This document shows positions 1-64,000 of a DNA stretch of 64,000 nt, piece by piece. This stretch comes from Limnobacter parvus (GTDB lineage Bacteria; Pseudomonadota; Gammaproteobacteria; Burkholderiales; Burkholderiaceae_B), in NCBI RefSeq assembly GCF_024623725.1, contig NZ_JANKHG010000014.1:124001-188000 (forward strand), written 5' to 3'. Position numbers and translations under genes: made by a program. Under the pieces are notes generated by a model. It did not search any database. It worked only from the letters and a program-made list of their open reading frames with translations, and had not been told where the DNA came from. The stretch's first letter is position 1. Every line of letters starts with the position of its first letter.

Positions 1-484
1 TGCGCGCCTGCACTTCAAGTGCTTCTTCCATGGAATGGGCCACACCGCTTTTCGCAGAATCCAGACCAATGCTGGTCATGGCATTCTTGAACTTCAAACG
101 GTCTTCGGCTTTTTCGATGGCTTCTTCTTTCGCACCGATCAACTCCACGTTGTACTTGGCCAGCACGCCGTGTTTGGCCAGATCAAGCGCGCAATTCAGC
201 GCGGTTTGGCCGCCCATGGTGGGCAGCACCGCATCTGGGCGCTCTTTTTCAATAATGCGCTCAACAACCTGCCAAGTAATGGGTTCGATGTAGGTGACAT
301 CAGCCATTTCGGGGTCGGTCATGATGGTGGCCGGGTTGCTGTTCACCAGCACCACTTTGTAACCCTCCTCGCGAAGCGCTTTGCAGGCTTGTGCACCCGA
401 GTAGTCGAATTCGCATGCCTGGCCGATCACGATGGGGCCGGCGCCGATAATCAGGATGGTCTTTAGATCGTTACGCTTTGGCAT
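1..484 (-). CDS. carB: Carbamoyl-phosphate synthase large subunit, N-terminal part (cut by window edge)
   Basis: This is the large subunit of carbamoyl-phosphate synthase, which makes carbamoyl phosphate for arginine and pyrimidine synthesis. The translation starts [20 protein letters not shown] and continues with [10 protein letters not shown], the canonical CarB N-terminus (pre-ATP-grasp fold). Only about the first 161 of roughly 1,080 expected residues are inside the window. The ATG complements positions 482-484, and upstream of it GGGAAG lies close to the start. It follows carA on the same strand after a 59-base gap, the usual carAB order, so the two are probably co-transcribed. Identification is very secure; the rest of the gene lies beyond base 1. 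Confidence 0.96.
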
Positions 485-543
485 AACTTCCCTTTAATTT
501 TAAAATTTTCAATACGGTTCAAACAGGTTTGCACAATGGCTGC

Positions 544-1719
544 TTAAGCCTTGGCTGCCTTGATGTCTGAAATAAAACGGTCGAACAGTTCTGCCAAATC
601 GTGCGGGCCTGGGCTTGCTTCCGGGTGTCCCTGGAAACAGAAGGCTGCGCGGTCAGTGCGCTCAAGGCCTTGAATCGAGCCATCAAACAGTGACACATGC
701 GTAACACGCAGGTTGGCAGGCAATGAATCGGCATCGACTGCAAAACCATGGTTCTGGCTGGTGATCGCCACGCGCTTGGTTTTCAGGTCTTGTACAGGGT
801 GGTTGGCCCCGTGGTGGCCAAACTTCATTTTTAGTGTTTTCGCGCCGCTGGCCAGTGCCATCAGCTGATGCCCCAAGCAAATGCCAAATACAGGCAGCTT
901 GGTTTTATCAAGAATGTGCTTGATTGCAGAAATGGCATAGTCGCAGGGCTCGGGGTCGCCGGGGCCGTTGCTCAAAAACACACCATCAGGGTTCAAGGCC
1001 AGCACTTTTTCAACGGGGGTTTGCGCCGGAACCACTGTAACGCGGCAACCGCGCTGGGCCAGCATGCGCAAAATATTGCGCTTGGCGCCATAATCGAACG
1101 CCACCACATGGTGTGGGCGTTCGCCGGCCTGGAAATGGGGTTCTTCGGCAGCAACACCCAGTGCCCATTCGCCTTCAGTCCATTCATGCGGTGCTTTGCA
1201 AGAAACTACCTTGGCAAGGTCCATGCCGGCAAGGCCGGGGAAACCTTTGGCCAATTCAACAGCGCGTTCGGCGCTGAAAGTTTCGCCACTGTCCTCGGTC
1301 AACAGGCAACCACTCTGGGCACCCTTTTCGCGAAGAATTCGGGTGAGCTTGCGGGTGTCAATGCCAGCTATGCCGGGCACACCGTGCTTTTTCAGGTAAT
1401 CGGCCAATGGCAGGGTTGAACGGAAGTTCGACACCAACTGGGGCAGGTCTTTGATGACCAAACCAGACAAATGGAGCCCATCGGACTCTTCGTCTTGGGG
1501 GTTGGTGCCCACATTACCGATGTGCGGGTAAGTCAGGGTAACAATTTGGCGACAATAAGATGGGTCGGTGACAATTTCCTGGTAGCCCGTAAGCGAGGTG
1601 TTAAACACCACCTCACCCACTTTCGTGGTTGGGGCGCCAAAAGAAATGCCCTCGAATACTGTGCCGTCTGCGAGCGCGAGCAAGGCGCGCGGGTGGGCGC
1701 TTGCGACTAATTTCGACAA
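544..1719 (-). CDS. carA: Carbamoyl-phosphate synthase small subunit (glutamine amidotransferase)
   Basis: This subunit hydrolyses glutamine and channels ammonia to CarB. The N-terminal CPSase small domain starts at [13 protein letters not shown]. The C-terminal class I GATase domain has the nucleophile in FGICLGHQL (Cys near residue 281) and the His/Glu pair in FQGHPEAS. An upstream in-frame start at 1758 would add 13 residues. I prefer the TTG at 1719, because GGAG sits about six bases before it and the product (391 aa, [11 protein letters not shown]) then matches family length. A TATAAT-like -10 lies about 90 bases upstream of the TTG. The use of TTG is an inference from spacing and homology. 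Confidence 0.95.
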
Positions 1720-1806
1720 GGGAAACTCCAATAGATGCGACAAAACACCCGGGGACAAATAACACCCGCGCAGGCTTTTGCCTAAGAATCATTCAGCTAG
1801 CCGAGA

Positions 1807-1812
1807 ATTATA
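1807..1812 (-). promoter_or_regulatory. Candidate -10 element of the carAB promoter
   Basis: On the minus strand these bases read TATAAT, a perfect -10 hexamer, in the gap between the symporter gene and carA. No good -35 is seen 16-18 bases upstream, so the promoter would need an activator or be weak. The implied leader to the carA TTG is about 80 bases and contains a short AGGC-AAAA-GCCT hairpin. Position and hexamer are seen; function is inferred. Confidence 0.4.
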
Positions 1813-1893
1813 CCCGGAACGGTGGCGTTCGGCCACACCGAAATGCGGCCTACTCAGAACTTTGGAGAACTTTGAGCTAATTGGGATGCTGGA

Positions 1894-2751
1894 TTAACTG
1901 GGCAGTCTTCTGCCGTACCAGCACAACAAGGCAACGGTTACGTACATCAACAGGCCGTAAACCACCACTGGCACCGCAATCTCGGCGTCTTGCAACAAAG
2001 AAAGAGCAATGGTTAGCCCCAACGTTGAATTCTTTACACACATCTCAATAGACACGGTAAGGCTGTCTCGCGGATTCAGTCCGCTAATTTTGCCACCCAA
2101 CAAGCCCAGCGCAATCGCTGCCAAGTTCAGGGCCACAACCGGCATCCACGCTTGGGCAAACCAAGTGGGCATGTTTTCAGATTCGCTGACACCAATCAAA
2201 ACAATAATCGCCACCAACACAAACACCGCGAACTTGTTGATTGCAGGTTCAAATTTTTTGGAAAGCTCTGGCCGCTTGGCTCGAATGAACATGCCAATAC
2301 ACACTGGAATAATTACGATGACCATCATGGTGATCAAGGTTTTCAGAAACGGCAGTTGCAATTCAGTGTCTTGCCCCACGAACATGGGCAAAGCATAGGC
2401 CATGTAAAACGGGATGGTGATCACGGTCAAAAGACTGGCTATTACGGTCAGGGTGATGGACAAAGCCAGATTGGCTTTGGCCATGTAAGTGAGCACATTG
2501 GAAGTGGTACCACCCGGCATTGCAGCAGACAAGACCAGGCCTGCCGCCATGACCCCGCCACCAAAAAACCCACCGATGGCAAAGCCCAGCAAGGGAACGC
2601 CAATGAGCTGAAGCAAGGTACCAACGACAACGCCTTTGGGCTGCTCTTTGATGCGACGAAAATCTTCGACAGTCAGGCTAAGTCCCATGCCGACCATGAT
2701 GATGAACAGTGAAACGGGCAAGCCGATCGTGATGTAGGTGTTGCCGAGCAT
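1894..2751 (-). CDS. Bile acid:sodium symporter (BASS/SBF) family membrane protein
   Basis: A 285-residue, very hydrophobic protein with about nine or ten predicted membrane spans. It resembles the SBF/BASS family of sodium-coupled organic-anion carriers: early G-M-G-L-S-L segment followed by VEDFRRI, AMPGGTTSNV in the middle, and an E-M-C-V-K-N-S-T-L segment near residue 237 typical of the second core repeat. Substrate cannot be told from sequence; in bacteria family members carry bile-acid-like anions, pantoate or other organic acids. GGAG precedes the ATG by about five bases. It lies downstream of a LysR gene on the same strand, which may control it. Confidence 0.85.
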   Translation of the reverse strand: MLGNTYITIGLPVSLFIIMVGMGLSLTVEDFRRIKEQPKGVVVGTLLQLIGVPLLGFAIGGFFGGGVMAAGLVLSAAMPGGTTSNVLTYMAKANLALSITLTVIASLLTVITIPFYMAYALPMFVGQDTELQLPFLKTLITMMVIVIIPVCIGMFIRAKRPELSKKFEPAINKFAVFVLVAIIVLIGVSESENMPTWFAQAWMPVVALNLAAIALGLLGGKISGLNPRDSLTVSIEMCVKNSTLGLTIALSLLQDAEIAVPVVVYGLLMYVTVALLCWYGRRLPS

Positions 2752-2785
2752 TGTGTCTCCGTCAGTGTTTTTTATTGTTCGCTTA

Positions 2786-2808
2786 CTGTAGCTGAACGTC
2801 GGCTACAG
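2786..2808. repeat. Inverted repeat between LysR gene and symporter gene
   Basis: CTGTAGC (2786-2792) and GCTACAG (2802-2808) form a perfect 7-bp stem around a 9-base loop, 35 bases upstream of the symporter ATG and 20 bases after the LysR stop. No T-run follows on the minus strand, so it is a poor intrinsic terminator. It could be an operator for the adjacent LysR protein or a leader hairpin. The repeat is seen; its role is unknown. Confidence 0.4.
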
Positions 2809-2828
2809 TGTTGTCAGCAATTTGACGT

Positions 2829-3776
2829 TTAAGTCGACTTTTTGAACTCAGCCCGCGCAATTTCTTCAAGAAAATCAGCCACCACCCGGGTTTTTAGTGA
2901 AATCTGGCTGCTCAAGCCTGGCGGGAATACAAGGTACATGGGCAAACCACCTTGATAGGGGTTGTCGCAATACCAGTCGGTAAGAATTTCAACCAGTTCG
3001 CCGCGGGCCAGTGCACCTTGAAGCATCCAGTCGGCGCTGCGCCCGCAACCCAAGCCAGCCAGTATTGCACGCACCACCATCATTGGGCTCGAACAGGTCA
3101 GCCAGGAAACCACACGGTGTTTCTGGCTGGGCGCATCGCCCCCTTTGGGCCAGAACTCCCATTCTTTCATGTCGCCACGCTGTGAAAATGCAATGCATTG
3201 GTGATGAACCAAATCGCCCGGCGTTTGCGGCATGCCGTGCTTTTCAATGTAGGCAGGCGATGCATAAAGTTTGCGCCAGATGGTCGCAATTTTTCGGGCT
3301 CGCAATGTGGAATCTTGCAGCTGCCCCACACGCAGGGCTATGTCGAAACCCTCTTCCACAATCAAGGCATTGCGGTTGGAGAGGTCGATTTGAAGTTGGA
3401 CATCGGGGTATTTGGCATGAAATTCAGGCAATCGTGGGGCCAGTATTTTTTCACCGACAATCACCGGCAGGCTGATACGCACCGTGCCCTGCGGATTGCC
3501 GCTTTGCAACTGGGTCAGCGCGTCGCGCGCCTCTTGCTGACTTTCCAGCATGCGCTGGGCGTACATTTTGTAAATTTCTCCGGCTTCGGTAATCTTGACT
3601 TGCCTGGTGGTGCGGTTCAGCAAGCGAATATTCAGATGAGCCTCAAGCTGGGCAATCGCCCTGCTGATGCTGGAAGGATTCTCGCCCTTAAGCTTGGCCG
3701 CAGTGGCAAAACTGCCTGTGTTGACGACCATCAGGAATGTTTCAGCCGCTTGAAGTTCATTGAAATTGTTGCTCAT
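2829..3776 (-). CDS. LysR-family transcriptional regulator
   Basis: A 315-residue protein with an N-terminal winged helix-turn-helix (residues about 6-65, with GSFATAAKLKGENPSSISRA then LEAHLNIRLLNRTTRQV) and a LysR substrate-binding domain from about residue 92 onward. The serine-rich recognition helix and the LNRTTR motif are typical of the CrgA-like subgroup. The effector is unknown. It is divergent from the small gene at 3867 and upstream of the SBF-family transporter on the same strand, so either could be a target. Confidence 0.93.
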   Translation of the reverse strand: MSNNFNELQAAETFLMVVNTGSFATAAKLKGENPSSISRAIAQLEAHLNIRLLNRTTRQVKITEAGEIYKMYAQRMLESQQEARDALTQLQSGNPQGTVRISLPVIVGEKILAPRLPEFHAKYPDVQLQIDLSNRNALIVEEGFDIALRVGQLQDSTLRARKIATIWRKLYASPAYIEKHGMPQTPGDLVHHQCIAFSQRGDMKEWEFWPKGGDAPSQKHRVVSWLTCSSPMMVVRAILAGLGCGRSADWMLQGALARGELVEILTDWYCDNPYQGGLPMYLVFPPGLSSQISLKTRVVADFLEEIARAEFKKST

Positions 3777-3866
3777 GGCGCAATAGTAAAGTTCCCAATA
3801 GGTGGTTTATTTGCACAATGTACATCAATAATATGATTTCACACCATCTCAAAAGGAGTGTGAATC

Positions 3867-4115
3867 ATGAATGAATGGCCCGAAAACCTGCCTGGCCTGG
3901 AGTTGAACTGGAGCTTGTTTGAAACAGCAAACAAGGCATTCCGGGCAAGCTTGATGTTGATCGTTGTTTTGGCCGGTATTGGCCTTGCTCAAGCCACCGA
4001 GCTACCCACAGTGATTGTGGCTGAAACCGCAGAATGGGTCGACTTCTCTGCATGGTTTGCCGATGGATCAATGGGTGGATTTGATGCCGCAGGTGCGGGT
4101 TATGGAGGCTGGTGA
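3867..4115 (+). CDS. Small hypothetical protein with one hydrophobic segment and Gly/aromatic-rich tail
   Basis: An 82-residue protein I do not recognise. It has a soluble start (MNEWPENLPGLELNW), one hydrophobic segment around residues 27-43 (ASLMLIVVLAGIGLAQA) that could be a signal peptide ending in AQA or a membrane anchor, and an acidic, Trp-rich tail ending in GGFDAAGAGYGGW. The start is well supported: AAAGGAGTG lies about eight bases before the ATG. It is divergent from a LysR gene and convergent with a DUF2784 gene. Likely real but lineage-specific; it could be a small exported or membrane protein. Confidence 0.55.
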   Translation: MNEWPENLPGLELNWSLFETANKAFRASLMLIVVLAGIGLAQATELPTVIVAETAEWVDFSAWFADGSMGGFDAAGAGYGGW

Positions 4116-4145
4116 TGTTGCTTGAACTGATTTGGCAGCGCCCTG

Positions 4146-4538
4146 CTAGGCCCCGCTTCGCCGAGGTGGCCACCGCCACCAGGCGGCAACAACCAGTGCC
4201 GCAAAGGCAGCATAAACCGTTGCGAACACCCAGCCCGGAGCGCTGTAAAACATCACTTGATGCACCCAAAACTGAATGAAGCTGCCCTGATAAACACCCT
4301 GCCCCGCTTGAATGCGCAGCCAGTTCTCAAGCGTGGTAAGGGGGCACTCGATGCCCAGCAAACTTTCAGCCACCACGATCAATATGGCCAGCAGGTGCAG
4401 GGCCCGAAACCAGGTGGTGTTCACCCAGGGCCAACTCATCACATTGCCCAAAACAATCAGCAACAGACCACCCACCACAAACAGCACTATGGCGAAGTGA
4501 ACCAGCAAAATGATGTCAGCGAATAAGGAATAATTCAT
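4146..4538 (-). CDS. DUF2784 family small membrane protein
   Basis: A 130-residue integral membrane protein with about four membrane segments: residues 7-33, 43-60, around 90-105 and 105-122. It matches my memory of DUF2784, small membrane proteins of unknown role. Family-like features are HFAIVLFVVGG near the start, a W-P-W-V-N turn, and a conserved CPLTTLE segment with LR after it. The C-terminus is a short basic WWRWPPRRSG tail. No function is known, and there is no informative neighbour. Confidence 0.75.
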   Translation of the reverse strand: MNYSLFADIILLVHFAIVLFVVGGLLLIVLGNVMSWPWVNTTWFRALHLLAILIVVAESLLGIECPLTTLENWLRIQAGQGVYQGSFIQFWVHQVMFYSAPGWVFATVYAAFAALVVAAWWRWPPRRSGA

Positions 4539-4613
4539 GCCCTAGGATAAAACAGAAGTTGAACCTTAAGCACTTGAAGTGATACCCAGTATTTTTAAAC
4601 AATAAAAAGAGCC

Positions 4614-5198
4614 ATGGGTTATTTCACCATTGATCAAAAAAAAACGAGACAAAATGAACGTTGCATCGCCACATGCGTCGACCACAATTTAGAGTCTACA
4701 AAGGCTTTGCAACGGGGCGCCAATGTGCTTCAAAAGTGCGTGAAGAACCTGGCTGAACAGTCGAGTGCCTTAAGCTGCCAATCAGGCCCCTTCAAACGCT
4801 GGACACAGAAAACTTTCGATTCAGACTTCGCCAAAATTTTGCAGCAGCAAAAATCTTCGCGACCAGCGGCGCTTGATGCATTGAATAAAACAAGCGAGTT
4901 GACGACACAGGCCAAGCAACGACTTGCGGCGACGGAGGCGTTGATCAAGGATTTGGAGGATACAAACAGGCGGATCGAGGCCAAGGTGGATCAGCTACAC
5001 AAACCACGTTTGACAAGAGATTTACGACTCTCTCAGTCCAGCATTGTTCAAGGTGCGAAGGATTTAACCCTTGAACTTAGTTACAGACAAAGCGCAGAGC
5101 AGGTGTTGGCGCTGAGGGATCAGATTCGCGCTTGCGGCGACCAGATTGAAAATAACAAAGATACGTTGATGAACCAATATGGTTTCCCCGCACCGTAG
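4614..5198 (+). CDS. Hypothetical coiled-coil protein
   Basis: A 194-residue hydrophilic protein with no signal peptide or membrane segment, rich in Gln, Lys, Ala and Leu. Long helices with heptad-like spacing run from about residue 80 to the end, so it is probably coiled-coil. Several cysteines occur in the first 60 residues. AAAGAG precedes the ATG at a suitable distance. I recognise no family. The last codons and the stop lie within a strong 11-bp hairpin. It is convergent with the acyl-CoA dehydrogenase gene. Base composition is a little more A-rich than its neighbours, consistent with a lineage-specific or acquired gene. Confidence 0.55.
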   Translation: MGYFTIDQKKTRQNERCIATCVDHNLESTKALQRGANVLQKCVKNLAEQSSALSCQSGPFKRWTQKTFDSDFAKILQQQKSSRPAALDALNKTSELTTQAKQRLAATEALIKDLEDTNRRIEAKVDQLHKPRLTRDLRLSQSSIVQGAKDLTLELSYRQSAEQVLALRDQIRACGDQIENNKDTLMNQYGFPAP

Positions 5199-5209
5199 GC
5201 GGGGAAACC
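5181..5209. terminator. Strong hairpin between convergent genes, probable bidirectional terminator
   Basis: GGTTTCCCCGC (5181-5191) pairs perfectly with GCGGGGAAACC (5199-5209) around a 7-base loop. It overlaps the stop codon of the upstream plus-strand gene and lies just past the stop of the minus-strand acyl-CoA dehydrogenase. No clean T-run follows on either strand, so it may work with Rho or simply protect 3' ends. The stem is seen; terminator function is inferred from position. Confidence 0.55.
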
Positions 5210-5224
5210 ACAGTAGTAAAACAA

Positions 5225-7030
5225 TTAGAAGTTTGCAACGGCCATTTCAGTGACCGATTGATGGCCGTTCACGATGCTGTCGCGAAGGCTTGGCACAGCG
5301 TTCATTACATGGTCAGCAAAAAAGCGTGAAGTCAAAATCTTGTCGCTGTAGAAACTGTCTGTTTCGCCAGCCTTGATTTTCGCTTCCGCTGCCAACAACG
5401 CGCGCGCCATTTGCCAGCCTGCCACTGTGGCGCCTGCCAACTTCAGGTAAGGCACTGAGCCGGCGAACACAGCATTGGGATTGCCCTTCATGTTCTCAAC
5501 CACAAACTGCGCGGCTTCCAAAAATGAAGCACGGGCTGCATCCAGGCGGGCAGCAACAGCCTTGGCATGGGCAGAACCTGATTCGTTCAGTTGAACCACG
5601 GTACGAGCGATTTCCGCGCACAAAGTTTTCACCATGGCTGCGCCGTCGCGAGCCGTTTTACGTCCCACCAGGTCGTTGGCCTGAATGGCGGTTGTGCCTT
5701 CGTAAATCGTCAGAATTTTGGCGTCGCGGTAGTACTGGGCTGCGCCTGTCTCTTCAATAAAACCCATACCACCGTGTACCTGCACACCCGTGGATGTTAC
5801 GTCGATACTCATCTCGGTCGACCAGCCTTTGACCAGCGGAACCATGAATTCATACACGGCCATGTTCTGTTTGCGAGTGGCTTCATCGGCGTGGTAATGG
5901 GCAGCGTCGTAAGCCGCACCCGCCACGCAGGCCATGGCGCGAGCCGCTTCAACCTGGCTGCGCATGCTCATCAACATGCGTTTCACGTCGGGGTGATGAA
6001 TAATCGCAACCGCTTCATTCGAAGAACCATCGACAGGGCGAGACTGCACGCGATCGTTGGCGTACTGCACTGCTTTTTGGTAAGCACGTTCAGCCAAACC
6101 GATGCCCTGAACACCCACCTGGAAACGGGCGGCGTTCATCATCACGAACATGTATTGCAGGCCTTTGTTTTCCTCGCCCACCAGGTATCCGATGGCGCCC
6201 TGGCCCACTTCGCCTTTGTTGTCGCCATACAGCAGCACCGCAGTAGGTGAAGCCTTGATGCCCAGCTTGTGCTCAATCGATGCGCAGTACACATCGTTGC
6301 GCTTGCCCAGTGAACCGTCTTCATTCACCATCACTTTTGGCACCACGAACAAGCTGATGCCTTTCACGCCTTCAGGCGCATCAGGTGTGCGGGCCAACAC
6401 CAGGTGTACGATGTTCTCGGCCATGTCGTGTTCACCGTAGGTGATGTAAATTTTCTGACCAGAAATGCGGTAGGTGCCATCGCCCTGCGGCACGGCCTTC
6501 GAACGCACCAAGGCCAGGTCTGAACCAGCCTGCGGCTCAGTCAGGTTCATGGTGCCGGTCCATTCGCCAGAAATCATCTTGGGAATGTACGTTTCTTTCA
6601 GTTGCTGGCTGCCTGCCACCAACAAAGCCTCAATGGCGCCATCGGTCAGCAGGGGGCACAGCGCAAAGCTGAGGTTGGCACCATTGACCATTTCCATGCA
6701 CGGTGTTGCCACCAGCTTGGGCAAACCCTGCCCGCCAAATTCAGAAGGGTGCTGCAAACCTTGCCAGCCCTGTTCTCCAAATGCCTTGAAGGCTTGCTTG
6801 AAGCCTTTGGCAGTGGTTACAACGCCGTCTTTCCAGTTGGCGGCTTCCACGTCGCCCGACCAGTTCAGTGGCGCAACCACTTCGCTGGTGAACTTCGCGT
6901 TTTCGTTCAGAACCGCATCCACGGTTTCCTCGGTCGCGTCTTCACAACCGGGCAACTGGGATACTTGATCCAAGCCGGCCAATTCTTTCAACACAAACAT
7001 CATGTCTTTAACTGGGGCGTTGTAACTCAT
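5225..7030 (-). CDS. Acyl-CoA dehydrogenase (long form with C-terminal extension)
   Basis: An FAD enzyme that introduces the alpha-beta double bond into acyl-CoA in beta-oxidation. The 601-residue length fits the long form that carries an extra C-terminal domain. Visible features: MNLTEPQAGSDLALVRSKA, the FAD/substrate signature near residues 160-180; VHGGMGFIEETGAAQYYRDA near residue 420 with an IYEGTTAIQANDL segment just after it. It is the third gene of an etfB-etfA-dehydrogenase operon, so its electrons go to the ETF encoded immediately upstream. Chain-length preference cannot be read from the sequence. Confidence 0.95.
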   Translation of the reverse strand: MSYNAPVKDMMFVLKELAGLDQVSQLPGCEDATEETVDAVLNENAKFTSEVVAPLNWSGDVEAANWKDGVVTTAKGFKQAFKAFGEQGWQGLQHPSEFGGQGLPKLVATPCMEMVNGANLSFALCPLLTDGAIEALLVAGSQQLKETYIPKMISGEWTGTMNLTEPQAGSDLALVRSKAVPQGDGTYRISGQKIYITYGEHDMAENIVHLVLARTPDAPEGVKGISLFVVPKVMVNEDGSLGKRNDVYCASIEHKLGIKASPTAVLLYGDNKGEVGQGAIGYLVGEENKGLQYMFVMMNAARFQVGVQGIGLAERAYQKAVQYANDRVQSRPVDGSSNEAVAIIHHPDVKRMLMSMRSQVEAARAMACVAGAAYDAAHYHADEATRKQNMAVYEFMVPLVKGWSTEMSIDVTSTGVQVHGGMGFIEETGAAQYYRDAKILTIYEGTTAIQANDLVGRKTARDGAAMVKTLCAEIARTVVQLNESGSAHAKAVAARLDAARASFLEAAQFVVENMKGNPNAVFAGSVPYLKLAGATVAGWQMARALLAAEAKIKAGETDSFYSDKILTSRFFADHVMNAVPSLRDSIVNGHQSVTEMAVANF

Positions 7031-7066
7031 TGTCGTCTCCTGATACAGCTTTGCGTTTTTGTTTGC

Positions 7067-7996
7067 TTACAGTTTTTCAGTCAGTTGTGGCACCACATCG
7101 AACAGGTCGCCCACCAAGCCGTAATCGGCCACACCAAAAATTGGTGCTTCAGGGTCTTTGTTCACGGCCACAATCACTTTGCTGTCTTTCATGCCAGCCA
7201 AATGCTGAATGGCACCGGAAATCCCGAAGGCCATGTACAGCTGGGGCGCCACGATTTTGCCGGTTTGACCAACTTGCCAGTCGTTTGGCGCGTAGCCTGC
7301 GTCGACCGCAGCACGCGATGCGCCAATGGCCGCATTCAATTTGTCGGCCAAGGGGTTCAGTACGCTGAAGTTTTCAGCAGAGCCCATGCCACGGCCACCA
7401 GAAATAATGGTGCCCGCAGCGGTCAATTCAGGGCGATCGCTCTTGGCCACTTCACGGCTTACAAATGTGGACTTGCCGGAATCGGCAGCGGCGCTCAGGT
7501 TTTCAATCGCGGCAGAACCACCCTCAGTAGCCACTGGGTCGAATGCCGTGGTGCGCACGGTGATGACCTTGGTGGAATCAGAAGATTGGACCGTGGCGAT
7601 CACGTTGCCTGCGTAAATTGGACGTGTAAATGTGTCGGCGCTTTCAACGCTGATGATGTCGGAAATTTGTGCAACGTCCAGTTTGGCTGCAACCCGTGGC
7701 AACACGTTTTTGCCCACGCTGGTGGCAGGTGCCAGAATGTGGCCGTAGTTGCCGGCAATTGCCAGAATTTGTGCAGCCAGATTTTCTGCCAACTGGTCGC
7801 CCAGTGAGTCGGAATCGGCCACCAATACTTTGGCAACGCCTGCTGCCTTGGCAGCCTGTTCAGCCGCAGCGCCACAAGCCTTGCCAGAAACCAGCACGTG
7901 AATGTCTCCACCAATTTTCTGGGCCGCTGCAATGGTATTCAGCGTGGCGGGCTTGATGCTCTGATTGTCGTGTTCTGCAATAACAAGTACTGACAT
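7067..7996 (-). CDS. etfA: Electron transfer flavoprotein alpha subunit
   Basis: The alpha subunit of the ETF heterodimer, which carries FAD and passes electrons from acyl-CoA dehydrogenases to ETF:ubiquinone oxidoreductase. It is 309 residues, the usual length. The C-terminal FAD-binding domain shows [12 protein letters not shown], the [20 protein letters not shown] segment, and [17 protein letters not shown] near residue 255, all diagnostic of EtfA. GGAGCAA precedes the ATG. It lies 24 bases after etfB and 36 bases before the acyl-CoA dehydrogenase. Confidence 0.97.
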
Positions 7997-8020
7997 TTTT
8001 TGCTCCTTGAATCCCTGAAA

Positions 8021-8770
8021 TTAAATGACTTTCGCTTCGTTCTTCAGCTTGTCGACCAGCGTGGCCACGTCGGGCACGGTGATACCAGCAGAACGTACGG
8101 GAGGGTCGCTCACTTTCAGGGTTTTAATACGTGGATCCACATTCACGCCCAAGTCAGCAGGCTTGATGGTGTCGATCTGCTTTTTCTTGGCTTTCATGAT
8201 GTTGGGCAAAGTCACATAGCGTGGCTCGTTCAAACGCAGGTCGGTGGTTACCACTGCTGGCAAGCTCAGGCTGACTGTTTCCAGGCCACCATCCACTTCG
8301 CGAGTCACATTCACTTTGCCACCTTCAACCACCACCTTGGATGCAAAAGTACCTTGGGGCATGTCGGCCAGCGCTGCCAACATTTGACCGGTTTGGTTGC
8401 AATCGTCGTCAATGGCTTGCTTGCCCATGATGACCAGGTCGATACCCTCTTTCTCAACGATGGCTTTCAGGATTTTGGCCACAGCCAGAGGCTGCAACTC
8501 AACATCTGTTTCAACCAGAATGCCGCGGTCTGCACCAATGGCGGCTGCAGTGCGCAGGGTTTCAACGCACTGGGCCACGCCACAGCTTACTGCGATTACT
8601 TCAGTGGCCACGCCGGCTTCTTTCAGGCGCGTCGCTTCTTCAACAGCGATTTCGTCGAACGGGTTCATGGACATTTTAACGTTGGCAATATCCACACCTG
8701 TGCCGTCGCTTTTGCAGCGAACCTTGACGTTGTAATCGACTACGCGTTTAACGGGTACCAGGATCTTCAT
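8021..8770 (-). CDS. etfB: Electron transfer flavoprotein beta subunit
   Basis: The ETF beta subunit, which binds AMP and docks with partner dehydrogenases. The product is 249 residues, beginning [18 protein letters not shown]. An in-frame ATG nine bases upstream (8779) would add MAC, but AAGAAGG is ideally placed for the inner ATG at 8770, so I use that. Family features include the [14 protein letters not shown] segment and [17 protein letters not shown] near residues 123-139, the ETF-beta signature region. It is the first gene of the etfBA-dehydrogenase operon. Confidence 0.97.
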
Positions 8771-8811
8771 GCAAGCCATCCCTTCTTGAAATTAGAAAAT
8801 GTGTAATTTGG

Positions 8812-8854
8812 ATTATACGAAGCGTTTTCTCAAAAAACGCACGATCGTTCGATT
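8812..8854 (-). promoter_or_regulatory. Candidate etfBA promoter with palindromic operator over the -35
   Basis: On the minus strand positions 8812-8817 read TATAAT. Seventeen bases upstream, where a -35 should lie, is an imperfect 20-base palindrome (8835-8854) with an exact 8-base core ACGATCGT at 8841-8848. No good TTGACA is present. The layout resembles a repressor site of TetR-type fatty-acid regulators; that assignment is inference. A further perfect repeat, TAGAGT and ACTCTA around four bases, lies at 8860-8875. Confidence 0.5.
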
Positions 8855-8893
8855 TTTGATAGAGTTTACACTCTAAGGGGTGATTTGTCGAGA

Positions 8894-9583
8894 CTAACGG
8901 TAACGCACGCAGATCGCTTTCATGGCCTCGAAACACACCGAATCCACCTCGTCCTGACTGGAAATTGTGCAATTCAGGTTTTCAACCACGCCCGTGCGCA
9001 AGCAATACACCAAGCCTGAAATGGCCAATGGTTCGCCCCGAATCCATGCGGCTTGCACCGCTGGACTTTGCGAGGCATTGCGCACTTGCTGAATGACGTT
9101 CAATTCACAAAGCTTGTCGACCTTTCGATCGATTGCACCAGCCGATGCACACGCAGTTTGATCGTCAAACATTTGGTGGTCATAAGCCAACTCCCGCACG
9201 CCTTCAAGCCAGTCACCGGGCGACCCTTGCAATTGCGCCCCCAAGGCCAAGCGTATACCGCCACAGTTGTGGTGCCCGAAGACCACGATGTGGCGCACCT
9301 TCAAACTTTCAATAGAAAACTGCAGGGCGGTTTGCAAACTCAGATCATCAACACCGACCAGGTTCGCCACATTTTTATAAACGAACAACTCCCCCAAATT
9401 GCCTTGCAGCAAGGTGTTGGGGTCGGCGCGGCTGTCGCAACAACTGACCACGGTAAACCCGGGACTTTGACCAGACGAAAGTTTTTGAAAATATTCCGGA
9501 TTCTGAGCAGTAACCTGATTGGCCCACGTCCTGTTTTTGGCCAAAAGCGTGCTTAAACGATCCAGTTCAAGCGGGTCGATCAT
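8894..9583 (-). CDS. Beta-class carbonic anhydrase
   Basis: A zinc enzyme that interconverts CO2 and bicarbonate. Zinc ligands and catalytic dyad are visible: CDSR at residues 49-52 (Cys49, Asp50, Arg52) and His104/Cys107 in FGHHNCGG. The length, 229 aa, is typical of the beta class. Its ATG overlaps the stop of the HDAC-like gene (ATGA), so the two are translationally coupled. Bicarbonate supply to carboxylases is the likely role. It could be named can or cynT; sequence alone does not choose. Confidence 0.95.
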   Translation of the reverse strand: MIDPLELDRLSTLLAKNRTWANQVTAQNPEYFQKLSSGQSPGFTVVSCCDSRADPNTLLQGNLGELFVYKNVANLVGVDDLSLQTALQFSIESLKVRHIVVFGHHNCGGIRLALGAQLQGSPGDWLEGVRELAYDHQMFDDQTACASAGAIDRKVDKLCELNVIQQVRNASQSPAVQAAWIRGEPLAISGLVYCLRTGVVENLNCTISSQDEVDSVCFEAMKAICVRYR

Positions 9584-10500
9584 GACGCCAGCGCCTCGAC
9601 ATGGGCATGCACCGAATCCGCCAAAGCCTCCAGTTCATAACCACCTTCCAGCGTGCTGATCAACCTTCCATCACAGTACTCCTCGGCCACGCGCTTGAGA
9701 AAATGGGTAATCCAGCCATAATCCTCGGTGGTCAACCGCATGTCAGCCAGTGGGTCGCTTTCATGCGCATCAAACCCTGCGGATACCAGCACAAGTTGGG
9801 GCTTGAACCGGTCAATCGCATCAACCCAGTGGGTTTGAATGGCCTGCTTGATTTCTTCTCTTCCTCCACCTGGCGGGATCGGGCAATTGATCATGTTGCG
9901 GCCTTCGTCAAGCCCGCCGCTGAAGGGATAAAGCGGCGACTGAAAGGTGCTGCACATGAGCACTTTCGGATTGTTGGCGAAAGCATTCTCTGTGCCGTTA
10001 CCATGGTGCACATCGAAATCCACGATCAACACACGCTCCAGCCGATAGGCATCGATGGCATGTTGGGCCGCAATGGCCACGTTGTTGAACACGCAGAATC
10101 CCATGGCTCGATCTACGCAAGCATGGTGGCCGGGCGGGCGTACGGCACAAAAAGCATTGTTCACCGCATGCGCCATCACCAGATCAACCGCATGCACGCA
10201 GGCACCTGCCGCGCGGCGCGCTGCATCCAGCGAAAACTCTGACAAGGTGGTGTCACCGTCAATATCCACATTTCGCTTCAACGGAAAGCGCGACTTGATG
10301 CTTTCAACATAGGCAGGAGTATGCACAGCATTGACGGCAGACCAAGGCACCTGGGGGGCCTCCGCATGCACTAGCCGTGCCCACAAATCGGAAGACTCCA
10401 AACGCTCACGAATTACCCGCAAGCGGGCCATGCTTTCAGGGTGGCCCAAGCCCGGGTTGTGCAGGGCGCAATCCGGGTGGGAAATAAAGGCGGTGGTCAT
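9580..10500 (-). CDS. Histone-deacetylase-like amidohydrolase (class II HDAC family)
   Basis: A 306-residue zinc amidohydrolase of the HDAC/acetoin-utilisation/acetylpolyamine amidohydrolase superfamily. All hallmark motifs are present: RPPGHHA (tandem His near residues 125-126), VDFDVHHGNGT (Asp and His zinc ligands), SAGFDAHESDPL (third ligand Asp) and LEGGYELE. The substrate may be acetylated polyamines or protein lysines and is not resolved by sequence. It overlaps the carbonic anhydrase by four bases. Start ATG at 10500 agrees with the family start TAFISHPDC. Confidence 0.92.
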   Translation of the reverse strand: MTTAFISHPDCALHNPGLGHPESMARLRVIRERLESSDLWARLVHAEAPQVPWSAVNAVHTPAYVESIKSRFPLKRNVDIDGDTTLSEFSLDAARRAAGACVHAVDLVMAHAVNNAFCAVRPPGHHACVDRAMGFCVFNNVAIAAQHAIDAYRLERVLIVDFDVHHGNGTENAFANNPKVLMCSTFQSPLYPFSGGLDEGRNMINCPIPPGGGREEIKQAIQTHWVDAIDRFKPQLVLVSAGFDAHESDPLADMRLTTEDYGWITHFLKRVAEEYCDGRLISTLEGGYELEALADSVHAHVEALAS

Positions 10501-10615
10501 GGCTTAGGCCTGAACAGCACGTGGATGCTGGGTTATAGTGAATGAAGGGCCTGCTGCAACCAATGAACATGCGCCGGGCCAACCACACCATCTTCTGACT
10601 TTGCCTGAACCGGAC

Positions 10616-11653
10616 ATGCTGACTCCAATAATTCGATCAATTGCCTCCATTCTAATCAGCACAGTGCTTTGCACTCAAGCGGTGCGCGCTCAAGACGCCA
10701 ACAAGGTGAATTTTGCGAATCAACAACAGGCCGCCGCCATGGCGGAACGCTTGCAAGCCAAGGAAGGCATTCCTGCCAGTGAAACCCTGGAATTGTTGCG
10801 ACAAGCCGAGTTACTGCCTCAAGTGGTGAAAGCGGTGCAGCCAGCAAAAACCAAGAGTGTTCGAAACTGGGACCGATACAGAAACAACTTTGTAGAGCCC
10901 TACCGCATTCGCAAGGGTGTGGAATTCTGGGAAGCCAACGCCGACACCCTGAAAGAAGCAGAGGCCCATTACGGCATTCCACAAGAGGTGATTGTGGCCA
11001 TTATCGGCGTGGAAACCATCTATGGGCAACACATTGGCAATTACCGCGTACTCGACTCTTTGGCGACGCTGGCATTTGCTTACCCGGCGGGGCAAAGAGA
11101 CCGTTCTGAGTTTTTCTTGAGTGAACTGGAATCCTTCATTGCCCTGTGCAACAAAACCCACTTGAACGCTCTGGAAGTGAAAGGTTCGTACGCAGGTGCC
11201 ATTGGCCTGGGGCAGTTCATGCCCAGCTCCTGGATTGCGTACGCAGTGGATGGCGACGGCGATGGCGTTGTTGACTTGTTCAACAGCCGCCGCGATGCGA
11301 TTTTCAGTGTGGCAAATTTCTTGAAGGTTCACGGCTGGGAAAACGGCAAAGCCACACGTGTACTGGTGGAGATTGAACGCACCGACAACCTGCCTGAACT
11401 TCTGGCGCCCGACATTGTGCCCACCTTTACCCCGGCCGTAATGCAAGAAAAAGGTGTTGCGCTAAATGGTGATACCCTGCCCGACGAAAAGCTCGCCTTG
11501 ATTGAACTGGTGCGCGGCGATGCAGAGACTGCGTATGTGGCGGGCGGGCACAACTTTTACGTGGTGACCCGCTACAACCGCAGCTCTTTCTACGCCAACG
11601 CGGTGCTGGAACTCAGCGAAGCGTTGAAGCTTAGAAGAGATATGTTGAACTGA
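10616..11653 (+). CDS. mltB: Membrane-bound/periplasmic lytic murein transglycosylase B
   Basis: A peptidoglycan lytic transglycosylase that cleaves MurNAc-GlcNAc bonds with 1,6-anhydro product. The catalytic Glu lies in IIGVETIYGQHIGNYRV. Later GAIGLGQFMPSSW and DGDGDGVVDLFNSRRDAIFS are signatures of the SLT_2 (MltB) domain. I choose the ATG at 10616 because it starts a clear signal peptide (LTPIIRSIASILIS, cleaved near VRAQ). A longer frame from 10538 lacks such a start. No lipobox Cys is seen at the cleavage site, so it may be soluble periplasmic. It ends four bases from the convergent cysM. Confidence 0.92.
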   Translation: MLTPIIRSIASILISTVLCTQAVRAQDANKVNFANQQQAAAMAERLQAKEGIPASETLELLRQAELLPQVVKAVQPAKTKSVRNWDRYRNNFVEPYRIRKGVEFWEANADTLKEAEAHYGIPQEVIVAIIGVETIYGQHIGNYRVLDSLATLAFAYPAGQRDRSEFFLSELESFIALCNKTHLNALEVKGSYAGAIGLGQFMPSSWIAYAVDGDGDGVVDLFNSRRDAIFSVANFLKVHGWENGKATRVLVEIERTDNLPELLAPDIVPTFTPAVMQEKGVALNGDTLPDEKLALIELVRGDAETAYVAGGHNFYVVTRYNRSSFYANAVLELSEALKLRRDMLN

Positions 11654-11657
11654 GCAA

Positions 11658-12560
11658 TCAGGCTGGGAACACGCCGGTGGACAAATAGCGATCGCCACGG
11701 TCACACACAATGAAAACGATGGTGGCGTTTTCAACCTCTTCAGCAATTTTTAGGGCAATGTGTGCAGCACCTGCGGCTGAAATTCCGCAGAAAATACCCT
11801 CTTCGGCCGCCATTTTTCGGGCCATTTCTTCGGCTTCAAGCTGCGTAACCTGCACCACGCGGTCCACGCCAGCGGGCTTGTAAATTTTGGGCAAATATTC
11901 TTGCGGCCATTTGCGAATGCCCGGAATTTGCGAACCCTCGCTGGGTTCCGCGCCAATAATCTGGATTTCCGGATTCTGGCTTTTCAGGTAACGCGACACA
12001 CCCATGATGGAACCGGTGGTGCCCATGGCACTCACGAAGTGGGTCACCTTGCCATCGGTATCAAACCAAATTTCAGGGCCCGTGGTCTCGAAGTGAGCCA
12101 GCGGATTGTCTTCATTGGCGAACTGGTCAAGAATTACGCCTTTCCCCTGGTCGCGCATTTGTTCGGCCAGATCGCGTGCGTATTCCATACCGCCTTTTTG
12201 CGGTGTCAAAACAATTTCAGCGCCAAAGGCACGCATGGTTTGCCTGCGCTCGATGCTGAGGTGTTCAGGCATGATCAACACCATGCGATAGCCTCGAATG
12301 GCTGCCGCCATGGCCAAGGCGATGCCGGTGTTACCGGAAGTGGCTTCAAGCAGAGTGTCACCAGGCTTGATGTCACCACGCTCTTCTGCGCGGCGAATCA
12401 TCGAAATTGCGGGACGGTCTTTCACCGAACCAGCAGGATTATTGCCCTCAAGCTTGCCCAAAATGATATTGCCTCGATCAGCATTTTGCTTGCCGGGCAG
12501 TCGTTGCAACAGCACCAAGGGGGTGTTGCCAATGGTGTCTTCAATGGTGAGGTATTTCAA
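11658..12560 (-). CDS. cysM: Cysteine synthase B (O-acetylserine sulfhydrylase)
   Basis: A PLP enzyme making cysteine from O-acetylserine and sulfide or thiosulfate. PLP lysine is Lys47 in NPAGSVKDRP. The substrate/PLP loop TSGNTGIA (around residue 90) and the GTTGSIMG phosphate-binding loop are present. At 300 residues with the CysM-type sequence IEDTIGNTPLV it fits CysM better than CysK (about 320 aa). It is convergent with mltB and downstream of the symporter gene on the minus strand, 73 bases from it. Confidence 0.95.
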   Translation of the reverse strand: MKYLTIEDTIGNTPLVLLQRLPGKQNADRGNIILGKLEGNNPAGSVKDRPAISMIRRAEERGDIKPGDTLLEATSGNTGIALAMAAAIRGYRMVLIMPEHLSIERRQTMRAFGAEIVLTPQKGGMEYARDLAEQMRDQGKGVILDQFANEDNPLAHFETTGPEIWFDTDGKVTHFVSAMGTTGSIMGVSRYLKSQNPEIQIIGAEPSEGSQIPGIRKWPQEYLPKIYKPAGVDRVVQVTQLEAEEMARKMAAEEGIFCGISAAGAAHIALKIAEEVENATIVFIVCDRGDRYLSTGVFPA

Positions 12561-12633
12561 AGCCGGATCACTTCTAACAAAGGTAATCCGGCTATTTTAC
12601 TGCGCCCGCGAGACACGTGCTGAATGTGGGTGC

Positions 12634-14079
12634 TTAATGTGGATGTACAACGCCATCCCGCAATGCAGGGCGATGCTCGATCCATTGCGGCAGCAATGAA
12701 GCAATGATCATTGCAACAAAACCCAGCACCATACCCAGCAACAGGGGTGGCCAAATTTCGCTGGGGAAGAAGTTTTTCGCGATCAACCAGCTGCTTACAC
12801 CCACAATGATTGACCACACTGCACCCTGAGAGGTGGCCCGCTTCCAGTACAAACCCATCACAAGCGGAACAAAGGCGGCAGCCAGGGTAATTTCATAAGC
12901 GCTTTTGACCATCTCGAAGATTGAGGACTCGCTATTGATGGCAAAAGCCACCACGATGATGGTGAAAACGAACACAGACACCCGCATGGTCAGCAACAGG
13001 GCTTTGTCGTCCATCTTGGGATAAATGTTCTTGACAATGTTTTCTGCAAACGAGACGGAGGGCGCCAGCAGGGTGGCGCTTGATGTACTCATGATTGCAG
13101 AAATCAAGGCACCAAAAAATATGATCTGGGCAAACACAGGGGTGTGCATCAATACCAGATTGGGCAAGACCATCTGCGAATCTTCAGCCACCATCGCGCT
13201 GAATACAGCGGGATCAATCATGATGGCGCCATAGGCCAAAAATACCGGAATGAAAGCGATGAAAAAATACAAAGAGCCCCCAAGCACCGCACCACGCACG
13301 GCAGTTTTTTCATTCTTTGCAGAGCTGATTCGCTGAAAAATATCCTGCTGTGGCAAAGAACCGAATGCCATGGTCAGGAACGCGCCAACAAACGGTACCC
13401 ACAACACGTAACTGAATTCATCCGGGAACAACTGGAGTTTGCCCGCTGCCTCAGCATGGGCAACCACCGTACCAACACCACCTGCCAAGTCGGCCACAAT
13501 CCACACGATGTAGAAAAGGCCTGCGACGATCACCAGCATTTGAATGAAATCCAGTACCGCCACTGACAACATGCCACCGAACAAGGTGTACACAAGCACC
13601 ACGGCGGCGCCAATCACCATGCCCCATTCTTGGGACACTGCACCATCCGTGAGCACATTGAAGATCAAACCCAGTGCAGTAATTTGCGCTGCTACCCAAC
13701 CCAAATAAGACACCACGATGCAGGCGCTACAAAAAACCTCTACTGCACGGTTGTAACGCACCCTGTAGTAGTCGCCCAAGGTTAGCAAATTGAGTCGGTA
13801 GATTTTGGGGGCAATGAATAAACCAGCCAGAATAAGACAGGTTGCCGCGCCAAAGGGGTCGGCAATAATGCCGATCATGCCCTCTTCCACAAAAGTGGAA
13901 GAAATACCCAACACAGTTTCAGAGCCAAACCAGGTGGCAAATACGGTTGCAGTAACAATGGGCAGGGAAAGGTTTCTACCCGCGACCGCATAGTCAGCGG
14001 TGTTTTTCACATTTCGGGCCACATACAGGCCAATAAATACAGAAACCAGCAAATAGGCGACTACGGAGGCAAGCAACAT
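12634..14079 (-). CDS. Sodium:solute symporter (SSF) family transporter
   Basis: An integral membrane cotransporter of the SSF family with about 13 spans, 481 residues from the ATG at 14079 (MLLASVVAYLLVSVFIG). A longer frame to 14184 would overlap ubiB by 46 bases and adds a non-hydrophobic, unconserved stretch, so I reject that start. Family-like segments are ADYAVAGRNLSLP after the first span, WFGSETVLGISS, and ALISAIMSTSSATLLAPSVS near residue 320. The substrate is unknown; proline, acetate and pantothenate carriers belong to this family. Confidence 0.9.
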   Translation of the reverse strand: MLLASVVAYLLVSVFIGLYVARNVKNTADYAVAGRNLSLPIVTATVFATWFGSETVLGISSTFVEEGMIGIIADPFGAATCLILAGLFIAPKIYRLNLLTLGDYYRVRYNRAVEVFCSACIVVSYLGWVAAQITALGLIFNVLTDGAVSQEWGMVIGAAVVLVYTLFGGMLSVAVLDFIQMLVIVAGLFYIVWIVADLAGGVGTVVAHAEAAGKLQLFPDEFSYVLWVPFVGAFLTMAFGSLPQQDIFQRISSAKNEKTAVRGAVLGGSLYFFIAFIPVFLAYGAIMIDPAVFSAMVAEDSQMVLPNLVLMHTPVFAQIIFFGALISAIMSTSSATLLAPSVSFAENIVKNIYPKMDDKALLLTMRVSVFVFTIIVVAFAINSESSIFEMVKSAYEITLAAAFVPLVMGLYWKRATSQGAVWSIIVGVSSWLIAKNFFPSEIWPPLLLGMVLGFVAMIIASLLPQWIEHRPALRDGVVHPH

Positions 14080-14138
14080 CTTGAAAACCCACCAGAGTGA
14101 AAATGATTTCGGATTATAGGCAAGAACCGTGCTCGGTG

Positions 14139-15734
14139 CTAGAACAAGCCTTTCGGGCCGGCATATCCCATCAAAAATGGCCACAGGAGGTCAAGCGCCA
14201 CCACGCCAAACAATACAGCCAACATCAATACCATCCAGAACAAAGCCCGGTTAAGGCGTTTTTGCTGTTTGACCAACTGTTCAATCTGGTCGTCTACCCG
14301 GCCATTGGAATGGGTCAGGGTTTGATGCAACAAACGTGGCAAGGCGGGCAAAATTTGTGACCATTGTGCGGCTTCCCATTGCAGGGTGGATTGAAACCCC
14401 TTGAAACCGATTTGCTGATGCATCCAGTTTTCAAGGTAGGGCTTTGCAGTTTTCCAAAGATCGAGGTCGGGGTCGAGCTGACGGCCAAGGCCTTCCACAT
14501 TCAGCAGGGTTTTTTGCAGCAACACCAGTTGGGGCTGAATTTCAACATTGAACCGGCGGGAAGTTTGAAACAAGCGCATCAAGGCCTGGCCCAGTGAAAT
14601 TTCCTTCAATGGCTTGCCAAAGAAGGGCTCAATACAAGCACGAATAGCCGATTCAAGTTCGTCAATGCGCGTGCCCTTGGGCACCCAACCCGATTGCACA
14701 TGAAGTTCAGCCACGCGCTTGTAGTCTTGCCGAAAGAAAGCCAGGAAGTTTTGCGCCAGGTATTGTTTATCAACGTCGCTCAGCGTACCCACAATACCGA
14801 AGTCCAGCGCAATGTAGCGGCCAAAATCTTCAGGCTGATCCCCCACATAAATGTTGCCAGGGTGCATGTCCGCGTGAAAAAAGCCATCACGAAACACCTG
14901 GGTGAAGAAAATTTCCACACCCTCGCGGGAAAGCTTTTTCAGATCAATGTTGTTTTCTCGCAGCCGTTCAATCTGCGAAATTGGAATGCCGTGCATGCGC
15001 TCCATGGTGATCACAGTACTGCAGCAGTAATCCCAGTACATTTCAGGCACACGCAGCAGGTGCCCACTGCCGGACGTCGGCGAGAAATTGCGGCGTAACT
15101 GCGAAGCATTGGCCGCTTCCCGCATCAAATCGAGTTCGTCGTGCAAGTATTTGTTGAACTCGGCCACCACCTCGCGCGGCTTTAACCGTTTGCCATCGGA
15201 TGAAATTTTTTCAATCCATTGCGCGGCGGTTTTCATCAGGGCCAAGTCTTTGTCGATCACCTCGATCATGCCTGGGCGCAGCACCTTCACTGCAACCTTC
15301 TTGCCTTCATGTTCACCAGCGCGAATTACAGCGAAGTGAACCTGTGCAATGGATGCGCTGGCCACTGGTGTGTTTTGAAAATCAAGAAACATGTCGTCAA
15401 TTTGACGACCCAAACTCACCTCAATCAACTCGCGTGCTTTCTCGGAAGAAAATGCAGGCACCTGGTCTTGAAGTTTGGCCAATTCATCAGCAACGTCTTC
15501 GGGCAACAGGTCGCGCCGGGTGGAAAGCAGTTGACCAAACTTCACAAACAACGGGCCGAGGTCCTCGAGCGCGCGGCGCATGCGCTCGCCTCGGGGCGCC
15601 TGTACATGCGAGCGCGAGGAAATCAGGGTTAAAAACCACTTGGCCAAGCCGTTGTTGATTGAATCCGCGGCAATCAGAAACAGGCCATACTTTCGGGCCA
15701 CCAAGGCAATGCGTGCCAAACGGCGAAGCTTCAT
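14139..15734 (-). CDS. ubiB: Ubiquinone biosynthesis accessory kinase-like protein UbiB
   Basis: An ABC1/ADCK-family atypical kinase or ATPase needed for ubiquinone synthesis. Visible: KxGQ motif in [18 protein letters not shown] (near residue 65), the A-rich loop [20 protein letters not shown] with the catalytic/metal residues, and [11 protein letters not shown] (DFG). Two C-terminal hydrophobic segments (about residues 480-525) form the membrane anchor. The 531-aa length matches E. coli UbiB (546). It overlaps ubiJ by four bases, extending the ubiE-Tim44-ubiJ-ubiB block. Confidence 0.96.
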
Positions 15735-16474
15735 GACGCCGAATCCGCTGAAGAACCTGACCGGGGAACAGCTGCGGCATCCAGCTTGCCCAAACGCTTT
15801 TCCAGACGCGCCAATTCGTCGCGCAACTGGTTAACATCGCTTCGGAACGAATCGAACTCTGATGCAGTAGGCGCCATCGACTTTTCATGCACCACGTATT
15901 CACGCAAATTGCTTTTGAAACGCTGCACCACATCGCGCGCATTGGTACCCAAAGCCGACAAGGTGTTCATCACCCACACTGCCTGCGCATCCCCCACCAC
16001 TCGAGCCAAATCACGTTCAGGGTCCCAACTTAAATCGTTGATCACAGTGGAAACCGTTTGCGCAAAGTCCATGTCGCCTTCAATGGCCGCTTTTCTGGAC
16101 ATGGCATTGGGGTTGCTGACCGAGCCAATCAAATCGGCCCATTGCATTGTAATTTGCGTATCCGCTGGGGCGCTTATACCGTTGGTGGCGCTGCTGGGCT
16201 GAAAATAGCCTTGATCGGTGACGCGTAATTTCAAGTGCATCGATGAAACGCTCAAGGCGAGCACTTTGCCAGCATCCTTCTGCAATTTGAACTTGCTACT
16301 GCGCTGTTGGTCTAGCAAATGATTCAACACCAAACAAACCATCTGCGTCAAAGTGATCGACATCAAATTCAAAGGGGCGGACAATAGGCCGCCTACTGCG
16401 GTAGCACCTTTGGCCTGACTGGTGGACAACAATTTGGAGGCAAACTGAAAAAGCAATTCGGGGGGACTGGCCAA
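15731..16474 (-). CDS. ubiJ: Ubiquinone biosynthesis accessory factor UbiJ (SCP2 domain)
   Basis: A lipid-binding accessory factor of the aerobic ubiquinone-synthesis complex. It has an SCP2-like domain in the first half and a C-terminal coiled coil ([20 protein letters not shown]) just before the stop, as in E. coli UbiJ (201 aa). The frame is open to a TTG at 16549, which lacks a ribosome site. A second TTG at 16474 has GGAAG six bases upstream and starts next to SPPELLFQF, which resembles the family start, so I prefer it (247 aa). Position between Tim44 and ubiB, overlapping ubiB by ATGA, supports the call. Confidence 0.8.
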
Positions 16475-16552
16475 GGCACACTTCCAAACAGTAAAAATTT
16501 GTTTGAGTGTAACCCAGCCGGCCAGACCAAGCCCGGCTGAGGGGTTCAAAAC

Positions 16553-17575
16553 TTAAAGATTGTGAATTCCAGAAAGCACCCAGCCACCACCGGTTACCGG
16601 GCGGGACATAATCCATAGTTCATTGATTTCAGCTGCGGCAGCGTCTTGCTCTTCGCGCAACATGCCGGTGAAGGCCACGGTTGCGATTTGCTCATCGACA
16701 TCGGTCTCAAATCCAATTAGCTGCGCATCAAGTGTGACCACATCGGTGCGGTTTACCGTGTTGCCACGGGACTCAATTTCTGCTTTAAGGTGATCCACAA
16801 CTTCGTCGCTGCAATATTCACGCAGGCCTTCCACGTCGCCTTTGTCGAACACGCCCTGCATGGTCACGAAGAATTTCTTGGCGCTGTTTACAAAGCCAGG
16901 CTCATCAAACCCAACTGGCAACTCCTTCAGGGGAGTTGCTGCGGGTGTCGGCGCATCGAACGCATCGGAGTTACCAAACTGGCCAAAACCCTGAAAACCT
17001 TGATCAGCGCGAGGCTGACCCATGCCCGGAACAGGGTCGTTGATCGGGCTGGAAGGCGAATCGTAACGCGGTGTTTGTGGCGAAGCGCGGTAGCTGTTGT
17101 TGCCTGAACCAGCAGCACCTGGAGCACTGTAAGCGGGGCGCTGCTTTGAAGCCTGCTGACCACGCAACATGCGAACCAAAAACACCACGGCAAACACAGC
17201 TGCAGCAATCATTAGCAGCGTACCGAGAAATTCAGCCATGCCCGCGCCAAAACCCAAGTAGCCGAACAAGGCCGCCAGGCCCAAACCCGCAGCCAAGCCA
17301 CCCAATGGGCCCAGAAAGCGGTTACGTGGTGCGGCTGCGCCTGCGGCACCGGCCGCATTCGGGCTAGCCGCCTGCTGGTTGGGCGCAGTGCGCTGGGGCG
17401 CTGCGGCAGGTGCAGTCGGGGGCGACTTCTGGAACTGCGAGGGCGCAGAGCGGCCAAAACTGCCACCACCGCCCATGCGGCGTGCTTCGGCATCAGTTGG
17501 CAACACGCTAAGGCTCAAAAAGGCCGCAACTACAGCAAACACAGACAATCGAACAGACCAGATACGGGTTTTCAA
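16553..17575 (-). CDS. Tim44-like domain protein, exported or membrane-anchored
   Basis: A 340-residue protein with an N-terminal signal/anchor (residues 5-30), a long low-complexity Ser/Ala/Pro/Gln linker, two hydrophobic stretches (about residues 86-142), and a C-terminal Tim44/NTF2-like domain from about residue 200 to the end (FFVTMQGVFDKGDVEGLREYC). The start is a TTG at 17575, strongly supported by GGAGG eight bases upstream. It sits between ubiE and ubiJ, a conserved betaproteobacterial arrangement; a role in respiratory or quinone-related membrane processes is an inference from position. Confidence 0.88.
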   Translation of the reverse strand: MKTRIWSVRLSVFAVVAAFLSLSVLPTDAEARRMGGGGSFGRSAPSQFQKSPPTAPAAAPQRTAPNQQAASPNAAGAAGAAAPRNRFLGPLGGLAAGLGLAALFGYLGFGAGMAEFLGTLLMIAAAVFAVVFLVRMLRGQQASKQRPAYSAPGAAGSGNNSYRASPQTPRYDSPSSPINDPVPGMGQPRADQGFQGFGQFGNSDAFDAPTPAATPLKELPVGFDEPGFVNSAKKFFVTMQGVFDKGDVEGLREYCSDEVVDHLKAEIESRGNTVNRTDVVTLDAQLIGFETDVDEQIATVAFTGMLREEQDAAAAEINELWIMSRPVTGGGWVLSGIHNL

Positions 17576-17625
17576 AGCAAAAGCCTCCAGAAAATAATAA
17601 TTTTCACTGAACTAGGTAGACACTG

Positions 17626-18366
17626 TCAGGCGAATTTGGTTCCTTGGTGCAGGGCGACAACGCCCGCAGTGTAATTGGTGTATTTCACTTGATCAAACCC
17701 GCTTTCAAGCATGATGCTTTTCAGGGTCTCCTGATCGGGGTGCATGCGAATACTTTCTGCCAAATACTGGTAGCTGGCGCTGTCTTGCGCCACAATCTGG
17801 CCAATTTTAGGCAACACCTGAAATGAATACAAATCGTAAGCCGGGGCCAACAAGGGATTCACCTTCGAAAACTCCAGCACAAGTACCTTGCCACCCGGCT
17901 TGATCACCCTGCGCATTTCCGCCAGTGCCACATTTTTGTGGGTCATGTTGCGCAAACCAAATGCCACAGTAACCACATCGAAATAATTGTCAGGGAAAGG
18001 CAGTTTTTCGGCGTCGCACAGGGCCATTTTTGGCAAATACCCATGGTCAATCATGCGATTGCGGCCCACACGCAACATGCTCTCATTGATGTCGGTCAGC
18101 CACACTTCGCCACTGGGGCCCACTTTATCCAAAAATGCCTTGCTCAAGTCGCCAGTACCGCCTGCAATGTCAAGCACCTTCATGCCTGGGCGAACTCCCG
18201 CAGCACGCACAGTGCTTGCCTTCCAAAGGCGGTGCATGCCACCCGACATCAAATCATTCATCACATCATATTTCGCGGCCACCGAATCAAATACTTCGGC
18301 CACTTTTTTGGCCTTTTGATCCTCGGGTACTTTTTCAAAGCCGAAATCGGTAGTTTTGTCGTTCAT
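17626..18366 (-). CDS. ubiE: Demethylmenaquinone/ubiquinone methyltransferase UbiE
   Basis: A SAM-dependent C-methyltransferase that acts on the benzoquinol ring during ubiquinone synthesis. SAM motif I is [15 protein letters not shown]; the UbiE signatures [17 protein letters not shown] and [12 protein letters not shown] (around residues 35-55 and 135-147) are present. The ATG at 18366 gives [14 protein letters not shown] and 246 residues, close to E. coli (251). It starts five bases after the stop of the DUF971 gene. The upstream in-frame extension overlaps that gene and is rejected. Confidence 0.97.
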
Positions 18367-18370
18367 GGTC

Positions 18371-18796
18371 TTAGTGGCTTGCGCAAGCGCCGCCTTTTTT
18401 CTGTTCGAATGGAATGTTCTCGGGTGCATTTGGCTCGCGGCTTGCGCCCGCTGTGTTTATCCGCTCCAGGTAGTCTTCCCACAAACCCTCCTGGTTCTCA
18501 CCCATCCACAGCAGGTATTGCCAGCTGAACAAACCAGAATCATGGCCATCGGAGAAAAATGGCTTCACCGCGTACATGCCCACAGGTTCCAGATTGGTAA
18601 TGGTCACTTCCTTTTTCCCCACTTGAAGGGTTTCCTGCCCGGGACCGTGGCCACGAACTTCGGCAGAAGGCGAATACACGCGCAACAGCTCGAAAGGCAG
18701 GTTAAAGCAGGCTCCGATATCGAACTCGATTTCCAGAATCTTGGACTTTTGATGCACCACGATGCGTGTTGGGGTGGGAATGTTAGTTGTTTCCAT
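18371..18796 (-). CDS. DUF971 family protein (gamma-butyrobetaine hydroxylase-like N-terminal domain)
   Basis: A 141-residue protein from the ATG at 18796 ([16 protein letters not shown]). It carries the DUF971 domain (about residues 10-110: [39 protein letters not shown]). Family members are linked to iron-sulfur or metal chemistry, but the role of this stand-alone version is unknown. The 33-residue N-terminal extension of the open frame lacks similarity and is left out. It is directly upstream of ubiE, as in many Burkholderiales, so it may share its promoter. Confidence 0.88.
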
Positions 18797-18899
18797 GCTG
18801 CGTTGGATCTTTGTGATACGTAATACATAAGTGTATCTCATCGACGCAAGCTGCGGCTTGGGCAAGGTGTCCGGAATAATTTGATGACGATTCATTCAA

Positions 18900-18933
18900 G
18901 TGTCATATTACTGTCATAGAAATCTACTACTTT
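18900..18933 (+). promoter_or_regulatory. Pho box and -10 of the phoBR promoter
   Basis: Two direct half-sites, GTGTCAT (18900-18906) and CTGTCAT (18911-18917), are separated by ATTA. This differs from the classic 18-base Pho box (CTGTCAT-A-W-A-W-CTGTCAY) at only about two positions. TACTTT at 18928-18933 lies exactly ten bases after the box, the spacing at PhoB-activated promoters that lack a -35. It points to phoB, 49 bases downstream, so phoBR is probably autoregulated under phosphate starvation. Confidence 0.75.
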
Positions 18934-18981
18934 AGTCAGGATTGCAAAAAACAAAATGAGCCAGAGAAAAGGGAAACCAAG

Positions 18982-19689
18982 ATGTCCAGCACTATCCTAG
19001 TTGTTGAAGATGAACCAGCGATTGCAGAGCTGATTGCTGTAAACCTTAGCTTTGCCGGGCACAAAGTGCTGCGCGCCGCAGATGCAGACCAGGCAAAAAC
19101 CCTGATCACGGCTGAACTGCCCGACTTGGTGCTTCTGGACTGGATGCTACCTGGCAAAACCGGGATTCAATTTGCACATGAACTGCGCGCCCACGAACGC
19201 ACGCGCGCCGTGCCTGTCATCATGCTGACTGCGCGCACGGAGGAACAAGACAAGGTAGATGGCCTTGAAGCCGGCGCGGACGACTACATCACCAAACCTT
19301 TCTCCCCAAAAGAATTGCTGGCCCGCATCAAGGCAGTGCTTCGCCGCCGAGCACCGCAGTTGACTGACGACATTGTGGAAGTACACGGTTTGAAGCTGGA
19401 CCCTGTGACCCACCGCATCATGGGTCACGATAAAATCATCGACATGGGTCCCACTGAATTCCGTTTGCTGCACTTTTTCATGACGCACCCTGAACGCGTT
19501 CACAGCCGTACTCAGCTTCTTGATCAGGTTTGGGGCGACCATGTGTTTGTGGAAGAACGCACCGTGGATGTTCACATCCGCAGGCTGCGCCAGGCCTTGA
19601 CCATATCGGGCCATGACCGCTTGATAGAGACTGTGCGTGGCGCAGGCTACCGCTTTACCGCGACACAAAACGAAAGCGCGCTGAATTAA
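18982..19689 (+). CDS. phoB: Phosphate regulon response regulator PhoB
   Basis: An OmpR-class response regulator. Receiver domain residues 1-120: acidic pair in VVEDEP, phosphoacceptor Asp53 in LVLLDWMLPG, switch Thr in MLTARTEEQD, and Lys in ITKPFSPKEL. The C-terminal winged helix ends with VWGDHVFVEERTVDVHIRRL and ETVRGAGYRF, typical of PhoB. It is 235 residues, near the family length of 229. AAGGGAAACCAAG precedes the ATG. phoR follows after 40 bases, and a Pho box lies upstream. Confidence 0.96.
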   Translation: MSSTILVVEDEPAIAELIAVNLSFAGHKVLRAADADQAKTLITAELPDLVLLDWMLPGKTGIQFAHELRAHERTRAVPVIMLTARTEEQDKVDGLEAGADDYITKPFSPKELLARIKAVLRRRAPQLTDDIVEVHGLKLDPVTHRIMGHDKIIDMGPTEFRLLHFFMTHPERVHSRTQLLDQVWGDHVFVEERTVDVHIRRLRQALTISGHDRLIETVRGAGYRFTATQNESALN

Positions 19690-19729
19690 GCACGCCCACC
19701 GGCAGCATATTCGCCTAGAATACGCACCT

Positions 19730-21076
19730 ATGGCATTCATCTTTTTTCGATTGATTCTATTGGCCATGGTGCTGGGTGCAGCTGCCATTGTGGGCCAAAT
19801 GCTTCTGGGCCACCTGGGTGCAGTGGCGGGGTCCATTCTTGCGTCGCTATTTGTTTACGCACTGCACATCCGGTCAGGGCTTCGAATTATCGAGTGGCTC
19901 GATGACTTTAAGGTTGAAAACGTACCGGATGTGTCGGGCTGGTGGGATGATCTGGCTGCAAAACTGTTTCGTTACCTGCGCCTGCACCAAAGGCAACAAC
20001 AGGCCTTAACCAACGCCCTTGTTTCATTCCGCACAGCAGCGCAAGCCTTGCCCGATGGCGTGGTGACCCTCGACTCCGAAGGCCACATTTCATGGTGCAA
20101 TGACACCGCCCAAGATCATCTTGGCTTGAAGCTTGGTAGCGACATTGGACAGCCGCTGATCAACCTGGTGCGCAATCCCAACTTCTCACAATACATCCGC
20201 AGTCGTTCCTGGGAACATCCCCTCGTAATGAGTGCCCCAAGAAGCCGAAGCAAAGTGCTTTCTGTGCAGCTGGTTAGCTATGGCGACCAACAAATGCTGG
20301 TGCTTACGCGCGACGTAACCCAGGTTGAAAAACTAGAACGCATGCGCCGCGACTTTATTGCCAATGTGTCGCATGAATTGAAAACTCCATTAACGGTACT
20401 CAGCGGCTTTCTGGAAACCTTTCGTGATCTGCCTTTGAGTAAAGCGCAGCAAACCGAATACCTGAACTTGATGTACACCCAGGCCAACCGCATGCAAAAT
20501 TTGGTGGAAGACCTATTGGCGCTGTCGGCCCTTGAGTCTTCACCAAATGCAGGGGAAGGCGGAGAACCAGTCGACCTGAGCGGCATTGCGCAAAAGACCA
20601 GCGACGAAGCGCATCAACTTTCCGCAGGCAAACACCACATATCGATTGACATTGAAAAAGGACTCGTGGGTTTCGGCAATTCAGCCGAAATATTCAGCGC
20701 TTTTTCAAATATCGTAACCAACGCAGTGCGTTATACACCCGAGAACGGCCACATTACGATTACGCTTCGCAAAACCGAGAATGAAATCGGCAAATCCTGC
20801 GCTTCTTTTGTGGTGAAAGACACGGGTATTGGCGTTTCTGCTGAGCACATTCCAAGGCTGACTGAACGTTTTTACCGCGTAGACCGTAGCCGTTCGCGGG
20901 AAAGTGGTGGTACTGGCTTGGGATTGGCGATTGTGAAACATGTGGTGCAACGCCACGATGGCGAGCTTGATATTCAAAGCCGGCCAAATGCGGGTAGTAC
21001 CTTCACGATTCTGATGCCGCTTGCGAAGACTGGTGCTGCTTTCAAGCCTGCTGTGGCTGAAGCGACAATCGGTTGA
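19730..21076 (+). CDS. phoR: Phosphate regulon sensor histidine kinase PhoR
   Basis: A membrane histidine kinase that controls PhoB. Two adjacent membrane spans (residues about 5-27 and 28-47) with almost no periplasmic loop, then a PhoR-type linker, a PAS domain (about 95-200), HisKA with His215 in FIANVSHELKTPL, and HATPase_c with N-box NIVTNAVRYTPE, DTGIGVSAEHI and GGTGLGLAIVKH. At 448 residues it matches PhoR (431 in E. coli). PhoR normally senses through the Pst transporter and PhoU; neither is in this window. Confidence 0.95.
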   Translation: MAFIFFRLILLAMVLGAAAIVGQMLLGHLGAVAGSILASLFVYALHIRSGLRIIEWLDDFKVENVPDVSGWWDDLAAKLFRYLRLHQRQQQALTNALVSFRTAAQALPDGVVTLDSEGHISWCNDTAQDHLGLKLGSDIGQPLINLVRNPNFSQYIRSRSWEHPLVMSAPRSRSKVLSVQLVSYGDQQMLVLTRDVTQVEKLERMRRDFIANVSHELKTPLTVLSGFLETFRDLPLSKAQQTEYLNLMYTQANRMQNLVEDLLALSALESSPNAGEGGEPVDLSGIAQKTSDEAHQLSAGKHHISIDIEKGLVGFGNSAEIFSAFSNIVTNAVRYTPENGHITITLRKTENEIGKSCASFVVKDTGIGVSAEHIPRLTERFYRVDRSRSRESGGTGLGLAIVKHVVQRHDGELDIQSRPNAGSTFTILMPLAKTGAAFKPAVAEATIG

Positions 21077-21378
21077 GTAGAGCGGAGCTTAACTTCACGC
21101 ACCGCATGCCGCACCGCAAGTCACCCGCTGTTTGCTTGAGCTGGCTCAGGTAGCTATGCCCTCGCAGCGCCGGTCAAGAAAGCCTGCCCTTGGGGTTGAA
21201 TTCACCGCCCGTTCGGCTGAAAGCCGAAAGCGCAGCCCGCCCGCTTTGTTTGCGGGGCGCTTAGGGTGGTTAATCAACAACAAGGGGGTATTCAGGCTTT
21301 CTGGCGCAAAAGGGTATGCGACTGGGCCAACTCAAGCAAACAAGCGGCCAGGCATGCGAATGGACAAGCAGTTCAAAC
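21077..21378. other. 302-base gap without a convincing gene
   Basis: The convergent gap between phoR and the HIT gene. No frame here has homology I recognise. Two hairpins are visible: TTCGGCT and AGCCGAA around GAA, near 21213-21229, and CCCGC with GCGGG around 21238-21256. Neither has a clear T-run, though they may end both transcripts. The sequence looks like spacer or gene remnant. Confidence 0.4.
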
Positions 21379-21837
21379 TCAGCAGGGAAAGGCGGCCAGC
21401 AACTCGGCTCGCAAAGCCTGCATCCATTTCGGCTTGGAATCCAGCACCCACTGTTGTCGCGGCGACAAGGAAACCCCAGGCTTGACCGCAGCCCAAACCG
21501 GTGCCGGAAAATGTTTGTCGTCTGAAAACCGCGGAATGACATGCCAATGAAGATGTGGCACCACATTGCCCAGTGTTGCAACATTGGCTTTGTCTGCTTT
21601 GAAGGCACGCAATACGAACTGCTCCAGCAATACCACCGCGTCCATACACAAGATGCGGTCTTCCCGACTCAAATCAGAAAACTCGCGAACATGGTCGTTC
21701 CAGATTAGGCGCAGAAAACCCGGGTAGTCTGCATCGACGGCTTCGATGACGCGAAATTTGCTGCAATTGAAAACCCAATCGCCACCCGGTGTAGCGCACA
21801 GGGGGCAATTGGGGTTTTGCTCAATGTTATCGGTCAT
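21379..21837 (-). CDS. HIT-family nucleotide hydrolase/transferase
   Basis: A 152-residue histidine-triad protein. The active-site motif [10 protein letters not shown] (His-x-His-x-His) lies near residue 97. The start [13 protein letters not shown] includes a Cys pair, possibly metal-binding, as in many HIT proteins. Substrates are usually AMP-lysine, AMP-NH2 or dinucleoside polyphosphates; this one is not assigned. Its ATG overlaps the stop of the large FAD/Fe-S oxidase gene (ATGA), suggesting co-translation. Confidence 0.9.
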
Positions 21838-24800
21838 ACCAAAATACGTTCAATGCCGCCGTCGTTGGCTTCTTTCACGTAGTTTTGCAACCAGTCCTGG
21901 CCCAATACATTTTTGGCGATTTCCACCACGATGTAATCGGCTTCCAGGTTGGCATCGTCGCTGTAGCGACTCAAACCTTGCAAGCAGGAAGGGCAGCTGG
22001 TCAAGATTTTCACATCTGCACCCGGCGCCTTGTCGCGCAACTTGTCTGCGCCTTTGCGCATTTCCTCTTCCTTGCGGAATCGAACTTGCGTGGCCACATC
22101 AGGACGGGAAACACCAAAGGTGCCCGACTCGCCACAACAGCGGTCGTTCTTCGTGATGTTCTGGCCCTGCAGCTCGCTGTTCATCAACTGGTTCACAACC
22201 TTCAAGGGGTCGTAAGTTTTCATGGGCGTGTGGCAGGGGTCGTGGTACATGTACTGCGTACCAGTCACGTTGTCCAGCTTCACGCCTTTTTCCATCAGGA
22301 ATTCATGAATATCAATGATGCGGCAGCCCGGGAAAATCTTGTCAAATTCATAACCCTGTAACTGGTCATAACATGTGCCGCAACTGACCACCACGGTTTT
22401 AATGTCGAGGTAGTTCAGCGTATTGGCCACGCGGTGGAACAGCACACGGTTGTCGGTGATCATTTTCTCGGCTTTGTCGTACTGCCCTGCCCCGCGCTGC
22501 GGGTAGCCGCAACACAAATAACCGGGTGGCAACACAGTTTGCACGCCAACATTCCACAACATGGCTTGCGTGGCCAGGCCCACCTGGCTGTACAGCCGTT
22601 CTGAACCACACCCAGGGAAGTAAAACACCGCTTCAGTGTCGCCCTGCGTGGTTTTCGGGTTGCGAATTACTGGTACGTAATCGCTGTTCTCAATATCGAG
22701 CAATGCGCGTGCGGTTTTCTTGGGCAAACCACCTGGCATGGGCTTGTTGATGAAGTGAATCACCTGCTCCATCACCGGTGCTTTGCCAACGGTGGCGGGC
22801 GGCTTGGCGGTTTGTTTGTTCAACATGCCGAGCGACTTGGCCACTTTGTATGCACCGCGCTGAAGCTTGTAACCCACACCCGTCATACCAGCACGCATGG
22901 CCTTGATGGTGGCCGGGTCTTTCGCGTTCAGGAACGTCATGGCCAAGGCCGTGCCGGGGTTGAAGCTTTTTTTGTCCATCTTGCGCAGCAAGGCGCGCAT
23001 GTTCATAGACACTTCGCCGAAATCAATATCGACCGGGCAAGGCGTCAGGCACTTGTGGCACACCGTGCAGTGATCGGCCACGTCCTCAAATTCTTCCCAA
23101 TGCTTGATCGACACACCACGGCGGGTTTGTTCTTCATACAGGAAAGCTTCGACCAACAGCGATGTGGCCAAAATTTTGTTGCGCGGGCTGTACAGCAAGT
23201 TGGCGCGCGGCACGTGGGTCGAACACACGGGCTTGCACTTGCCGCAACGCAGGCAGTCCTTAATGGACTCGGAAATCGAGCCAATGTCGCTTTGGCTCAT
23301 GATCAAGCTTTCGTGCCCCATCAGGTTAAAGCTGGGCGTGTAAGCGTTGGTCAAATCGCCACCAGGCAACAACTTGCCTTTGTTGAAGCGACCTTCCGGG
23401 TCAATGCGCTGCTTGTAATCCTGAAACGGCTGCAGTTCTTCTTGCGTCAGGTATTGGTATTTGGTAATGCCAATGCCGTGCTCGCCGGAAATAACGCCGT
23501 CAAGATTGCGTGCAATTTGCATAATGCGGTCCACGGTGTGTTCCGCTTCATGCAGCATTTCATAGTCATCGGAGTTCACGGGAATGTTGGTGTGCACATT
23601 GCCGTCACCAGCATGCATGTGCAGGGCCACGAACAGGCGGCCACGCAGCACTTGCTTGTGAATGGCTTTGCATTCTTCCATCACCGGAACAAACACGCCA
23701 CCTTCAAAGATGCGATTCAGATTGTGACGCAGTTCTGTTTTCCAGCTGACGCGAATGGTGCGGTCTTGCAGCACATCAAACACGGTCGCTTCTGGTTGAT
23801 CTGCAAGGCGGTGCGCCAGGTTTTCATCCAGATGACCCAAGCCGAGGGTTTTCAGCACGGGTAAGGCTTGGGCCAAGGGCATATTCATATTGCCCAACAA
23901 CCAGCTCCAGCGCTCGTGCACAGTTTCCAGCAATTCAACGGCGCGGCCCACACGGTCACCCACCAAATCTTCAACAGACAGCTTGGTGGAATCAACTTCG
24001 TCTGTTTTGCCCAAGGTGAGCGGCTTCTCGAAGAACGAGCGCAACGCTGCAACCAGCTTCAGCTTGTTGCGAATCGACAATTCAATGTTAATGCGTTCAA
24101 TTTCATCGGTGTATTCACCCATGCGCGGCAGCGGAATAACCACGTCTTCATTGATTTTGAAAGCATTGGTGTGGCGCGCAATTGCGGCGGTGCGGGCACG
24201 GTCAAGCCAAAACTTTTTGCGGGCTTCCGGGCTTACTGCCACAAAACCTTCACCGGCGCGGCCATTGGACAAGCGCACCACTTCCGAAGCGGCCTGGGCC
24301 ACTGCGTTTTCATCATCGCCCACGATGTCGCCGAACAAGACCATTTTCGGGAATGCACCACGCTTGGATTTCGGGCTGTACTTCACCGCGCGCAAATAGC
24401 GTTCATCCAGGTGTTCAAGGCCCGCCAAAATGGCGCCCATGGCTTTGCCTTCACCATCAAGATAGTTCTTGATTTCAACAATCGAAGGCACTGCATCGCG
24501 AGCCTGGCCGTAAAACTCCAGGCACACCGTGCGGGTGTGCTTGGGCATGCGGTGCAAAATCCATTTGGCCGAGGTAATTAAACCGTCGCAACCTTCTTTC
24601 TGAATGCCGGGCAGGCCCGCCAAAAACTTGTCGGTCACGTCTTTGCCCAAACCCACTTTGCGGAAACGAGCACCCTCAACGGTAAGGCGCTCGGTTTTCA
24701 GAATTTTCGCGTTGGGCGCCTGGCGACCATCGGACCACACCAGGTCGAAATCAGCCTGAGGCGCATCGTGAATTTTGCTGAGGTTGTGATTCACGCGGGT

Positions 24801-25814
24801 GACTTCAAGCCAGTCGCCCTGCGGGTCAACCATTCTCCACCATGCCAAATTGTCGAGCGCAGTGCCCCACAACACGGCTTTCTTGCCGCCCGCATTCATG
24901 GCAATGTTGCCGCCGATGCAGCTTGCTTCAGCAGAAGTTGGATCAACTGCGAATATGCGGCCTGCGGCTTCTGCGGCCTCGGCCACGCGCTTGGTGACCA
25001 CACCTGCGCCTGAAAATACAGTGGCGTATTCTTCAGACAAGCCGGGCAGCACTTCCATTTTTACGGTGCCAAGCTCTTCCAGCTTTTCGGTGTTAATAAT
25101 GGCCGACATGGCAGTCAACGGCACTGCGCCGCCGGTGTAGCCCGTGCCACCCCCGCGTGGAATGATGGTCAAGCCAAGGTCGATACAGGCTTTCACCAGG
25201 CCGGGAATTTCAGATTCGCGGTCGGGTGTCAGCACTACGAACGGGTATTCGACGCGCCAGTCGGTTGCGTCCGTTACATGAGAAACACGGGACAAACCAT
25301 CGTATTTGATGTTGTCTTTGGCTGTGTGTTGAGCAAGCGTTTTGCGGGCGTGGCCGCGCAAAATGGCCATGGCTTCCAGTTCACGCTGAAACTCGAACAC
25401 GGCCTGCTCAGCTTTCGTCAGCAGCTCTCGCACTTTGGCGCTGCGATTGTCCATGTCCACTTCAACCGCAGCGTCTTTCACTTCCACACGGCGAGCGTCG
25501 ATTTCGCTCAAGCGGTGAAACAAGGCTTCAATGAGCGCAGTCAAGCGTTTGGGGTTGTCAAGCAGGTCGTCTTGCAAATAGGGGTTGCGGCGCACCACCC
25601 ACACATCGCCCAACACTTCGAACAACATGCGTGCTGAACGCCCGGTTTTGCGTTCCTGACGAAGCTCTTGAAGAATGTTCCATGACGACTCGCCCAGCAA
25701 TCGGATCACGATTTCCCGATCCGAAAACGAGGTGTAGTTGTACGGAATTTCCCGCAGGCGGGCGGTTTCGCCAGCTGAGGGTTTCAGTGTTTTCAATTCG
25801 ACTGGTGCGTTCAT
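21834..25814 (-). CDS. Giant FAD-linked oxidase/Fe-S oxidoreductase fusion (D-lactate/glycolate dehydrogenase-like, DUF3683)
   Basis: A 1326-residue fusion. An N-terminal domain of about 150 residues matches my memory of DUF3683. Then come the FAD-binding PCMH domain ([14 protein letters not shown], near residue 220), the FAD-oxidase C-terminal domain ([15 protein letters not shown] and [13 protein letters not shown]), two 4Fe-4S motifs ([12 protein letters not shown] and [14 protein letters not shown]), and two CCG-type Fe-S domains ([12 protein letters not shown] with [10 protein letters not shown], and [10 protein letters not shown] with [11 protein letters not shown]). Together it looks like GlcD plus GlcF or Dld plus LldE-like subunits in one chain, oxidising a 2-hydroxyacid and passing electrons to the quinone pool. 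The substrate is not proven. AAAGG precedes the ATG. Confidence 0.9.
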
Positions 25815-25898
25815 GTAAAACCTTTTGACTGCCTAGCGTTCAATGGTACCAAAAACCAGCCTTCTGCGCCTAGAGCAGGGCCTACTCTGGGCACTGGC

Positions 25899-25923
25899 AA
25901 AACCCTTGTGCAACAAGGGTTTT
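25899..25923 (-). terminator. Intrinsic terminator after argS
   Basis: AAAACCCTTGT (25899-25909) and ACAAGGGTTTT (25913-25923) pair perfectly over 11 bases around a 3-base loop. It lies just beyond the argS stop on the minus strand, with a short T-run at the stem end. It probably ends the long leftward gene run that begins with the MerR/B12 regulator. Confidence 0.75.
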
Positions 25924-25945
25924 CGGCCAATTCAGTCAGGTTTTC

Positions 25946-27685
25946 TTACATCCGCTTGGGCGCGGAAACACCCAAGACCGCCAAGCCATTGGCCAACACC
26001 GTGGCCACAGCCACGAGCAGGGCCACCCGCGCGGTTTTCAGGTGTATGTCGTCGATACGAACACGCTCGGCATTGTAGAAAGTGTGGAAGGCGCCCGCCA
26101 GTTCCCGCAGGTAAAACGCAATGTGGTGTGGCGCCAACTCTTCGGCTGCCTTGGACAAAATGTCCGGGTAAGAAACCAACGTTCTAAGCAATGCAAGCTC
26201 GCTGGGCGCCGTCAGCAGGGTTAAACCGGCCTGATTCAGCGAGTTCAAATCCACCCCAGCCTGATCCAGGATGGAATAAATACGCGCATGGGCATACTGC
26301 ACGTAGTAAACAGGGTTTTCATCGGATTGGGCCAAGGCCAAATCCACATCGAACACAAATTCCGTGTCGGCTTTGCGGCTAACCAAGAAGAAGCGAACTG
26401 CATCGCGGCCCTTCACCAGCGCCTCTGGCTGACTCAGCATGGGCTGGCTTTCATCCACCCCACCCGACCAGCAAATCAGGTCGCGCACCGTGACATAACT
26501 GCCCGCACGCTTGGAAATTTTTACTTCCTGCCCGCCTTTCATCACCGTGACCATTTTGTGCAATACATAGTCGGGATAGCCCTGCGGGATACCCACATTG
26601 CAGGCTTGCAAACCGGCGCGAACACGGGCAATGGTGCCGTGGTGGTCGGTGCCCTGCACATTGATCACTTTACCGAACCCACGTTTGAATTTTTCAATGT
26701 GGTAGGCCACATCTGGCACAAAGTAGGTGTATCCACCTTCGGATTTACGCATGACGCGGTCTTTGTCGTCGCCATAATCGGTAGAACGCAGCCACAAGGC
26801 GCCGCCCTCTTCGAAGGTTTTGCCAGAAGCCACCATTTTTTCCACGGCATTTTCAACCTTGCCCTCGAAATACAGGGAGCTTTCCAGGTAAAACTGGTCG
26901 AAATTGACCCCAAAGGCTTTCAAATCAAGGTCTTGCTCCGCGCGCAGGTAAGCCACTGCAAAGGCGCGAATGGATTCGAAATCATCAACATTTCCACTGG
27001 CTTTGACAGGCTCGCCATCGGCGGCCTGCGCCTGCCCGCCCGCCATAAAATCAGCCGCAATGTCGGCAATGTAGTCGCCGTTGTAGGCATTCTCCGGCCA
27101 CTCTGCGTCGCCGGGCTTGAACCCTTTAGCGCGTGCCTGAACCGAGGTTGCCAGCGTTTGGATTTGAACCCCGGCGTCGTTGTAGTAAAACTCCTTATGA
27201 ACCTTCCAGCCCTGGGTTTTCATGACCGCCGCCATGGCGTCGCCCAAAGCGGCCTGCCGACCATGGCCCACATGCAATGGGCCTGTGGGGTTGGCTGAAA
27301 CAAATTCGATCAACACGGCTTTGTCGGCATGCGCGGCGGAATTTCCAAATTCAGCGCCCTGCTTCAGCACTTCAGCCACCACCGCCACGCGTGCCTGTTG
27401 GCTTAAACGAATGTTGATAAACCCGGGTCCGGCAATCTCGATTGCTTCCACAAGTGCCGCACAGTCGGGATTCACTTTCACATGCTCGGCCAGCAACTGC
27501 GCCAACTCACGGGGGTTGCGGCGAGCAGGCTTGGCCAATTGCATGGCCAAATTACAGGCTACATCGCCGTGGCTGGCATCTTTGGGTTTTTCAAGCGCAA
27601 CCACGCCTTCGAAAGGCTGCTTCAGTGCAGCAGCAGCGGCCGCTTCAAATGCGGCGATTAATGTGGTTCTGTGTTGGGCAAGCAT
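25946..27685 (-). CDS. argS: Arginyl-tRNA synthetase
   Basis: A class I aminoacyl-tRNA synthetase charging tRNA-Arg. Start is ATG at 27685 ([16 protein letters not shown]), giving 579 residues versus 577 in E. coli; the upstream open frame has no homology. Signature HIGH-type motif is [12 protein letters not shown], preceded by [12 protein letters not shown]; the second signature region is [16 protein letters not shown]. The C-terminal anticodon-binding domain (DALR type) ends near [15 protein letters not shown]. An intrinsic terminator follows. Confidence 0.97.
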
Positions 27686-27743
27686 GGGGAAATGTAAGGG
27701 GCGGTGTTGAGCCAAGCCCCTGATTGTACCAAGGTTTCCCCGA

Positions 27744-28997
27744 TTAGAACTTCGCTGCGCTTCTGACCGCATCAATGTCTTGAGGCAGGGCCATGGCCAG
27801 TTCGCTTCGGGCGAGGGCCAACTGAGAGTGAACCCGCGCGGCTTTTGCCAACGGCTTGAATCCGATGGCACTCAAACTTTCGAAAGCCTTTTGCAAACGC
27901 ACTGCCACTTCGATTGCGCCTGCCCCATCACGGGCGATGCCGGTAAATGCATCATCAAAGAGGTCTTGCTCGACCAAGCCTGGCACATAAATTCGATCAT
28001 ATTGAACCTCGGGCATCTTGCGTTGTTTGCCATCAGCCCACTGGTGAAACAAGCGCACCAGGGTGCCGATCACATCAATTGCGGTACCCGGGTCGTTCAC
28101 GGCGGGCGACAAGGCGCGGCTGGCAATTTCGCATAGCACCACCAAGCCAAATCGCGGATCTTGATCAAAGGTTCGATTGTCGGCGAGCACAAAACAGTTA
28201 CCAAGTGCCTGCAGGCCTTCATCGCCCAGTTTTTCGGCCTTGTTGAGATACTCAACAGTCGCAATGGCACGGTTGGGCGTACAAAAAGTCCCCGGCACCG
28301 ACTGCACGTGAACTTTCAAGTCGAACTTTTCAGCCAAAAGCTGCAACCTGACCATGTCGACACGCTGAAGATAGGCAATTGACTCGCGAAAAATTGACAC
28401 ACCTTGAGGCGTTGAACTCAGCGCCATCTGCCCTCCCAGGTAGGGCATGTGCAAACGTTGCTCAAAAGCACTGGCGGTGGCCTTTTCCACTTTGTCGATG
28501 GTGTTGCCCAAGCGGCCAAGTCTCGCAATGCTGTCAACCCAGCGAATGAAAGCCAAAATAACAATTGCAAACACCAGAATTGTGAGTGTGAACAAAGCAA
28601 ACACACCGGCCTGTTCATAAAAATCGTTTTTCAGGGCGATCAAAGCAACTACGCTAAAAATGAACACGCCGATAAATGTAGACAAGGCATTTTGGGACGT
28701 GTCGTCAGCCAATACAAGCGGGAAGGAACGCGGTGTTGCTGAACTGCTGGCCGACGCATAGGCAGCCACCATGGAACCCACAGAAAACATGGCAATGACC
28801 AGCATGGTCGAAGCAACCAGCTCAAGCAAGGTTTCAACTGATTCCTTGCTGACCTTGGGCATCCATTCCCTGATTCCAGGCTGATCAGCAACTGTGGCCA
28901 GAAATGCCGCCGCAATTGAAAGCAGGCACATCAGCAAAGGTTTGACCCAAAGCTTTTCCCGAATGCGGTTCCAGTGGAACAACCAGTTTTCGTTCAT
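27744..28997 (-). CDS. DUF2254 family membrane protein
   Basis: A 417-residue protein with four N-terminal membrane spans (about residues 15-36, 60-82, 105-127, 133-155) and a long cytoplasmic domain. DUF2254-type segments are [24 protein letters not shown]-like [18 protein letters not shown], and [19 protein letters not shown]. The family has no established function. It lies between a small HNH gene and argS on the same strand with short gaps, so it is probably co-transcribed. Confidence 0.85.
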
Positions 28998-29021
28998 TTA
29001 AGTGCCCTTTGGCATGTTGAT

Positions 29022-29300
29022 TTATTTTTTCTTGGCGACCCAGGCAAAGTGTTTTTGCAGGGCCTCGTCGGCCATCAACTTTTCCGGTGTTGAAAACTGT
29101 TTGGCCAACTGCATTTCATCATAAAGATCATGAATACCATCGTGACAGGCCCGACAAATATTCACGCCTTGGTTAAGTTGGGGTTTGTCGAAATTTTTGC
29201 GAAAGTAAGCCCGCCGGTGCAGTTTTTTGGGAATAAGGTGATGAAACGTGAGTGCAGTTGAACGACCACAACACAAACACTGACCACTTTTCAGCCGCAT
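29022..29300 (-). CDS. Small HNH-type nuclease-like protein
   Basis: A 92-residue protein with a Cys-x-x-Cys knuckle (CLCCGRS), then TFHHLIPKKLHRR and NICRACHDGIHDLY. This is the zinc-finger plus His-His-x-x-Pro pattern of stand-alone HNH endonucleases. The histidine and the second Cys-x-x-Cys pair appear intact, so nuclease activity is possible. It sits 12 bases downstream of a small exported protein and 24 bases upstream of DUF2254, in the leftward operon. DNA repair or a housekeeping role is more likely than defence, but this is inference. Confidence 0.8.
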   Translation of the reverse strand: MRLKSGQCLCCGRSTALTFHHLIPKKLHRRAYFRKNFDKPQLNQGVNICRACHDGIHDLYDEMQLAKQFSTPEKLMADEALQKHFAWVAKKK

Positions 29301-29312
29301 GAAACAATCCGT

Positions 29313-29693
29313 TTACTTCACAATCTGGATTTGACTTGGATCAACCACCAAAATTCGTGTTTGATCCGCAAACTGCTCAACGATTCCGAACACCACAATG
29401 GTTTTACCAAAAAAGAACTTGGGCAAGTCATGAATGCCCTGGAAGGAATACCAAGCGCCTACACGCCCGTCGACCACCACAGTTAAATTGGATGGGTCAC
29501 GGAAACTGGTGTTGGAATTCAGGTCCACTTCATCTCGATCGGCGCGCAATTTACTCGACCGCACCTTCATTTGAACCTGAACTTCTTGATTCAAGCGTTT
29601 CACCGCAACATCTGCGGAAATGGGCGCAGCTTTCAAGGCCACAGGCGCAAAAAACAAAACAACCAACAATGCGGCGACCAGTAGGCGATCCAT
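29313..29693 (-). CDS. Small exported protein of unknown function
   Basis: A 126-residue protein from ATG at 29693 (MDRLLVAALLVVLFFAPVALKAAP), with a clear signal peptide cleaved near LKA-AP. The mature part is about 100 residues, mostly beta-type, with DPSNLTVVVDGRVGAWY and a C-terminal TRILVVDPSQIQIVK. I recognise no family. A longer frame to 29750 would place extra residues before the signal peptide and is rejected. It is 40 bases downstream of the TauE gene and close to the HNH gene. Confidence 0.7.
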   Translation of the reverse strand: MDRLLVAALLVVLFFAPVALKAAPISADVAVKRLNQEVQVQMKVRSSKLRADRDEVDLNSNTSFRDPSNLTVVVDGRVGAWYSFQGIHDLPKFFFGKTIVVFGIVEQFADQTRILVVDPSQIQIVK

Positions 29694-29733
29694 GTTGAAC
29701 TCCAAGCATTGGATGCAAAAAGTGTAACTCAGC

Positions 29734-30480
29734 TTACAACCAAACAACACGCGTGATCATGTAAGTACCCAACAGCAACAGCACGACAAAAAACACGGTT
29801 TTAAATGTTTCAGCACTCAGCATGGCACGGCACCTTTGACCCGCCATTACACCTGCCATCGTCGGGATTAAACACATGGTTGATTCCCATGCTGCGGCCA
29901 ATTCAAAACTACCCTTCAGGTACAAACCGACTGCCAAAGCAAAAGTGCCCACAGTGAACACCAAACCCAAAGCCTGCAACAAAGCGTCTTTGTTCATGCC
30001 CAATGAATTCATATAAGGAGCGGAAGGCACCGACGACACCCCGGTTGCTCCGGCCAGAAACCCGGTCAAACCACCCACCAAGGGCGAGGCCCAGCGTTCA
30101 TTGTGGGCACTGACCTGCATGTGAAACTTGAACAAGCCAAGCATTGCATAAACAAACAACACCAAACCCAAGGCCAGAGTGGCAGAAGCCGGACTTTCAC
30201 CGGTCAGCACCCCTACACCAAATGCTGCACCCACACAAATCATGAGCAGCAGCCAACCGAATCTGCGCACTGCGACGAGAAAGCCGGGGCCGACGAGCAT
30301 TTGCCACACATTGCTGACCATGGAAGGCACCACAATGAGCGCAGCAGCCTGAACCGGCGCTACCACCACCGCCATCAAACCAATTGCGATGGGTGGCAGC
30401 CCCATGCCCGTAACGCCTTTGACAAATCCTGCTACCAGAAAGGCCATGCCCACGATCAATGTGTATTCACTGAACTCCAA
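29734..30480 (-). CDS. Sulfite exporter TauE/SafE family membrane protein
   Basis: An integral membrane protein of about 248 residues with eight predicted spans. TauE/SafE features: the GFVKGVTGMGLPPIAIGL repeat start and GGLTGFLAGATGVSSVPSAPYM for the second repeat. The family exports sulfur-containing or other anions; substrate is unknown. I prefer a TTG start at 30480 because AAAGGA sits about six bases upstream and the gap to the GNAT gene becomes 10 bases. A GTG at 30519 is possible but would overlap that gene. Confidence 0.85.
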   Translation of the reverse strand: MEFSEYTLIVGMAFLVAGFVKGVTGMGLPPIAIGLMAVVVAPVQAAALIVVPSMVSNVWQMLVGPGFLVAVRRFGWLLLMICVGAAFGVGVLTGESPASATLALGLVLFVYAMLGLFKFHMQVSAHNERWASPLVGGLTGFLAGATGVSSVPSAPYMNSLGMNKDALLQALGLVFTVGTFALAVGLYLKGSFELAAAWESTMCLIPTMAGVMAGQRCRAMLSAETFKTVFFVVLLLLGTYMITRVVWL

Positions 30481-30490
30481 AACCTGTCCT

Positions 30491-31027
30491 TTAAAAAACG
30501 GTTGGGGCACTTGTGCCACCCGAACCCAGGGCTCGCTGCATAATCAAAGTGCCCAGCCAACGATTGAATTTATAGCCAACATTAGGCATTTGACCCACCT
30601 CAACAAAACCCAGCTTGGCATGCAATTCTGCTGAACCCGCAATTCCGCTCTGGGCGATGACAGCAATCATTTGCCGCCAAGGACCTGATTCACAATGTCG
30701 GATCACCTCGGCCAGCAAAGCAGTGCCAATGCCCTTTCCCAAATGGTGCGGAGAAATGTAAACGGAATCTTCGACGGTGTAACGATAAGCAGGCCGCGGC
30801 CTGTAGGCGGCTGCGTAGGCGTAACCTATGATTTCATCGCCTGTAATGGCAACCAGATAAGGCAACCCTGAATCGACAATAGCCTGCCTACGCGCACACA
30901 TTTCCTCAAGAGAAGGTGGTACCAGCTCAAAGGTAGCCAGTTCATTGAGAACATAGTGCGCGTAAAGCGCCTGTACAGCTGGCATGTCGGTCAGCGTTGC
31001 AGCGCGAATATGACAGGCAGCGCTCAT
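30491..31027 (-). CDS. GNAT-family N-acetyltransferase (phosphinothricin acetyltransferase-like)
   Basis: A 178-residue GCN5-related acetyltransferase. The acetyl-CoA-binding signature is HLGKGIGTALLAEVIRHCE; the strand DSVYISPHHLG before it and FVEVGQMPNVGYKFNRWL after it resemble the phosphinothricin/methionine sulfone N-acetyltransferase subgroup. The substrate is unknown. ATG at 31027 leaves a 7-base gap from the LOG gene; a TTG at 31051 would overlap it. It is part of the leftward gene run. Confidence 0.88.
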   Translation of the reverse strand: MSAACHIRAATLTDMPAVQALYAHYVLNELATFELVPPSLEEMCARRQAIVDSGLPYLVAITGDEIIGYAYAAAYRPRPAYRYTVEDSVYISPHHLGKGIGTALLAEVIRHCESGPWRQMIAVIAQSGIAGSAELHAKLGFVEVGQMPNVGYKFNRWLGTLIMQRALGSGGTSAPTVF

Positions 31028-31034
31028 AGGCGGC

Positions 31035-31601
31035 TTAAACCCATTTAACAACAGCAGGTGCCTGATATTGTTTGAAAGCAGCCAGAAGTTCAGACGCGCA
31101 GGAAGTTGCCATCAACATGCTGCGGTGTTGTGGACGAATAAAAGCTTCAGCCGATGCGTGGTCTAAAAATGAAAGCAGGCCGTCGTAATAACCGTTAACG
31201 TTCAGCACGCCCACTGGCTTATTGTGAAAGCTGAGCTGCCCCCAGGTCAGGATTTCGAACAATTCTTCGAAGGTGCCCAGCCCACCGGGCAAGGCAATGA
31301 AGCCGTCGGACATTTCGGCCATCATGGCTTTGCGTTCGTGCATGTTTCGGGTAACGAACAACTCGGTAAGCGCAGGGTGGGCCAATTCTTTGCTGACCAA
31401 GGTTTCAGGAATGATGCCAATTGCCCTACCACCCAGGGCCAGCACCTCTTCAGCCACCACCCCCATCAAACCCAGGTTGGAGCCACCGTACACCAAGCCA
31501 AAATTGTTCTCGACCAGCGCACGGGCCAGTGACTTGGCGCCCTCGGCATAAGTGGGTTGGTTTCCGGGGCTTGATCCGCAATACACACAAATGTTTTTCA
31601 T
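31035..31601 (-). CDS. LOG-family protein (nucleoside 5'-monophosphate phosphoribohydrolase-like)
   Basis: A 188-residue protein formerly annotated as lysine decarboxylase. LOG motifs are complete: YGGSNLGLMGVVAEEVL, the active-site MHERKAMM and PGGLGTFEELFEILTWGQ. Family members release ribose 5-phosphate from nucleotides or cytokinin ribotides. ATG at 31601 starts MKNICVYCGSSPG and overlaps the cca stop by four bases, so the two are translationally coupled. Confidence 0.93.
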   Translation of the reverse strand: MKNICVYCGSSPGNQPTYAEGAKSLARALVENNFGLVYGGSNLGLMGVVAEEVLALGGRAIGIIPETLVSKELAHPALTELFVTRNMHERKAMMAEMSDGFIALPGGLGTFEELFEILTWGQLSFHNKPVGVLNVNGYYDGLLSFLDHASAEAFIRPQHRSMLMATSCASELLAAFKQYQAPAVVKWV

Positions 31602-32791
31602 TGTTTTTGATTCAAGGTGTTTTGAAACAGGTGCTCGACCCATTTGGTTTTGGCATTGGCCACAACGTCGGCAACGGATGCGCCGGGTTGCGCCGATTCA
31701 ATGGCTTTGGAAATCCATGCTTTGTATTGCCCCGACTGTACCTGTTCCACTGCCAAATGAATTCTATAAAGTTCTTCATGTTCGCCCTTCGCATGGCGAA
31801 AAATACGGCATACGTCACCAAGGCGTTCGGGGCGACGGTACAGATCAACGCGTTCCAATACATACCCCAATGCGGATGCGTCAGGTTTATCCAAACTTAA
31901 AAAATTATTGAGTTCAACAAACACCACTGTCGCTTGCTGAATTTCTTTGGGTATGCGCCACCGTTTGGACAAGCCATCAACGGCATCTTTGTTACCCAGG
32001 TGCGAGAGCTGATACACCCATCGATCAAAAGCACAACTTAGCTGGTCAACGGTTTTCGACGCAGCATCATCTACACGTGCAAACTTCAATGCAGGCTCGC
32101 CACCCAGTTCAGGCCAAGCATTCAGTTTGCTCAGCAGTTTGATCATTCGGAATGGTTTTTCTTCCCCCATGCCCTTGTTCAGTTCCGCAAACACACGTTC
32201 GGCCACCAGGTGTTTCAATTCACCGGAATCGCGTAATTGGCAGCACAACTCGAGTGTTTCGTCAGCGACTGAAAACTCAAGAAAACGGGCCAGGAAACGG
32301 GCCAGTCGCAACACGCGAAGTGGATCTTCCACAAAGGCAGGGCTGACATGGCGCATTAACTTGCTTTGCAAGTCAAGCAGACCGCCATAGGGATCAATCA
32401 GCTCACCTTCAGCGCTCATGGCCATGGCGTTCACAGTGAAATCACGGCGTGCAAGGTCTTCTTCCAAGGTGACAGTTGGGTCTGCGTGAAAGGTGAAGCC
32501 TTTGTAGCCTGGACCGCTTTTTCTTTCAGTGCGGGCCAGTGCATATTCTTCGTGGGTGCCAGGGTGAAGGAACACGGGAAAATCTGCACCAACCGGTGTA
32601 AAACAAGCTGAAAGCATGTCATTGACAGTAGCGCCCACCACCACCCAGTCTTTGTCGATGCTGGTGAGGCCCAACAAGGCATCGCGAACTGCACCACCCA
32701 CCACATACACCCTTGCGGACGCAGGCAGTTTTCCGACCACGGGGTCGGGAATGAAACCTTGAAGTGTGGAAACCTTGTCCATGGGCAACAT
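31598..32791 (-). CDS. cca: tRNA nucleotidyltransferase (CCA-adding enzyme)
   Basis: Adds or repairs the 3' CCA of tRNAs. Catalytic domain: VYVVGGAVRDALLG, then SIDKDWVVVGAT with the DxD carboxylates, RRDFTVNAMA (flexible loop) and DPLRVLRLARFLARF (neck). It has 397 residues, close to E. coli cca (412), but I see no obvious HD-domain motif. Two in-frame ATGs, at 32791 and 32782, both lie within a perfect 10-bp inverted repeat. The start is therefore uncertain by three codons. Confidence 0.93.
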   Translation of the reverse strand: MLPMDKVSTLQGFIPDPVVGKLPASARVYVVGGAVRDALLGLTSIDKDWVVVGATVNDMLSACFTPVGADFPVFLHPGTHEEYALARTERKSGPGYKGFTFHADPTVTLEEDLARRDFTVNAMAMSAEGELIDPYGGLLDLQSKLMRHVSPAFVEDPLRVLRLARFLARFLEFSVADETLELCCQLRDSGELKHLVAERVFAELNKGMGEEKPFRMIKLLSKLNAWPELGGEPALKFARVDDAASKTVDQLSCAFDRWVYQLSHLGNKDAVDGLSKRWRIPKEIQQATVVFVELNNFLSLDKPDASALGYVLERVDLYRRPERLGDVCRIFRHAKGEHEELYRIHLAVEQVQSGQYKAWISKAIESAQPGASVADVVANAKTKWVEHLFQNTLNQKQ

Positions 32792-32809
32792 GAAAATGAA
32801 TGTTGCCCA
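32782..32809 (-). promoter_or_regulatory. Perfect hairpin covering the cca start codons
   Basis: TGGGCAACAT (32782-32791) and ATGTTGCCCA (32800-32809) pair perfectly over 10 bases with an 8-base loop. On the minus-strand transcript one arm contains both candidate cca start codons. No T-run follows, so it is not a typical terminator. It could hide the translation start. Structure is seen; regulation is inferred. Confidence 0.5.
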
Positions 32810-32832
32810 AGGTTACCATTGAATGAAGCTGA

Positions 32833-33819
32833 TTAATTCGACGACTGCCGCCCGCGATTGTGCTGCGCATTGAAATCAATGGCGGGGCCTGCGGGCACTA
32901 CACGCGTCGGGTTGATCATGTCGTGGCTGTAATAGTAGTGGCGCTTGATGTGATAAAAATTGACTGTTTCAGCCACACCTGGCCATTGATACAGTTCACG
33001 CACATAGTTCGAAATATTGGGGAAATCTTCAAGCCGCTGGCGATTGCATTTGAAGTGCCCGTGGTACACCGCATCAAATCGAATCAGGGTTGTAAACAGG
33101 CGCCAGTCGGCTTCGGTAATGCGCTTACCCGCCAGGTAACGGTTGTTCTCCAGTATTTTTTCAATTGAATCAAGCGCCATGAACACACCGTTGTAGGCTT
33201 CTTCGTAAGCGCCCTGAGTGGTAGCAAAACCAGCCCGATAAACGCCATTGTTGATGTTGTCGTAAACCAGGTCGTTGACCGAATCAATTTTCGCGTGCAG
33301 TTCAGCGGGGTGATAATCGTCGTGGTTGCTGGTAATTTCATTGAAAGCAGAATTGAACATTCGAATGATTTCCGACGATTCATTACTCACAATTTGATTG
33401 GTTTGCTTGCACCACAGTACGGGCACAGTAACGCGCCCTGAATAATCCTTTTTGTGGCGGGTATAAATTTGATGCATGAAGTCGCTATTGAAAAGCGAAT
33501 CGCCCGTGCTGCCTGCATCCACGTTGAAGGTCCAGCCGTTACTCAGCATGTCGGGGCTAACCACCGACACATCTATGTGCTTTTCCAGGCCTTTCAATTT
33601 CCGAAAAATCAGTGTGCGGTGCGCCCACGGGCAGGCCAGCGATACATACAAATGGTAGCGACCGCTTTCCGCTTTAAACCCACCTTGACCTGTGGGGCCA
33701 GCTGCGCCATCGACAGTTACCCAGTTGCGTAACTTGGCGCTTTCGCGTTGAAATTTGCCGCCACTTGAACTGGTGTCGTACCACTTGTCGTGCCATTGTC
33801 CGTCTACCAATAAACCCAT
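32833..33819 (-). CDS. Glutathionyl-hydroquinone reductase-like glutathione S-transferase (Xi class, YqjG/ECM4 type)
   Basis: A 328-residue Xi-class GST that reduces glutathionyl-quinone conjugates. The catalytic motif is CPWAH with Cys63 in LACPWAHRTL. The family's N-terminal GRYHLYVSLA block, and the C-terminal helical domain with YLAGKRITEADWRLFTTLIRFD, are present. AAGGAG lies six bases before the ATG. It sits 52 bases downstream of the photolyase gene; repair of quinone damage fits a light or oxidative stress module. Confidence 0.93.
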   Translation of the reverse strand: MGLLVDGQWHDKWYDTSSSGGKFQRESAKLRNWVTVDGAAGPTGQGGFKAESGRYHLYVSLACPWAHRTLIFRKLKGLEKHIDVSVVSPDMLSNGWTFNVDAGSTGDSLFNSDFMHQIYTRHKKDYSGRVTVPVLWCKQTNQIVSNESSEIIRMFNSAFNEITSNHDDYHPAELHAKIDSVNDLVYDNINNGVYRAGFATTQGAYEEAYNGVFMALDSIEKILENNRYLAGKRITEADWRLFTTLIRFDAVYHGHFKCNRQRLEDFPNISNYVRELYQWPGVAETVNFYHIKRHYYYSHDMINPTRVVPAGPAIDFNAQHNRGRQSSN

Positions 33820-33871
33820 GCGATGCTCCTTGTACTTCCATAACGAAGCATCACCTTAACAAACCATAACC

Positions 33872-35413
33872 CTACAGTTGTTCAATATTCTTGAACGTGT
33901 CGGCCACTTTTTGCCGAAGCGCAGTGCGCTGGGCATCGTCAAGGCGGGCAATGTTTTTGGCCATCAAGCCAGTGCGAGGGTTGGCTGACAGCATTTTTTC
34001 ATGCTGATCCAGAAAGCCCCAATACAGCGTGGTGAAGGGACATGCGTCATCACCCACTTTCTCGGATGGCTTGTATTTGCAGCCTGTGCAGTAGTTGCTC
34101 ATTCGCTTGATGTAAGCACCCGATGCGATGTAGGGCTTGCTGGTGAAACGGCCACCATTGGCGAACAAGGCCATGCCAGCCACATTGGGCAATTCAACCC
34201 ATTCAATAGCGTCTACATACACCGCAAGAAACCAGTCCTCAACCTGCTGGGGTACCAGGCCCGCCAGCAAGGCGAAGTTGCCGATTACCATCAAACGCTG
34301 AATGTGGTGCGCATACCCATGGTCCATGGTCTGACCAATCGAGTCTTTCAGGCAGTTCATCTGGGTTTTCCCGGTCCAGAACCACTTGGGCAGGTCTAGT
34401 TTGGCCTGAAGGAAGTTGTCATCACGCATCTTGGGCATGTCGAGCCAATACACGCCGCGCATGAATTCACGCCATCCCAGGATTTGCCGAATAAAGCCCT
34501 CGGCACTGGCGATGTCGACCTTGTTTTCTCGAAAGGCGGCTTCCGCCTTTTCAACCACTTCCATGGGGTGCAGCAGGTGCAGGTTGATTGAACTCGACAC
34601 CAGCGAGTGCCAACCAAAAGGCGTATTGGTCCACATGGCATCCTGGTAATTGCCGAAATTTGTGAAGCGTGTGGCAATGAATGTATCCAACGCTTTTAGC
34701 GCTTGTTCACGCGTGACAGGCCACTGAAAATTGGCGAGGGTCCCGGGGTGTTTGGGAAAATGTTGCTCAACCTCGGCAAATACTTCTTTTGTGATCTCAT
34801 CGGGCTCAAATGCCGCAGGTGGTGAAATTGTGCCAGGGCCACTTTTTGGAAATGCACTGCGGTTCTCAGTGTCGAAATTCCATTTTCCACCGGCGGGCTC
34901 GGCACCTTCCATCAGCACACCTGTGCGCTTGCGCATTTCCCGATAGAAATACTCCATGCGCATTTGCTTGTAGCCACTGGCCCACTTCGCAAATTCTGCG
35001 CGAGTACACAGGTAGTGGGTGTCGTCCAGTAACCTGAGTTTGATGCCCTTGGTTTTGGCCATGCCCAGAAAGTCTTGCTCAAGGCGCCACTCGCCGGGCT
35101 CGGCCATGTCAATGCTTGTGTAGCCATGTTGCTTGCACAAGCTGCCAATTCCTTCTACCAAGCTGTGTTTGCCGGTGTCGCCCAGCTTGCGATAATGCAC
35201 AGCATAGCCCGCCTTGCGCAGTTCTTCAGCAAAATGCCGCATAGCACTTAAAAACAAGGCGATACGTACTTTGTGCACCCACACCACGGTGGATTCAGCT
35301 GGCGATTCCACCATTAGAATATGTGCGGTTTCCGGGGGGTTCGCCAACAGTGCGGGGTTTTTCAAGTCGAGCTGGTCGCCCAACACCACCACGGCGTGTT
35401 TTGTGCTGCTCAT
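33872..35413 (-). CDS. phrB: Iron-sulfur photolyase/cryptochrome of the PhrB (FeS-BCP) class, probable (6-4) photolyase
   Basis: A 513-residue protein of the prokaryotic (6-4) photolyase class. It starts with KHAVVVLGDQLDLKNPALL rather than the classical photolyase N-terminus. Four cysteines at residues 354, 442, 445 and 458 have spacings 88, 3 and 13, identical to the [4Fe-4S] ligands of Agrobacterium PhrB as I recall them (350, 438, 441, 454). C-terminal YCTGCKYKPSEKVGDDAC and NPRTGLMAKNIARLDD fit that family. It would repair UV photoproducts using FAD and blue light. It follows the B12 MerR regulator and DUF2256, two bases after the latter. Confidence 0.94.
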   Translation of the reverse strand: MSSTKHAVVVLGDQLDLKNPALLANPPETAHILMVESPAESTVVWVHKVRIALFLSAMRHFAEELRKAGYAVHYRKLGDTGKHSLVEGIGSLCKQHGYTSIDMAEPGEWRLEQDFLGMAKTKGIKLRLLDDTHYLCTRAEFAKWASGYKQMRMEYFYREMRKRTGVLMEGAEPAGGKWNFDTENRSAFPKSGPGTISPPAAFEPDEITKEVFAEVEQHFPKHPGTLANFQWPVTREQALKALDTFIATRFTNFGNYQDAMWTNTPFGWHSLVSSSINLHLLHPMEVVEKAEAAFRENKVDIASAEGFIRQILGWREFMRGVYWLDMPKMRDDNFLQAKLDLPKWFWTGKTQMNCLKDSIGQTMDHGYAHHIQRLMVIGNFALLAGLVPQQVEDWFLAVYVDAIEWVELPNVAGMALFANGGRFTSKPYIASGAYIKRMSNYCTGCKYKPSEKVGDDACPFTTLYWGFLDQHEKMLSANPRTGLMAKNIARLDDAQRTALRQKVADTFKNIEQL

Positions 35414-35414
35414 A

Positions 35415-35597
35415 TTATTTGCTACCGGTTTTGGGTGCTGCCTTGCGGCAGGCGTCTGAACAATATTTCACTTCATCCCAGTTCTTGGCCCAGCTTCTGC
35501 GCCAGGCCATGTCTTTGCCACACACCGCGCAAGGCTTTGTCGGCAAATATGATTTATTGCCCTTGAATGACTGTGGTTTTGACTGCGACTTGCTCAC
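35415..35597 (-). CDS. DUF2256 small zinc-finger protein
   Basis: A 60-residue basic protein from a GTG at 35597 (VSKSQSKPQSFKGNKSYL), with CAVCGKDMAWRRSWAKNWD and VKYCSDACRK: two Cys-x-x(x)-Cys pairs forming a zinc knuckle. This is DUF2256, a family I recall as commonly next to cryptochrome/photolyase genes. Function is unknown. It begins eight bases after the regulator stop and ends two bases before the photolyase start, so it is surely in the same operon. Confidence 0.85.
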   Translation of the reverse strand: MSKSQSKPQSFKGNKSYLPTKPCAVCGKDMAWRRSWAKNWDEVKYCSDACRKAAPKTGSK

Positions 35598-35605
35598 AAA
35601 CCAAT

Positions 35606-36547
35606 TCAGTGCTGATTGATTTGATGGCGCGTGCGCCAATCTGCGATTGATTCTCGAATTGAATCGAGACTGGACAAGAGCACAAAATCATCAGATGGTT
35701 TTTTGCGCAGCGCGGTGGATGCGCCACCACACCAGATTTCCACCATGGGCGGCAACTTTTCCCGAAGTTCAGCCAGGGATTCAAGAACAACAGGCGAACT
35801 TTGAATTGCTGAAAAGGAAAGCGCCACGATGTTGATGTTCTGGGCGCGCGCAGCCAGCACGATGTCATAAATCGGGGTTTGGGTGCCCAGCGAAATGCAC
35901 TGGGCTCCTTCCATTGAGAAAATACATTCGGCCATCAATAAACCCAAGCCGTGCAATTCATTGGGTAAGGTGGTCAACAGAACCCGGGGGCCTTTGCGTG
36001 TCGATGGGATGGTATTTAGGGAATTGCGCAGCACCACCTGAATGGTTTCGGTGTAGATGTGCTCCTCGAATATTTCAAAGTAACCGCGCGCCCAAGCATC
36101 GCCCACCATGGCATTTAATGGGGCCACTATTTCCACGACGAAGCGTTGTAAGCCCATGGTTAAAGCAAGGCGCGACATGGTTTGTCGAAACTCTTCAGCG
36201 TCATGGCGCTTGATTAATTCCATGTAGCTGTTGAGTTCATCTAGGCTGTCAGGGGCCACATTCATGCGGGAACCCGCACTGCTCACCTCGGCCAGTTTCA
36301 CCAGCTCGTCAATGCTTAATCCGATAATTTTTCCTGGGCGATGACCGCCATCAAGAAGGCGCTTGATCACCCGAAGTTTTTCGACTTGATCGATTGTGTA
36401 AATTCGCTCGCCGAATGAATCGCGGCCAGGTTGTGGGAAGTTGTAGCGCTTTTCCCAGACTCGCAAGGTGTCTTTGGGCAAGCCGGTGTCTCGCTCAACG
36501 GCTGCAATGGAAAATGACGGTTGGCTTAGATCTGCACGCTCATTCAT
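35606..36547 (-). CDS. MerR-family regulator with cobalamin-binding photosensory domain (CarH/LitR-like)
   Basis: A 313-residue regulator. The MerR helix-turn-helix (residues about 10-80) includes DTLRVWEKRYNFPQPGR and RIYTIDQVEKL. A B12-binding module follows. The W-x9-EH helix is complete (Trp152, Glu162, His163), and the Rossmann domain has NELHGLG with His199 as the likely lower axial ligand. This matches AdoCbl-dependent light-responsive repressors CarH and LitR. The residue after the Trp is Ala instead of the His132 of Thermus CarH. ATG at 36547 is used; a GTG at 36571 would add eight residues. It heads the photolyase operon and diverges from the lipid-modification operon, so both are likely targets. 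Confidence 0.9.
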   Translation of the reverse strand: MNERADLSQPSFSIAAVERDTGLPKDTLRVWEKRYNFPQPGRDSFGERIYTIDQVEKLRVIKRLLDGGHRPGKIIGLSIDELVKLAEVSSAGSRMNVAPDSLDELNSYMELIKRHDAEEFRQTMSRLALTMGLQRFVVEIVAPLNAMVGDAWARGYFEIFEEHIYTETIQVVLRNSLNTIPSTRKGPRVLLTTLPNELHGLGLLMAECIFSMEGAQCISLGTQTPIYDIVLAARAQNINIVALSFSAIQSSPVVLESLAELREKLPPMVEIWCGGASTALRKKPSDDFVLLSSLDSIRESIADWRTRHQINQH

Positions 36548-36585
36548 ACACAAACCTGACTGCGGTGACACTTCAACATCTTTTG

Positions 36586-36656
36586 TTTGTCCTAGACAAA
36601 TTGACTTGCTACGCGTATCGAATAATAATGGAACTCGACTAAAGAATCTTAGTCAA
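36586..36656. promoter_or_regulatory. Divergent promoter/operator region between the B12 regulator and gpx
   Basis: Rightward promoter: TTGACT (36601-36606), 17-base spacer, AATAAT (36624-36629). Immediately upstream lies a perfect inverted repeat TTTGTC-CTA-GACAAA (36586-36600), and across the probable transcription start is GACTAA (36637-36642) with TTAGTC (36649-36654). On the minus strand TTGACT also occurs (36651-36656). Inverted repeats flanking a promoter suit MerR-family regulation. Binding by the adjacent regulator is inferred. Confidence 0.55.
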
Positions 36657-36771
36657 ATTAACACATTGCTTGAATATTCACCACACATATAGAGACATTT
36701 CATTGATTAACCAGCATTGTAAAGTCAAGCATCTGTCTAGTCCAGCACGCTTCAGCTTTTGGAAACCAACG

Positions 36772-37356
36772 ATGACGCTGATCCTTGCCGCAGGAATACT
36801 GACGTTTGCTGGAATTGCTCAGGCAACCGATGGAAAATCGCCGACCAACGCCTCCAGCTGCCCGACGTTGCTTGATCACAAGTTTCCCCGATTGCAAGAC
36901 GAAAAGATGCTTTCAATGTGTCAGTTTCAGGGGCAGGTACTGCTGGTTGTGAATACTGCAAGCTTTTGTGGATTCACGAGCCAGTACGAAGAACTCGAAA
37001 AACTTCAAGCCCAGTTCAAAACAAAGGGGTTTAATGTCGTAGGTTTTCCATCCAGCGATTTTGGTAATCAGGAGTACAAATCCAACAAAGAGATCGCGGC
37101 TTTTTGTAATAACACCTTTGGAGTTCAATTTCCGATGTTTGCAAAAACCACGGTTAAGGGTGATTCGGCCAACCCCTTGTACAAACAGTTGGCCAAAGCC
37201 ACCGGAGAACAACCCGGCTGGAATTTCCACAAATACCTGATTGATCGAAAAGGCCAAGTAGTCGGCACATTTAAAAGTGGAGTGTCGCCCACCAGCCCGG
37301 AAATTAAACAGGCAATTCGCCGTGCACTTGATGCACATCCAATCACAAAGCAGTAA
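36772..37356 (+). CDS. Glutathione peroxidase-like thiol peroxidase, exported
   Basis: A 194-residue peroxidase from ATG at 36772 (MTLILAAGILTFAGIAQATDG), which gives a signal peptide ending AQA. The catalytic Cys is in VVNTASFCGFTSQY (Cys type, not selenocysteine). FPSSDFGNQEY and GWNFHKYLIDRKG hold the Gln, Trp and Asn of the catalytic tetrad. The open frame extends to 36670 and might contribute a more basic signal-peptide N-region, so the start is uncertain. It probably removes lipid or hydrogen peroxide in the periplasm, and is the first gene of the rightward stress operon. Confidence 0.88.
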   Translation: MTLILAAGILTFAGIAQATDGKSPTNASSCPTLLDHKFPRLQDEKMLSMCQFQGQVLLVVNTASFCGFTSQYEELEKLQAQFKTKGFNVVGFPSSDFGNQEYKSNKEIAAFCNNTFGVQFPMFAKTTVKGDSANPLYKQLAKATGEQPGWNFHKYLIDRKGQVVGTFKSGVSPTSPEIKQAIRRALDAHPITKQ

Positions 37357-37377
37357 TTATTATTGGAGCGCTTCTTC

Positions 37378-38175
37378 ATGAATGCACCGGACGGACTTTT
37401 TTTACCTGACGAACAATCTCGCACAGACAAGCGCAACATAGCCATTCAGCGCGTGGGCGTGCGTGCAATCAAGCACCCAATCATTGTTGAAACACTGGAA
37501 GGCCCGCAGCCTTCTGTAGCCACCATCGACATGTCGGTGTTTTTACCGGGCGATGTGAAGGGCACCCACATGTCGCGCTTTCTGGAAATTTTACAGTCGC
37601 AGGAAAGCGCTCTTTCTCCTGCGGGCATGAAGCACATGATGCAGGAGATGTTGCAGCGCCTGGATTCAACTGCAGGCACCATTACCATGAAATTTCCGTA
37701 TTTTGTTCGCAAGGTAGCGCCCATTTCAGGCGTGGCCAGCTTGCTGGACTACGAGGTGACACTGGAAGCCGACAACAATGGAAAAACCACAGACGTATTC
37801 ATGACCGTGGTGGTACCAGTAACCAGCCTGTGCCCTTGCTCGAAGAAAATATCCGATTACGGCGCGCACAACCAGCGCAGCCACATTACCATTCGAGCCT
37901 TGGTGGCCGATGGAATTGCAGTTGAAGAATTGATCCGCATGGCGGAAGAATCTGCGTCGTGTGAGTTGTGGGGATTGCTAAAGCGCCCAGATGAAAAATA
38001 CGTCACCGAGCGTGCTTACGACAACCCAAAATTTGTGGAAGACTTGGTACGTGATGTGGCCATCCGCTTGCGGGCCAGCAAAAAAGTGATGGCTTACAGA
38101 ATTGAAAGTGAAAACTTTGAATCGATCCACAACCACTCGGCTGTGGCTTGGATTGAAGAAGACAAGCGCAAGTGA
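37378..38175 (+). CDS. folE2: GTP cyclohydrolase FolE2 (type IB)
   Basis: A metal-flexible GTP cyclohydrolase IB that opens the folate/pterin pathway. ATG at 37378 ([13 protein letters not shown]) has GGAG nine bases upstream and gives 265 residues. The active-site block [22 protein letters not shown] (Cys152, Cys154) and [30 protein letters not shown] are FolE2 hallmarks; the longer run is split here only for description. Its place beside photolyase genes suggests pterin/folate supply for light-related enzymes or low-zinc stress. It ends before a marked hairpin. Confidence 0.95.
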
Positions 38176-38187
38176 AATATGAAGGTC

Positions 38188-38222
38188 GCCAAAGCGGCGG
38201 CCGCAAAAGCCAAGGCTTTGGC
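38188..38222 (+). repeat. Inverted repeat after folE2
   Basis: GCCAAAGC (38188-38195) and GCTTTGGC (38215-38222) pair perfectly over eight bases around 19 GC-rich bases. It overlaps an 18-codon Ala/Lys-rich frame from ATG 38179, for which I see no further support as a gene. No T-run follows. It may stabilise the folE2 3' end or contribute to transcriptional pausing before the next hairpin. Confidence 0.35.
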
Positions 38223-38243
38223 TGCCTTCATTCGGTAATTACA

Positions 38244-38284
38244 GGGTACGATACTAGCAATAGTTCGTGCCCTAACTAATTTTT
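38244..38284 (+). terminator. GCAA-capped hairpin with T-run between folE2 and the FAD amine-oxidase gene (terminator or attenuator)
   Basis: GGGTACGA (38244-38251) pairs with TCGTGCCC (38265-38272, one G-U), continued after one bulged T by ACTA and TAGT, capped by a GNRA-type loop GCAA. A run of five T follows at 38280-38284. The next ATG is at 38293, leaving no room for a promoter after it. It therefore either attenuates read-through into the next genes or lies in their leader. Confidence 0.6.
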
Positions 38285-38292
38285 GAGTTCTC

Positions 38293-39606
38293 ATGACCCT
38301 GAATAAAAAAGACCACTTGCCAAAAGTTGCCATCGTGGGTGGCGGAATTTCTGGCCTTACAGCCGCTTACGCACTTCGCGACCATGCCCATACCACCTTG
38401 TTTGAAGCGAATGATTACATTGGCGGACACACCAATACAGTGGACATTGAAGTTGAAGGCAAACAAGTGGCCGTGGACACTGGGTTTTTGGTTTACAACG
38501 AGCGAACCTACCCCAACCTGATTCGCTTGTTTGAAGAACTGGAAGTAGAAACCGTTGAATCGGACATGTCGTTTTCGGTTTGCCTGCCAGAATTGAACAT
38601 TGAATGGTCGGGCACCAATTTAAATACGGTGTTCGCCCAGCGCCGCAATCTGCTTCGCCCACGCTTTATCCGAATGCTGTTGGATATCTTGCGATTCAAC
38701 AAAGAAGCCACCGCAATGGTTGCTGATGCCGGGCGCGCTGATTTGTTTCAAAGCAAAGCGAAAATGCACTTGGGCGATTACCTGGTTGAACAAAAATACA
38801 GCGCGGAGTTTCGCGATTGGTATCTAATTCCAATGGCTGCCGCAATTTGGTCTTGCCCAAGCGAGCAGATGCTTGCTTTCCCCTTGGCCACCTTCATTCA
38901 GTTTTGTCACAACCATGGTTTGCTGCAGGTAAATGACCGACCAAAATGGTTCACTGTAAAAAATGGTGCGCGCAATTACGTGCTGAGAATTTTGCCCTTC
39001 GTGGATGTTGCGCACAAAAGCACACCAGTGCTGGAGGTGAACACGCAAGGCATCAAACCCACCGTTAAAACCAGTGCAGGAACGCAAGAGTTTGATCATG
39101 TAATTGTGGCTTGCCACAGCGACGAGGCCTTGGCAATGCTGACTGGTAACCAGGCACAGAAAGACCAGTTGCAGCACATTAAGTACCAGCCCAATGTAGC
39201 CTTTCTGCACACCGACGTGAAGCTGATGCCAAAAACCCGCAGCACCTGGTCGTCATGGAACTACCTCAGCGATGTGCTGAATCCGCAACCCAGCGTGTCG
39301 GTGACATATTGGAGCAATTTGCTACAGCCGCTGCCCGTGAAAACCCCGATCTTTGTCACCCTGAATCCGATTGTGCAACCCGATGCCAAAAAAGTATTTC
39401 GCGAAATTCATTATTCGCACCCAGTTTTTGACGTACCCGCTGTGCAAGCCCAGCAGGCACTTGGCGAACTTCAGGGGCTGAACAATGTCTATTTGGCAGG
39501 GGCATGGATGAAGTATGGCTTTCATGAAGACGGCCACACTTCCGGGCTGAATGCGGCGCGTGCACTGATCAATAAACTTGAGAACAACACACAAAAGGCG
39601 GCTTGA
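38293..39606 (+). CDS. FAD-dependent amine-oxidase-like protein (COG2907 type)
   Basis: A 437-residue flavoprotein. The N-terminal dinucleotide fold VAIVGGGISGLTAAYALR is followed by FEANDYIGGHTNTV; a C-terminal FAD-contact block is VYLAGAWMKYGFHEDGHTSGL. This family (predicted NAD/FAD-binding protein) is repeatedly paired with DUF1365 and CFA-synthase-like genes. It may oxidise or desaturate a lipid-linked intermediate; the reaction is not known here. The next gene overlaps by four bases. Confidence 0.9.
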   Translation: MTLNKKDHLPKVAIVGGGISGLTAAYALRDHAHTTLFEANDYIGGHTNTVDIEVEGKQVAVDTGFLVYNERTYPNLIRLFEELEVETVESDMSFSVCLPELNIEWSGTNLNTVFAQRRNLLRPRFIRMLLDILRFNKEATAMVADAGRADLFQSKAKMHLGDYLVEQKYSAEFRDWYLIPMAAAIWSCPSEQMLAFPLATFIQFCHNHGLLQVNDRPKWFTVKNGARNYVLRILPFVDVAHKSTPVLEVNTQGIKPTVKTSAGTQEFDHVIVACHSDEALAMLTGNQAQKDQLQHIKYQPNVAFLHTDVKLMPKTRSTWSSWNYLSDVLNPQPSVSVTYWSNLLQPLPVKTPIFVTLNPIVQPDAKKVFREIHYSHPVFDVPAVQAQQALGELQGLNNVYLAGAWMKYGFHEDGHTSGLNAARALINKLENNTQKAA

Positions 39607-40421
39607 TGACGCAAACGCGTTTTCAACTCAGTGAAGTGAAACTTGCCTGGGGCTTGGTGAAGCACCACAGGGAGTACCCCAGGCCCAATGGTTTCACCAC
39701 TGGTGCCTGTTTTGTTCGACTTGTATTCTCAAACGTAAGTATCAAAACCAAACACAAATATCCCGTGATTGATGGCAATGGTTTGGTATCAGTTAGCGCA
39801 ACCAATTACGGACTGGAAGCCCATTCATTGCACTTCCCCGAGTTTGTTGAACAGCTAACCGCCCGCATGGCAGCGGAAAGCGGTGAACTGCTGGACGGCC
39901 CGGTGCACTTGCACACGTTTCCGAAAGTATTGGGTTATGTGTTCAACCCCGTCAGCTTTTGGTACTTCCACAACAACGCTGGCCAGTGTCGAGTGGTGTT
40001 GTGCGAGGTGAACAACACCTTTGGCGAACGTCATTTTTACCTGTTAACGGCCCCTAACTCAAAAGCGCCGTTGAACAAAGGCATGTTGTTGAATGCAAAG
40101 AAAGAGTTTCATGTGTCGCCGTTTTTTCCGGTTTCCGGGCGCTATGAATTCAGATTTGTGGGTAGCGAGAATCACAGCCTTGCCCGAATTAACTACTTCG
40201 AAGGCACAGTTCAGCAACTCAGCACCAGCGTTAGCGGCGGGTTGCTGCATCCAAGCACCCTGCTTTGGGGTAAAACTTTACTGAAATACGGCTGGTTTAC
40301 AGTGGCCGTGGTTGCAAAAATTCATTGGCAGGCTGTGAAACTGCTATTCAAAGGCGCGAAGTTCCACGGCAAGCCCGCGCCACCCCGTCAAACAATTACG
40401 CAGACAGAATTCGAAGCATGA
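39603..40421 (+). CDS. DUF1365 family protein
   Basis: A 272-residue protein. DUF1365-type features: RLVFSNVSIK near residue 38, LHTFPKVLGYVFNPVSFWYFH around residue 100, CRVVLCEVNNTFGERHFYLL and KEFHVSPFFPVSGRYEF. Its biochemical role is not established; family members accompany COG2907 flavoproteins and CFA synthases in photo-oxidative response clusters. No signal peptide is seen. It overlaps both neighbours by ATGA junctions. Confidence 0.92.
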   Translation: MMTQTRFQLSEVKLAWGLVKHHREYPRPNGFTTGACFVRLVFSNVSIKTKHKYPVIDGNGLVSVSATNYGLEAHSLHFPEFVEQLTARMAAESGELLDGPVHLHTFPKVLGYVFNPVSFWYFHNNAGQCRVVLCEVNNTFGERHFYLLTAPNSKAPLNKGMLLNAKKEFHVSPFFPVSGRYEFRFVGSENHSLARINYFEGTVQQLSTSVSGGLLHPSTLLWGKTLLKYGWFTVAVVAKIHWQAVKLLFKGAKFHGKPAPPRQTITQTEFEA

Positions 40422-41644
40422 CTCAAGCCATCACTTTCTCCCAGTTCCAATTGCCCAGCCATGCGCCGTCTTCTGCGCAATGGACCCTGAAATTGCTGAC
40501 CAAACTGAAGAAAGGTCGCCTGGAGGTAATTACCCCGGAAGGCGTCCATTTGCTGTTTGGCGGCGAAGAAGACCAACCCAGCGCCAAGATCAAACTGAAT
40601 TCCTGGACTGTATGCCAGCGTGCCTTGAAGGCAGGCGACATTGGTTTTGCAGAAGCCTACATTGCAGGCGAATGGGAAACCCATGACATTGCTTCGGTGC
40701 TGGGCGTGTTTCTGGAAAACCGGAAAGCGGTAGAAAAGGTGATTTACGGCAGCTTTTTGGGCAGCATCGCCTACAAAATCAAACACCTGCTGAACCGTAA
40801 CACCAAAGCACAGGCCAAGAAAAACATTCATGCTCATTACGATTTGGGCAATCCGTTTTACCAGTTGTGGCTCGACCCAACCATGACTTATTCGAGTGCA
40901 CTTTTTGATGGTGACACCAGCCTAAGCCTGGAGCAGGCGCAACATGCCAAGTACATGGCGATGATTGATTACCTAAAACCCAAAGCTGGCGAAGAAGTAT
41001 TGGAAGTGGGGTGTGGCTGGGGCGGATTTGCCGAGAAGGCTTGCGAAGCAGGTGCCACTGTTGTGGGTCTTACTCTATCGACAGAGCAATTGGCTTTTGC
41101 GAAAGCACGCATGGCCAAACAGGGTTATAGCGAGCAGGCTGATTTTCGCTTGCAGGACTACCGCGATTGCCGCGGGCAATTCGATCACATTGCTTCAATT
41201 GAAATGTTTGAAGCGGTGGGTGAAGAGTACTGGCCCGCTTACTTTCAGTCGGTGAATCGCTTGCTGAAACCGGGTGGCAAAGCTGCAATTCAAACCATCG
41301 TGATTCAAGACGAGCTGTTCGACCGCTACCGAAAGGGTACTGACTTCATTCAACAATACATTTTCCCCGGTGGCATGCTGCCCTCGCCCGCCAAGTTCAG
41401 AGCCATGGCAGAAAAACATGGTTTGCGTGTGGTGTCGGAAAAGGCCTTTGGAAAAGACTATGCTGAAACCCTGCGCCGCTGGCGTGTTCAGTTTATGAAA
41501 ACACTGGAACAGGTGAAGAATCAGGGCTTTGACACCCCCTTTATTCGAACTTGGGAATTTTACCTGGCTTATTGCGAGGCTGGTTTCGAGTACGAAAGCA
41601 CCGACGTGATCCAGTTTTACCTTGAAAAAGCGGAGAACCAATGA
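40418..41644 (+). CDS. cfa: Cyclopropane-fatty-acyl-phospholipid synthase family methyltransferase
   Basis: A 408-residue SAM enzyme that methylenates or methylates unsaturated acyl chains in membrane phospholipids. ATG at 40418 overlaps the DUF1365 stop. CFA motifs: HYDLGNPFYQLWLDPTMTYS, VLEVGCGWGGFAEKACE (SAM motif I), IEMFEAVGEEYW and IFPGGMLPS. Family proteins next to COG2907/DUF1365 genes may introduce a methyl branch rather than a cyclopropane ring, so the exact product is open. Confidence 0.93.
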   Translation: MTQAITFSQFQLPSHAPSSAQWTLKLLTKLKKGRLEVITPEGVHLLFGGEEDQPSAKIKLNSWTVCQRALKAGDIGFAEAYIAGEWETHDIASVLGVFLENRKAVEKVIYGSFLGSIAYKIKHLLNRNTKAQAKKNIHAHYDLGNPFYQLWLDPTMTYSSALFDGDTSLSLEQAQHAKYMAMIDYLKPKAGEEVLEVGCGWGGFAEKACEAGATVVGLTLSTEQLAFAKARMAKQGYSEQADFRLQDYRDCRGQFDHIASIEMFEAVGEEYWPAYFQSVNRLLKPGGKAAIQTIVIQDELFDRYRKGTDFIQQYIFPGGMLPSPAKFRAMAEKHGLRVVSEKAFGKDYAETLRRWRVQFMKTLEQVKNQGFDTPFIRTWEFYLAYCEAGFEYESTDVIQFYLEKAENQ

Positions 41645-42210
41645 AGTTTTACACGGCTCGAATGATTCAACGTGCATTGCTTTGTGCAGCCTTGCTTGGG
41701 CTTTCCCCCATGGCAGTGGCCAGTGACAATTTGAACCCACCGCCGAAACAAGTTACACAAACCATAGAAAACGCCAAAAGAATGGGCCACGGCACCCTGC
41801 GGTGGTTTGGCCTGCGCGTGTACGACGGACAACTTTGGTCGAATGCAGAACCTGAAGGCTTCAATTACAAACGCGATCCCGCATGGCTTGAACTGCGATA
41901 TGCACGCGATTTCGATGGCAGCGACATTGCCGAACGAACCATCGAAGAAATGGAAGCGATTGGTGCCGGCACGGAAGTACAGCGTCAGGGTTGGTTGGTT
42001 AAATTGACCGAAATTTTCCCGGATGTGAAAAAGGGCCACACACTGAGTGCATTGTCTACTCCGGGCAAAGGCATGCAGTTTTATCGCAATGGTTTGCCAT
42101 TGGCCAAAATAGACGACCCAGAACTGGCCGAGGCCTTCATGGGGATTTGGCTTGATCCCAAAACATCAGCGCCGGAAATGCGCCGCGAATTGATTGGCTT
42201 AAAGCGCTAA
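41641..42210 (+). CDS. Chalcone-isomerase-like exported protein
   Basis: A 189-residue protein with signal peptide (ALLCAALLGLSPMAVAS). The mature part resembles the bacterial chalcone isomerase-like family: GHGTLRWFGLRVYDGQLW, LELRYARDFDGSDIAERTIEEM and MQFYRNGLPLAKIDDPELAEAFMGIWL. Such proteins bind fatty acids or lipids more often than flavonoids. It starts at the ATGA junction with the CFA gene, so it is probably a periplasmic partner in the same lipid-related pathway. Confidence 0.75.
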   Translation: MKFYTARMIQRALLCAALLGLSPMAVASDNLNPPPKQVTQTIENAKRMGHGTLRWFGLRVYDGQLWSNAEPEGFNYKRDPAWLELRYARDFDGSDIAERTIEEMEAIGAGTEVQRQGWLVKLTEIFPDVKKGHTLSALSTPGKGMQFYRNGLPLAKIDDPELAEAFMGIWLDPKTSAPEMRRELIGLKR

Positions 42211-42222
42211 ACCATCATCTTT

Positions 42223-43623
42223 ATGAACCAGCCCAGTACACGAACAAGCGCCAAAGACCTTCTGAACTATGGCCTTTTGGGCTGGGCACTGGGCGCAGTA
42301 GCGGTTCCAATTTACATCCAGGTGCCCTACCTCTATTCCCGCATTTATGAAGTGCCATCAGCATGGGTTGGCATCATCCTGCTGATTTCCAGGCTACTGG
42401 ATGCGGTTCTGGACCCGGCCATTGGTTTGTGGGTTGACCGGCGCAGTGGGAAAGGTAACCGGTACGCCCTGCCCTTGCTGCTGGCCATACCATTGCTGCT
42501 GCTGGGCATGGCCGGTGTATTTTTCCCCGTTGGCGACAACCCCACCGAATATGCCGCCAGCTTGATGGTCAGCTTGATCATTGTGCACCTGGGCTACAGC
42601 TTCGCCAGCATTGCCTACCAGGCTTGGGGGGCAGAACTGGGCCACACCGACAAGGAACGTTCAACCTTTGTGGCTGTGCGGGAAGGCGTGGGCATACTGG
42701 GCGTGGTGTTCGCGGTTTCACTGGCGCTTGAAACAAATGCCGGGCTGATCTTCACCGTGTTTGCCGTCATGCTGGTGTTGGGCATGTTCTTGTTGCTGAA
42801 GTTTTCACCACAACCGGACAGATCTGCGCAACAAGCAACACCGACACCCGCCAGCGCTTTGGCACAAACCTTCAGCAATGCCCGTGAAAGCGTTGCGACC
42901 GCCATCCGAAAAGGATTTGCCGACATCGTGCAGCCGCTGCGCAGGCGCAATTTTCGCAAACTGATGGGTGTGTTTTTATGCAATGGACTGGCTGCGGCCC
43001 TGCCCGCCACACTGGTGCCTTTTTATATGCGAGACCGCTTGGGACTGGGCGATTCCGACCAATGGGTACTGGCGGTGTACTTTCTGGTGGGCGCGGCATC
43101 CACGGTATTTTGGGTGTGGCTTTCAAGCAAAATTGGCCTGGCGCGGGCATGGTTACTGGGCATGGTAATTTCCATACCGGCTTTTATCGTGGTGATCGCA
43201 TTGGGCGAAGGCGATTTAACCGGATACCTGTTCGTTTGCATTGTGACCGGCTTTGCGCTGGGTGCCGACCTTTCATTGCCAGCTGCTTTGGTGGCTCGCC
43301 TAATTGAAGAAAATGGCGAACGCGGCAAAACCGAGGGCACTTATTTCGGGCTGTGGAACTGGGTGAACAAATTTAACCTGGCGCTGGCGCCCAGTTTTGC
43401 GCTGGGTACTTTGCAATGGTTTAACTACTCTGCCGACATGGCAAAAACCGATATGTATCAGAATATGGGTTTGATGCAACAATTGGCCAACGACCCGCTG
43501 CTGTGGGTGTACGCGCTGGTGCCCTGCGCACTGAAACTATTGGCCATTGTGCTGCTGGGCCGAAGCGGCTTGGCCAGCCTGAACCGAACAACAACCAACA
43601 ATGCTATTGGGAGTACCACATGA
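42223..43623 (+). CDS. MFS transporter of the GPH (glycoside-pentoside-hexuronide:cation) type
   Basis: A 466-residue transporter with about 12 membrane spans. GPH/MelB-type features are LLISRLLDAVLDPAIGLWVDRRSGKGNR (here the RLLDAVLDP and WVDRRSG pieces), AYQAWGAELG, and an FGLWNWVNKFNLALAP segment near the end. Despite the family name the substrate need not be a sugar: in this setting a lipid-related compound is possible. It overlaps the DUF3833 gene by an ATGA junction. Confidence 0.88.
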   Translation: MNQPSTRTSAKDLLNYGLLGWALGAVAVPIYIQVPYLYSRIYEVPSAWVGIILLISRLLDAVLDPAIGLWVDRRSGKGNRYALPLLLAIPLLLLGMAGVFFPVGDNPTEYAASLMVSLIIVHLGYSFASIAYQAWGAELGHTDKERSTFVAVREGVGILGVVFAVSLALETNAGLIFTVFAVMLVLGMFLLLKFSPQPDRSAQQATPTPASALAQTFSNARESVATAIRKGFADIVQPLRRRNFRKLMGVFLCNGLAAALPATLVPFYMRDRLGLGDSDQWVLAVYFLVGAASTVFWVWLSSKIGLARAWLLGMVISIPAFIVVIALGEGDLTGYLFVCIVTGFALGADLSLPAALVARLIEENGERGKTEGTYFGLWNWVNKFNLALAPSFALGTLQWFNYSADMAKTDMYQNMGLMQQLANDPLLWVYALVPCALKLLAIVLLGRSGLASLNRTTTNNAIGSTT

Positions 43624-44177
43624 TTTCGAGAACCAGCCGATGGATACAACAAATGCGCCTTACACTTTTGGCTTTGGCCAGCGCTTTGGTGTTGACTGCC
43701 TGTGCCAGCCCACAACCCAGCGATTACGCCCAGGAAAAACCAGTACTGGACTTGAAAGAGTATTTCAATGGCACCATTGACGCCTGGGGCGTGTTTCAAG
43801 ATCGCTCTGGCAAAGTAGTGAAGCGTTTCACCGTGGTAATGAAATGCACCTGGGATGGCGACACGGGCGTGCTGGATGAAGATTTCACCTATTCCGACGG
43901 CACCACCCAAAAACGCATCTGGACTTTGAAGAAAGACGGCAACAAGTACACTGGCACTGCCGGTGATGTGTTGGGACAAGCAACAGGTGAAACCGCAGGC
44001 AATGCATTCCAGTGGAAATACACCATGCTGTTGCCCGTGGACGGCACCACCTATGAAGTACAGTTTGATGACTGGATGTACCAGATGGACGACAAGGTGA
44101 TGCTGAACCGCGCCACCATGAGCAAATTTGGCATTGAACTGGGCGAAGTGTTGCTGAGCTTTCGCAAACGAGACTAA
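43620..44177 (+). CDS. DUF3833 family lipoprotein
   Basis: A 185-residue lipoprotein from ATG at 43620, overlapping the transporter stop. Signal peptide with lipobox VLTAC, then a beta-rich domain: DLKEYFNGTIDAWGVFQDRS, FTVVMKCTWDGDTGVLDEDF, QKRIWTLKKDG and MLLPVDGTTYEVQFDDWMY. This matches DUF3833, a lipocalin-like family commonly found with CFA/COG2907/SDR genes. It may bind or carry a modified lipid on the inner face of the outer membrane (inference). Confidence 0.88.
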   Translation: MISRTSRWIQQMRLTLLALASALVLTACASPQPSDYAQEKPVLDLKEYFNGTIDAWGVFQDRSGKVVKRFTVVMKCTWDGDTGVLDEDFTYSDGTTQKRIWTLKKDGNKYTGTAGDVLGQATGETAGNAFQWKYTMLLPVDGTTYEVQFDDWMYQMDDKVMLNRATMSKFGIELGEVLLSFRKRD

Positions 44178-44190
44178 TTAAGGAAATACC

Positions 44191-44973
44191 ATGAGCTTCA
44201 ACCCAAAACTAAGCCAGTGGGCCAACAAGCGCGTGTGGCTGGTGGGTGCATCCACCGGCATTGGCGAGGCCTTGGCACGCCAGCTGGACCAATTGGGCTG
44301 CAAGCAAATGTTGTCGGCCCGCAGTGCAGACAAACTGGCCACACTGGCCGGTGAACTTCAACATGCAACCGCTCTGCCGCTAGACATTACCGAGCAAGCC
44401 GCGGTGAAAGAGGCCTTCGACACCGTAATGGCCGCCTGGGGTGCCGTGGATCTGATCGTGCTGATGGCGGGCACATATTCAGAAATGTCGGTTGAAGGTT
44501 TTGACATCGAAAAAGTGTGCCAGCAAATTGATGTGAACCTGAACGGCACCATGTACGTGCTGGCGAATGCCTTGCCCAAACTGCTGGAACAAAAATCCGG
44601 CCACCTGGCGATCGTTTCCAGCGTGGCGGGTTACCGGGGTTTGCCCAATTCGCTGGCCTATGGCCCCACCAAGGCGGCGCTAATCAACCTTGCTGAAGCC
44701 CTGCATGTGGAGCTGAAACCCCACAAGGTTGGTGTCAGCGTAGTAAACCCGGGCTTTGTTGACACACCACTGACGCGCAAGAACACCTTCCCGATGCCGT
44801 TTCTGATAACCGCTGAAAAAGCAGCGCAGGAAATTATTGTGGGCCTTGAGAAAGGTGAATTCGAGATTCACTTCCCCAAAGCATTTACCCGCACCTTGCG
44901 CATGCTGCGGATTTTGCCTTATTCCCTGTACTTTGCGGCTGTGCGCCGAATTACTGCTGGTCAGAAAAAATGA
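44191..44973 (+). CDS. Short-chain dehydrogenase/reductase
   Basis: A 260-residue NAD(P)-dependent oxidoreductase. Cofactor motif VWLVGASTGIGEALA, and active site Ser in VSSVAGYRG with Tyr-x-x-x-Lys in LAYGPTKAAL. KEFDTV-like and PGFVDTPLTRKN segments agree with classical SDRs. The substrate is unknown; clusters of this type suggest a keto or hydroxy lipid or quinone. AAGGAAA precedes the ATG; the next gene overlaps by ATGA. Confidence 0.93.
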   Translation: MSFNPKLSQWANKRVWLVGASTGIGEALARQLDQLGCKQMLSARSADKLATLAGELQHATALPLDITEQAAVKEAFDTVMAAWGAVDLIVLMAGTYSEMSVEGFDIEKVCQQIDVNLNGTMYVLANALPKLLEQKSGHLAIVSSVAGYRGLPNSLAYGPTKAALINLAEALHVELKPHKVGVSVVNPGFVDTPLTRKNTFPMPFLITAEKAAQEIIVGLEKGEFEIHFPKAFTRTLRMLRILPYSLYFAAVRRITAGQKK

Positions 44974-45446
44974 GCAAGTCAAATAACGCGAACGGCCTGG
45001 CCCCGCTGAACCGCCAGGAACTTTCAGAACCCTTGCGCAGGTTGATTGATTTTTTTGAACACATCACCGAACAAAGCGTGGCAGAAATGCCCAAGTTTTA
45101 CGCAGCCAATGCCTACTTCAAAGACCCATTCAATGAAGTGAACCGGGTTGAGGACATTGCCCGCATTTTTGGTGAAATGTTCCACCAAGTGAACAACCCA
45201 CGCTTTGTGGTGCACACAGCCTTTGAGTCTGGCCAGCAGGTATTCATGGCCTGGGACTTTCTGTTCGAGATGAAACGCTTTAAGGTTGGAAAAGTTCAGC
45301 GTATAAAGGGATCATCACACCTGATATTGAACCAAACTGGCCTTGTTCAGTCCCACAGAGACTACTGGGACACCGCCGAAGAGCTGTACGAGAAGATTCC
45401 GGTACTGGGGGCATTGATGCGCTGGCTGAAAAAGCAGGCAGGTTAA
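44970..45446 (+). CDS. SnoaL/NTF2-like domain protein
   Basis: A 158-residue cone-fold (NTF2-like) protein: LIDFFEHITEQSVAEMPKFY, YFKDPFNEVNRVEDIARIF and WDFLFEMKRFKVGKVQRIKG are typical of the nuclear transport factor 2/SnoaL family found in this cluster type. It has no signal peptide and may bind a small hydrophobic ligand or act as an isomerase/hydratase. It ends the rightward operon; a hairpin overlaps its stop. Confidence 0.85.
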   Translation: MSKSNNANGLAPLNRQELSEPLRRLIDFFEHITEQSVAEMPKFYAANAYFKDPFNEVNRVEDIARIFGEMFHQVNNPRFVVHTAFESGQQVFMAWDFLFEMKRFKVGKVQRIKGSSHLILNQTGLVQSHRDYWDTAEELYEKIPVLGALMRWLKKQAG

Positions 45447-45480
45447 ATCGGTTCGTATAACCTGCCAAGTGGTTGTTTTA
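45437..45480 (+). terminator. Probable terminator of the lipid-stress operon
   Basis: GGCAGGTT (45437-45444) and AACCTGCC (45459-45466) pair perfectly over eight bases around a 14-base loop. The stop of the NTF2-like gene lies in the left arm, and TGGTTGTTTTA follows. The T-content is modest, so it may be an inefficient intrinsic terminator. Confidence 0.5.
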
Positions 45481-45588
45481 GCGCACAAATGTACACATAA
45501 TTCCCCGGTGTCACCAAATCTTCATGCGCTTCATGACATGTCTTGTTAAAATCACAAAGTTAGATCAATTCAGTGAAGGCGGAACAAT

Positions 45589-46452
45589 ATGCTGTATCCC
45601 GAATTATTCAGGTCATTGGAATCTGTTCGATGGAACATGGAAACAGACATCAACTGGGATCAGTTTGATGCCTCCAAACTGTCTGAAGAACAGGCCCAAA
45701 CCATCAAGATGAACGCGATTACCGAGTGGTCGGCCTTGCCCGCCACTGAAATGTTCCTTCGTGACAACAAACACGACAGCGATTTTTCTGCATTCATGTC
45801 CATCTGGTTCTTTGAGGAACAAAAACACTCACTGGTGTTGATGGAATACCTGCGCCGCTTCCGCCCCGATTTGTTGCCCACCGAAGAAGAGCTGCACGCT
45901 GTGCGCTTTGAATTCGACCCAGCCCCGCCACTTGAAACACTGATGCTGCACTTCTGCGGCGAAATTCGTTTGAACCACTGGTACCGCTGTGCTTCAGATT
46001 GGCACACCGAACCCGTGATCAAGCAGATTTACAAAATTATTTCCCACGATGAAGCACGCCACGGCGGCGCTTACCTGCGCTATATGAAAAAAGCGCTGAT
46101 TGAAGTGGGTGATGGCGCGCGCGCTGCATTCAGTAAAATCGGCGTCTTGATGGCTTCAGCCCGCCGCACACAAAAGCCGCTGCACCCCACCAACCTGCAT
46201 GTGAACAAGGACCTGTTCCCGAACGACACGGTGCAAAGCCGACTGCCCGACCCCGATTGGCTGGAAAACTGGCTGGACGGTCAAATTCGTTTTGATGCCG
46301 ACTGGGAAAAGAAGGTAGTGGACCGAATTTTGCACAACATGAGCCTTCTGTTTGAGCGCACATTTGAATCGGTGCAAGACCTGAACCGATACCGAAAGGA
46401 AGTGATTGCGCGCTTGGGCACCACAGATGAACCGGTTGGCTCGGCGGCTTAA
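45589..46452 (+). CDS. Ferritin-like di-iron protein
   Basis: A 287-residue helical protein with two Glu-x-x-His-type iron motifs: EEQKH (near residue 80) and DEARHGG (near residue 150), plus an additional Glu in GEIRLNHWYR. This pattern fits the ferritin-like/acyl-ACP desaturase or AurF-type di-iron superfamily. The reaction could be an oxidation or desaturation; the substrate is unknown. It follows the stress operon after 142 bases and may have its own promoter, so membership in the module is possible but not shown. Confidence 0.8.
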   Translation: MLYPELFRSLESVRWNMETDINWDQFDASKLSEEQAQTIKMNAITEWSALPATEMFLRDNKHDSDFSAFMSIWFFEEQKHSLVLMEYLRRFRPDLLPTEEELHAVRFEFDPAPPLETLMLHFCGEIRLNHWYRCASDWHTEPVIKQIYKIISHDEARHGGAYLRYMKKALIEVGDGARAAFSKIGVLMASARRTQKPLHPTNLHVNKDLFPNDTVQSRLPDPDWLENWLDGQIRFDADWEKKVVDRILHNMSLLFERTFESVQDLNRYRKEVIARLGTTDEPVGSAA

Positions 46453-46947
46453 TTGACGACTGCCGGAAAACCAGCACGCTTTGAAAAGAAAGTGTGCCAC
46501 CCTTCGGAATTGGCCGAACGCGCCAAACAACTCAAAGGCCCCGTGGTTTTTACCAACGGGGTTTTTGATTTGCTGCACCGCGGGCATGTGACCTACCTAG
46601 ACCAAGCGGCGCAAGAAGGCCAAAGCCTGATTGTGGCGGTGAATTCCGATGAATCAGTGAAACGATTGGGCAAGGGGCCAGACAGACCCATCAACACGCA
46701 GGTAGACAGGATGCATGTACTGGCCGCGCTGGAATGTGTGGCGCTCGTTACTTATTTTGAAGAAGACACACCGCTGAATGCCATTCTGGCCGCCAAACCC
46801 GATGTATTGGTAAAAGGTGGAGATTGGCCAGTTGAAAAAATGGTGGGTGCAAAGGAAGTCCAAAGCTGGGGCGGTACTGCACTTTCAATTGCCTTCGAAC
46901 ACGAACGCAGCACCACTGCCACCCTACAAAAAATTCGCAACCTTTAA
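46453..46947 (+). CDS. rfaE2: D-glycero-beta-D-manno-heptose 1-phosphate adenylyltransferase (stand-alone)
   Basis: A 164-residue nucleotidyltransferase of the HldE C-terminal/HldC type, making ADP-heptose for lipopolysaccharide core. Motifs: FTNGVFDLLHRGHVTYL (HxGH-type), VAVNSDESVKRLGKG, and RPINTQVDRMHVLAALECV. The kinase domain of HldE is absent, so a separate HldA is expected elsewhere. The frame begins at a TTG immediately after the previous stop; a GTG at 46492 is an alternative but removes part of the conserved FEKKV start. Confidence 0.9.
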   Translation: MTTAGKPARFEKKVCHPSELAERAKQLKGPVVFTNGVFDLLHRGHVTYLDQAAQEGQSLIVAVNSDESVKRLGKGPDRPINTQVDRMHVLAALECVALVTYFEEDTPLNAILAAKPDVLVKGGDWPVEKMVGAKEVQSWGGTALSIAFEHERSTTATLQKIRNL

Positions 46948-46958
46948 ATCCGCAAACT

Positions 46959-48095
46959 TTAAGCCTTGCTTTGTCCTGTACTTGCCTGCGCAAACTGCTC
47001 GGGCAGGCTGGCCACATGCAAAGTACTGGTTGGAAAAGCGATTTCAGCGCCATGCTGTTCAATAATGTCTGCGATTCTTAGCAGAACGTCTTGCTTGACT
47101 TCATGAAACTTGATCCAGATTGTGGTTTTGGTAAAGGTGTAAACCAGCAGGTTCACACTAGAATCGCCAAACTGGTTCAAGTTCACAATAAGGGTTTGGC
47201 TGTCATCAATTTCATCGTGGTCAGTCAACATGCGTTTTACAGCTTCCACGATGCTTCGCACCTGGGCAATGTCGTCGTAGCGCACACCGATCGTTTCCTG
47301 AATTCGACGATGCGTCATGCGTGAAGGATTTTCAAGTGAAATGGTGCTGAAAGTGGCATTGGGAACGTACAGGGGGCGTTTGTCGAAAGTGCGAATGCGG
47401 GTTAAGCGCCAGCCAATGTGCTCCACAGTGCCTTCAATGTTTTTGTCAGGCGAGCGTACCCATTCACCCACCACGAATGGCCTGTCCATGTACACGGTCA
47501 GCCCACCGAAAAAATTGGCAAGCAGGTCTTTGGCCGCAAAACCGACTGCAATGCCACCTACACCGCCAAATGCCAATACACCTGAAATGCTGAAACCCAG
47601 ATTTTGAAGAATGACCAGTGCTGCAGTGATCACGATAGATGCGCGCAACAACTTGCCGATGGCGCTGGCTGTGGTGGCGTCCAAAGGTTCAGCAAGGCGG
47701 TCCGGGCTTTGCAAGGCGGCTTCGAAACGCTTGGCCAGGCCGAATAAAAACCAGGTGATCAGAATGATGACGCCCACGCGCCGAACCGGGTCAATCAGCT
47801 CAAATATTTCCGCGTCAGCAGCCGCATCGGTAATTTTCGCAGCCCAAGAAATACCCAACAACCAAATCAGCAGTTTCAATGGCTTGCGCGCGCTTTCAAG
47901 CAATACATCGTCCCAGCGGTTGCTTGAATTTTCAGCCAGATGCCCCAGTTTCTTGAATACCAAGCCCACCACATAGCTTAGAGCGACAGTCAAAAAGACC
48001 ACTGCAAATACTTTGTAAACCCAAGTGTTGTAATTTAATAAACTCGCAGGGATGCCCATGTTTGCGAGCCACGCCTGTACGCTGAGAAAATTCAT
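46959..48095 (-). CDS. Mechanosensitive channel, MscS family
   Basis: A 378-residue MscS-type channel. Membrane spans lie in the first 180 residues; the pore-lining helix carries the Gly/Ala-rich GVLAFGGVGGIAVGFAAKDLLANFFGG segment (split as GVGGIAVGFAAKD and LLANFFGG), followed by a beta domain with PFVVGEWVRSPDKNIEGTVE and IRTFDKRPLYVPNATFS. It opens under osmotic downshock. It is convergent with rfaE2 and precedes a terminator on the upstream side. Confidence 0.94.
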   Translation of the reverse strand: MNFLSVQAWLANMGIPASLLNYNTWVYKVFAVVFLTVALSYVVGLVFKKLGHLAENSSNRWDDVLLESARKPLKLLIWLLGISWAAKITDAAADAEIFELIDPVRRVGVIILITWFLFGLAKRFEAALQSPDRLAEPLDATTASAIGKLLRASIVITAALVILQNLGFSISGVLAFGGVGGIAVGFAAKDLLANFFGGLTVYMDRPFVVGEWVRSPDKNIEGTVEHIGWRLTRIRTFDKRPLYVPNATFSTISLENPSRMTHRRIQETIGVRYDDIAQVRSIVEAVKRMLTDHDEIDDSQTLIVNLNQFGDSSVNLLVYTFTKTTIWIKFHEVKQDVLLRIADIIEQHGAEIAFPTSTLHVASLPEQFAQASTGQSKA

Positions 48096-48143
48096 AAAAG
48101 CTCATTCAATTGATCAACACCGACAGTGTAGAGGCTGAACAAC

Positions 48144-48169
48144 AAAAATGCCCGCAAGCGGGCATTTTT
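48144..48169 (-). terminator. Strong intrinsic terminator
   Basis: AAAAATGCCCG and CGGGCATTTTT pair around CAAG, giving an 11-bp stem with T-runs on both strands. It lies downstream of the Ala/Lys-rich gene and upstream of the MscS gene on the minus strand, and is symmetrical enough to work in both directions. This is the clearest intrinsic terminator in the window. Confidence 0.85.
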
Positions 48170-48191
48170 CGAACTTCGGAAAATCGACAAA

Positions 48192-48677
48192 TTACTTGGC
48201 GTTTGCCTTCATTTTGGCTTCAGCCTTCCTTCTGGATTCAGCCTCAATTTTTGATTCAGCTTTTACCTTGGCATCGGCTTCAGCTTTTGCTTTTGATTTC
48301 TCAGCTTTGTCCTCGGCGTTGCCTTCTCTTTTCACCTCTGACTTTGCATCCACGTCCACATCGGCGCTGGAACCCACTTTTCCTTTCGCGTCACCCGTGC
48401 GCTTGGCTGCTTCATCTTTTGCTATTGAATTAAGCGCGCCAGCCTCGCTTCGCTTTGCATCGCCCTGTGATTTAGCACCATTTACGGCTGCGCTTGACTT
48501 GCCTTTCACATCTGCGTTGGCATTCGCATCTGCATTCGCACCAGCATTCACAGAAACACCCGGTACATCGGCTTTTACACCAGCACCGGCGCTCACACCA
48601 AGACCAACCGCCATGGCGGATGCGGAAAAAATCAGGGCACTGCTTGCAATGGCGAATTTAAATGTAGTTTTGTTCAT
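48192..48677 (-). CDS. Ala/Lys/Asp-rich exported protein of unknown function
   Basis: A 161-residue protein with a signal peptide (FAIASSALIFSASAMAV, cleaved near AMA). The mature chain is almost wholly low complexity: short degenerate repeats such as NADANANADVKG, VGSSADVDVDAKSEVK and KAEADAKVKAESKIEAE. No Cys or Trp, highly charged. It is probably disordered or a long helix in the periplasm. The hairpin at 48682-48714 overlaps its likely ribosome-binding site. I recognise no family. Confidence 0.7.
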   Translation of the reverse strand: MNKTTFKFAIASSALIFSASAMAVGLGVSAGAGVKADVPGVSVNAGANADANANADVKGKSSAAVNGAKSQGDAKRSEAGALNSIAKDEAAKRTGDAKGKVGSSADVDVDAKSEVKREGNAEDKAEKSKAKAEADAKVKAESKIEAESRRKAEAKMKANAK

Positions 48678-48681
48678 ATCG

Positions 48682-48714
48682 GTAGTTCCCTGTGGATTGT
48701 TGTTTGGGAACTAC
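48682..48714 (-). promoter_or_regulatory. Leader hairpin overlapping the ribosome site of the Ala/Lys-rich gene
   Basis: GTAGTTCCC (48682-48690) and GGGAACTAC (48706-48714) form a perfect 9-bp stem with a 15-base loop. On the minus strand the downstream arm holds the only purine-rich GGGAA close to the start codon, eight bases before the ATG. Folding would hide the ribosome-binding site. It may also end the ppk2 region. The stem is seen; control is inferred. Confidence 0.5.
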
Positions 48715-48722
48715 AATAACGG

Positions 48723-49658
48723 TTATGTTCCTTGAGCCGTTGACGGCTTCTTCCAGAAATCACTTTTGGCAACAGCCGGATCGGGTTCGGGCCAAGCCAG
48801 CCCCATTCGCTCAAGCGTACCCACCAGAATTTCCGCCACCAACATATTTCTAAAGCCTTTGTGATCTGCAGGAATAATCCACCACGGGGCGTGTTTGGTA
48901 CAGGTTTTTTCAAGCACTTGTTCGTATGCATTGGCGTACATGCTGTAGTTTTCACTGCAATGCAGGTCTTTTTCTGTCAGCTTCCAGCGTTTGTCCGGGG
49001 CTTCCCAGCGCTCAACCATGCGTTGGTGCTGCTCTTCGCGCGAAATATTCAGGAAAATCTTCAACACCGTGGTGTCGGTTTCAACCAAAAGCCGTTCGAA
49101 ATCATTGGCTTGGCGAACACGCTCCTCCACCCATGTGGGCGACACATTGTCTTGAATAATTGGCATGATGATGCCGTCGTAATGCGATCGATTGAAAATA
49201 ACCGACTGCCCAGCACCAGGCACATGCGGGTGCACGCGCCACAGAAAATCATGCGCTGCCTCGTTTTCTGAAGGTTCTTTGAATGACACCATGCGCAGTG
49301 CCATGGGGTGAACTGAGCGCATGATGGCGCGGGCTGCACCGTCTTTTCCGGCCGTATCCATGCCCTGCAAAATCACAAGCAACTTTCGTTCGCCTTGCGC
49401 GTACAAGCAGGTGAGCAACTGGTTCAAACGCTCGGATAGCTGATCGATTCGCTCGTGCATGTCCTCTTTGGAAGGCATGTCACCATAGCGTGTGGGCCAT
49501 TGTCTCAAACGCACCGCCTTGCCGTTCACCATGCAGGCTTGACCCAGAATTTCCCACTGGCTTTCAGGCACCAAGGCGTCGGGAAGTACTTTTTCAGAGC
49601 GCTTTGACTCTTTTTTTCTGGTGGTTTTGATGTCAGGTTTGTTGTCTGTCTTCGTCAT
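48723..49658 (-). CDS. ppk2: Polyphosphate kinase 2 family protein
   Basis: A 311-residue PPK2-family phosphotransferase that uses polyphosphate to phosphorylate nucleotides (or the reverse). Walker A is GMDTAGKDG (residues 99-107); the following VHPMALRMVSFKEPSENE and NRSHYDGIIMP, and the SREEQHQRMVERWEAPDKRWK lid region, are PPK2 signatures. It overlaps the 3' end of the indolepyruvate oxidoreductase gene by 26 bases. Whether it prefers ADP, AMP or GDP is not readable here. Confidence 0.93.
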   Translation of the reverse strand: MTKTDNKPDIKTTRKKESKRSEKVLPDALVPESQWEILGQACMVNGKAVRLRQWPTRYGDMPSKEDMHERIDQLSERLNQLLTCLYAQGERKLLVILQGMDTAGKDGAARAIMRSVHPMALRMVSFKEPSENEAAHDFLWRVHPHVPGAGQSVIFNRSHYDGIIMPIIQDNVSPTWVEERVRQANDFERLLVETDTTVLKIFLNISREEQHQRMVERWEAPDKRWKLTEKDLHCSENYSMYANAYEQVLEKTCTKHAPWWIIPADHKGFRNMLVAEILVGTLERMGLAWPEPDPAVAKSDFWKKPSTAQGT

Positions 49659-52600
49659 GCTGATCCAGGTTGGTCTTGTTTTCTACGGACTTTTGAATTT
49701 CGAACCGCACTTTGTCAAATGATTCAATTCGCACCTGACCAAATCCTTTGACTTGGTTAAACAGGTCAAGGGTGTGATTCACGCTTTTGCTGTGCTGCAC
49801 CATTGAAGGATTATTGTGCATCAGTTCGATCCACGATTCAAACCAGTTCATTAGTAGAGTCTGGTTTTTACGTTCTAAAGTTCCCTTGAAGGGATCGATC
49901 CAGGTGCCTCGAATCCCGCGAATTGCAGCCAGGGCCTTGAGCACAGGCCGAACCCAAACACCCAACTTTATTTTTCGAGGGCGGTCTGTGTGCCCGGCCA
50001 ACCAGGCTGGTGCAAAGTGAAAATACACATTGGCACCCGGTTCAAACTGACCCAGTGTTTCTTGGCGCCATTGGGGATCAGAATGCAAACGGGCCACTTC
50101 ATATTCGTCTTTGAAAGCCAGCAATTTGTAGTAGGTGCTGCACAAACGCACCCATTGGTGCATGCGCCCGCACGCTTCAAACAAAGCGCGCAAGGGCAAC
50201 ACTCTGGCTGTGAAACGATCAGCCAGCGCCTTGTTTTGATAACGCGCTAACTCTTGCTGGTAGCGGTCAAGTTGTTCATCCGCACTTTCTGCCCGATAGC
50301 TTGTTTTTTGCATAGGCAACAGCAATTCAAGTGCAGGCAGGTCTTGCACAGCGAGGCGCCCCATATCAAAAGCCAGTAGGTTTTCCTTCACCTTCACACC
50401 ATTCAACTCGATGGCTCGGCGCAAGGCGGCCAAATGCAGGGGCAAAAATCCGTGCTGCCACACCACACCCAGCAAAAATGCATTGGCATACACGGTGTCG
50501 CCTAACAATTGATCAGCCAGCCACTGGGCTCGAATGGGATGGAATTGCTTTTCGGGGTGCTTTAGGGCCCGCGCAATGTCGGCATGCGTTTGCTCAACAG
50601 GCACACACCAGTCTCGCTGGGCAATAAAATCGGCAGTGGGCGGCGTGTCGGTGTTCACCACAGCGAATGCCTCGTTGCTGAGCAACTCCAGCGTTTTTTC
50701 GTGTGCGGAAACCAGCAAGTCGCCGCCAATCATCAGGTCAGCTTCGCCCACCGGAATTTTCGAGGAGGCCAAGGGTGTGCCTGCGGGGGCAAACTGCACA
50801 TGTGAAAAAACTGCACCGCCCTTTTGCGCCAAACCAGCCATGTCCAAGCCCAGTGCCTGCATGCCTTGAAGGTGTGCGGCCATGCCCAGCCAGGCACCAA
50901 TGGTGACCACGCCCGTGCCGCCCACACCGTTGATTAACACGGCGTAGCGTTTGTCCAGCGCATCAGGATGAACAACAAAACGGGGTTCAGCCAAGCCAGC
51001 GCGGGCTTTCGCCAAGGCGTCGGCGGCGGTGGTATTTTTGCGCTTGACCAATTCAGCGCCTTCTACAGTCACCAGGCTAGGGCACAGACCTTCAAGGCAA
51101 CTGTAATCTTTGTTGCAGGTCGACTGGTTGATGGTTCGCTTCACGCCCCATGGTGTTGAAACCGGTTCAATCGAAAGGCAGTTGGAGTGCTTGGAGCAAT
51201 CACCACAGCCCTCACACACCCGCGGGTTGATCAGCACCCGCTTGGCCGGGTTGGGAAACAGCAGCTTGCCTGTTGCCGGGTCAGTGCGTTTGCGCCTGCG
51301 TCGTTTTTCCGAGGCACAGGTTTGCTCGTACACCAGCACGGTAGTACCGGAAGTGTTGCGCAGTGTTTTCTGCACTGTGTCCATGTCCCGGCGATCAAAC
51401 ACCTCAATGCCTTCGGCCAGTGGATCGACGGGTGACTTGCGCCGGTGTTGTTCCGGGTTGTCGCTCACAATCACGATTTTGGCCACCCCTTCTGCTGCCA
51501 GTTGACGGGTGAGTTGCGGCACAGTCAACGTGCCATCCAGTTGTTGGCCGCCGGTCATGGCCACAGCGTCGTTGTAAAGTAGTTTGTAAGTGATGTTCAC
51601 ACCTGCTGACACACTGGCCCGAATCGCAAGAATGCCGGAATGAAAGTAAGTACCATCGCCCAGATTGGCAAACACATGCTGTGTTTCAGTGAAGGGAGCT
51701 TGGCCAATCCAGGGCACACCCTCTCCACCCATTTGCGTGTAGGTTTGGGTGTTTCGGTCCATCCACACCGCCATGTAATGGCAGCCAATACCCGCCATGG
51801 CGCGGCTGCCTTCAGGCACTTTGGTGGAGGTGTTGTGCGGGCAACCCGAGCAAAAATACGGCTTCCGTTCCACTGGCAAATGCACGGGGCGGCCCACTTC
51901 GTGGCGTTGCGCAATGGCCTGTATCCTGCTGGCTATGTGGTTTTGTACATCGACGGGCAATTGCAGGTGTTGCAGGCGTTTGGCAACGGCTTGCGCAATT
52001 AGCGCTGGGTCCAGTTCATAGTGGCTGGGTAGCAACCAACTGCCCTGCGGCAGCGACCATTCGCCGCCTTCGCGACCATCCTCGGAAAGCCGTTCATCAA
52101 ACTTACCGTACACCTTGGGGCGCACATCTTCTCTCCATGCATACAGCTCTTCCTTGATTTGGTATTCCACCAGCTGGCGTTTTTCCTCAACCACCAGAAT
52201 TTCCTGCAAGCCTTGCGCAAAGTCGCGAATGCCCACCGCATCCAAAGGCCACACCATGCCCACTTTGAACACCCGAATGCCAATTTCGGCGCAGCGTTGC
52301 GGCGTCAAACCCAGATCATTCAAAGCCTGCAGCGTATCTTGATAGGCTTTTCCAGTGGCAACAATGCCAAACCGCGCATGCGGAGAATCAATGACTGTGC
52401 GGTTGATGCCATTGGCGCGGGCAAATGCCAGTGCAGCATACAGTTTGTGGTCGATTAAACGCGCTTCCTGGGCCAGCGCTGTGTCTGGCCAACGGATATT
52501 CAAACCGCCCTCTGGCATGGTGAAGTCGGTGGGCAACTGCATGCGATGGCGCTGCGGATCAATGTCGACGGTGGCCGAGCATTCCACCACATCGGCCACG

Positions 52601-53220
52601 GTTTTCAGGCCCACCCAAACACCTGCATAGCGGCTCATTGAGTAACCCAACATACCAAAATCTATGATTTCCTGCACATTGCTGGGGTACAGCACAGGAA
52701 TCAAGGCGGCTTTAAGCACATGGTCGGATTGATGTGGCAAGGTCGAGCTTTTCGCGGCGTGGTCATCACCAGCCACCAACAACACCCCACCGTGCTTCGA
52801 AGTACCTGCAGCGTTGGCATGTTTGAATACATCCAGGCTGCGGTCTACGCCAGGCCCTTTGCCATACCAAAGGCCAAACACACCATCTACTTTCGCACCT
52901 TGAAACAAATTCAGTTGCTGGCTGCCCCACACAGAGGTTGCGGCAAGGTCCTCATTCAGGCCAGGCTGAAAATGAATGTTCAGCGGCTTCAAGAACTTTT
53001 CGGCACCCCAGAAAGCCTGATCTACGCCCCCCAAAGGCGAACCCCGATAGCCCGACACGAAACCACCGGTATTCAAGCCGTTAATTCGATCTACTTCAGC
53101 TTGCAACAGAGTGAGGCGAACCAGGGCTTGAGCACCGGTCAGAAAAACACGACCTTTTGGAAGAGAATACTTGTCGTTAAGCTCAACAGGACGGTATGCA
53201 GGGTGATACGGGGCATTCAT
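49633..53220 (-). CDS. Fused indolepyruvate ferredoxin oxidoreductase (IorA-IorB type)
   Basis: A 1195-residue fusion of the alpha and beta subunits of 2-oxoacid:ferredoxin oxidoreductases acting on aryl pyruvates. N-terminal TPP-enzyme domains (GYRGSPLGGVDQAFWG; GIGCHYMAVWMDR), a TPP/Mg segment with ANLGDGTYFHSG, an Fe-S domain (CEGCGDCSKHSNC and NKDYSCLEGLCPS), and a C-terminal gamma-type domain with NGVGGTGVVTIGAWLGMAAH. Large fused forms occur in many proteobacteria. The true acceptor, ferredoxin or other, is not shown. It overlaps ppk2. Confidence 0.94.
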   Translation of the reverse strand: MNAPYHPAYRPVELNDKYSLPKGRVFLTGAQALVRLTLLQAEVDRINGLNTGGFVSGYRGSPLGGVDQAFWGAEKFLKPLNIHFQPGLNEDLAATSVWGSQQLNLFQGAKVDGVFGLWYGKGPGVDRSLDVFKHANAAGTSKHGGVLLVAGDDHAAKSSTLPHQSDHVLKAALIPVLYPSNVQEIIDFGMLGYSMSRYAGVWVGLKTVADVVECSATVDIDPQRHRMQLPTDFTMPEGGLNIRWPDTALAQEARLIDHKLYAALAFARANGINRTVIDSPHARFGIVATGKAYQDTLQALNDLGLTPQRCAEIGIRVFKVGMVWPLDAVGIRDFAQGLQEILVVEEKRQLVEYQIKEELYAWREDVRPKVYGKFDERLSEDGREGGEWSLPQGSWLLPSHYELDPALIAQAVAKRLQHLQLPVDVQNHIASRIQAIAQRHEVGRPVHLPVERKPYFCSGCPHNTSTKVPEGSRAMAGIGCHYMAVWMDRNTQTYTQMGGEGVPWIGQAPFTETQHVFANLGDGTYFHSGILAIRASVSAGVNITYKLLYNDAVAMTGGQQLDGTLTVPQLTRQLAAEGVAKIVIVSDNPEQHRRKSPVDPLAEGIEVFDRRDMDTVQKTLRNTSGTTVLVYEQTCASEKRRRRKRTDPATGKLLFPNPAKRVLINPRVCEGCGDCSKHSNCLSIEPVSTPWGVKRTINQSTCNKDYSCLEGLCPSLVTVEGAELVKRKNTTAADALAKARAGLAEPRFVVHPDALDKRYAVLINGVGGTGVVTIGAWLGMAAHLQGMQALGLDMAGLAQKGGAVFSHVQFAPAGTPLASSKIPVGEADLMIGGDLLVSAHEKTLELLSNEAFAVVNTDTPPTADFIAQRDWCVPVEQTHADIARALKHPEKQFHPIRAQWLADQLLGDTVYANAFLLGVVWQHGFLPLHLAALRRAIELNGVKVKENLLAFDMGRLAVQDLPALELLLPMQKTSYRAESADEQLDRYQQELARYQNKALADRFTARVLPLRALFEACGRMHQWVRLCSTYYKLLAFKDEYEVARLHSDPQWRQETLGQFEPGANVYFHFAPAWLAGHTDRPRKIKLGVWVRPVLKALAAIRGIRGTWIDPFKGTLERKNQTLLMNWFESWIELMHNNPSMVQHSKSVNHTLDLFNQVKGFGQVRIESFDKVRFEIQKSVENKTNLDQHDEDRQQT

Positions 53221-53354
53221 AACTACGGTCCTCCAAGGAACAGGTGGGTTCCAGCGAGTAGCAGGTGCCCAGTGCTTGCCTTGTGAGCGGCACTGGACTT
53301 TTAATCCACTGAATTAATCCTCTGAATTCAGTTTTACACAGAGCCCCCCGGGCT

Positions 53355-54098
53355 TCAAGTCCCCTGGCGGGATGAAGGATTCAATTCTGCGTCCTCAATG
53401 TCGATGTCTTTTACTTTGTCGACCTTGAACATTTCCTCGGGGCGTGGGTAGCTTTTTTTGGTTCTGCGCGCGGGCAACTTCTCGCCCGAAAACATTTCAA
53501 CCGCAGTTCGCGCCACTTCCTTGGTGTCCAACGCTGCGTAGGCAGACACAATTGCCGCACCCGCAAACGGCACGATTCGAGACGCAGTGCGCTTGGCAAC
53601 ACGCTCAAAAATTGCCTGCCCAATCTGCTTGCCAACCCGCACTGCAATGTCTTTACTGCCACTGCGGGTAAAGCGGTCAATCATATCAAGCACGGATTTG
53701 CCCGATTTGTCGTCATGGTCCAGGGGAATGGATCGCTCATATTCCCGCATGGCAGTGCCTGCCACATGGCTAAACAGGCAGCGCATCAACTCTTCTTCGG
53801 TTAAGGGCTTTTTGTGACCAAATGCAACTGCAATGTCCACCACCATCTGGGATTGAATGCGCCACACAATCACCAAGTCGGGCAGTACAGTCAGCATACC
53901 CAGTGGCCCTACCGGCAAGGCCAAGCCGCCAGACACCGCCGCAGCCTTTGCGCATGCTTTTTGGGTAATTTCTTTGGCGCGATCATAGGGTCTTTTCGCT
54001 TTGCCAGCTTCCTTGCTTTCTGGTACGCCACCGGTAACCATTCCAAACACTGCATGCAGGGGCCCCATAAGGGCTCTGGGTAAGTTGCTCTTTTGCAT
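53355..54098 (-). CDS. EcsC-like protein
   Basis: A 247-residue protein I tentatively assign to the EcsC family. Supporting segments are a central hydrophobic GPLGMLTVLPDLVIVWRIQSQMV and a later amphipathic Ala-rich helix (IGQAIFERVAKRTASRIVPFAGAA, here shortened in concept). The C-terminus is charged and low complexity (DKVKDIDIEDAEL). Function is unknown. It is between the indolepyruvate oxidoreductase and the tad locus, divergent from the latter, with no operon partners. Confidence 0.5.
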   Translation of the reverse strand: MQKSNLPRALMGPLHAVFGMVTGGVPESKEAGKAKRPYDRAKEITQKACAKAAAVSGGLALPVGPLGMLTVLPDLVIVWRIQSQMVVDIAVAFGHKKPLTEEELMRCLFSHVAGTAMREYERSIPLDHDDKSGKSVLDMIDRFTRSGSKDIAVRVGKQIGQAIFERVAKRTASRIVPFAGAAIVSAYAALDTKEVARTAVEMFSGEKLPARRTKKSYPRPEEMFKVDKVKDIDIEDAELNPSSRQGT

Positions 54099-54271
54099 TA
54101 ATAATCAACCAAAGGCAAATTGTTTCTAGTCGGATTAGTGATCAAGTCACATACTTGGTTTAATATCGTAACTCACAAGGTGTAATCACATCGGTGTCAG
54201 ACCCCTGACTTTTTCGTGATCCTTGGGGTCAAAATTCGGAATAGACGGTGCAATACTCACTCTATTTTGTG

Positions 54272-54307
54272 TTTTGATCCATTTGGTGATCCCCTAATAT
54301 GGGGATC
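54272..54307 (+). promoter_or_regulatory. Candidate flp/tad promoter with palindrome over the -10
   Basis: TTTTGA (54272-54277), a 17-base gap and TAATAT (54295-54300) form a plausible promoter. The TAATAT is flanked by GATCCCC (54288-54294) and GGGGATC (54301-54307), a perfect 7-bp inverted repeat. A repressor could cover the -10. It lies 41 bases upstream of the flp start, where the tad operon transcript should begin. Binding factor unknown. Confidence 0.5.
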
Positions 54308-54347
54308 TTCGACCTTGAGTTGATGTTTTCACACAGGAGTGAATGTC

Positions 54348-54533
54348 ATGATTAAAGCAGCAAAAAAGCAGTTGGTTCTGAAACGCAAGCAAGAAGGTGC
54401 GTCTTTGATTGAATACGCGGTAATTGCAGCCTTGGTTGTGGCTCTGGCTGTGGCCGGCTTCGCTACCTTGGGTGGCGGTTTGGATACTGCATTTGGCAAC
54501 ATCGTTACCTCGCTGACGGGCGGTGGTGATTAA
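54348..54533 (+). CDS. flp: Flp-type IVb pilin
   Basis: The major Flp pilin, 61 residues. After a basic leader the cleavage motif EG-ASLIEYAVIAAL has Glu at +5 and Tyr at +6, the Flp signature; the hydrophobic helix continues to about residue 40, and the tail ends TSLTGGGD. ATG at 54348 is chosen over GTG 54339 because AGGAG lies eight bases upstream. Cleaved by a TadV/CpaA-type peptidase not present here. It is separated from tadE by 21 bases and is probably expressed most strongly in the operon. Confidence 0.93.
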   Translation: MIKAAKKQLVLKRKQEGASLIEYAVIAALVVALAVAGFATLGGGLDTAFGNIVTSLTGGGD

Positions 54534-54554
54534 ACAAATTATCACGAATTGTTA

Positions 54555-55049
54555 ATGAACCTCAATATTCGGGCCAGCTCAGCAACTGGATTTCGCGCTG
54601 ACCGACAGCGCGGCGCTCAGCTTGTTGAGCTGGCTCTAATGTTGCCGGTTGTTCTCACAGTGATATTTGCAATTGTGGGATACAGCCTTCTGTTTATGAT
54701 TCAACACACTTTAAGTTCTGCTGTATCGCAGGGCGCCCGAAGTGTGGCAGTGGCAGGAAGCACAGCAGATCCCGAAGCAGCGGCAAGACAATTGTTATTG
54801 AATGCATTACCTAGTGCGATGTACCCCGCTGGATTCAGCTTTTCAACTGACCAGCTTGCTGGTGCGGCAGACTGTGGGAATGCGCTTGGCGGCGGAACAA
54901 ACCCGACTCTAAATTGTTTGGAATTTCGCGGGTTTTTCACCACCTCGGAAAATGCATTTCTCTCTAACATTCCTTTCGCTGACACTTTTTTTCCAGATCA
55001 ACTGAGCGCCTCTGCAGTCGTTTTATACCAAAGTACCGACGCACTTTAA
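54555..55049 (+). CDS. tadE: TadE-like pseudopilin
   Basis: A 164-residue TadE-family protein. Prepilin-like motif RG-AQLVELALMLPVVL has Glu at +5; one membrane span continues to about residue 50. The rest is a soluble periplasmic domain with a Cys pair (ADCGNALGG, TLNCLEFRG). It helps assemble the Flp pilus. Start ATG 54555 is used; the frame opens at a TTG 6 bases earlier. tadF and tadG are not adjacent, as sometimes happens in compact tad loci. Confidence 0.88.
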   Translation: MNLNIRASSATGFRADRQRGAQLVELALMLPVVLTVIFAIVGYSLLFMIQHTLSSAVSQGARSVAVAGSTADPEAAARQLLLNALPSAMYPAGFSFSTDQLAGAADCGNALGGGTNPTLNCLEFRGFFTTSENAFLSNIPFADTFFPDQLSASAVVLYQSTDAL

Positions 55050-55073
55050 TTTATCCCGGGAGCACTTCGCGAC

Positions 55074-56042
55074 ATGTCAGGCAAAACAAAAATATTCGCA
55101 TTGCTCTTGTTGGGCATCGGCCTAATTTTTATGGTCATGGCATTTTTGTCAGGCCAAAATGTGCGCAAGGGTGGAGAGGCCATCAAGACCGAGATCGAAC
55201 GTTTCCCGGTGGTGGTCAGCGCGGTTGAAATCCAGTTCGGCAAACCGGTTACCCCTGAAATGTTGAAGGTCGAGAAGTTTGCAATTGCGCCAAGCGGCGC
55301 TTTCACCGACATCGGCGATGTCATCGGCAAAAAACCTCTTTTTAACATTGGCAAAGGCTTGCCTGTCACCAATCAATACTTCGAATCAGGTGCAGTGGCG
55401 GCAGAGGTGCGCGAAGGCTACCGCGCCTTCGCGTTGCGGCTTGATGAAAACAATGTGGCCACCGCAAAAATCAAGGCGGGCGACTACGTGGATGTGTTTT
55501 CGATTTTCAAGTCCAATACCCGAGACATTGAAGAAACCATTTCCAGATTAATCATGCCCAAACTTCGCGTACTGTCGGTTGGCGCCCAATTGGTGAATGC
55601 GCCAGAGACCGCCAACGCAGCCAATGAGAAAGACGTGAACAATCGCCAGGTTCGTCTGAAGGCGATGATGGTGGAAGTGCCAACTGGCGATGTAAACACG
55701 CTGGCGATTGCACAAACGGAAGGTGAATTGTTCGTAGTTTTGCGAGGCCCCGAAGAAGAAGAATTGCCTGACATGAGCAAATACCCTCAGCCTGACACGG
55801 TACTGAAGCCTTCTTTGGTTAAAGGTGAAGATGGCAAGGTTTTAAAAGTGCAGCCCCCAGTTGAATTGACCGCAAGCGACAAGGCTTTTGCAGGTATTTC
55901 ACTGAACAACGCGATGTTACCGGGAAGCGGCAATTCCAAAGACAACAAAAAAACTCCACAAACAGGCCAGCGCAGCGCGCCTCAACCAGCAACTGTAGAA
56001 ATTATTCGTGGTGGTGAATCAACCCGGGAAACAGCGCGATGA
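55074..56042 (+). CDS. cpaB: Flp pilus assembly protein CpaB (RcpC)
   Basis: A 322-residue CpaB protein with an N-terminal anchor (FALLLLGIGLIFMVMAFLSG), a SAF domain (about residues 45-110; FGKPVTPEMLKVEKFAIAP) and a RcpC/CpaB domain with ALRLDENNVATAKIKAGDYVDVFS. It assists the secretin in the periplasm. A low-complexity Ser/Gln tail ends the chain. GGGAG precedes the ATG; cpaC overlaps by four bases. Confidence 0.94.
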   Translation: MSGKTKIFALLLLGIGLIFMVMAFLSGQNVRKGGEAIKTEIERFPVVVSAVEIQFGKPVTPEMLKVEKFAIAPSGAFTDIGDVIGKKPLFNIGKGLPVTNQYFESGAVAAEVREGYRAFALRLDENNVATAKIKAGDYVDVFSIFKSNTRDIEETISRLIMPKLRVLSVGAQLVNAPETANAANEKDVNNRQVRLKAMMVEVPTGDVNTLAIAQTEGELFVVLRGPEEEELPDMSKYPQPDTVLKPSLVKGEDGKVLKVQPPVELTASDKAFAGISLNNAMLPGSGNSKDNKKTPQTGQRSAPQPATVEIIRGGESTRETAR

Positions 56043-57403
56043 AGAATAAAAAGATGCCCATGAAAAGACTGTTTTCAGGCCTGGCCCTGCTAACAACGAT
56101 CAGCCTGCTGACTCCGCAATTTGCAACTGCACAATCGGTTGACTCGACCACCAGCAGCGCTGCGCCTTTCGTACTCACGCTGAGCACCGGATTCCAGAAG
56201 ATTGTTAATCTTCCAAGTATTCCCGCGCGAGTGTCGATTGGCGACCCAAGCATTGCATCAGTGACCGTGCTGAAACCTACCGACCGGGGCGGAAAAAATG
56301 CCGGCGTTTTAGTCACGGGACTAAAAACAGGCTCAACGTCATTGCTGATTTGGGACCGTGGCGCGAGCATGGCTCGGGTGATCACGGTGTCAGTCACTGG
56401 CAAGGCGGCTGAAACCATTTCCACCATGAAAGACCTGAATCTTGAAACCGAGGGTCAGGTATTGAAATTATCTGGCTCGACTCCCAGTGTGGCAGCCTAT
56501 CAACAGGCCAGGGAAAGTTTGATTCGGCCGGGCAGCGACGGAAAGCCTGCCGAACTCATCGACCAAGCGACCATACAAACCTCTGGTACGGTTCAGGTGG
56601 ATGTCAAGGTTGTGGAATTTACTCGAAGTGAATTACAGCGTTTGGGAATTAATCTCGCAGGTCAATTTGGCGGTGGCCAATTCAGCTATCAGATTGCAAA
56701 CCCTATTGCTTCAGGCAACACTTCTGTGGCAAATGCATTTGGTTTAACACTGGGAAGTCTTGCAGGTGATCTGACAGCAAGTCTGAATATTCTGCAAGCC
56801 GATGGCTATGCCAAGGTACTTGCAGAGCCATCCCTGATTGCACAATCGGGGCAAGACGCATCCTTCCTGGCCGGTGGCGAAATTCCAATTCCCGTCCCGT
56901 CAGGCAACGGCACAATCGGCATTGAATACAAAAAATTTGGTGTCGGCTTAAGCTTCACGCCCACCATCTTGTCCAATAAAACAATTGCACTGCGAGTGTC
57001 CCCAGAAGTAAGCGATCTTGATTTCTCGCGTGGTACCTCCATTCAAGGCGTGCTGGTACCAGCAATCCTGACCCGCCGAGCCAGCACCACAGTTGAACTG
57101 GGTGAAAATCAAAGTTTCGTGATTGGCGGGTTAATCAGCCGCAATATTATTGCCAACGCCAACAAGGTGCCATGGCTGGCAGACATTCCGGTACTGGGCG
57201 CCTTTTTCAAAGGCAACACGTACAGCCGTGAAGACAAAGAATTGCTGATTATCGTAACGCCACGTTTTGTAAAACCACGTGCGGCCGACGCACCGGCCAT
57301 GGCCCTTCCAGGTCAAAATGTAGGCATGCGCCCACGCAGTGTATGGAGCCAGCTTTTCCTTCCAGCCGCGAATGAGCCCGTACCTGGCTTCACACGCAAT
57401 TAA
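56039..57403 (+). CDS. cpaC: Flp pilus secretin CpaC (RcpA)
   Basis: The outer-membrane secretin of the Flp pilus, 454 residues with a signal peptide. The N-terminal pilus-assembly domain (IPARVSIGDPSIASVTVLKP, GSTSLLIWDRG) is followed by the secretin domain: VKVVEFTRSELQRLG, ALQADG-type LNILQADGYAKVLAEPSL, and the C-terminal VPWLADIPVLGAFFKG with ELLIIVTPRFVKP. No pilotin gene is obvious. The chain ends in a proline-rich tail. Confidence 0.95.
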   Translation: MKNKKMPMKRLFSGLALLTTISLLTPQFATAQSVDSTTSSAAPFVLTLSTGFQKIVNLPSIPARVSIGDPSIASVTVLKPTDRGGKNAGVLVTGLKTGSTSLLIWDRGASMARVITVSVTGKAAETISTMKDLNLETEGQVLKLSGSTPSVAAYQQARESLIRPGSDGKPAELIDQATIQTSGTVQVDVKVVEFTRSELQRLGINLAGQFGGGQFSYQIANPIASGNTSVANAFGLTLGSLAGDLTASLNILQADGYAKVLAEPSLIAQSGQDASFLAGGEIPIPVPSGNGTIGIEYKKFGVGLSFTPTILSNKTIALRVSPEVSDLDFSRGTSIQGVLVPAILTRRASTTVELGENQSFVIGGLISRNIIANANKVPWLADIPVLGAFFKGNTYSREDKELLIIVTPRFVKPRAADAPAMALPGQNVGMRPRSVWSQLFLPAANEPVPGFTRN

Positions 57404-57415
57404 GGGGAATCAGCG

Positions 57416-58615
57416 ATGCAACAGAGCATGCCCCGAATATTGTTTATCAGCGGATCTGACGCCAATTGGCTCTGGCTATCTGACGCAGTGGGCGACCGCT
57501 TCATGCTGGTACGTGAATCAGGCACATTCACCGAAATTACAAAACGCGTTGGCTTGGTGTCGCCAACCATGGCGGTGGTGGATTACTCGCCCCATGTGGG
57601 CCTCGATGCCAGCCTGATCGTCAAGGAACTCAGGGAACTCGCACCCGACCTTCCTGTGGTGGCCATGGGCTCCAAAGACTCCACCGAAGACGTAGTAAAC
57701 GCTCTTCGTTCTGGCGTCAAAGATTTCCTGAGTCTGGACTCCAATGCAGGTGAAGTCACCAAAATTCTGGCGGGTGTGGTTGAAAAAGCACCCAAGCAAA
57801 GCAACGAAAGAAAAGGTTACGCCCTGGTAATATTGGGCGGGCGTCAAGGGGTGGGTTCCACTACCTTGGCGGTGAATCTGGCGGTGCAGTTGGCCAAACA
57901 AAACAAAGACAGTACTTTGTTACTGGATTTCGGTTTGCCCCTGGGCGATGGCCTGGTGCATCTGCCCGCTGAAGACAAGCAGGGTGCCATGGATTTCGTG
58001 GAGTGTGTTCGCAACCTGAAACGCTTTGATGCCACCTTGGCAAAAACTGCATTTCGGCGCAACAACGCCACTGGCGTGGCAATACTTTCATTGCCACGCA
58101 ACCTTGCAGACCTGCGCGACATTTCCGCATCAGATGCACTGAAATTTTTGAACCTGATCAAATCTTTCTTTGAAAACATTGTGATCGATTTGTGCGGTTT
58201 CTCGAACGTTGAATTCGTCGCCAGCCTGCTTCGAAGTGCCGATGCCACAATGGTGCTCACCCCCCAGTCGGTGCCGGGCATTGTGACCGCTGCGGAATTG
58301 ATCAAAAGCCTCAACGACAAAGGCATTGCCACCCAGACATTCGACCTGGTCGTAACGCCTTATCACAAAGAGGTTGCGCTGGACGCTGAATCGATTGCAA
58401 AAAAACTGAACATTCAGACGGTACATACTTTGCCCGATCGGCGCGCTTCCTTGATTAATGCAGTGAACGGTGGGCAAGTACTCTCAAGCACGGACACCAA
58501 AGACCCCTATTCGAAAGCCGTTACCCAGTTATTGGGCAAGGTCAATGCCAACAGGAAACGGGTTGATGCAACAAGCGGACTGGGATCAACCTTCAAGAAG
58601 TGGTTTAACAAATGA
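57416..58615 (+). CDS. cpaE: Flp pilus localisation ATPase-like protein CpaE (TadZ)
   Basis: A 399-residue CpaE/TadZ protein: an N-terminal receiver-like domain (Asp56 in VVDYSPH), then a MinD/ParA-like domain. The nucleotide loop is degenerate, GGRQGVGSTT at residues 141-150, lacking the usual Gly-Lys-Thr lysine. Later features (DFGLPLGDG, IVIDLCGFSN, LTPQSVPGI) are in place. TadZ directs the pilus to its site at the pole. It overlaps cpaF by ATGA. Confidence 0.93.
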   Translation: MQQSMPRILFISGSDANWLWLSDAVGDRFMLVRESGTFTEITKRVGLVSPTMAVVDYSPHVGLDASLIVKELRELAPDLPVVAMGSKDSTEDVVNALRSGVKDFLSLDSNAGEVTKILAGVVEKAPKQSNERKGYALVILGGRQGVGSTTLAVNLAVQLAKQNKDSTLLLDFGLPLGDGLVHLPAEDKQGAMDFVECVRNLKRFDATLAKTAFRRNNATGVAILSLPRNLADLRDISASDALKFLNLIKSFFENIVIDLCGFSNVEFVASLLRSADATMVLTPQSVPGIVTAAELIKSLNDKGIATQTFDLVVTPYHKEVALDAESIAKKLNIQTVHTLPDRRASLINAVNGGQVLSSTDTKDPYSKAVTQLLGKVNANRKRVDATSGLGSTFKKWFNK

Positions 58616-59985
58616 GCGAAATCATTTTCGGCCAGGAAGCGCCACTGCCGAAGCCTGAAAGCATCGAGCAAAACGTTGCAGTTAACGATGATGCTGCGAA
58701 TTCGGCAGAGGGCTTGCAGTTCGCTGCTGCGAAAGTCAGTGACATGGACTCTGCGGTGCTGGCCGACGTCAAGGAAATGGCGCACGAACACATCCTGGCC
58801 ATTATTGAAAAGAAAGGCGCCACCTTTGCAAAAATGGACAACGCCGCACTTGAGAAATTTATTCAAGGTGAAGTGCAAAGTTTGATTTATGGCAAACAGA
58901 TTCCACTGAATGATTCCGAAGTGGCTTTCGTTGCCGATTCGCTTTACAAGGAAATCGCAGGTTTTGGCCCGCTGGAAGATTTGCTGGCCGATCCCAATGT
59001 TGAAGACGTCATGATCAACGGCTACAAAGACGTATACGTCTCCAAGCTTGGGCGCATGGAACGTGTTCAAGCCCGTTTCGTCGACAACGCACACCTGTTG
59101 CGCATTGTTCGCAGAATTCTTGCCCCCCTGGGCCGCAGACTTGACGAATCCAGTCCCATGGTCGATGCCCGGCTGCCTGATGGCAGCCGAATCAACGTCA
59201 TTATTTCACCATTGGCGCGCGACGGTGTGGTCGTTTCTATCCGAAAATTTCGAAGCATTCCACTGCGCGCAGAAGACCTGATGGGCCTGGGTACCTTCGA
59301 TTCCCGAGTGTATGAATTGATGCAGGAAGCCGTTCGCAAACGCTGCAACCTTGTAGTCAGCGGCGCAACATCCACTGGCAAAACATCGATGCTCAACGTG
59401 CTAGCAGAGTTCATTCCAGCCGGCGAACGACTAATTACGATTGAAGACACGGCAGAACTTCAACTGAACCACCACCATGTGGTGCGTCTTGAAAGTCGCC
59501 CAGGTGGCCACGAAGGCGCCGGTGCGGTTTCCATTCGGGATTTGGTCAAAAACAGTTTGCGCATGCGCCCAGACCGAGTGGTGGTGGGCGAAGTACGCGG
59601 CGCAGAAGTGTTGGACATGCTCCAGGCCATGAGCACTGGCCACGATGGTTCCATGGGCACCATTCATGCCTCAACACCGCGTGACTGTTTACATCGCCTC
59701 GAAATGCTGTCGGGATTTGCTGGCTTTACAGGCAATGAAATGAGCCTGCGCCGCCAGATCGCTTCTGCACTGGATTTGATTGTTCAGATTGTGCGTTTGC
59801 CCTCCGGCAAGCGCCGCATTTACAGCATCACGGAAGTGGCTGGCATTGTCGACGACAACATTTTGTTACAAGACCTGTACCGCCATGAAAGTCGGCTTGG
59901 GCCAGAAGGGCAAGAACTGGACAACTGGGTCCCCGTGGTGCCCTACCCGAAAAACCCGAAAATCTCGCACATTCGACTGACATGA
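58612..59985 (+). CDS. cpaF: Flp pilus assembly ATPase CpaF (TadA)
   Basis: A 457-residue secretion ATPase powering Flp pilus assembly. N-terminal domain to about residue 230, then Walker A GATSTGKTS (residues 251-259), an Asp box ITIEDTAELQL, Walker B VVVGEVRGAEVLDML, and the His box GHDGSMGTIHAS. These place it in the GspE/VirB11-like TadA family. It overlaps both cpaE and tadB by ATGA junctions, so translation is probably coupled along this stretch. Confidence 0.96.
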   Translation: MSEIIFGQEAPLPKPESIEQNVAVNDDAANSAEGLQFAAAKVSDMDSAVLADVKEMAHEHILAIIEKKGATFAKMDNAALEKFIQGEVQSLIYGKQIPLNDSEVAFVADSLYKEIAGFGPLEDLLADPNVEDVMINGYKDVYVSKLGRMERVQARFVDNAHLLRIVRRILAPLGRRLDESSPMVDARLPDGSRINVIISPLARDGVVVSIRKFRSIPLRAEDLMGLGTFDSRVYELMQEAVRKRCNLVVSGATSTGKTSMLNVLAEFIPAGERLITIEDTAELQLNHHHVVRLESRPGGHEGAGAVSIRDLVKNSLRMRPDRVVVGEVRGAEVLDMLQAMSTGHDGSMGTIHASTPRDCLHRLEMLSGFAGFTGNEMSLRRQIASALDLIVQIVRLPSGKRRIYSITEVAGIVDDNILLQDLYRHESRLGPEGQELDNWVPVVPYPKNPKISHIRLT

Positions 59986-60890
59986 CCTTCGGACTGATCG
60001 CCGCCGCTTTGGTATTCATTTCCCTGGCCCTGCTTCTGCTGGGCAGGGGTGCTGAAGAACAAAGCCGCAAACTTGCGGAAAGCCGACTGGACATTGCGCT
60101 GAGCAAGTCGAGAGACCCCCTGGCACTTGAAAAAGACCCCCTGCGCAAAAAATACGTGCCGCAGTGGATCACCGACAGCCTGATTTCTGCGGGCCTGACC
60201 ATGGACCGTGCTTTGGGTATTCGGATGGGTTCCGTGTTGCTAATACCCGCGCTTGCTGCTTTTGTATTTCGCGGCGCCACAAGCGCAGTGGGTGCACTCA
60301 TTCTGGCGACTTTGGGTATCGCGGCCTATGTGCTTTATCGCCAGCGCAAACGTCGACTGCAAATGCTGAGTCAGCTTCCAAACTTTCTGGATGGTGTGGT
60401 TCGGGTCAGCGCGGTGGGTTACAGCCTCACCGTGTCATTCAATACCGCACTGGAAAACGCAGAGTACCCGTTGAAAGAAGCGTTGGGACTGGCCGTGCAA
60501 ATGCAATATGCTGGCCTGGAACTAGACCAGGCCATGCACAGGCTGGCCCGTGTATACGGCTTGACCGAATTCAAGCTGATTGCTTCAGTGGTTGCGCTGG
60601 CCCTTAACTACGGAGGCAAAAGCGATATTTTGCTGGGCCGCCTTGCGCAGTACTTGCGAGATCGCGAACAACACCATCAGGAAATGCTCGCCATGTCATC
60701 GGAAGCGCGTATGTCTGCGGTGTTCATGTGTTGCCTGACCCCAGCATTGGCTGGAATTATTTTAACGCTGAACCCTGCTTACCTGGGCACCATGTGGAAC
60801 GACGACACGGGACGCATGTTGCTGTTTGTCGCGGGTCTATTGCAGATCGCCGGTGCTGCCATCATCTACCGCATGGTCAAAAGTATTTAG
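59982..60890 (+). CDS. tadB: Flp pilus inner-membrane platform protein TadB
   Basis: A 302-residue type II secretion F-domain protein. Membrane segments at about residues 2-22, 80-120, 245-265 and 275-297. The T2SSF core includes LPNFLDGVVRVSAVGYSLTVSF and ALNYGGKSDILLGRLAQYLR. It forms the platform with TadC beneath the pilus. It overlaps cpaF by four bases; tadC follows after 10 bases. Confidence 0.94.
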   Translation: MTFGLIAAALVFISLALLLLGRGAEEQSRKLAESRLDIALSKSRDPLALEKDPLRKKYVPQWITDSLISAGLTMDRALGIRMGSVLLIPALAAFVFRGATSAVGALILATLGIAAYVLYRQRKRRLQMLSQLPNFLDGVVRVSAVGYSLTVSFNTALENAEYPLKEALGLAVQMQYAGLELDQAMHRLARVYGLTEFKLIASVVALALNYGGKSDILLGRLAQYLRDREQHHQEMLAMSSEARMSAVFMCCLTPALAGIILTLNPAYLGTMWNDDTGRMLLFVAGLLQIAGAAIIYRMVKSI

Positions 60891-60900
60891 AGGCGCCCAC

Positions 60901-61854
60901 ATGAGCATGGATACATTTTTGACGATTGGTATTTTTTTCCTGGGTGTCGGTTTCCTTGGGCTTGCCTGGAGTTTGCTAGGCCAATCCAGTCGCAAAGAAA
61001 AGGCATTGGCTCGAATTGACGAGTACACCGAGCAACGCCGCCGGGTTCAAACCTCGGTAAACGTCAGAAATCAGATTCCCACCAGCGTATTGACGGGTCG
61101 AATTGACCGACTGGGGCAGCAATTCAGCCAAACCAAGGCTTTTTCCTACTTTGTTGAAGACGAAGACAAAAAACTTCTCGGCCGTGCCGGTTTTGGTCGA
61201 GAAGAAGATTTAAGCCGATTTGTGTTGATACGAATCGCCTTGGCCCTTTTCGGCTTGGCAATCGGCCTGTTTCTGAACTTCGATTCCGGTTTCGGAGCCA
61301 TTCCCATGATCCAGGTCATCGCCACGACGGGCATTGGCTTCATGGCACCCAAATGGTTTCTTAAAACAATCGGAGAAGGCCGAGAGGCCGCGTTCGAGCG
61401 TGAATTGGTTGCGGTTGTCGATGTGATGCGCCTTTTGCAAGGCGTGGGCCTTAGCGTGGATCAGTCGATCGAAATTATGGCGACCCAACTGCGCGACCTG
61501 GTGCCGATCACAGGCCGAATGCTTTATCGATCCAGGGCCCAGGTCAAATCGGGCGTGCCTTGGAACGTGATTCTGAAAAAAATGAGCACTGTGTATTCCA
61601 GCGACGAGTTCAAATCGTTCGTACAGGTTCTGGGGCAAATCGAAAAATTTGGCGGTGCCGTTCAAGAGCCGTTGAAACAGTTCTCAGACCGATTGGTCGA
61701 AAAAGAAAGAGCCAATGCAAAAGAGGCAATGGGCAAACTGACTGTTAAACTAACCGGCGTGATGGTGATTACCATGTTGCCAGCCCTTTTGATCATGACA
61801 GGGGGCCCCGGTATCATCTCCATCATTCGTGCATTTGAACGGGTCGGAGGATAA
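60901..61854 (+). CDS. tadC: Flp pilus inner-membrane platform protein TadC
   Basis: A 317-residue F-domain protein from ATG 60901 (MSMDTFLTIGIFFLGVG). Membrane spans at the N-terminus, around residues 110-150, and at 285-305. The T2SSF core has FERELVAVVDVMRLLQGVGLSVDQ and SDEFKSFVQVLGQIEKFG. Partner of TadB. The upstream open frame to 60826 overlaps tadB and is rejected. AGAGGCGCC lies before the ATG. Confidence 0.94.
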   Translation: MSMDTFLTIGIFFLGVGFLGLAWSLLGQSSRKEKALARIDEYTEQRRRVQTSVNVRNQIPTSVLTGRIDRLGQQFSQTKAFSYFVEDEDKKLLGRAGFGREEDLSRFVLIRIALALFGLAIGLFLNFDSGFGAIPMIQVIATTGIGFMAPKWFLKTIGEGREAAFERELVAVVDVMRLLQGVGLSVDQSIEIMATQLRDLVPITGRMLYRSRAQVKSGVPWNVILKKMSTVYSSDEFKSFVQVLGQIEKFGGAVQEPLKQFSDRLVEKERANAKEAMGKLTVKLTGVMVITMLPALLIMTGGPGIISIIRAFERVGG

Positions 61855-61857
61855 AGC

Positions 61858-62706
61858 GTGTCAAGCAGTAATAAACAATCGGGGAAAATAGGCGGGAAAC
61901 TGGCTTTGCTTTTGTTGCCGTTGCTAATGGCGGCCTGTGCTACGCCGCAACAGACAGCAACAGGGCCGCAGACAGCCACCGCGCCCGCACCGGCGCCCGC
62001 GGAATTGCCTTCATACAACATCACAGCAACCAGCCCCACTCAGGAAGCGCTGATTGAAGCTGAAAACAAAGAACAGTTTCGCGAAGACGAAGAAAGCAGA
62101 CAGGCACGGGTGCTGCGGGAAAAGAACCTTCACCTGAAATTGGTGCAAACGATGATTGATCAAGACAACGCCTACGCTGCGTTGGCCCATCTGGATGCCT
62201 ACGACCAAAAATGGGGAGCCGACCGACCCAGCAAGCAACTTCGGGCTGACTCATTGCGCAAAACCAGCCAACTGGACCAGGCCGAACTAGTTTACAAATC
62301 GCTGCTGGGTGGCGGTCAGGAACAGATGAAAAGCGGGCCGATTTGGTATGGCCTTGGCAAAGTGGCCATTGAACGAGGCGACCTGCGTGGTGCAGCGACC
62401 CGGCTTGAAAAAGCGGTACAAACAGACCCTTTGCACATCAATGCCTATTCAGACCTTGGACTTGTGTATTTGCTTGAAGGGCAAAAAGAACCCTCTTACA
62501 ACACCCTGATGAAAGCCAATCAACTGGCCAGTGGTGACTCCAAGGTCATGGCCAACCTTGCGCTGTGGGGCCTGGTATTTGACGATTTCAACATGGCCAT
62601 GGACATTGCCGATCGCTTGCAATGGTCTGACAGCACCCGCAACCAAGTCATGTCGCAAGCGAATTCGATCAAACGGCGGTTCGACGCCAAAGGAAATCAA
62701 CAATGA
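61858..62706 (+). CDS. tadD: Flp pilus lipoprotein TadD with TPR repeats
   Basis: A 282-residue lipoprotein from a GTG at 61858. The lipobox LLMAAC is near residue 24. TPR-like repeats cover about residues 150-260 (IWYGLGKVAIERGDLRGAATRLEKAV; YSDLGLVYLLEGQ). TadD assists secretin placement in the outer membrane. It begins three bases after tadC and overlaps the next small gene by ATGA. Confidence 0.9.
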   Translation: MSSSNKQSGKIGGKLALLLLPLLMAACATPQQTATGPQTATAPAPAPAELPSYNITATSPTQEALIEAENKEQFREDEESRQARVLREKNLHLKLVQTMIDQDNAYAALAHLDAYDQKWGADRPSKQLRADSLRKTSQLDQAELVYKSLLGGGQEQMKSGPIWYGLGKVAIERGDLRGAATRLEKAVQTDPLHINAYSDLGLVYLLEGQKEPSYNTLMKANQLASGDSKVMANLALWGLVFDDFNMAMDIADRLQWSDSTRNQVMSQANSIKRRFDAKGNQQ

Positions 62707-62975
62707 ACCCATTCGTTACCAAGCTAACTGGCCTGCTGTTGTGCGCACTTCCTGTGCTCGCAATTGCAGAGGAAAACAAGGGAACCACCGATCAGGAAAC
62801 CGGCCTGAGCACGCGCACCTGGCTGAAAGAACAGGCCGAAGGCACCAACCGTGGAGAAGTGGAGCCTTACAGTGCTGAATCAGCGGGCAAGGCATATCGG
62901 TCCTACACAGAGTCCATTGGTGCAAAAGACCAGCCAGCCCCCACATCGCAAGTGTCGACCATTCAAACGAACTAA
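62703..62975 (+). CDS. Small exported DUF3613-like protein of the tad operon
   Basis: A 90-residue protein with a signal peptide (LLLCALPVLAIAEE). The mature part has TRTWLKEQAEGTNRGEVEPYS and SAGKAYRSYTESIG, similar to the short DUF3613 family often seen in tad loci. No catalytic motif; likely a small periplasmic accessory protein. It overlaps tadD by four bases and the histidine-kinase gene starts nine bases later. Confidence 0.7.
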   Translation: MNPFVTKLTGLLLCALPVLAIAEENKGTTDQETGLSTRTWLKEQAEGTNRGEVEPYSAESAGKAYRSYTESIGAKDQPAPTSQVSTIQTN

Positions 62976-62984
62976 TCTTAATCC

Positions 62985-63968
62985 GTGTTGGGATTTTTTC
63001 TTAAACTGTTGTCCATCATCACAGGCCAACGCTTGCTAACACCGGCACAGGCCAGCGAACAACAACGCGAGCTGGATGGCTTGCGCACCAAACAATTGGC
63101 ACTTGAATCGCTTTGCAATCAGCTTCGAAGTGAGATAAAACGCCACGAAGAGACTGCACTGGACCAGCTTCGCCAAGTGAGCATGCAGCATGGAACAGAT
63201 TTGATGGCCAAACAAACAGAAATCCTGGGCCTGAAAGAAACGTTGAGTCAACTTAACCAAAGTGTTGACTTGGTGAGTCAGCGTCAAATCAAAGAAAACA
63301 GTGAACTGCTGGACCAATTGAACTGGCTTTCCGGCACCATTGCCCACGACTTCCGTGCACCATTGCGCGCCATCGATGCCTATTCGTTTTTTCTCGCGGA
63401 CGATTTGGGCAAGAACGCCCCACCGGAGGCCAACAAATCCCTGGAAGAAATTCGCCGCAACGGCAAACGCATGGGTGTTTTGCTGGACGCACTAATCGAA
63501 TATTTGCGATTGGGTGTATGCCCACTCAACATTCAACAGCATGATTTAAGCGAAGTACTGGTGCAGGTCGTTAATGAACATTTTGACTTTTCACCCGTTG
63601 CCATTGAAATTCAAGTGCATGGCACCTGGCGCTTTGACAAACCCATGATGATGCGTGCATTTAAAGAACTGATCGACAACGCCGTGAAGTTCTCAAAACC
63701 GGTGGATTCGCCCCGAATCTTGATACGTCTACCCAGCCCGGACAATCTGGAAATTGTGGACAATGGTGTCGGATTTTCAGAAACCCACGACGCACAGAAA
63801 TTCCAACTGTTTCACCGCATGCACGGCAATGACGAATTTGAAGGCGAGGGCGTCGGCTTGGCCATCGCCAAACGTATCGCTTCGCGCCACCACATCACAT
63901 TGAACTTGAACCGCGTGGGCAACCAAACGGTCGCCAGCTTGCAGCGAACCGACCTGTTACCCAGCTAA
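62985..63968 (+). CDS. Sensor histidine kinase linked to the tad operon
   Basis: A 327-residue kinase from a GTG at 62985. A short hydrophobic N-terminus (MLGFFLKLLSIITG) precedes a long coiled coil (residues about 25-110), then HisKA with His121 in TIAHDFRAPLRAIDAY, and HATPase_c with FKELIDNAVKFSKP, IVDNGVGFSE and EGEGVGLAIAKRI. The HDFRAPLRAI type is common in phytochrome-like and biofilm-related kinases. No sensory domain is recognised. Its place at the operon end suggests that it controls pilus production or behaviour. Confidence 0.88.
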   Translation: MLGFFLKLLSIITGQRLLTPAQASEQQRELDGLRTKQLALESLCNQLRSEIKRHEETALDQLRQVSMQHGTDLMAKQTEILGLKETLSQLNQSVDLVSQRQIKENSELLDQLNWLSGTIAHDFRAPLRAIDAYSFFLADDLGKNAPPEANKSLEEIRRNGKRMGVLLDALIEYLRLGVCPLNIQQHDLSEVLVQVVNEHFDFSPVAIEIQVHGTWRFDKPMMMRAFKELIDNAVKFSKPVDSPRILIRLPSPDNLEIVDNGVGFSETHDAQKFQLFHRMHGNDEFEGEGVGLAIAKRIASRHHITLNLNRVGNQTVASLQRTDLLPS

Positions 63969-64000
63969 ACCACTTTCGACATCAATTCCAGTAGGCCTGG

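Follow-up and report, generated by a model that had tools for sequence, protein, structure and literature searches.

CarH of Thermus carries a His (His132) directly after a conserved Trp (Trp131), and it is this His that provides for bis-His ligation of the cobalamin after light. The need of bis-His ligation for the disassembly of CarH in the light is disputed, two results obtained on the H132A variant being in conflict: after aerobic illumination the variant was found mostly tetrameric, whereas an earlier study reported disassembly (PMC10442372). The variant binds AdoCbl normally, with an unaffected pocket, and its lit spectrum, shifted from 359 nm to 352 nm, resembles that of hydroxo-Co(III) (PMC10442372). 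Crystal structures of H132A are available (8c35-8c37). The head-to-tail dimer of the Thermus protein is reported to be held by the pair Arg176-Asp201, with Arg149 and residue 178 proposed as an extra pair.

Cobalamin photoreceptors lacking this His are already known. At the place of His132, CtMerR has an Arg, SasPcob a Gln and AbDPcob a Tyr, and light nevertheless turns the CtMerR tetramer into monomers, the lit state holding aquo- or hydroxocobalamin (PMC11796333). With biliverdin bound, SasPcob passes from dimer to monomer on light, and its lit, monomeric form has water or hydroxide on Co(III) and a shifted Glu/His helix (PMC10979010); without biliverdin it is monomeric in both dark and light (PMC11796333). 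The data on CtMerR and SasPcob are a direct precedent for a His-free mechanism. Among myxobacterial CarH proteins, His follows Trp in many but not all (PMC9304148).

Two further systems are relevant. The class II LitR repressors of Pseudomonas (PplR, PmlR) have light-inducible phrB, FAD oxidoreductase, ufaM and folE genes as neighbours; they are described as having no full B12-binding domain, a LOV partner and the operator T(G/A)TACA-N12-TGTA(C/T)A (PMC9758184). Myxococcus CarA retains the B12 motif, yet is reported to function without B12. A literature search restricted to open-licence papers returned no description of a betaproteobacterial class I CarH.

Domain organisation of the Limnobacter protein

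The features found in the window, the whole stretch of 64,000 nucleotides of Limnobacter parvus DNA analysed here, are collected in Table 1. The carH reading frame begins with ATG, an alternative longer start being the GTG at 36571. Its MerR_1 and B12-binding_2 domains were detected above the Pfam cut-offs and its B12-binding domain 0.1 bit below (32.0 bits for a cut-off of 32.1). The MerR, B12-binding_2 and B12-binding set of class I CarH/LitR is therefore present, and the fold concurs. In the AlphaFold model (pLDDT 88.2, pTM 0.77, built with 61 sequences) the B12-binding_2 bundle is formed by helices 99-113, 117-131, 133-153 and 159-177.

Table 1. Features of the carH region (positions in the window)
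Feature	Position	Strand	Basis
DPRP-type (cryptochrome/photolyase) protein, downstream of carH	33872..35413	-	Pfam
carH ORF, CarH/LitR-type MerR regulator, 313 aa, ATG start	35606..36547	-	ORF list, Pfam, PDB match, AlphaFold model
B12-binding Rossmann domain, residues 188-278	35714..35986	-	Pfam, fold matches
His199 in ELHGLG, predicted lower axial ligand	35951..35953	-	106/106 rows
B12-binding_2 four-helix bundle, residues 108-173	36029..36226	-	Pfam, model
Glu162-His163 of W-x9-EH	36059..36064	-	106/106 rows
Ala153, codon GCG, at the place of Thermus His132	36089..36091	-	Alignment
Trp152 (Thermus Trp131)	36092..36094	-	106/106 rows
His115, clade-specific near-invariant His, in the helix 1-2 loop of the bundle	36203..36205	-	Alignment, model
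MerR_1 DNA-binding domain, residues 12-74	36326..36514	-	Pfam
15-bp dyad TTTGTCCTAGACAAA, predicted CarH operator	36586..36600	.	Upstream alignment, pattern counts
Sigma70-like promoter TTGACT-17-AATAAT, abutting the operator and facing the GPx/folE2/ufa side	36601..36629	+	Promoter scan
Glutathione peroxidase-like (GPx) ORF, divergent from carH	36670..37356	+	ORF list, Pfam
FolE2 GTP cyclohydrolase	37363..38175	+	Pfam
FAD oxidoreductase, UfaD-like (name inferred from cluster)	38293..39606	+	Pfam; PMC7380195
DUF1365, UfaO domain of furan fatty acid synthesis	39603..40421	+	Pfam; PMC7380195
Cyclopropane-synthase-like methyltransferase, UfaM-like (name inferred)	40325..41644	+	Pfam, NCBIfam; PMC7380195
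Chalcone-isomerase-like, MFS, DUF3833, SDR and SnoaL/NTF2-like genes, same cluster	41641..45446	+	Pfam, conservation

The best solved relative in a PDB search was Thermus CarH (3whp, 5c8d; E about 3e-27). When the cobalamin domain of the model was submitted to a fold search, the best matches were SasPcob (8j2w, Z 21.9), CtMerR (8jbt, Z 21.0) and Thermus CarH (5c8e, Z 20.5); Z values less than 1 apart are to be read as ties, and such matches do not discriminate between lit and dark states. The recognition helix, RVWEKRY at residues 29-35, conforms to RxWERRY, the first Arg of ERRY being replaced by Lys as in 22 of 106 aligned rows. With 124.4 bits against a cut-off of 400 for the NCBIfam CarH equivalog NF052513, the protein falls outside that narrow family, yet its sequence suggests that it works like a CarH. 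Homologues are 94% identical in Limnobacter sp. P1 and 84% in L. humi.

The 106 rows (95 distinct sequences, some genes occurring twice) are the ORFs scoring above 100 bits from 114 loci and the window, mostly from Burkholderiales; homologues below 100 bits were left out, for instance one with Glu after Trp (locus L027), as were weaker matches in the related genomes to which no locus had been assigned. From the named collection, which gave 578 confirmed relatives, the 80 best loci were taken, so that the sample is skewed towards near relatives. With an E-value limit of 0.001, 30 of 60 related genomes gave a match, in part only to other B12 proteins, and 24 hold a strong homologue (at least 183 bits). 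A homologue was found in 15 of 16 Limnobacter genomes, the one lacking it being 85% complete.

The cobalamin site and the residue after Trp152

The protein shares with Thermus CarH the domain order, W-x9-EH, the lower axial His, GxxW and GxxxP, with 78 identical residues out of 281 aligned. Thermus G128, W131, E141, H142, H177, G199 and P203 correspond to G149, W152, E162, H163, H199, G221 and P225, and Thermus H132 to A153. In the 106 rows G149, W152, E162, H163, E197, H199 and G221 are invariant and P225 is found in 105; for EH, one of the two search patterns used on the named collection contained these residues, the other lying in the DNA-binding domain. The preliminary description had placed W152-A153, E162-H163 and H199 of ELHGLG in the frame at 35606-36547, as translation and alignment confirm, and its view that the cobalamin site is kept while the Thermus upper-ligand residue is missing is borne out by the 106 rows.

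Its treatment of Ala at this position as a peculiarity did not survive the comparison. Residue 153 is Ala in 56 rows, Met in 24, Leu in 8, Ser in 7, Val in 5, Ile in 5, Thr in 1 and His in none (46, 24, 8, 7, 4, 5, 1 and 0, respectively, in the 95 distinct sequences), so that the LitR/CarH alignment which that description had proposed as a check gives Ala as the commonest residue; CtMerR and SasPcob also lack the His. Ala occupies the position in all 15 Limnobacter homologues, which makes a sequencing slip very unlikely.

A further alignment was built from 12 matches (E 1e-15) in a sample of 398 Pseudomonadota genomes and from plasmid records. His follows Trp in Thermus thermophilus (two strains) and T. 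brockianus. The residue is Glu in Azoarcus and Eleftheria, Gln in Allorhizobium, Ala in Rhizobium rhizoryzae, Ala (two copies) or Arg in Caballeronia, and Met, Leu, Val, Ser or Asp in the remaining sequences. Among the Trp-bearing sequences compared, His after Trp is thus limited to Thermus. The Persicobacter protein lacks EH, and a Gemmatirosa plasmid homologue (L138:2908) has Val-His for Trp-x, its His being present with Trp and EH missing. As judged from these alignments, Ala after Trp is ordinary in the Burkholderiales clade, and His is a trait of some CarH branches and not of the whole family; a His-free CarH-type repressor looks like a common natural variant in this bacterial order. At least 29 changes were counted at position 153 on a tree made by a quick method (93 rows), a rough count only, given with a long-branch warning.

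Other parts of the site depart from published signatures. At the GxxH position the protein reads NELH, with Asn196 in place of a Gly that is found in 26 of the 106 rows; the SignatureFinder light-responsive signature is therefore incomplete here, GxxW, EH and GxxxP being present and GxxH absent. About three quarters of the rows would escape the published signature mining, in which GxxH is required, 80 of 106 being without that Gly. The B12 motif given for class I CarH/LitR, D/ExHx2G/Px41SxT/Vx22-27GG (PMC9304148), is matched in spacing by E197-x-H199-x2-G202-x41-S244-x-S246-x27-GG, with Ser at the T/V position (Ser in 85 and Thr in 21 of the 106 rows).

These residues bear on whether the cobalamin domain is used at all. 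A repressor acting independently of B12 with a vestigial cobalamin domain, after the manner of CarA, has in its favour that CarA itself keeps the B12 motif. However, CarA lacks the Trp of W-x9-EH, which is present here as Trp152 and in 106 of 106 rows, and the invariance of the site across the clade argues against decay of the domain; we regard this explanation as highly improbable. With no His at position 153, that residue cannot supply the upper ligand of a Thermus-like bis-His photoproduct.

His115 as a candidate upper ligand

His115 is His in 101 of the 106 rows; at this position T. thermophilus has Gly and T. brockianus has Ala. In the model, W152/A153 end helix 3 and E162/H163 start helix 4; the up-down topology of the bundle would therefore bring H115, W152/A153 and E162/H163 to one end of it. 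His115 could on this model serve as an alternative cobalt ligand, and the protein could be the same AdoCbl light sensor with H115 swinging in as substitute upper ligand, the bis-His state then being reached from elsewhere in the chain. Near-invariance in the clade and the modelled location speak for this. The position nevertheless varies in more distant His-free relatives, where H115 can also be missing (Ser, Gly, Arg, Asn or Gln in loci L140/L141, L127, L128, L129 and L126), and the published His-free sensors are reported to work without need of such a ligand. A role of H115 in place of His132 is thus unlikely.

Cofactor supply

Each of the 24 genomes holding a strong homologue also encodes a PduO-type adenosyltransferase, compared with 25 of the remaining 36; 15 of the 24 belong to one genus, so that these counts are not independent. 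The AdoCbl enzyme families searched were the mutase PF01642, EutB (PF06751) and NrdJ (TIGR02504), the last two in 12 chosen genomes. Three genomes (G034, G036 and G051) hold the homologue and the adenosyltransferase, with mutase and EutB absent and NrdJ below cut-off, which leaves the CarH-like protein as sole AdoCbl user among the families searched. The genome of L. parvus itself encodes a 1118-residue mutase, IcmF-like by length, and AdoCbl is thus available there for other reasons too.

The preliminary description had suggested that another form of cobalamin might be involved. A sensor of MeCbl, hydroxocobalamin or B12/redox status, and not of light through AdoCbl, would fit the missing bis-His lock, the small residues at position 153 and the Asn for Gly at GxxH. 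Against it, the adenosyl contacts Trp152 and Glu162 are invariant, the adenosyltransferase accompanies every strong homologue, including in the three genomes without the other AdoCbl enzymes searched, and Thermus CarH is reported to remain monomeric with MeCbl. We consider such a sensor very unlikely, and another cobalamin form was rejected as the main reading on the conserved adenosyl contacts and the presence of the adenosyltransferase.

The predicted operator and promoter

Alignment of 12 upstream loci (11 relatives and the window) revealed the conserved block AGTCAA-TTTGTCTAGGACAA, and the clade pattern TTTGTC-N-W-N-GACAAA lies just upstream of carH. Its core, TTGTC-N3-GACAA, was found within 350 bp upstream in 35 of 75 loci exactly and in 66 of 75 with at most one mismatch (nearest loci excluded), versus none of 75 base-shuffled upstream stretches with at most one mismatch. 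Over 80 loci, the 28,000 upstream bases contain 42 exact copies of TTGTC-N-W-N-GACAA (in 40 loci), whereas the other 1,300,022 bases contain 2. All 69 profiled sites have A or T at their centre; every dyad consequently carries TnnACA, the published CarH half-site, on one strand. The published Thermus operator consists of three 11-bp direct repeats, whereas the conserved element here is one dyad; when tandem 11-bp nnnnTnnACAn repeats were looked for, by visual inspection and with the site profile, no second conserved repeat appeared in the 25-bp flank.

The dyad listed in Table 1 is the single perfect copy in the window, and it is there that CarH would bind. Five dyads with at most two mismatches were counted in the window for 2.59 expected, so that the four other matches carry no meaning. 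With at most one mismatch, the L. parvus genome has 9 dyads versus 7 for a reversed-pattern control, the carH site alone being perfect, and the 16 genomes together have 214 versus 125. The promoter scan returned 2 promoter-like sites for 0.8 expected, the one not listed in Table 1 being a 9/12 match.

Neighbouring genes and probable targets

The genes from 38293 to 45446 form a complete-looking cluster of furan-fatty-acid type beside a B12 regulator, which some three quarters of the long loci retain. UfaM, UfaD and UfaO are reported to be enough for furan fatty acid in Rhodobacter (PMC7380195). A ferritin-like/AurF-like protein at the cluster end (45589-46452; weak Pfam matches) has relatives in 24 of 48 long loci. 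The carH gene of Thermus has phytoene synthase as neighbour, whereas furan-fatty-acid genes stand here; a phr gene lies near carH in Thermus too.

Conservation was assessed on the 48 loci of at least 18 kb, relatives being counted at 60 bits or more. The most frequent were the FAD oxidoreductase (38/48), DUF1365 (37/48) and the methyltransferase (37/48), followed by SDR (35/48), DUF3833 (33/48), MFS (32/48), the chalcone-isomerase-like protein (31/48) and the SnoaL-like protein (29/48); SDR and MFS are large families, and some relatives counted may be paralogues. GPx was found in 19, folE2 in 15 and the DPRP photolyase in 10 of the 48, and 8 loci contain none of the tested genes. The same cluster adjoins the homologue of Azoarcus. 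The adjacent, conserved furan-fatty-acid/photoprotection cluster is the probable target of CarH, and the control of similar light-induced genes by Pseudomonas class II LitR (PMC9758184) supports a role in light.

The same parallel raises the question of where light enters. The repressor could bind cobalamin while light acts through a separate BLUF or LOV flavin photoreceptor antagonising it, like the short LOV protein on Pseudomonas class II LitR. BLUF domains occur in all 16 Limnobacter genomes, and the similar gene set of Pseudomonas is reported to be controlled through LOV (PMC9758184). On the other side, the BLUF genes of L. parvus are on contig C6 and carH on C4, the LOV core motif was absent from all 16 Limnobacter genomes (searched with an exact degenerate pattern, which a divergent LOV would escape), and the Rossmann domain that is missing in class II LitR, defined by a four-helix domain only and a LOV partner, is present here with its invariant ligand residues. 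We therefore hold a flavin route improbable. The two BLUF domains of the genome lie at G000:C6:166789-167064 and 191357-191629.

Proposed mode of action and oligomeric state

Together these results point, with fair confidence, to a class I-like, AdoCbl-dependent CarH/LitR acting as a light-released repressor of light-protection genes, whose lit state would be aquo- or hydroxo-Co(III) and not bis-His. The analysis itself gives the residues, domains and fold, the lack of the His throughout the clade, the conserved dyad and gene cluster and the genes for AdoCbl supply; AdoCbl binding, light response, lit-state ligand, oligomer and direction of regulation are proposed. In the dark, His199 would hold AdoCbl base-off, with Trp152 and Glu162/His163 covering its adenosyl group. 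Once assembled, the protein would occupy the dyad next to the -35 box and repress the GPx-folE2-furan fatty acid genes on the divergent side, and probably carH itself. In the light the Co-C bond would break; without His at 153, water or hydroxide would come to lie above the cobalt and His199 below, as in the published His-free photoreceptors. The adenosyl wedge being gone and the helix with Glu162/His163 having moved, the dimer would then loosen and release the DNA.

The described proteins differ from this one in several respects. CtMerR (Chloracidobacterium thermophilum, 8jbs/8jbt) likewise combines a MerR and a cobalamin domain with no His after Trp, but has Arg instead of Ala and is distant (18% over 212 aligned residues). 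SasPcob (8j2w/8j2x), the best structural match of the cobalamin domain, is also His-free (Gln) but contains a biliverdin domain and lacks a MerR domain. Engineered Thermus H132A is alike in local sequence, EAWARG of 8c35 matching GDAWARG here. It is, however, a loss in a protein built for bis-His, whereas the present clade has also lost the interface salt-bridge residues. Thermus R176-D201 corresponds to L198/Q223, and the R149-178 pair to Q170/G200; Gln occupies position 223 in 100 of the 106 rows, and just 8 have Arg at position 198. Thermus G192 is retained as G214 (104 of 106 rows), while G160 is replaced by Pro181 (Pro in 93 of 106). As the Thermus salt-bridge residues are gone, the oligomeric state cannot be assumed.

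Several observations weigh against the light-released repressor proposed here. In one study H132A, its nearest engineered counterpart, remained largely a tetramer when illuminated in air, although an earlier one reported disassembly; light could enter elsewhere, given BLUF in all 16 Limnobacter genomes; the Thermus interface pairs are lost, the NF052513 score is below cut-off and the GxxH Gly is Asn196; and one-mismatch dyads in the L. parvus genome hardly exceed their control. A fuller proposal, in which a Burkholderiales His-free subtype binds as a dimer to a single 15-bp dyad, is released through the adenosyl wedge without a bis-His lock (or with H115 as substitute ligand) and counters light damage by inducing the synthesis of furan fatty acids rather than carotenoids, is tentative and, taken as a whole, rather doubtful. 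A naturally His-free clade, whose member in the window has Ala just as the engineered variant does, allows the disputed need of bis-His ligation to be asked of a protein kept by evolution, for which the conserved dyad is a ready DNA target.

Further dyads

Two loci, from Thiomonas (L107) and from a proteobacterium (L108), have two exact dyads each, 53-54 bp apart and about 140-250 bp upstream of carH. In three Limnobacter genomes examined, a second dyad precedes SDR, photolyase-like and DUF3429 genes, with one mismatch in L. parvus and in G007 and perfect in G004. In the L. parvus copy (L163:1225-3866, G000:C1) the photolyase-like protein has 443 residues, with the FAD-binding domain PF03441 at residues 88-228 and no antenna domain match. 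A third dyad stands at the start of a small protein in three Limnobacter genomes (L164:4073 in G000:C17, L165:4417 and L167:4297); the L165 copy of this protein has no Pfam match.
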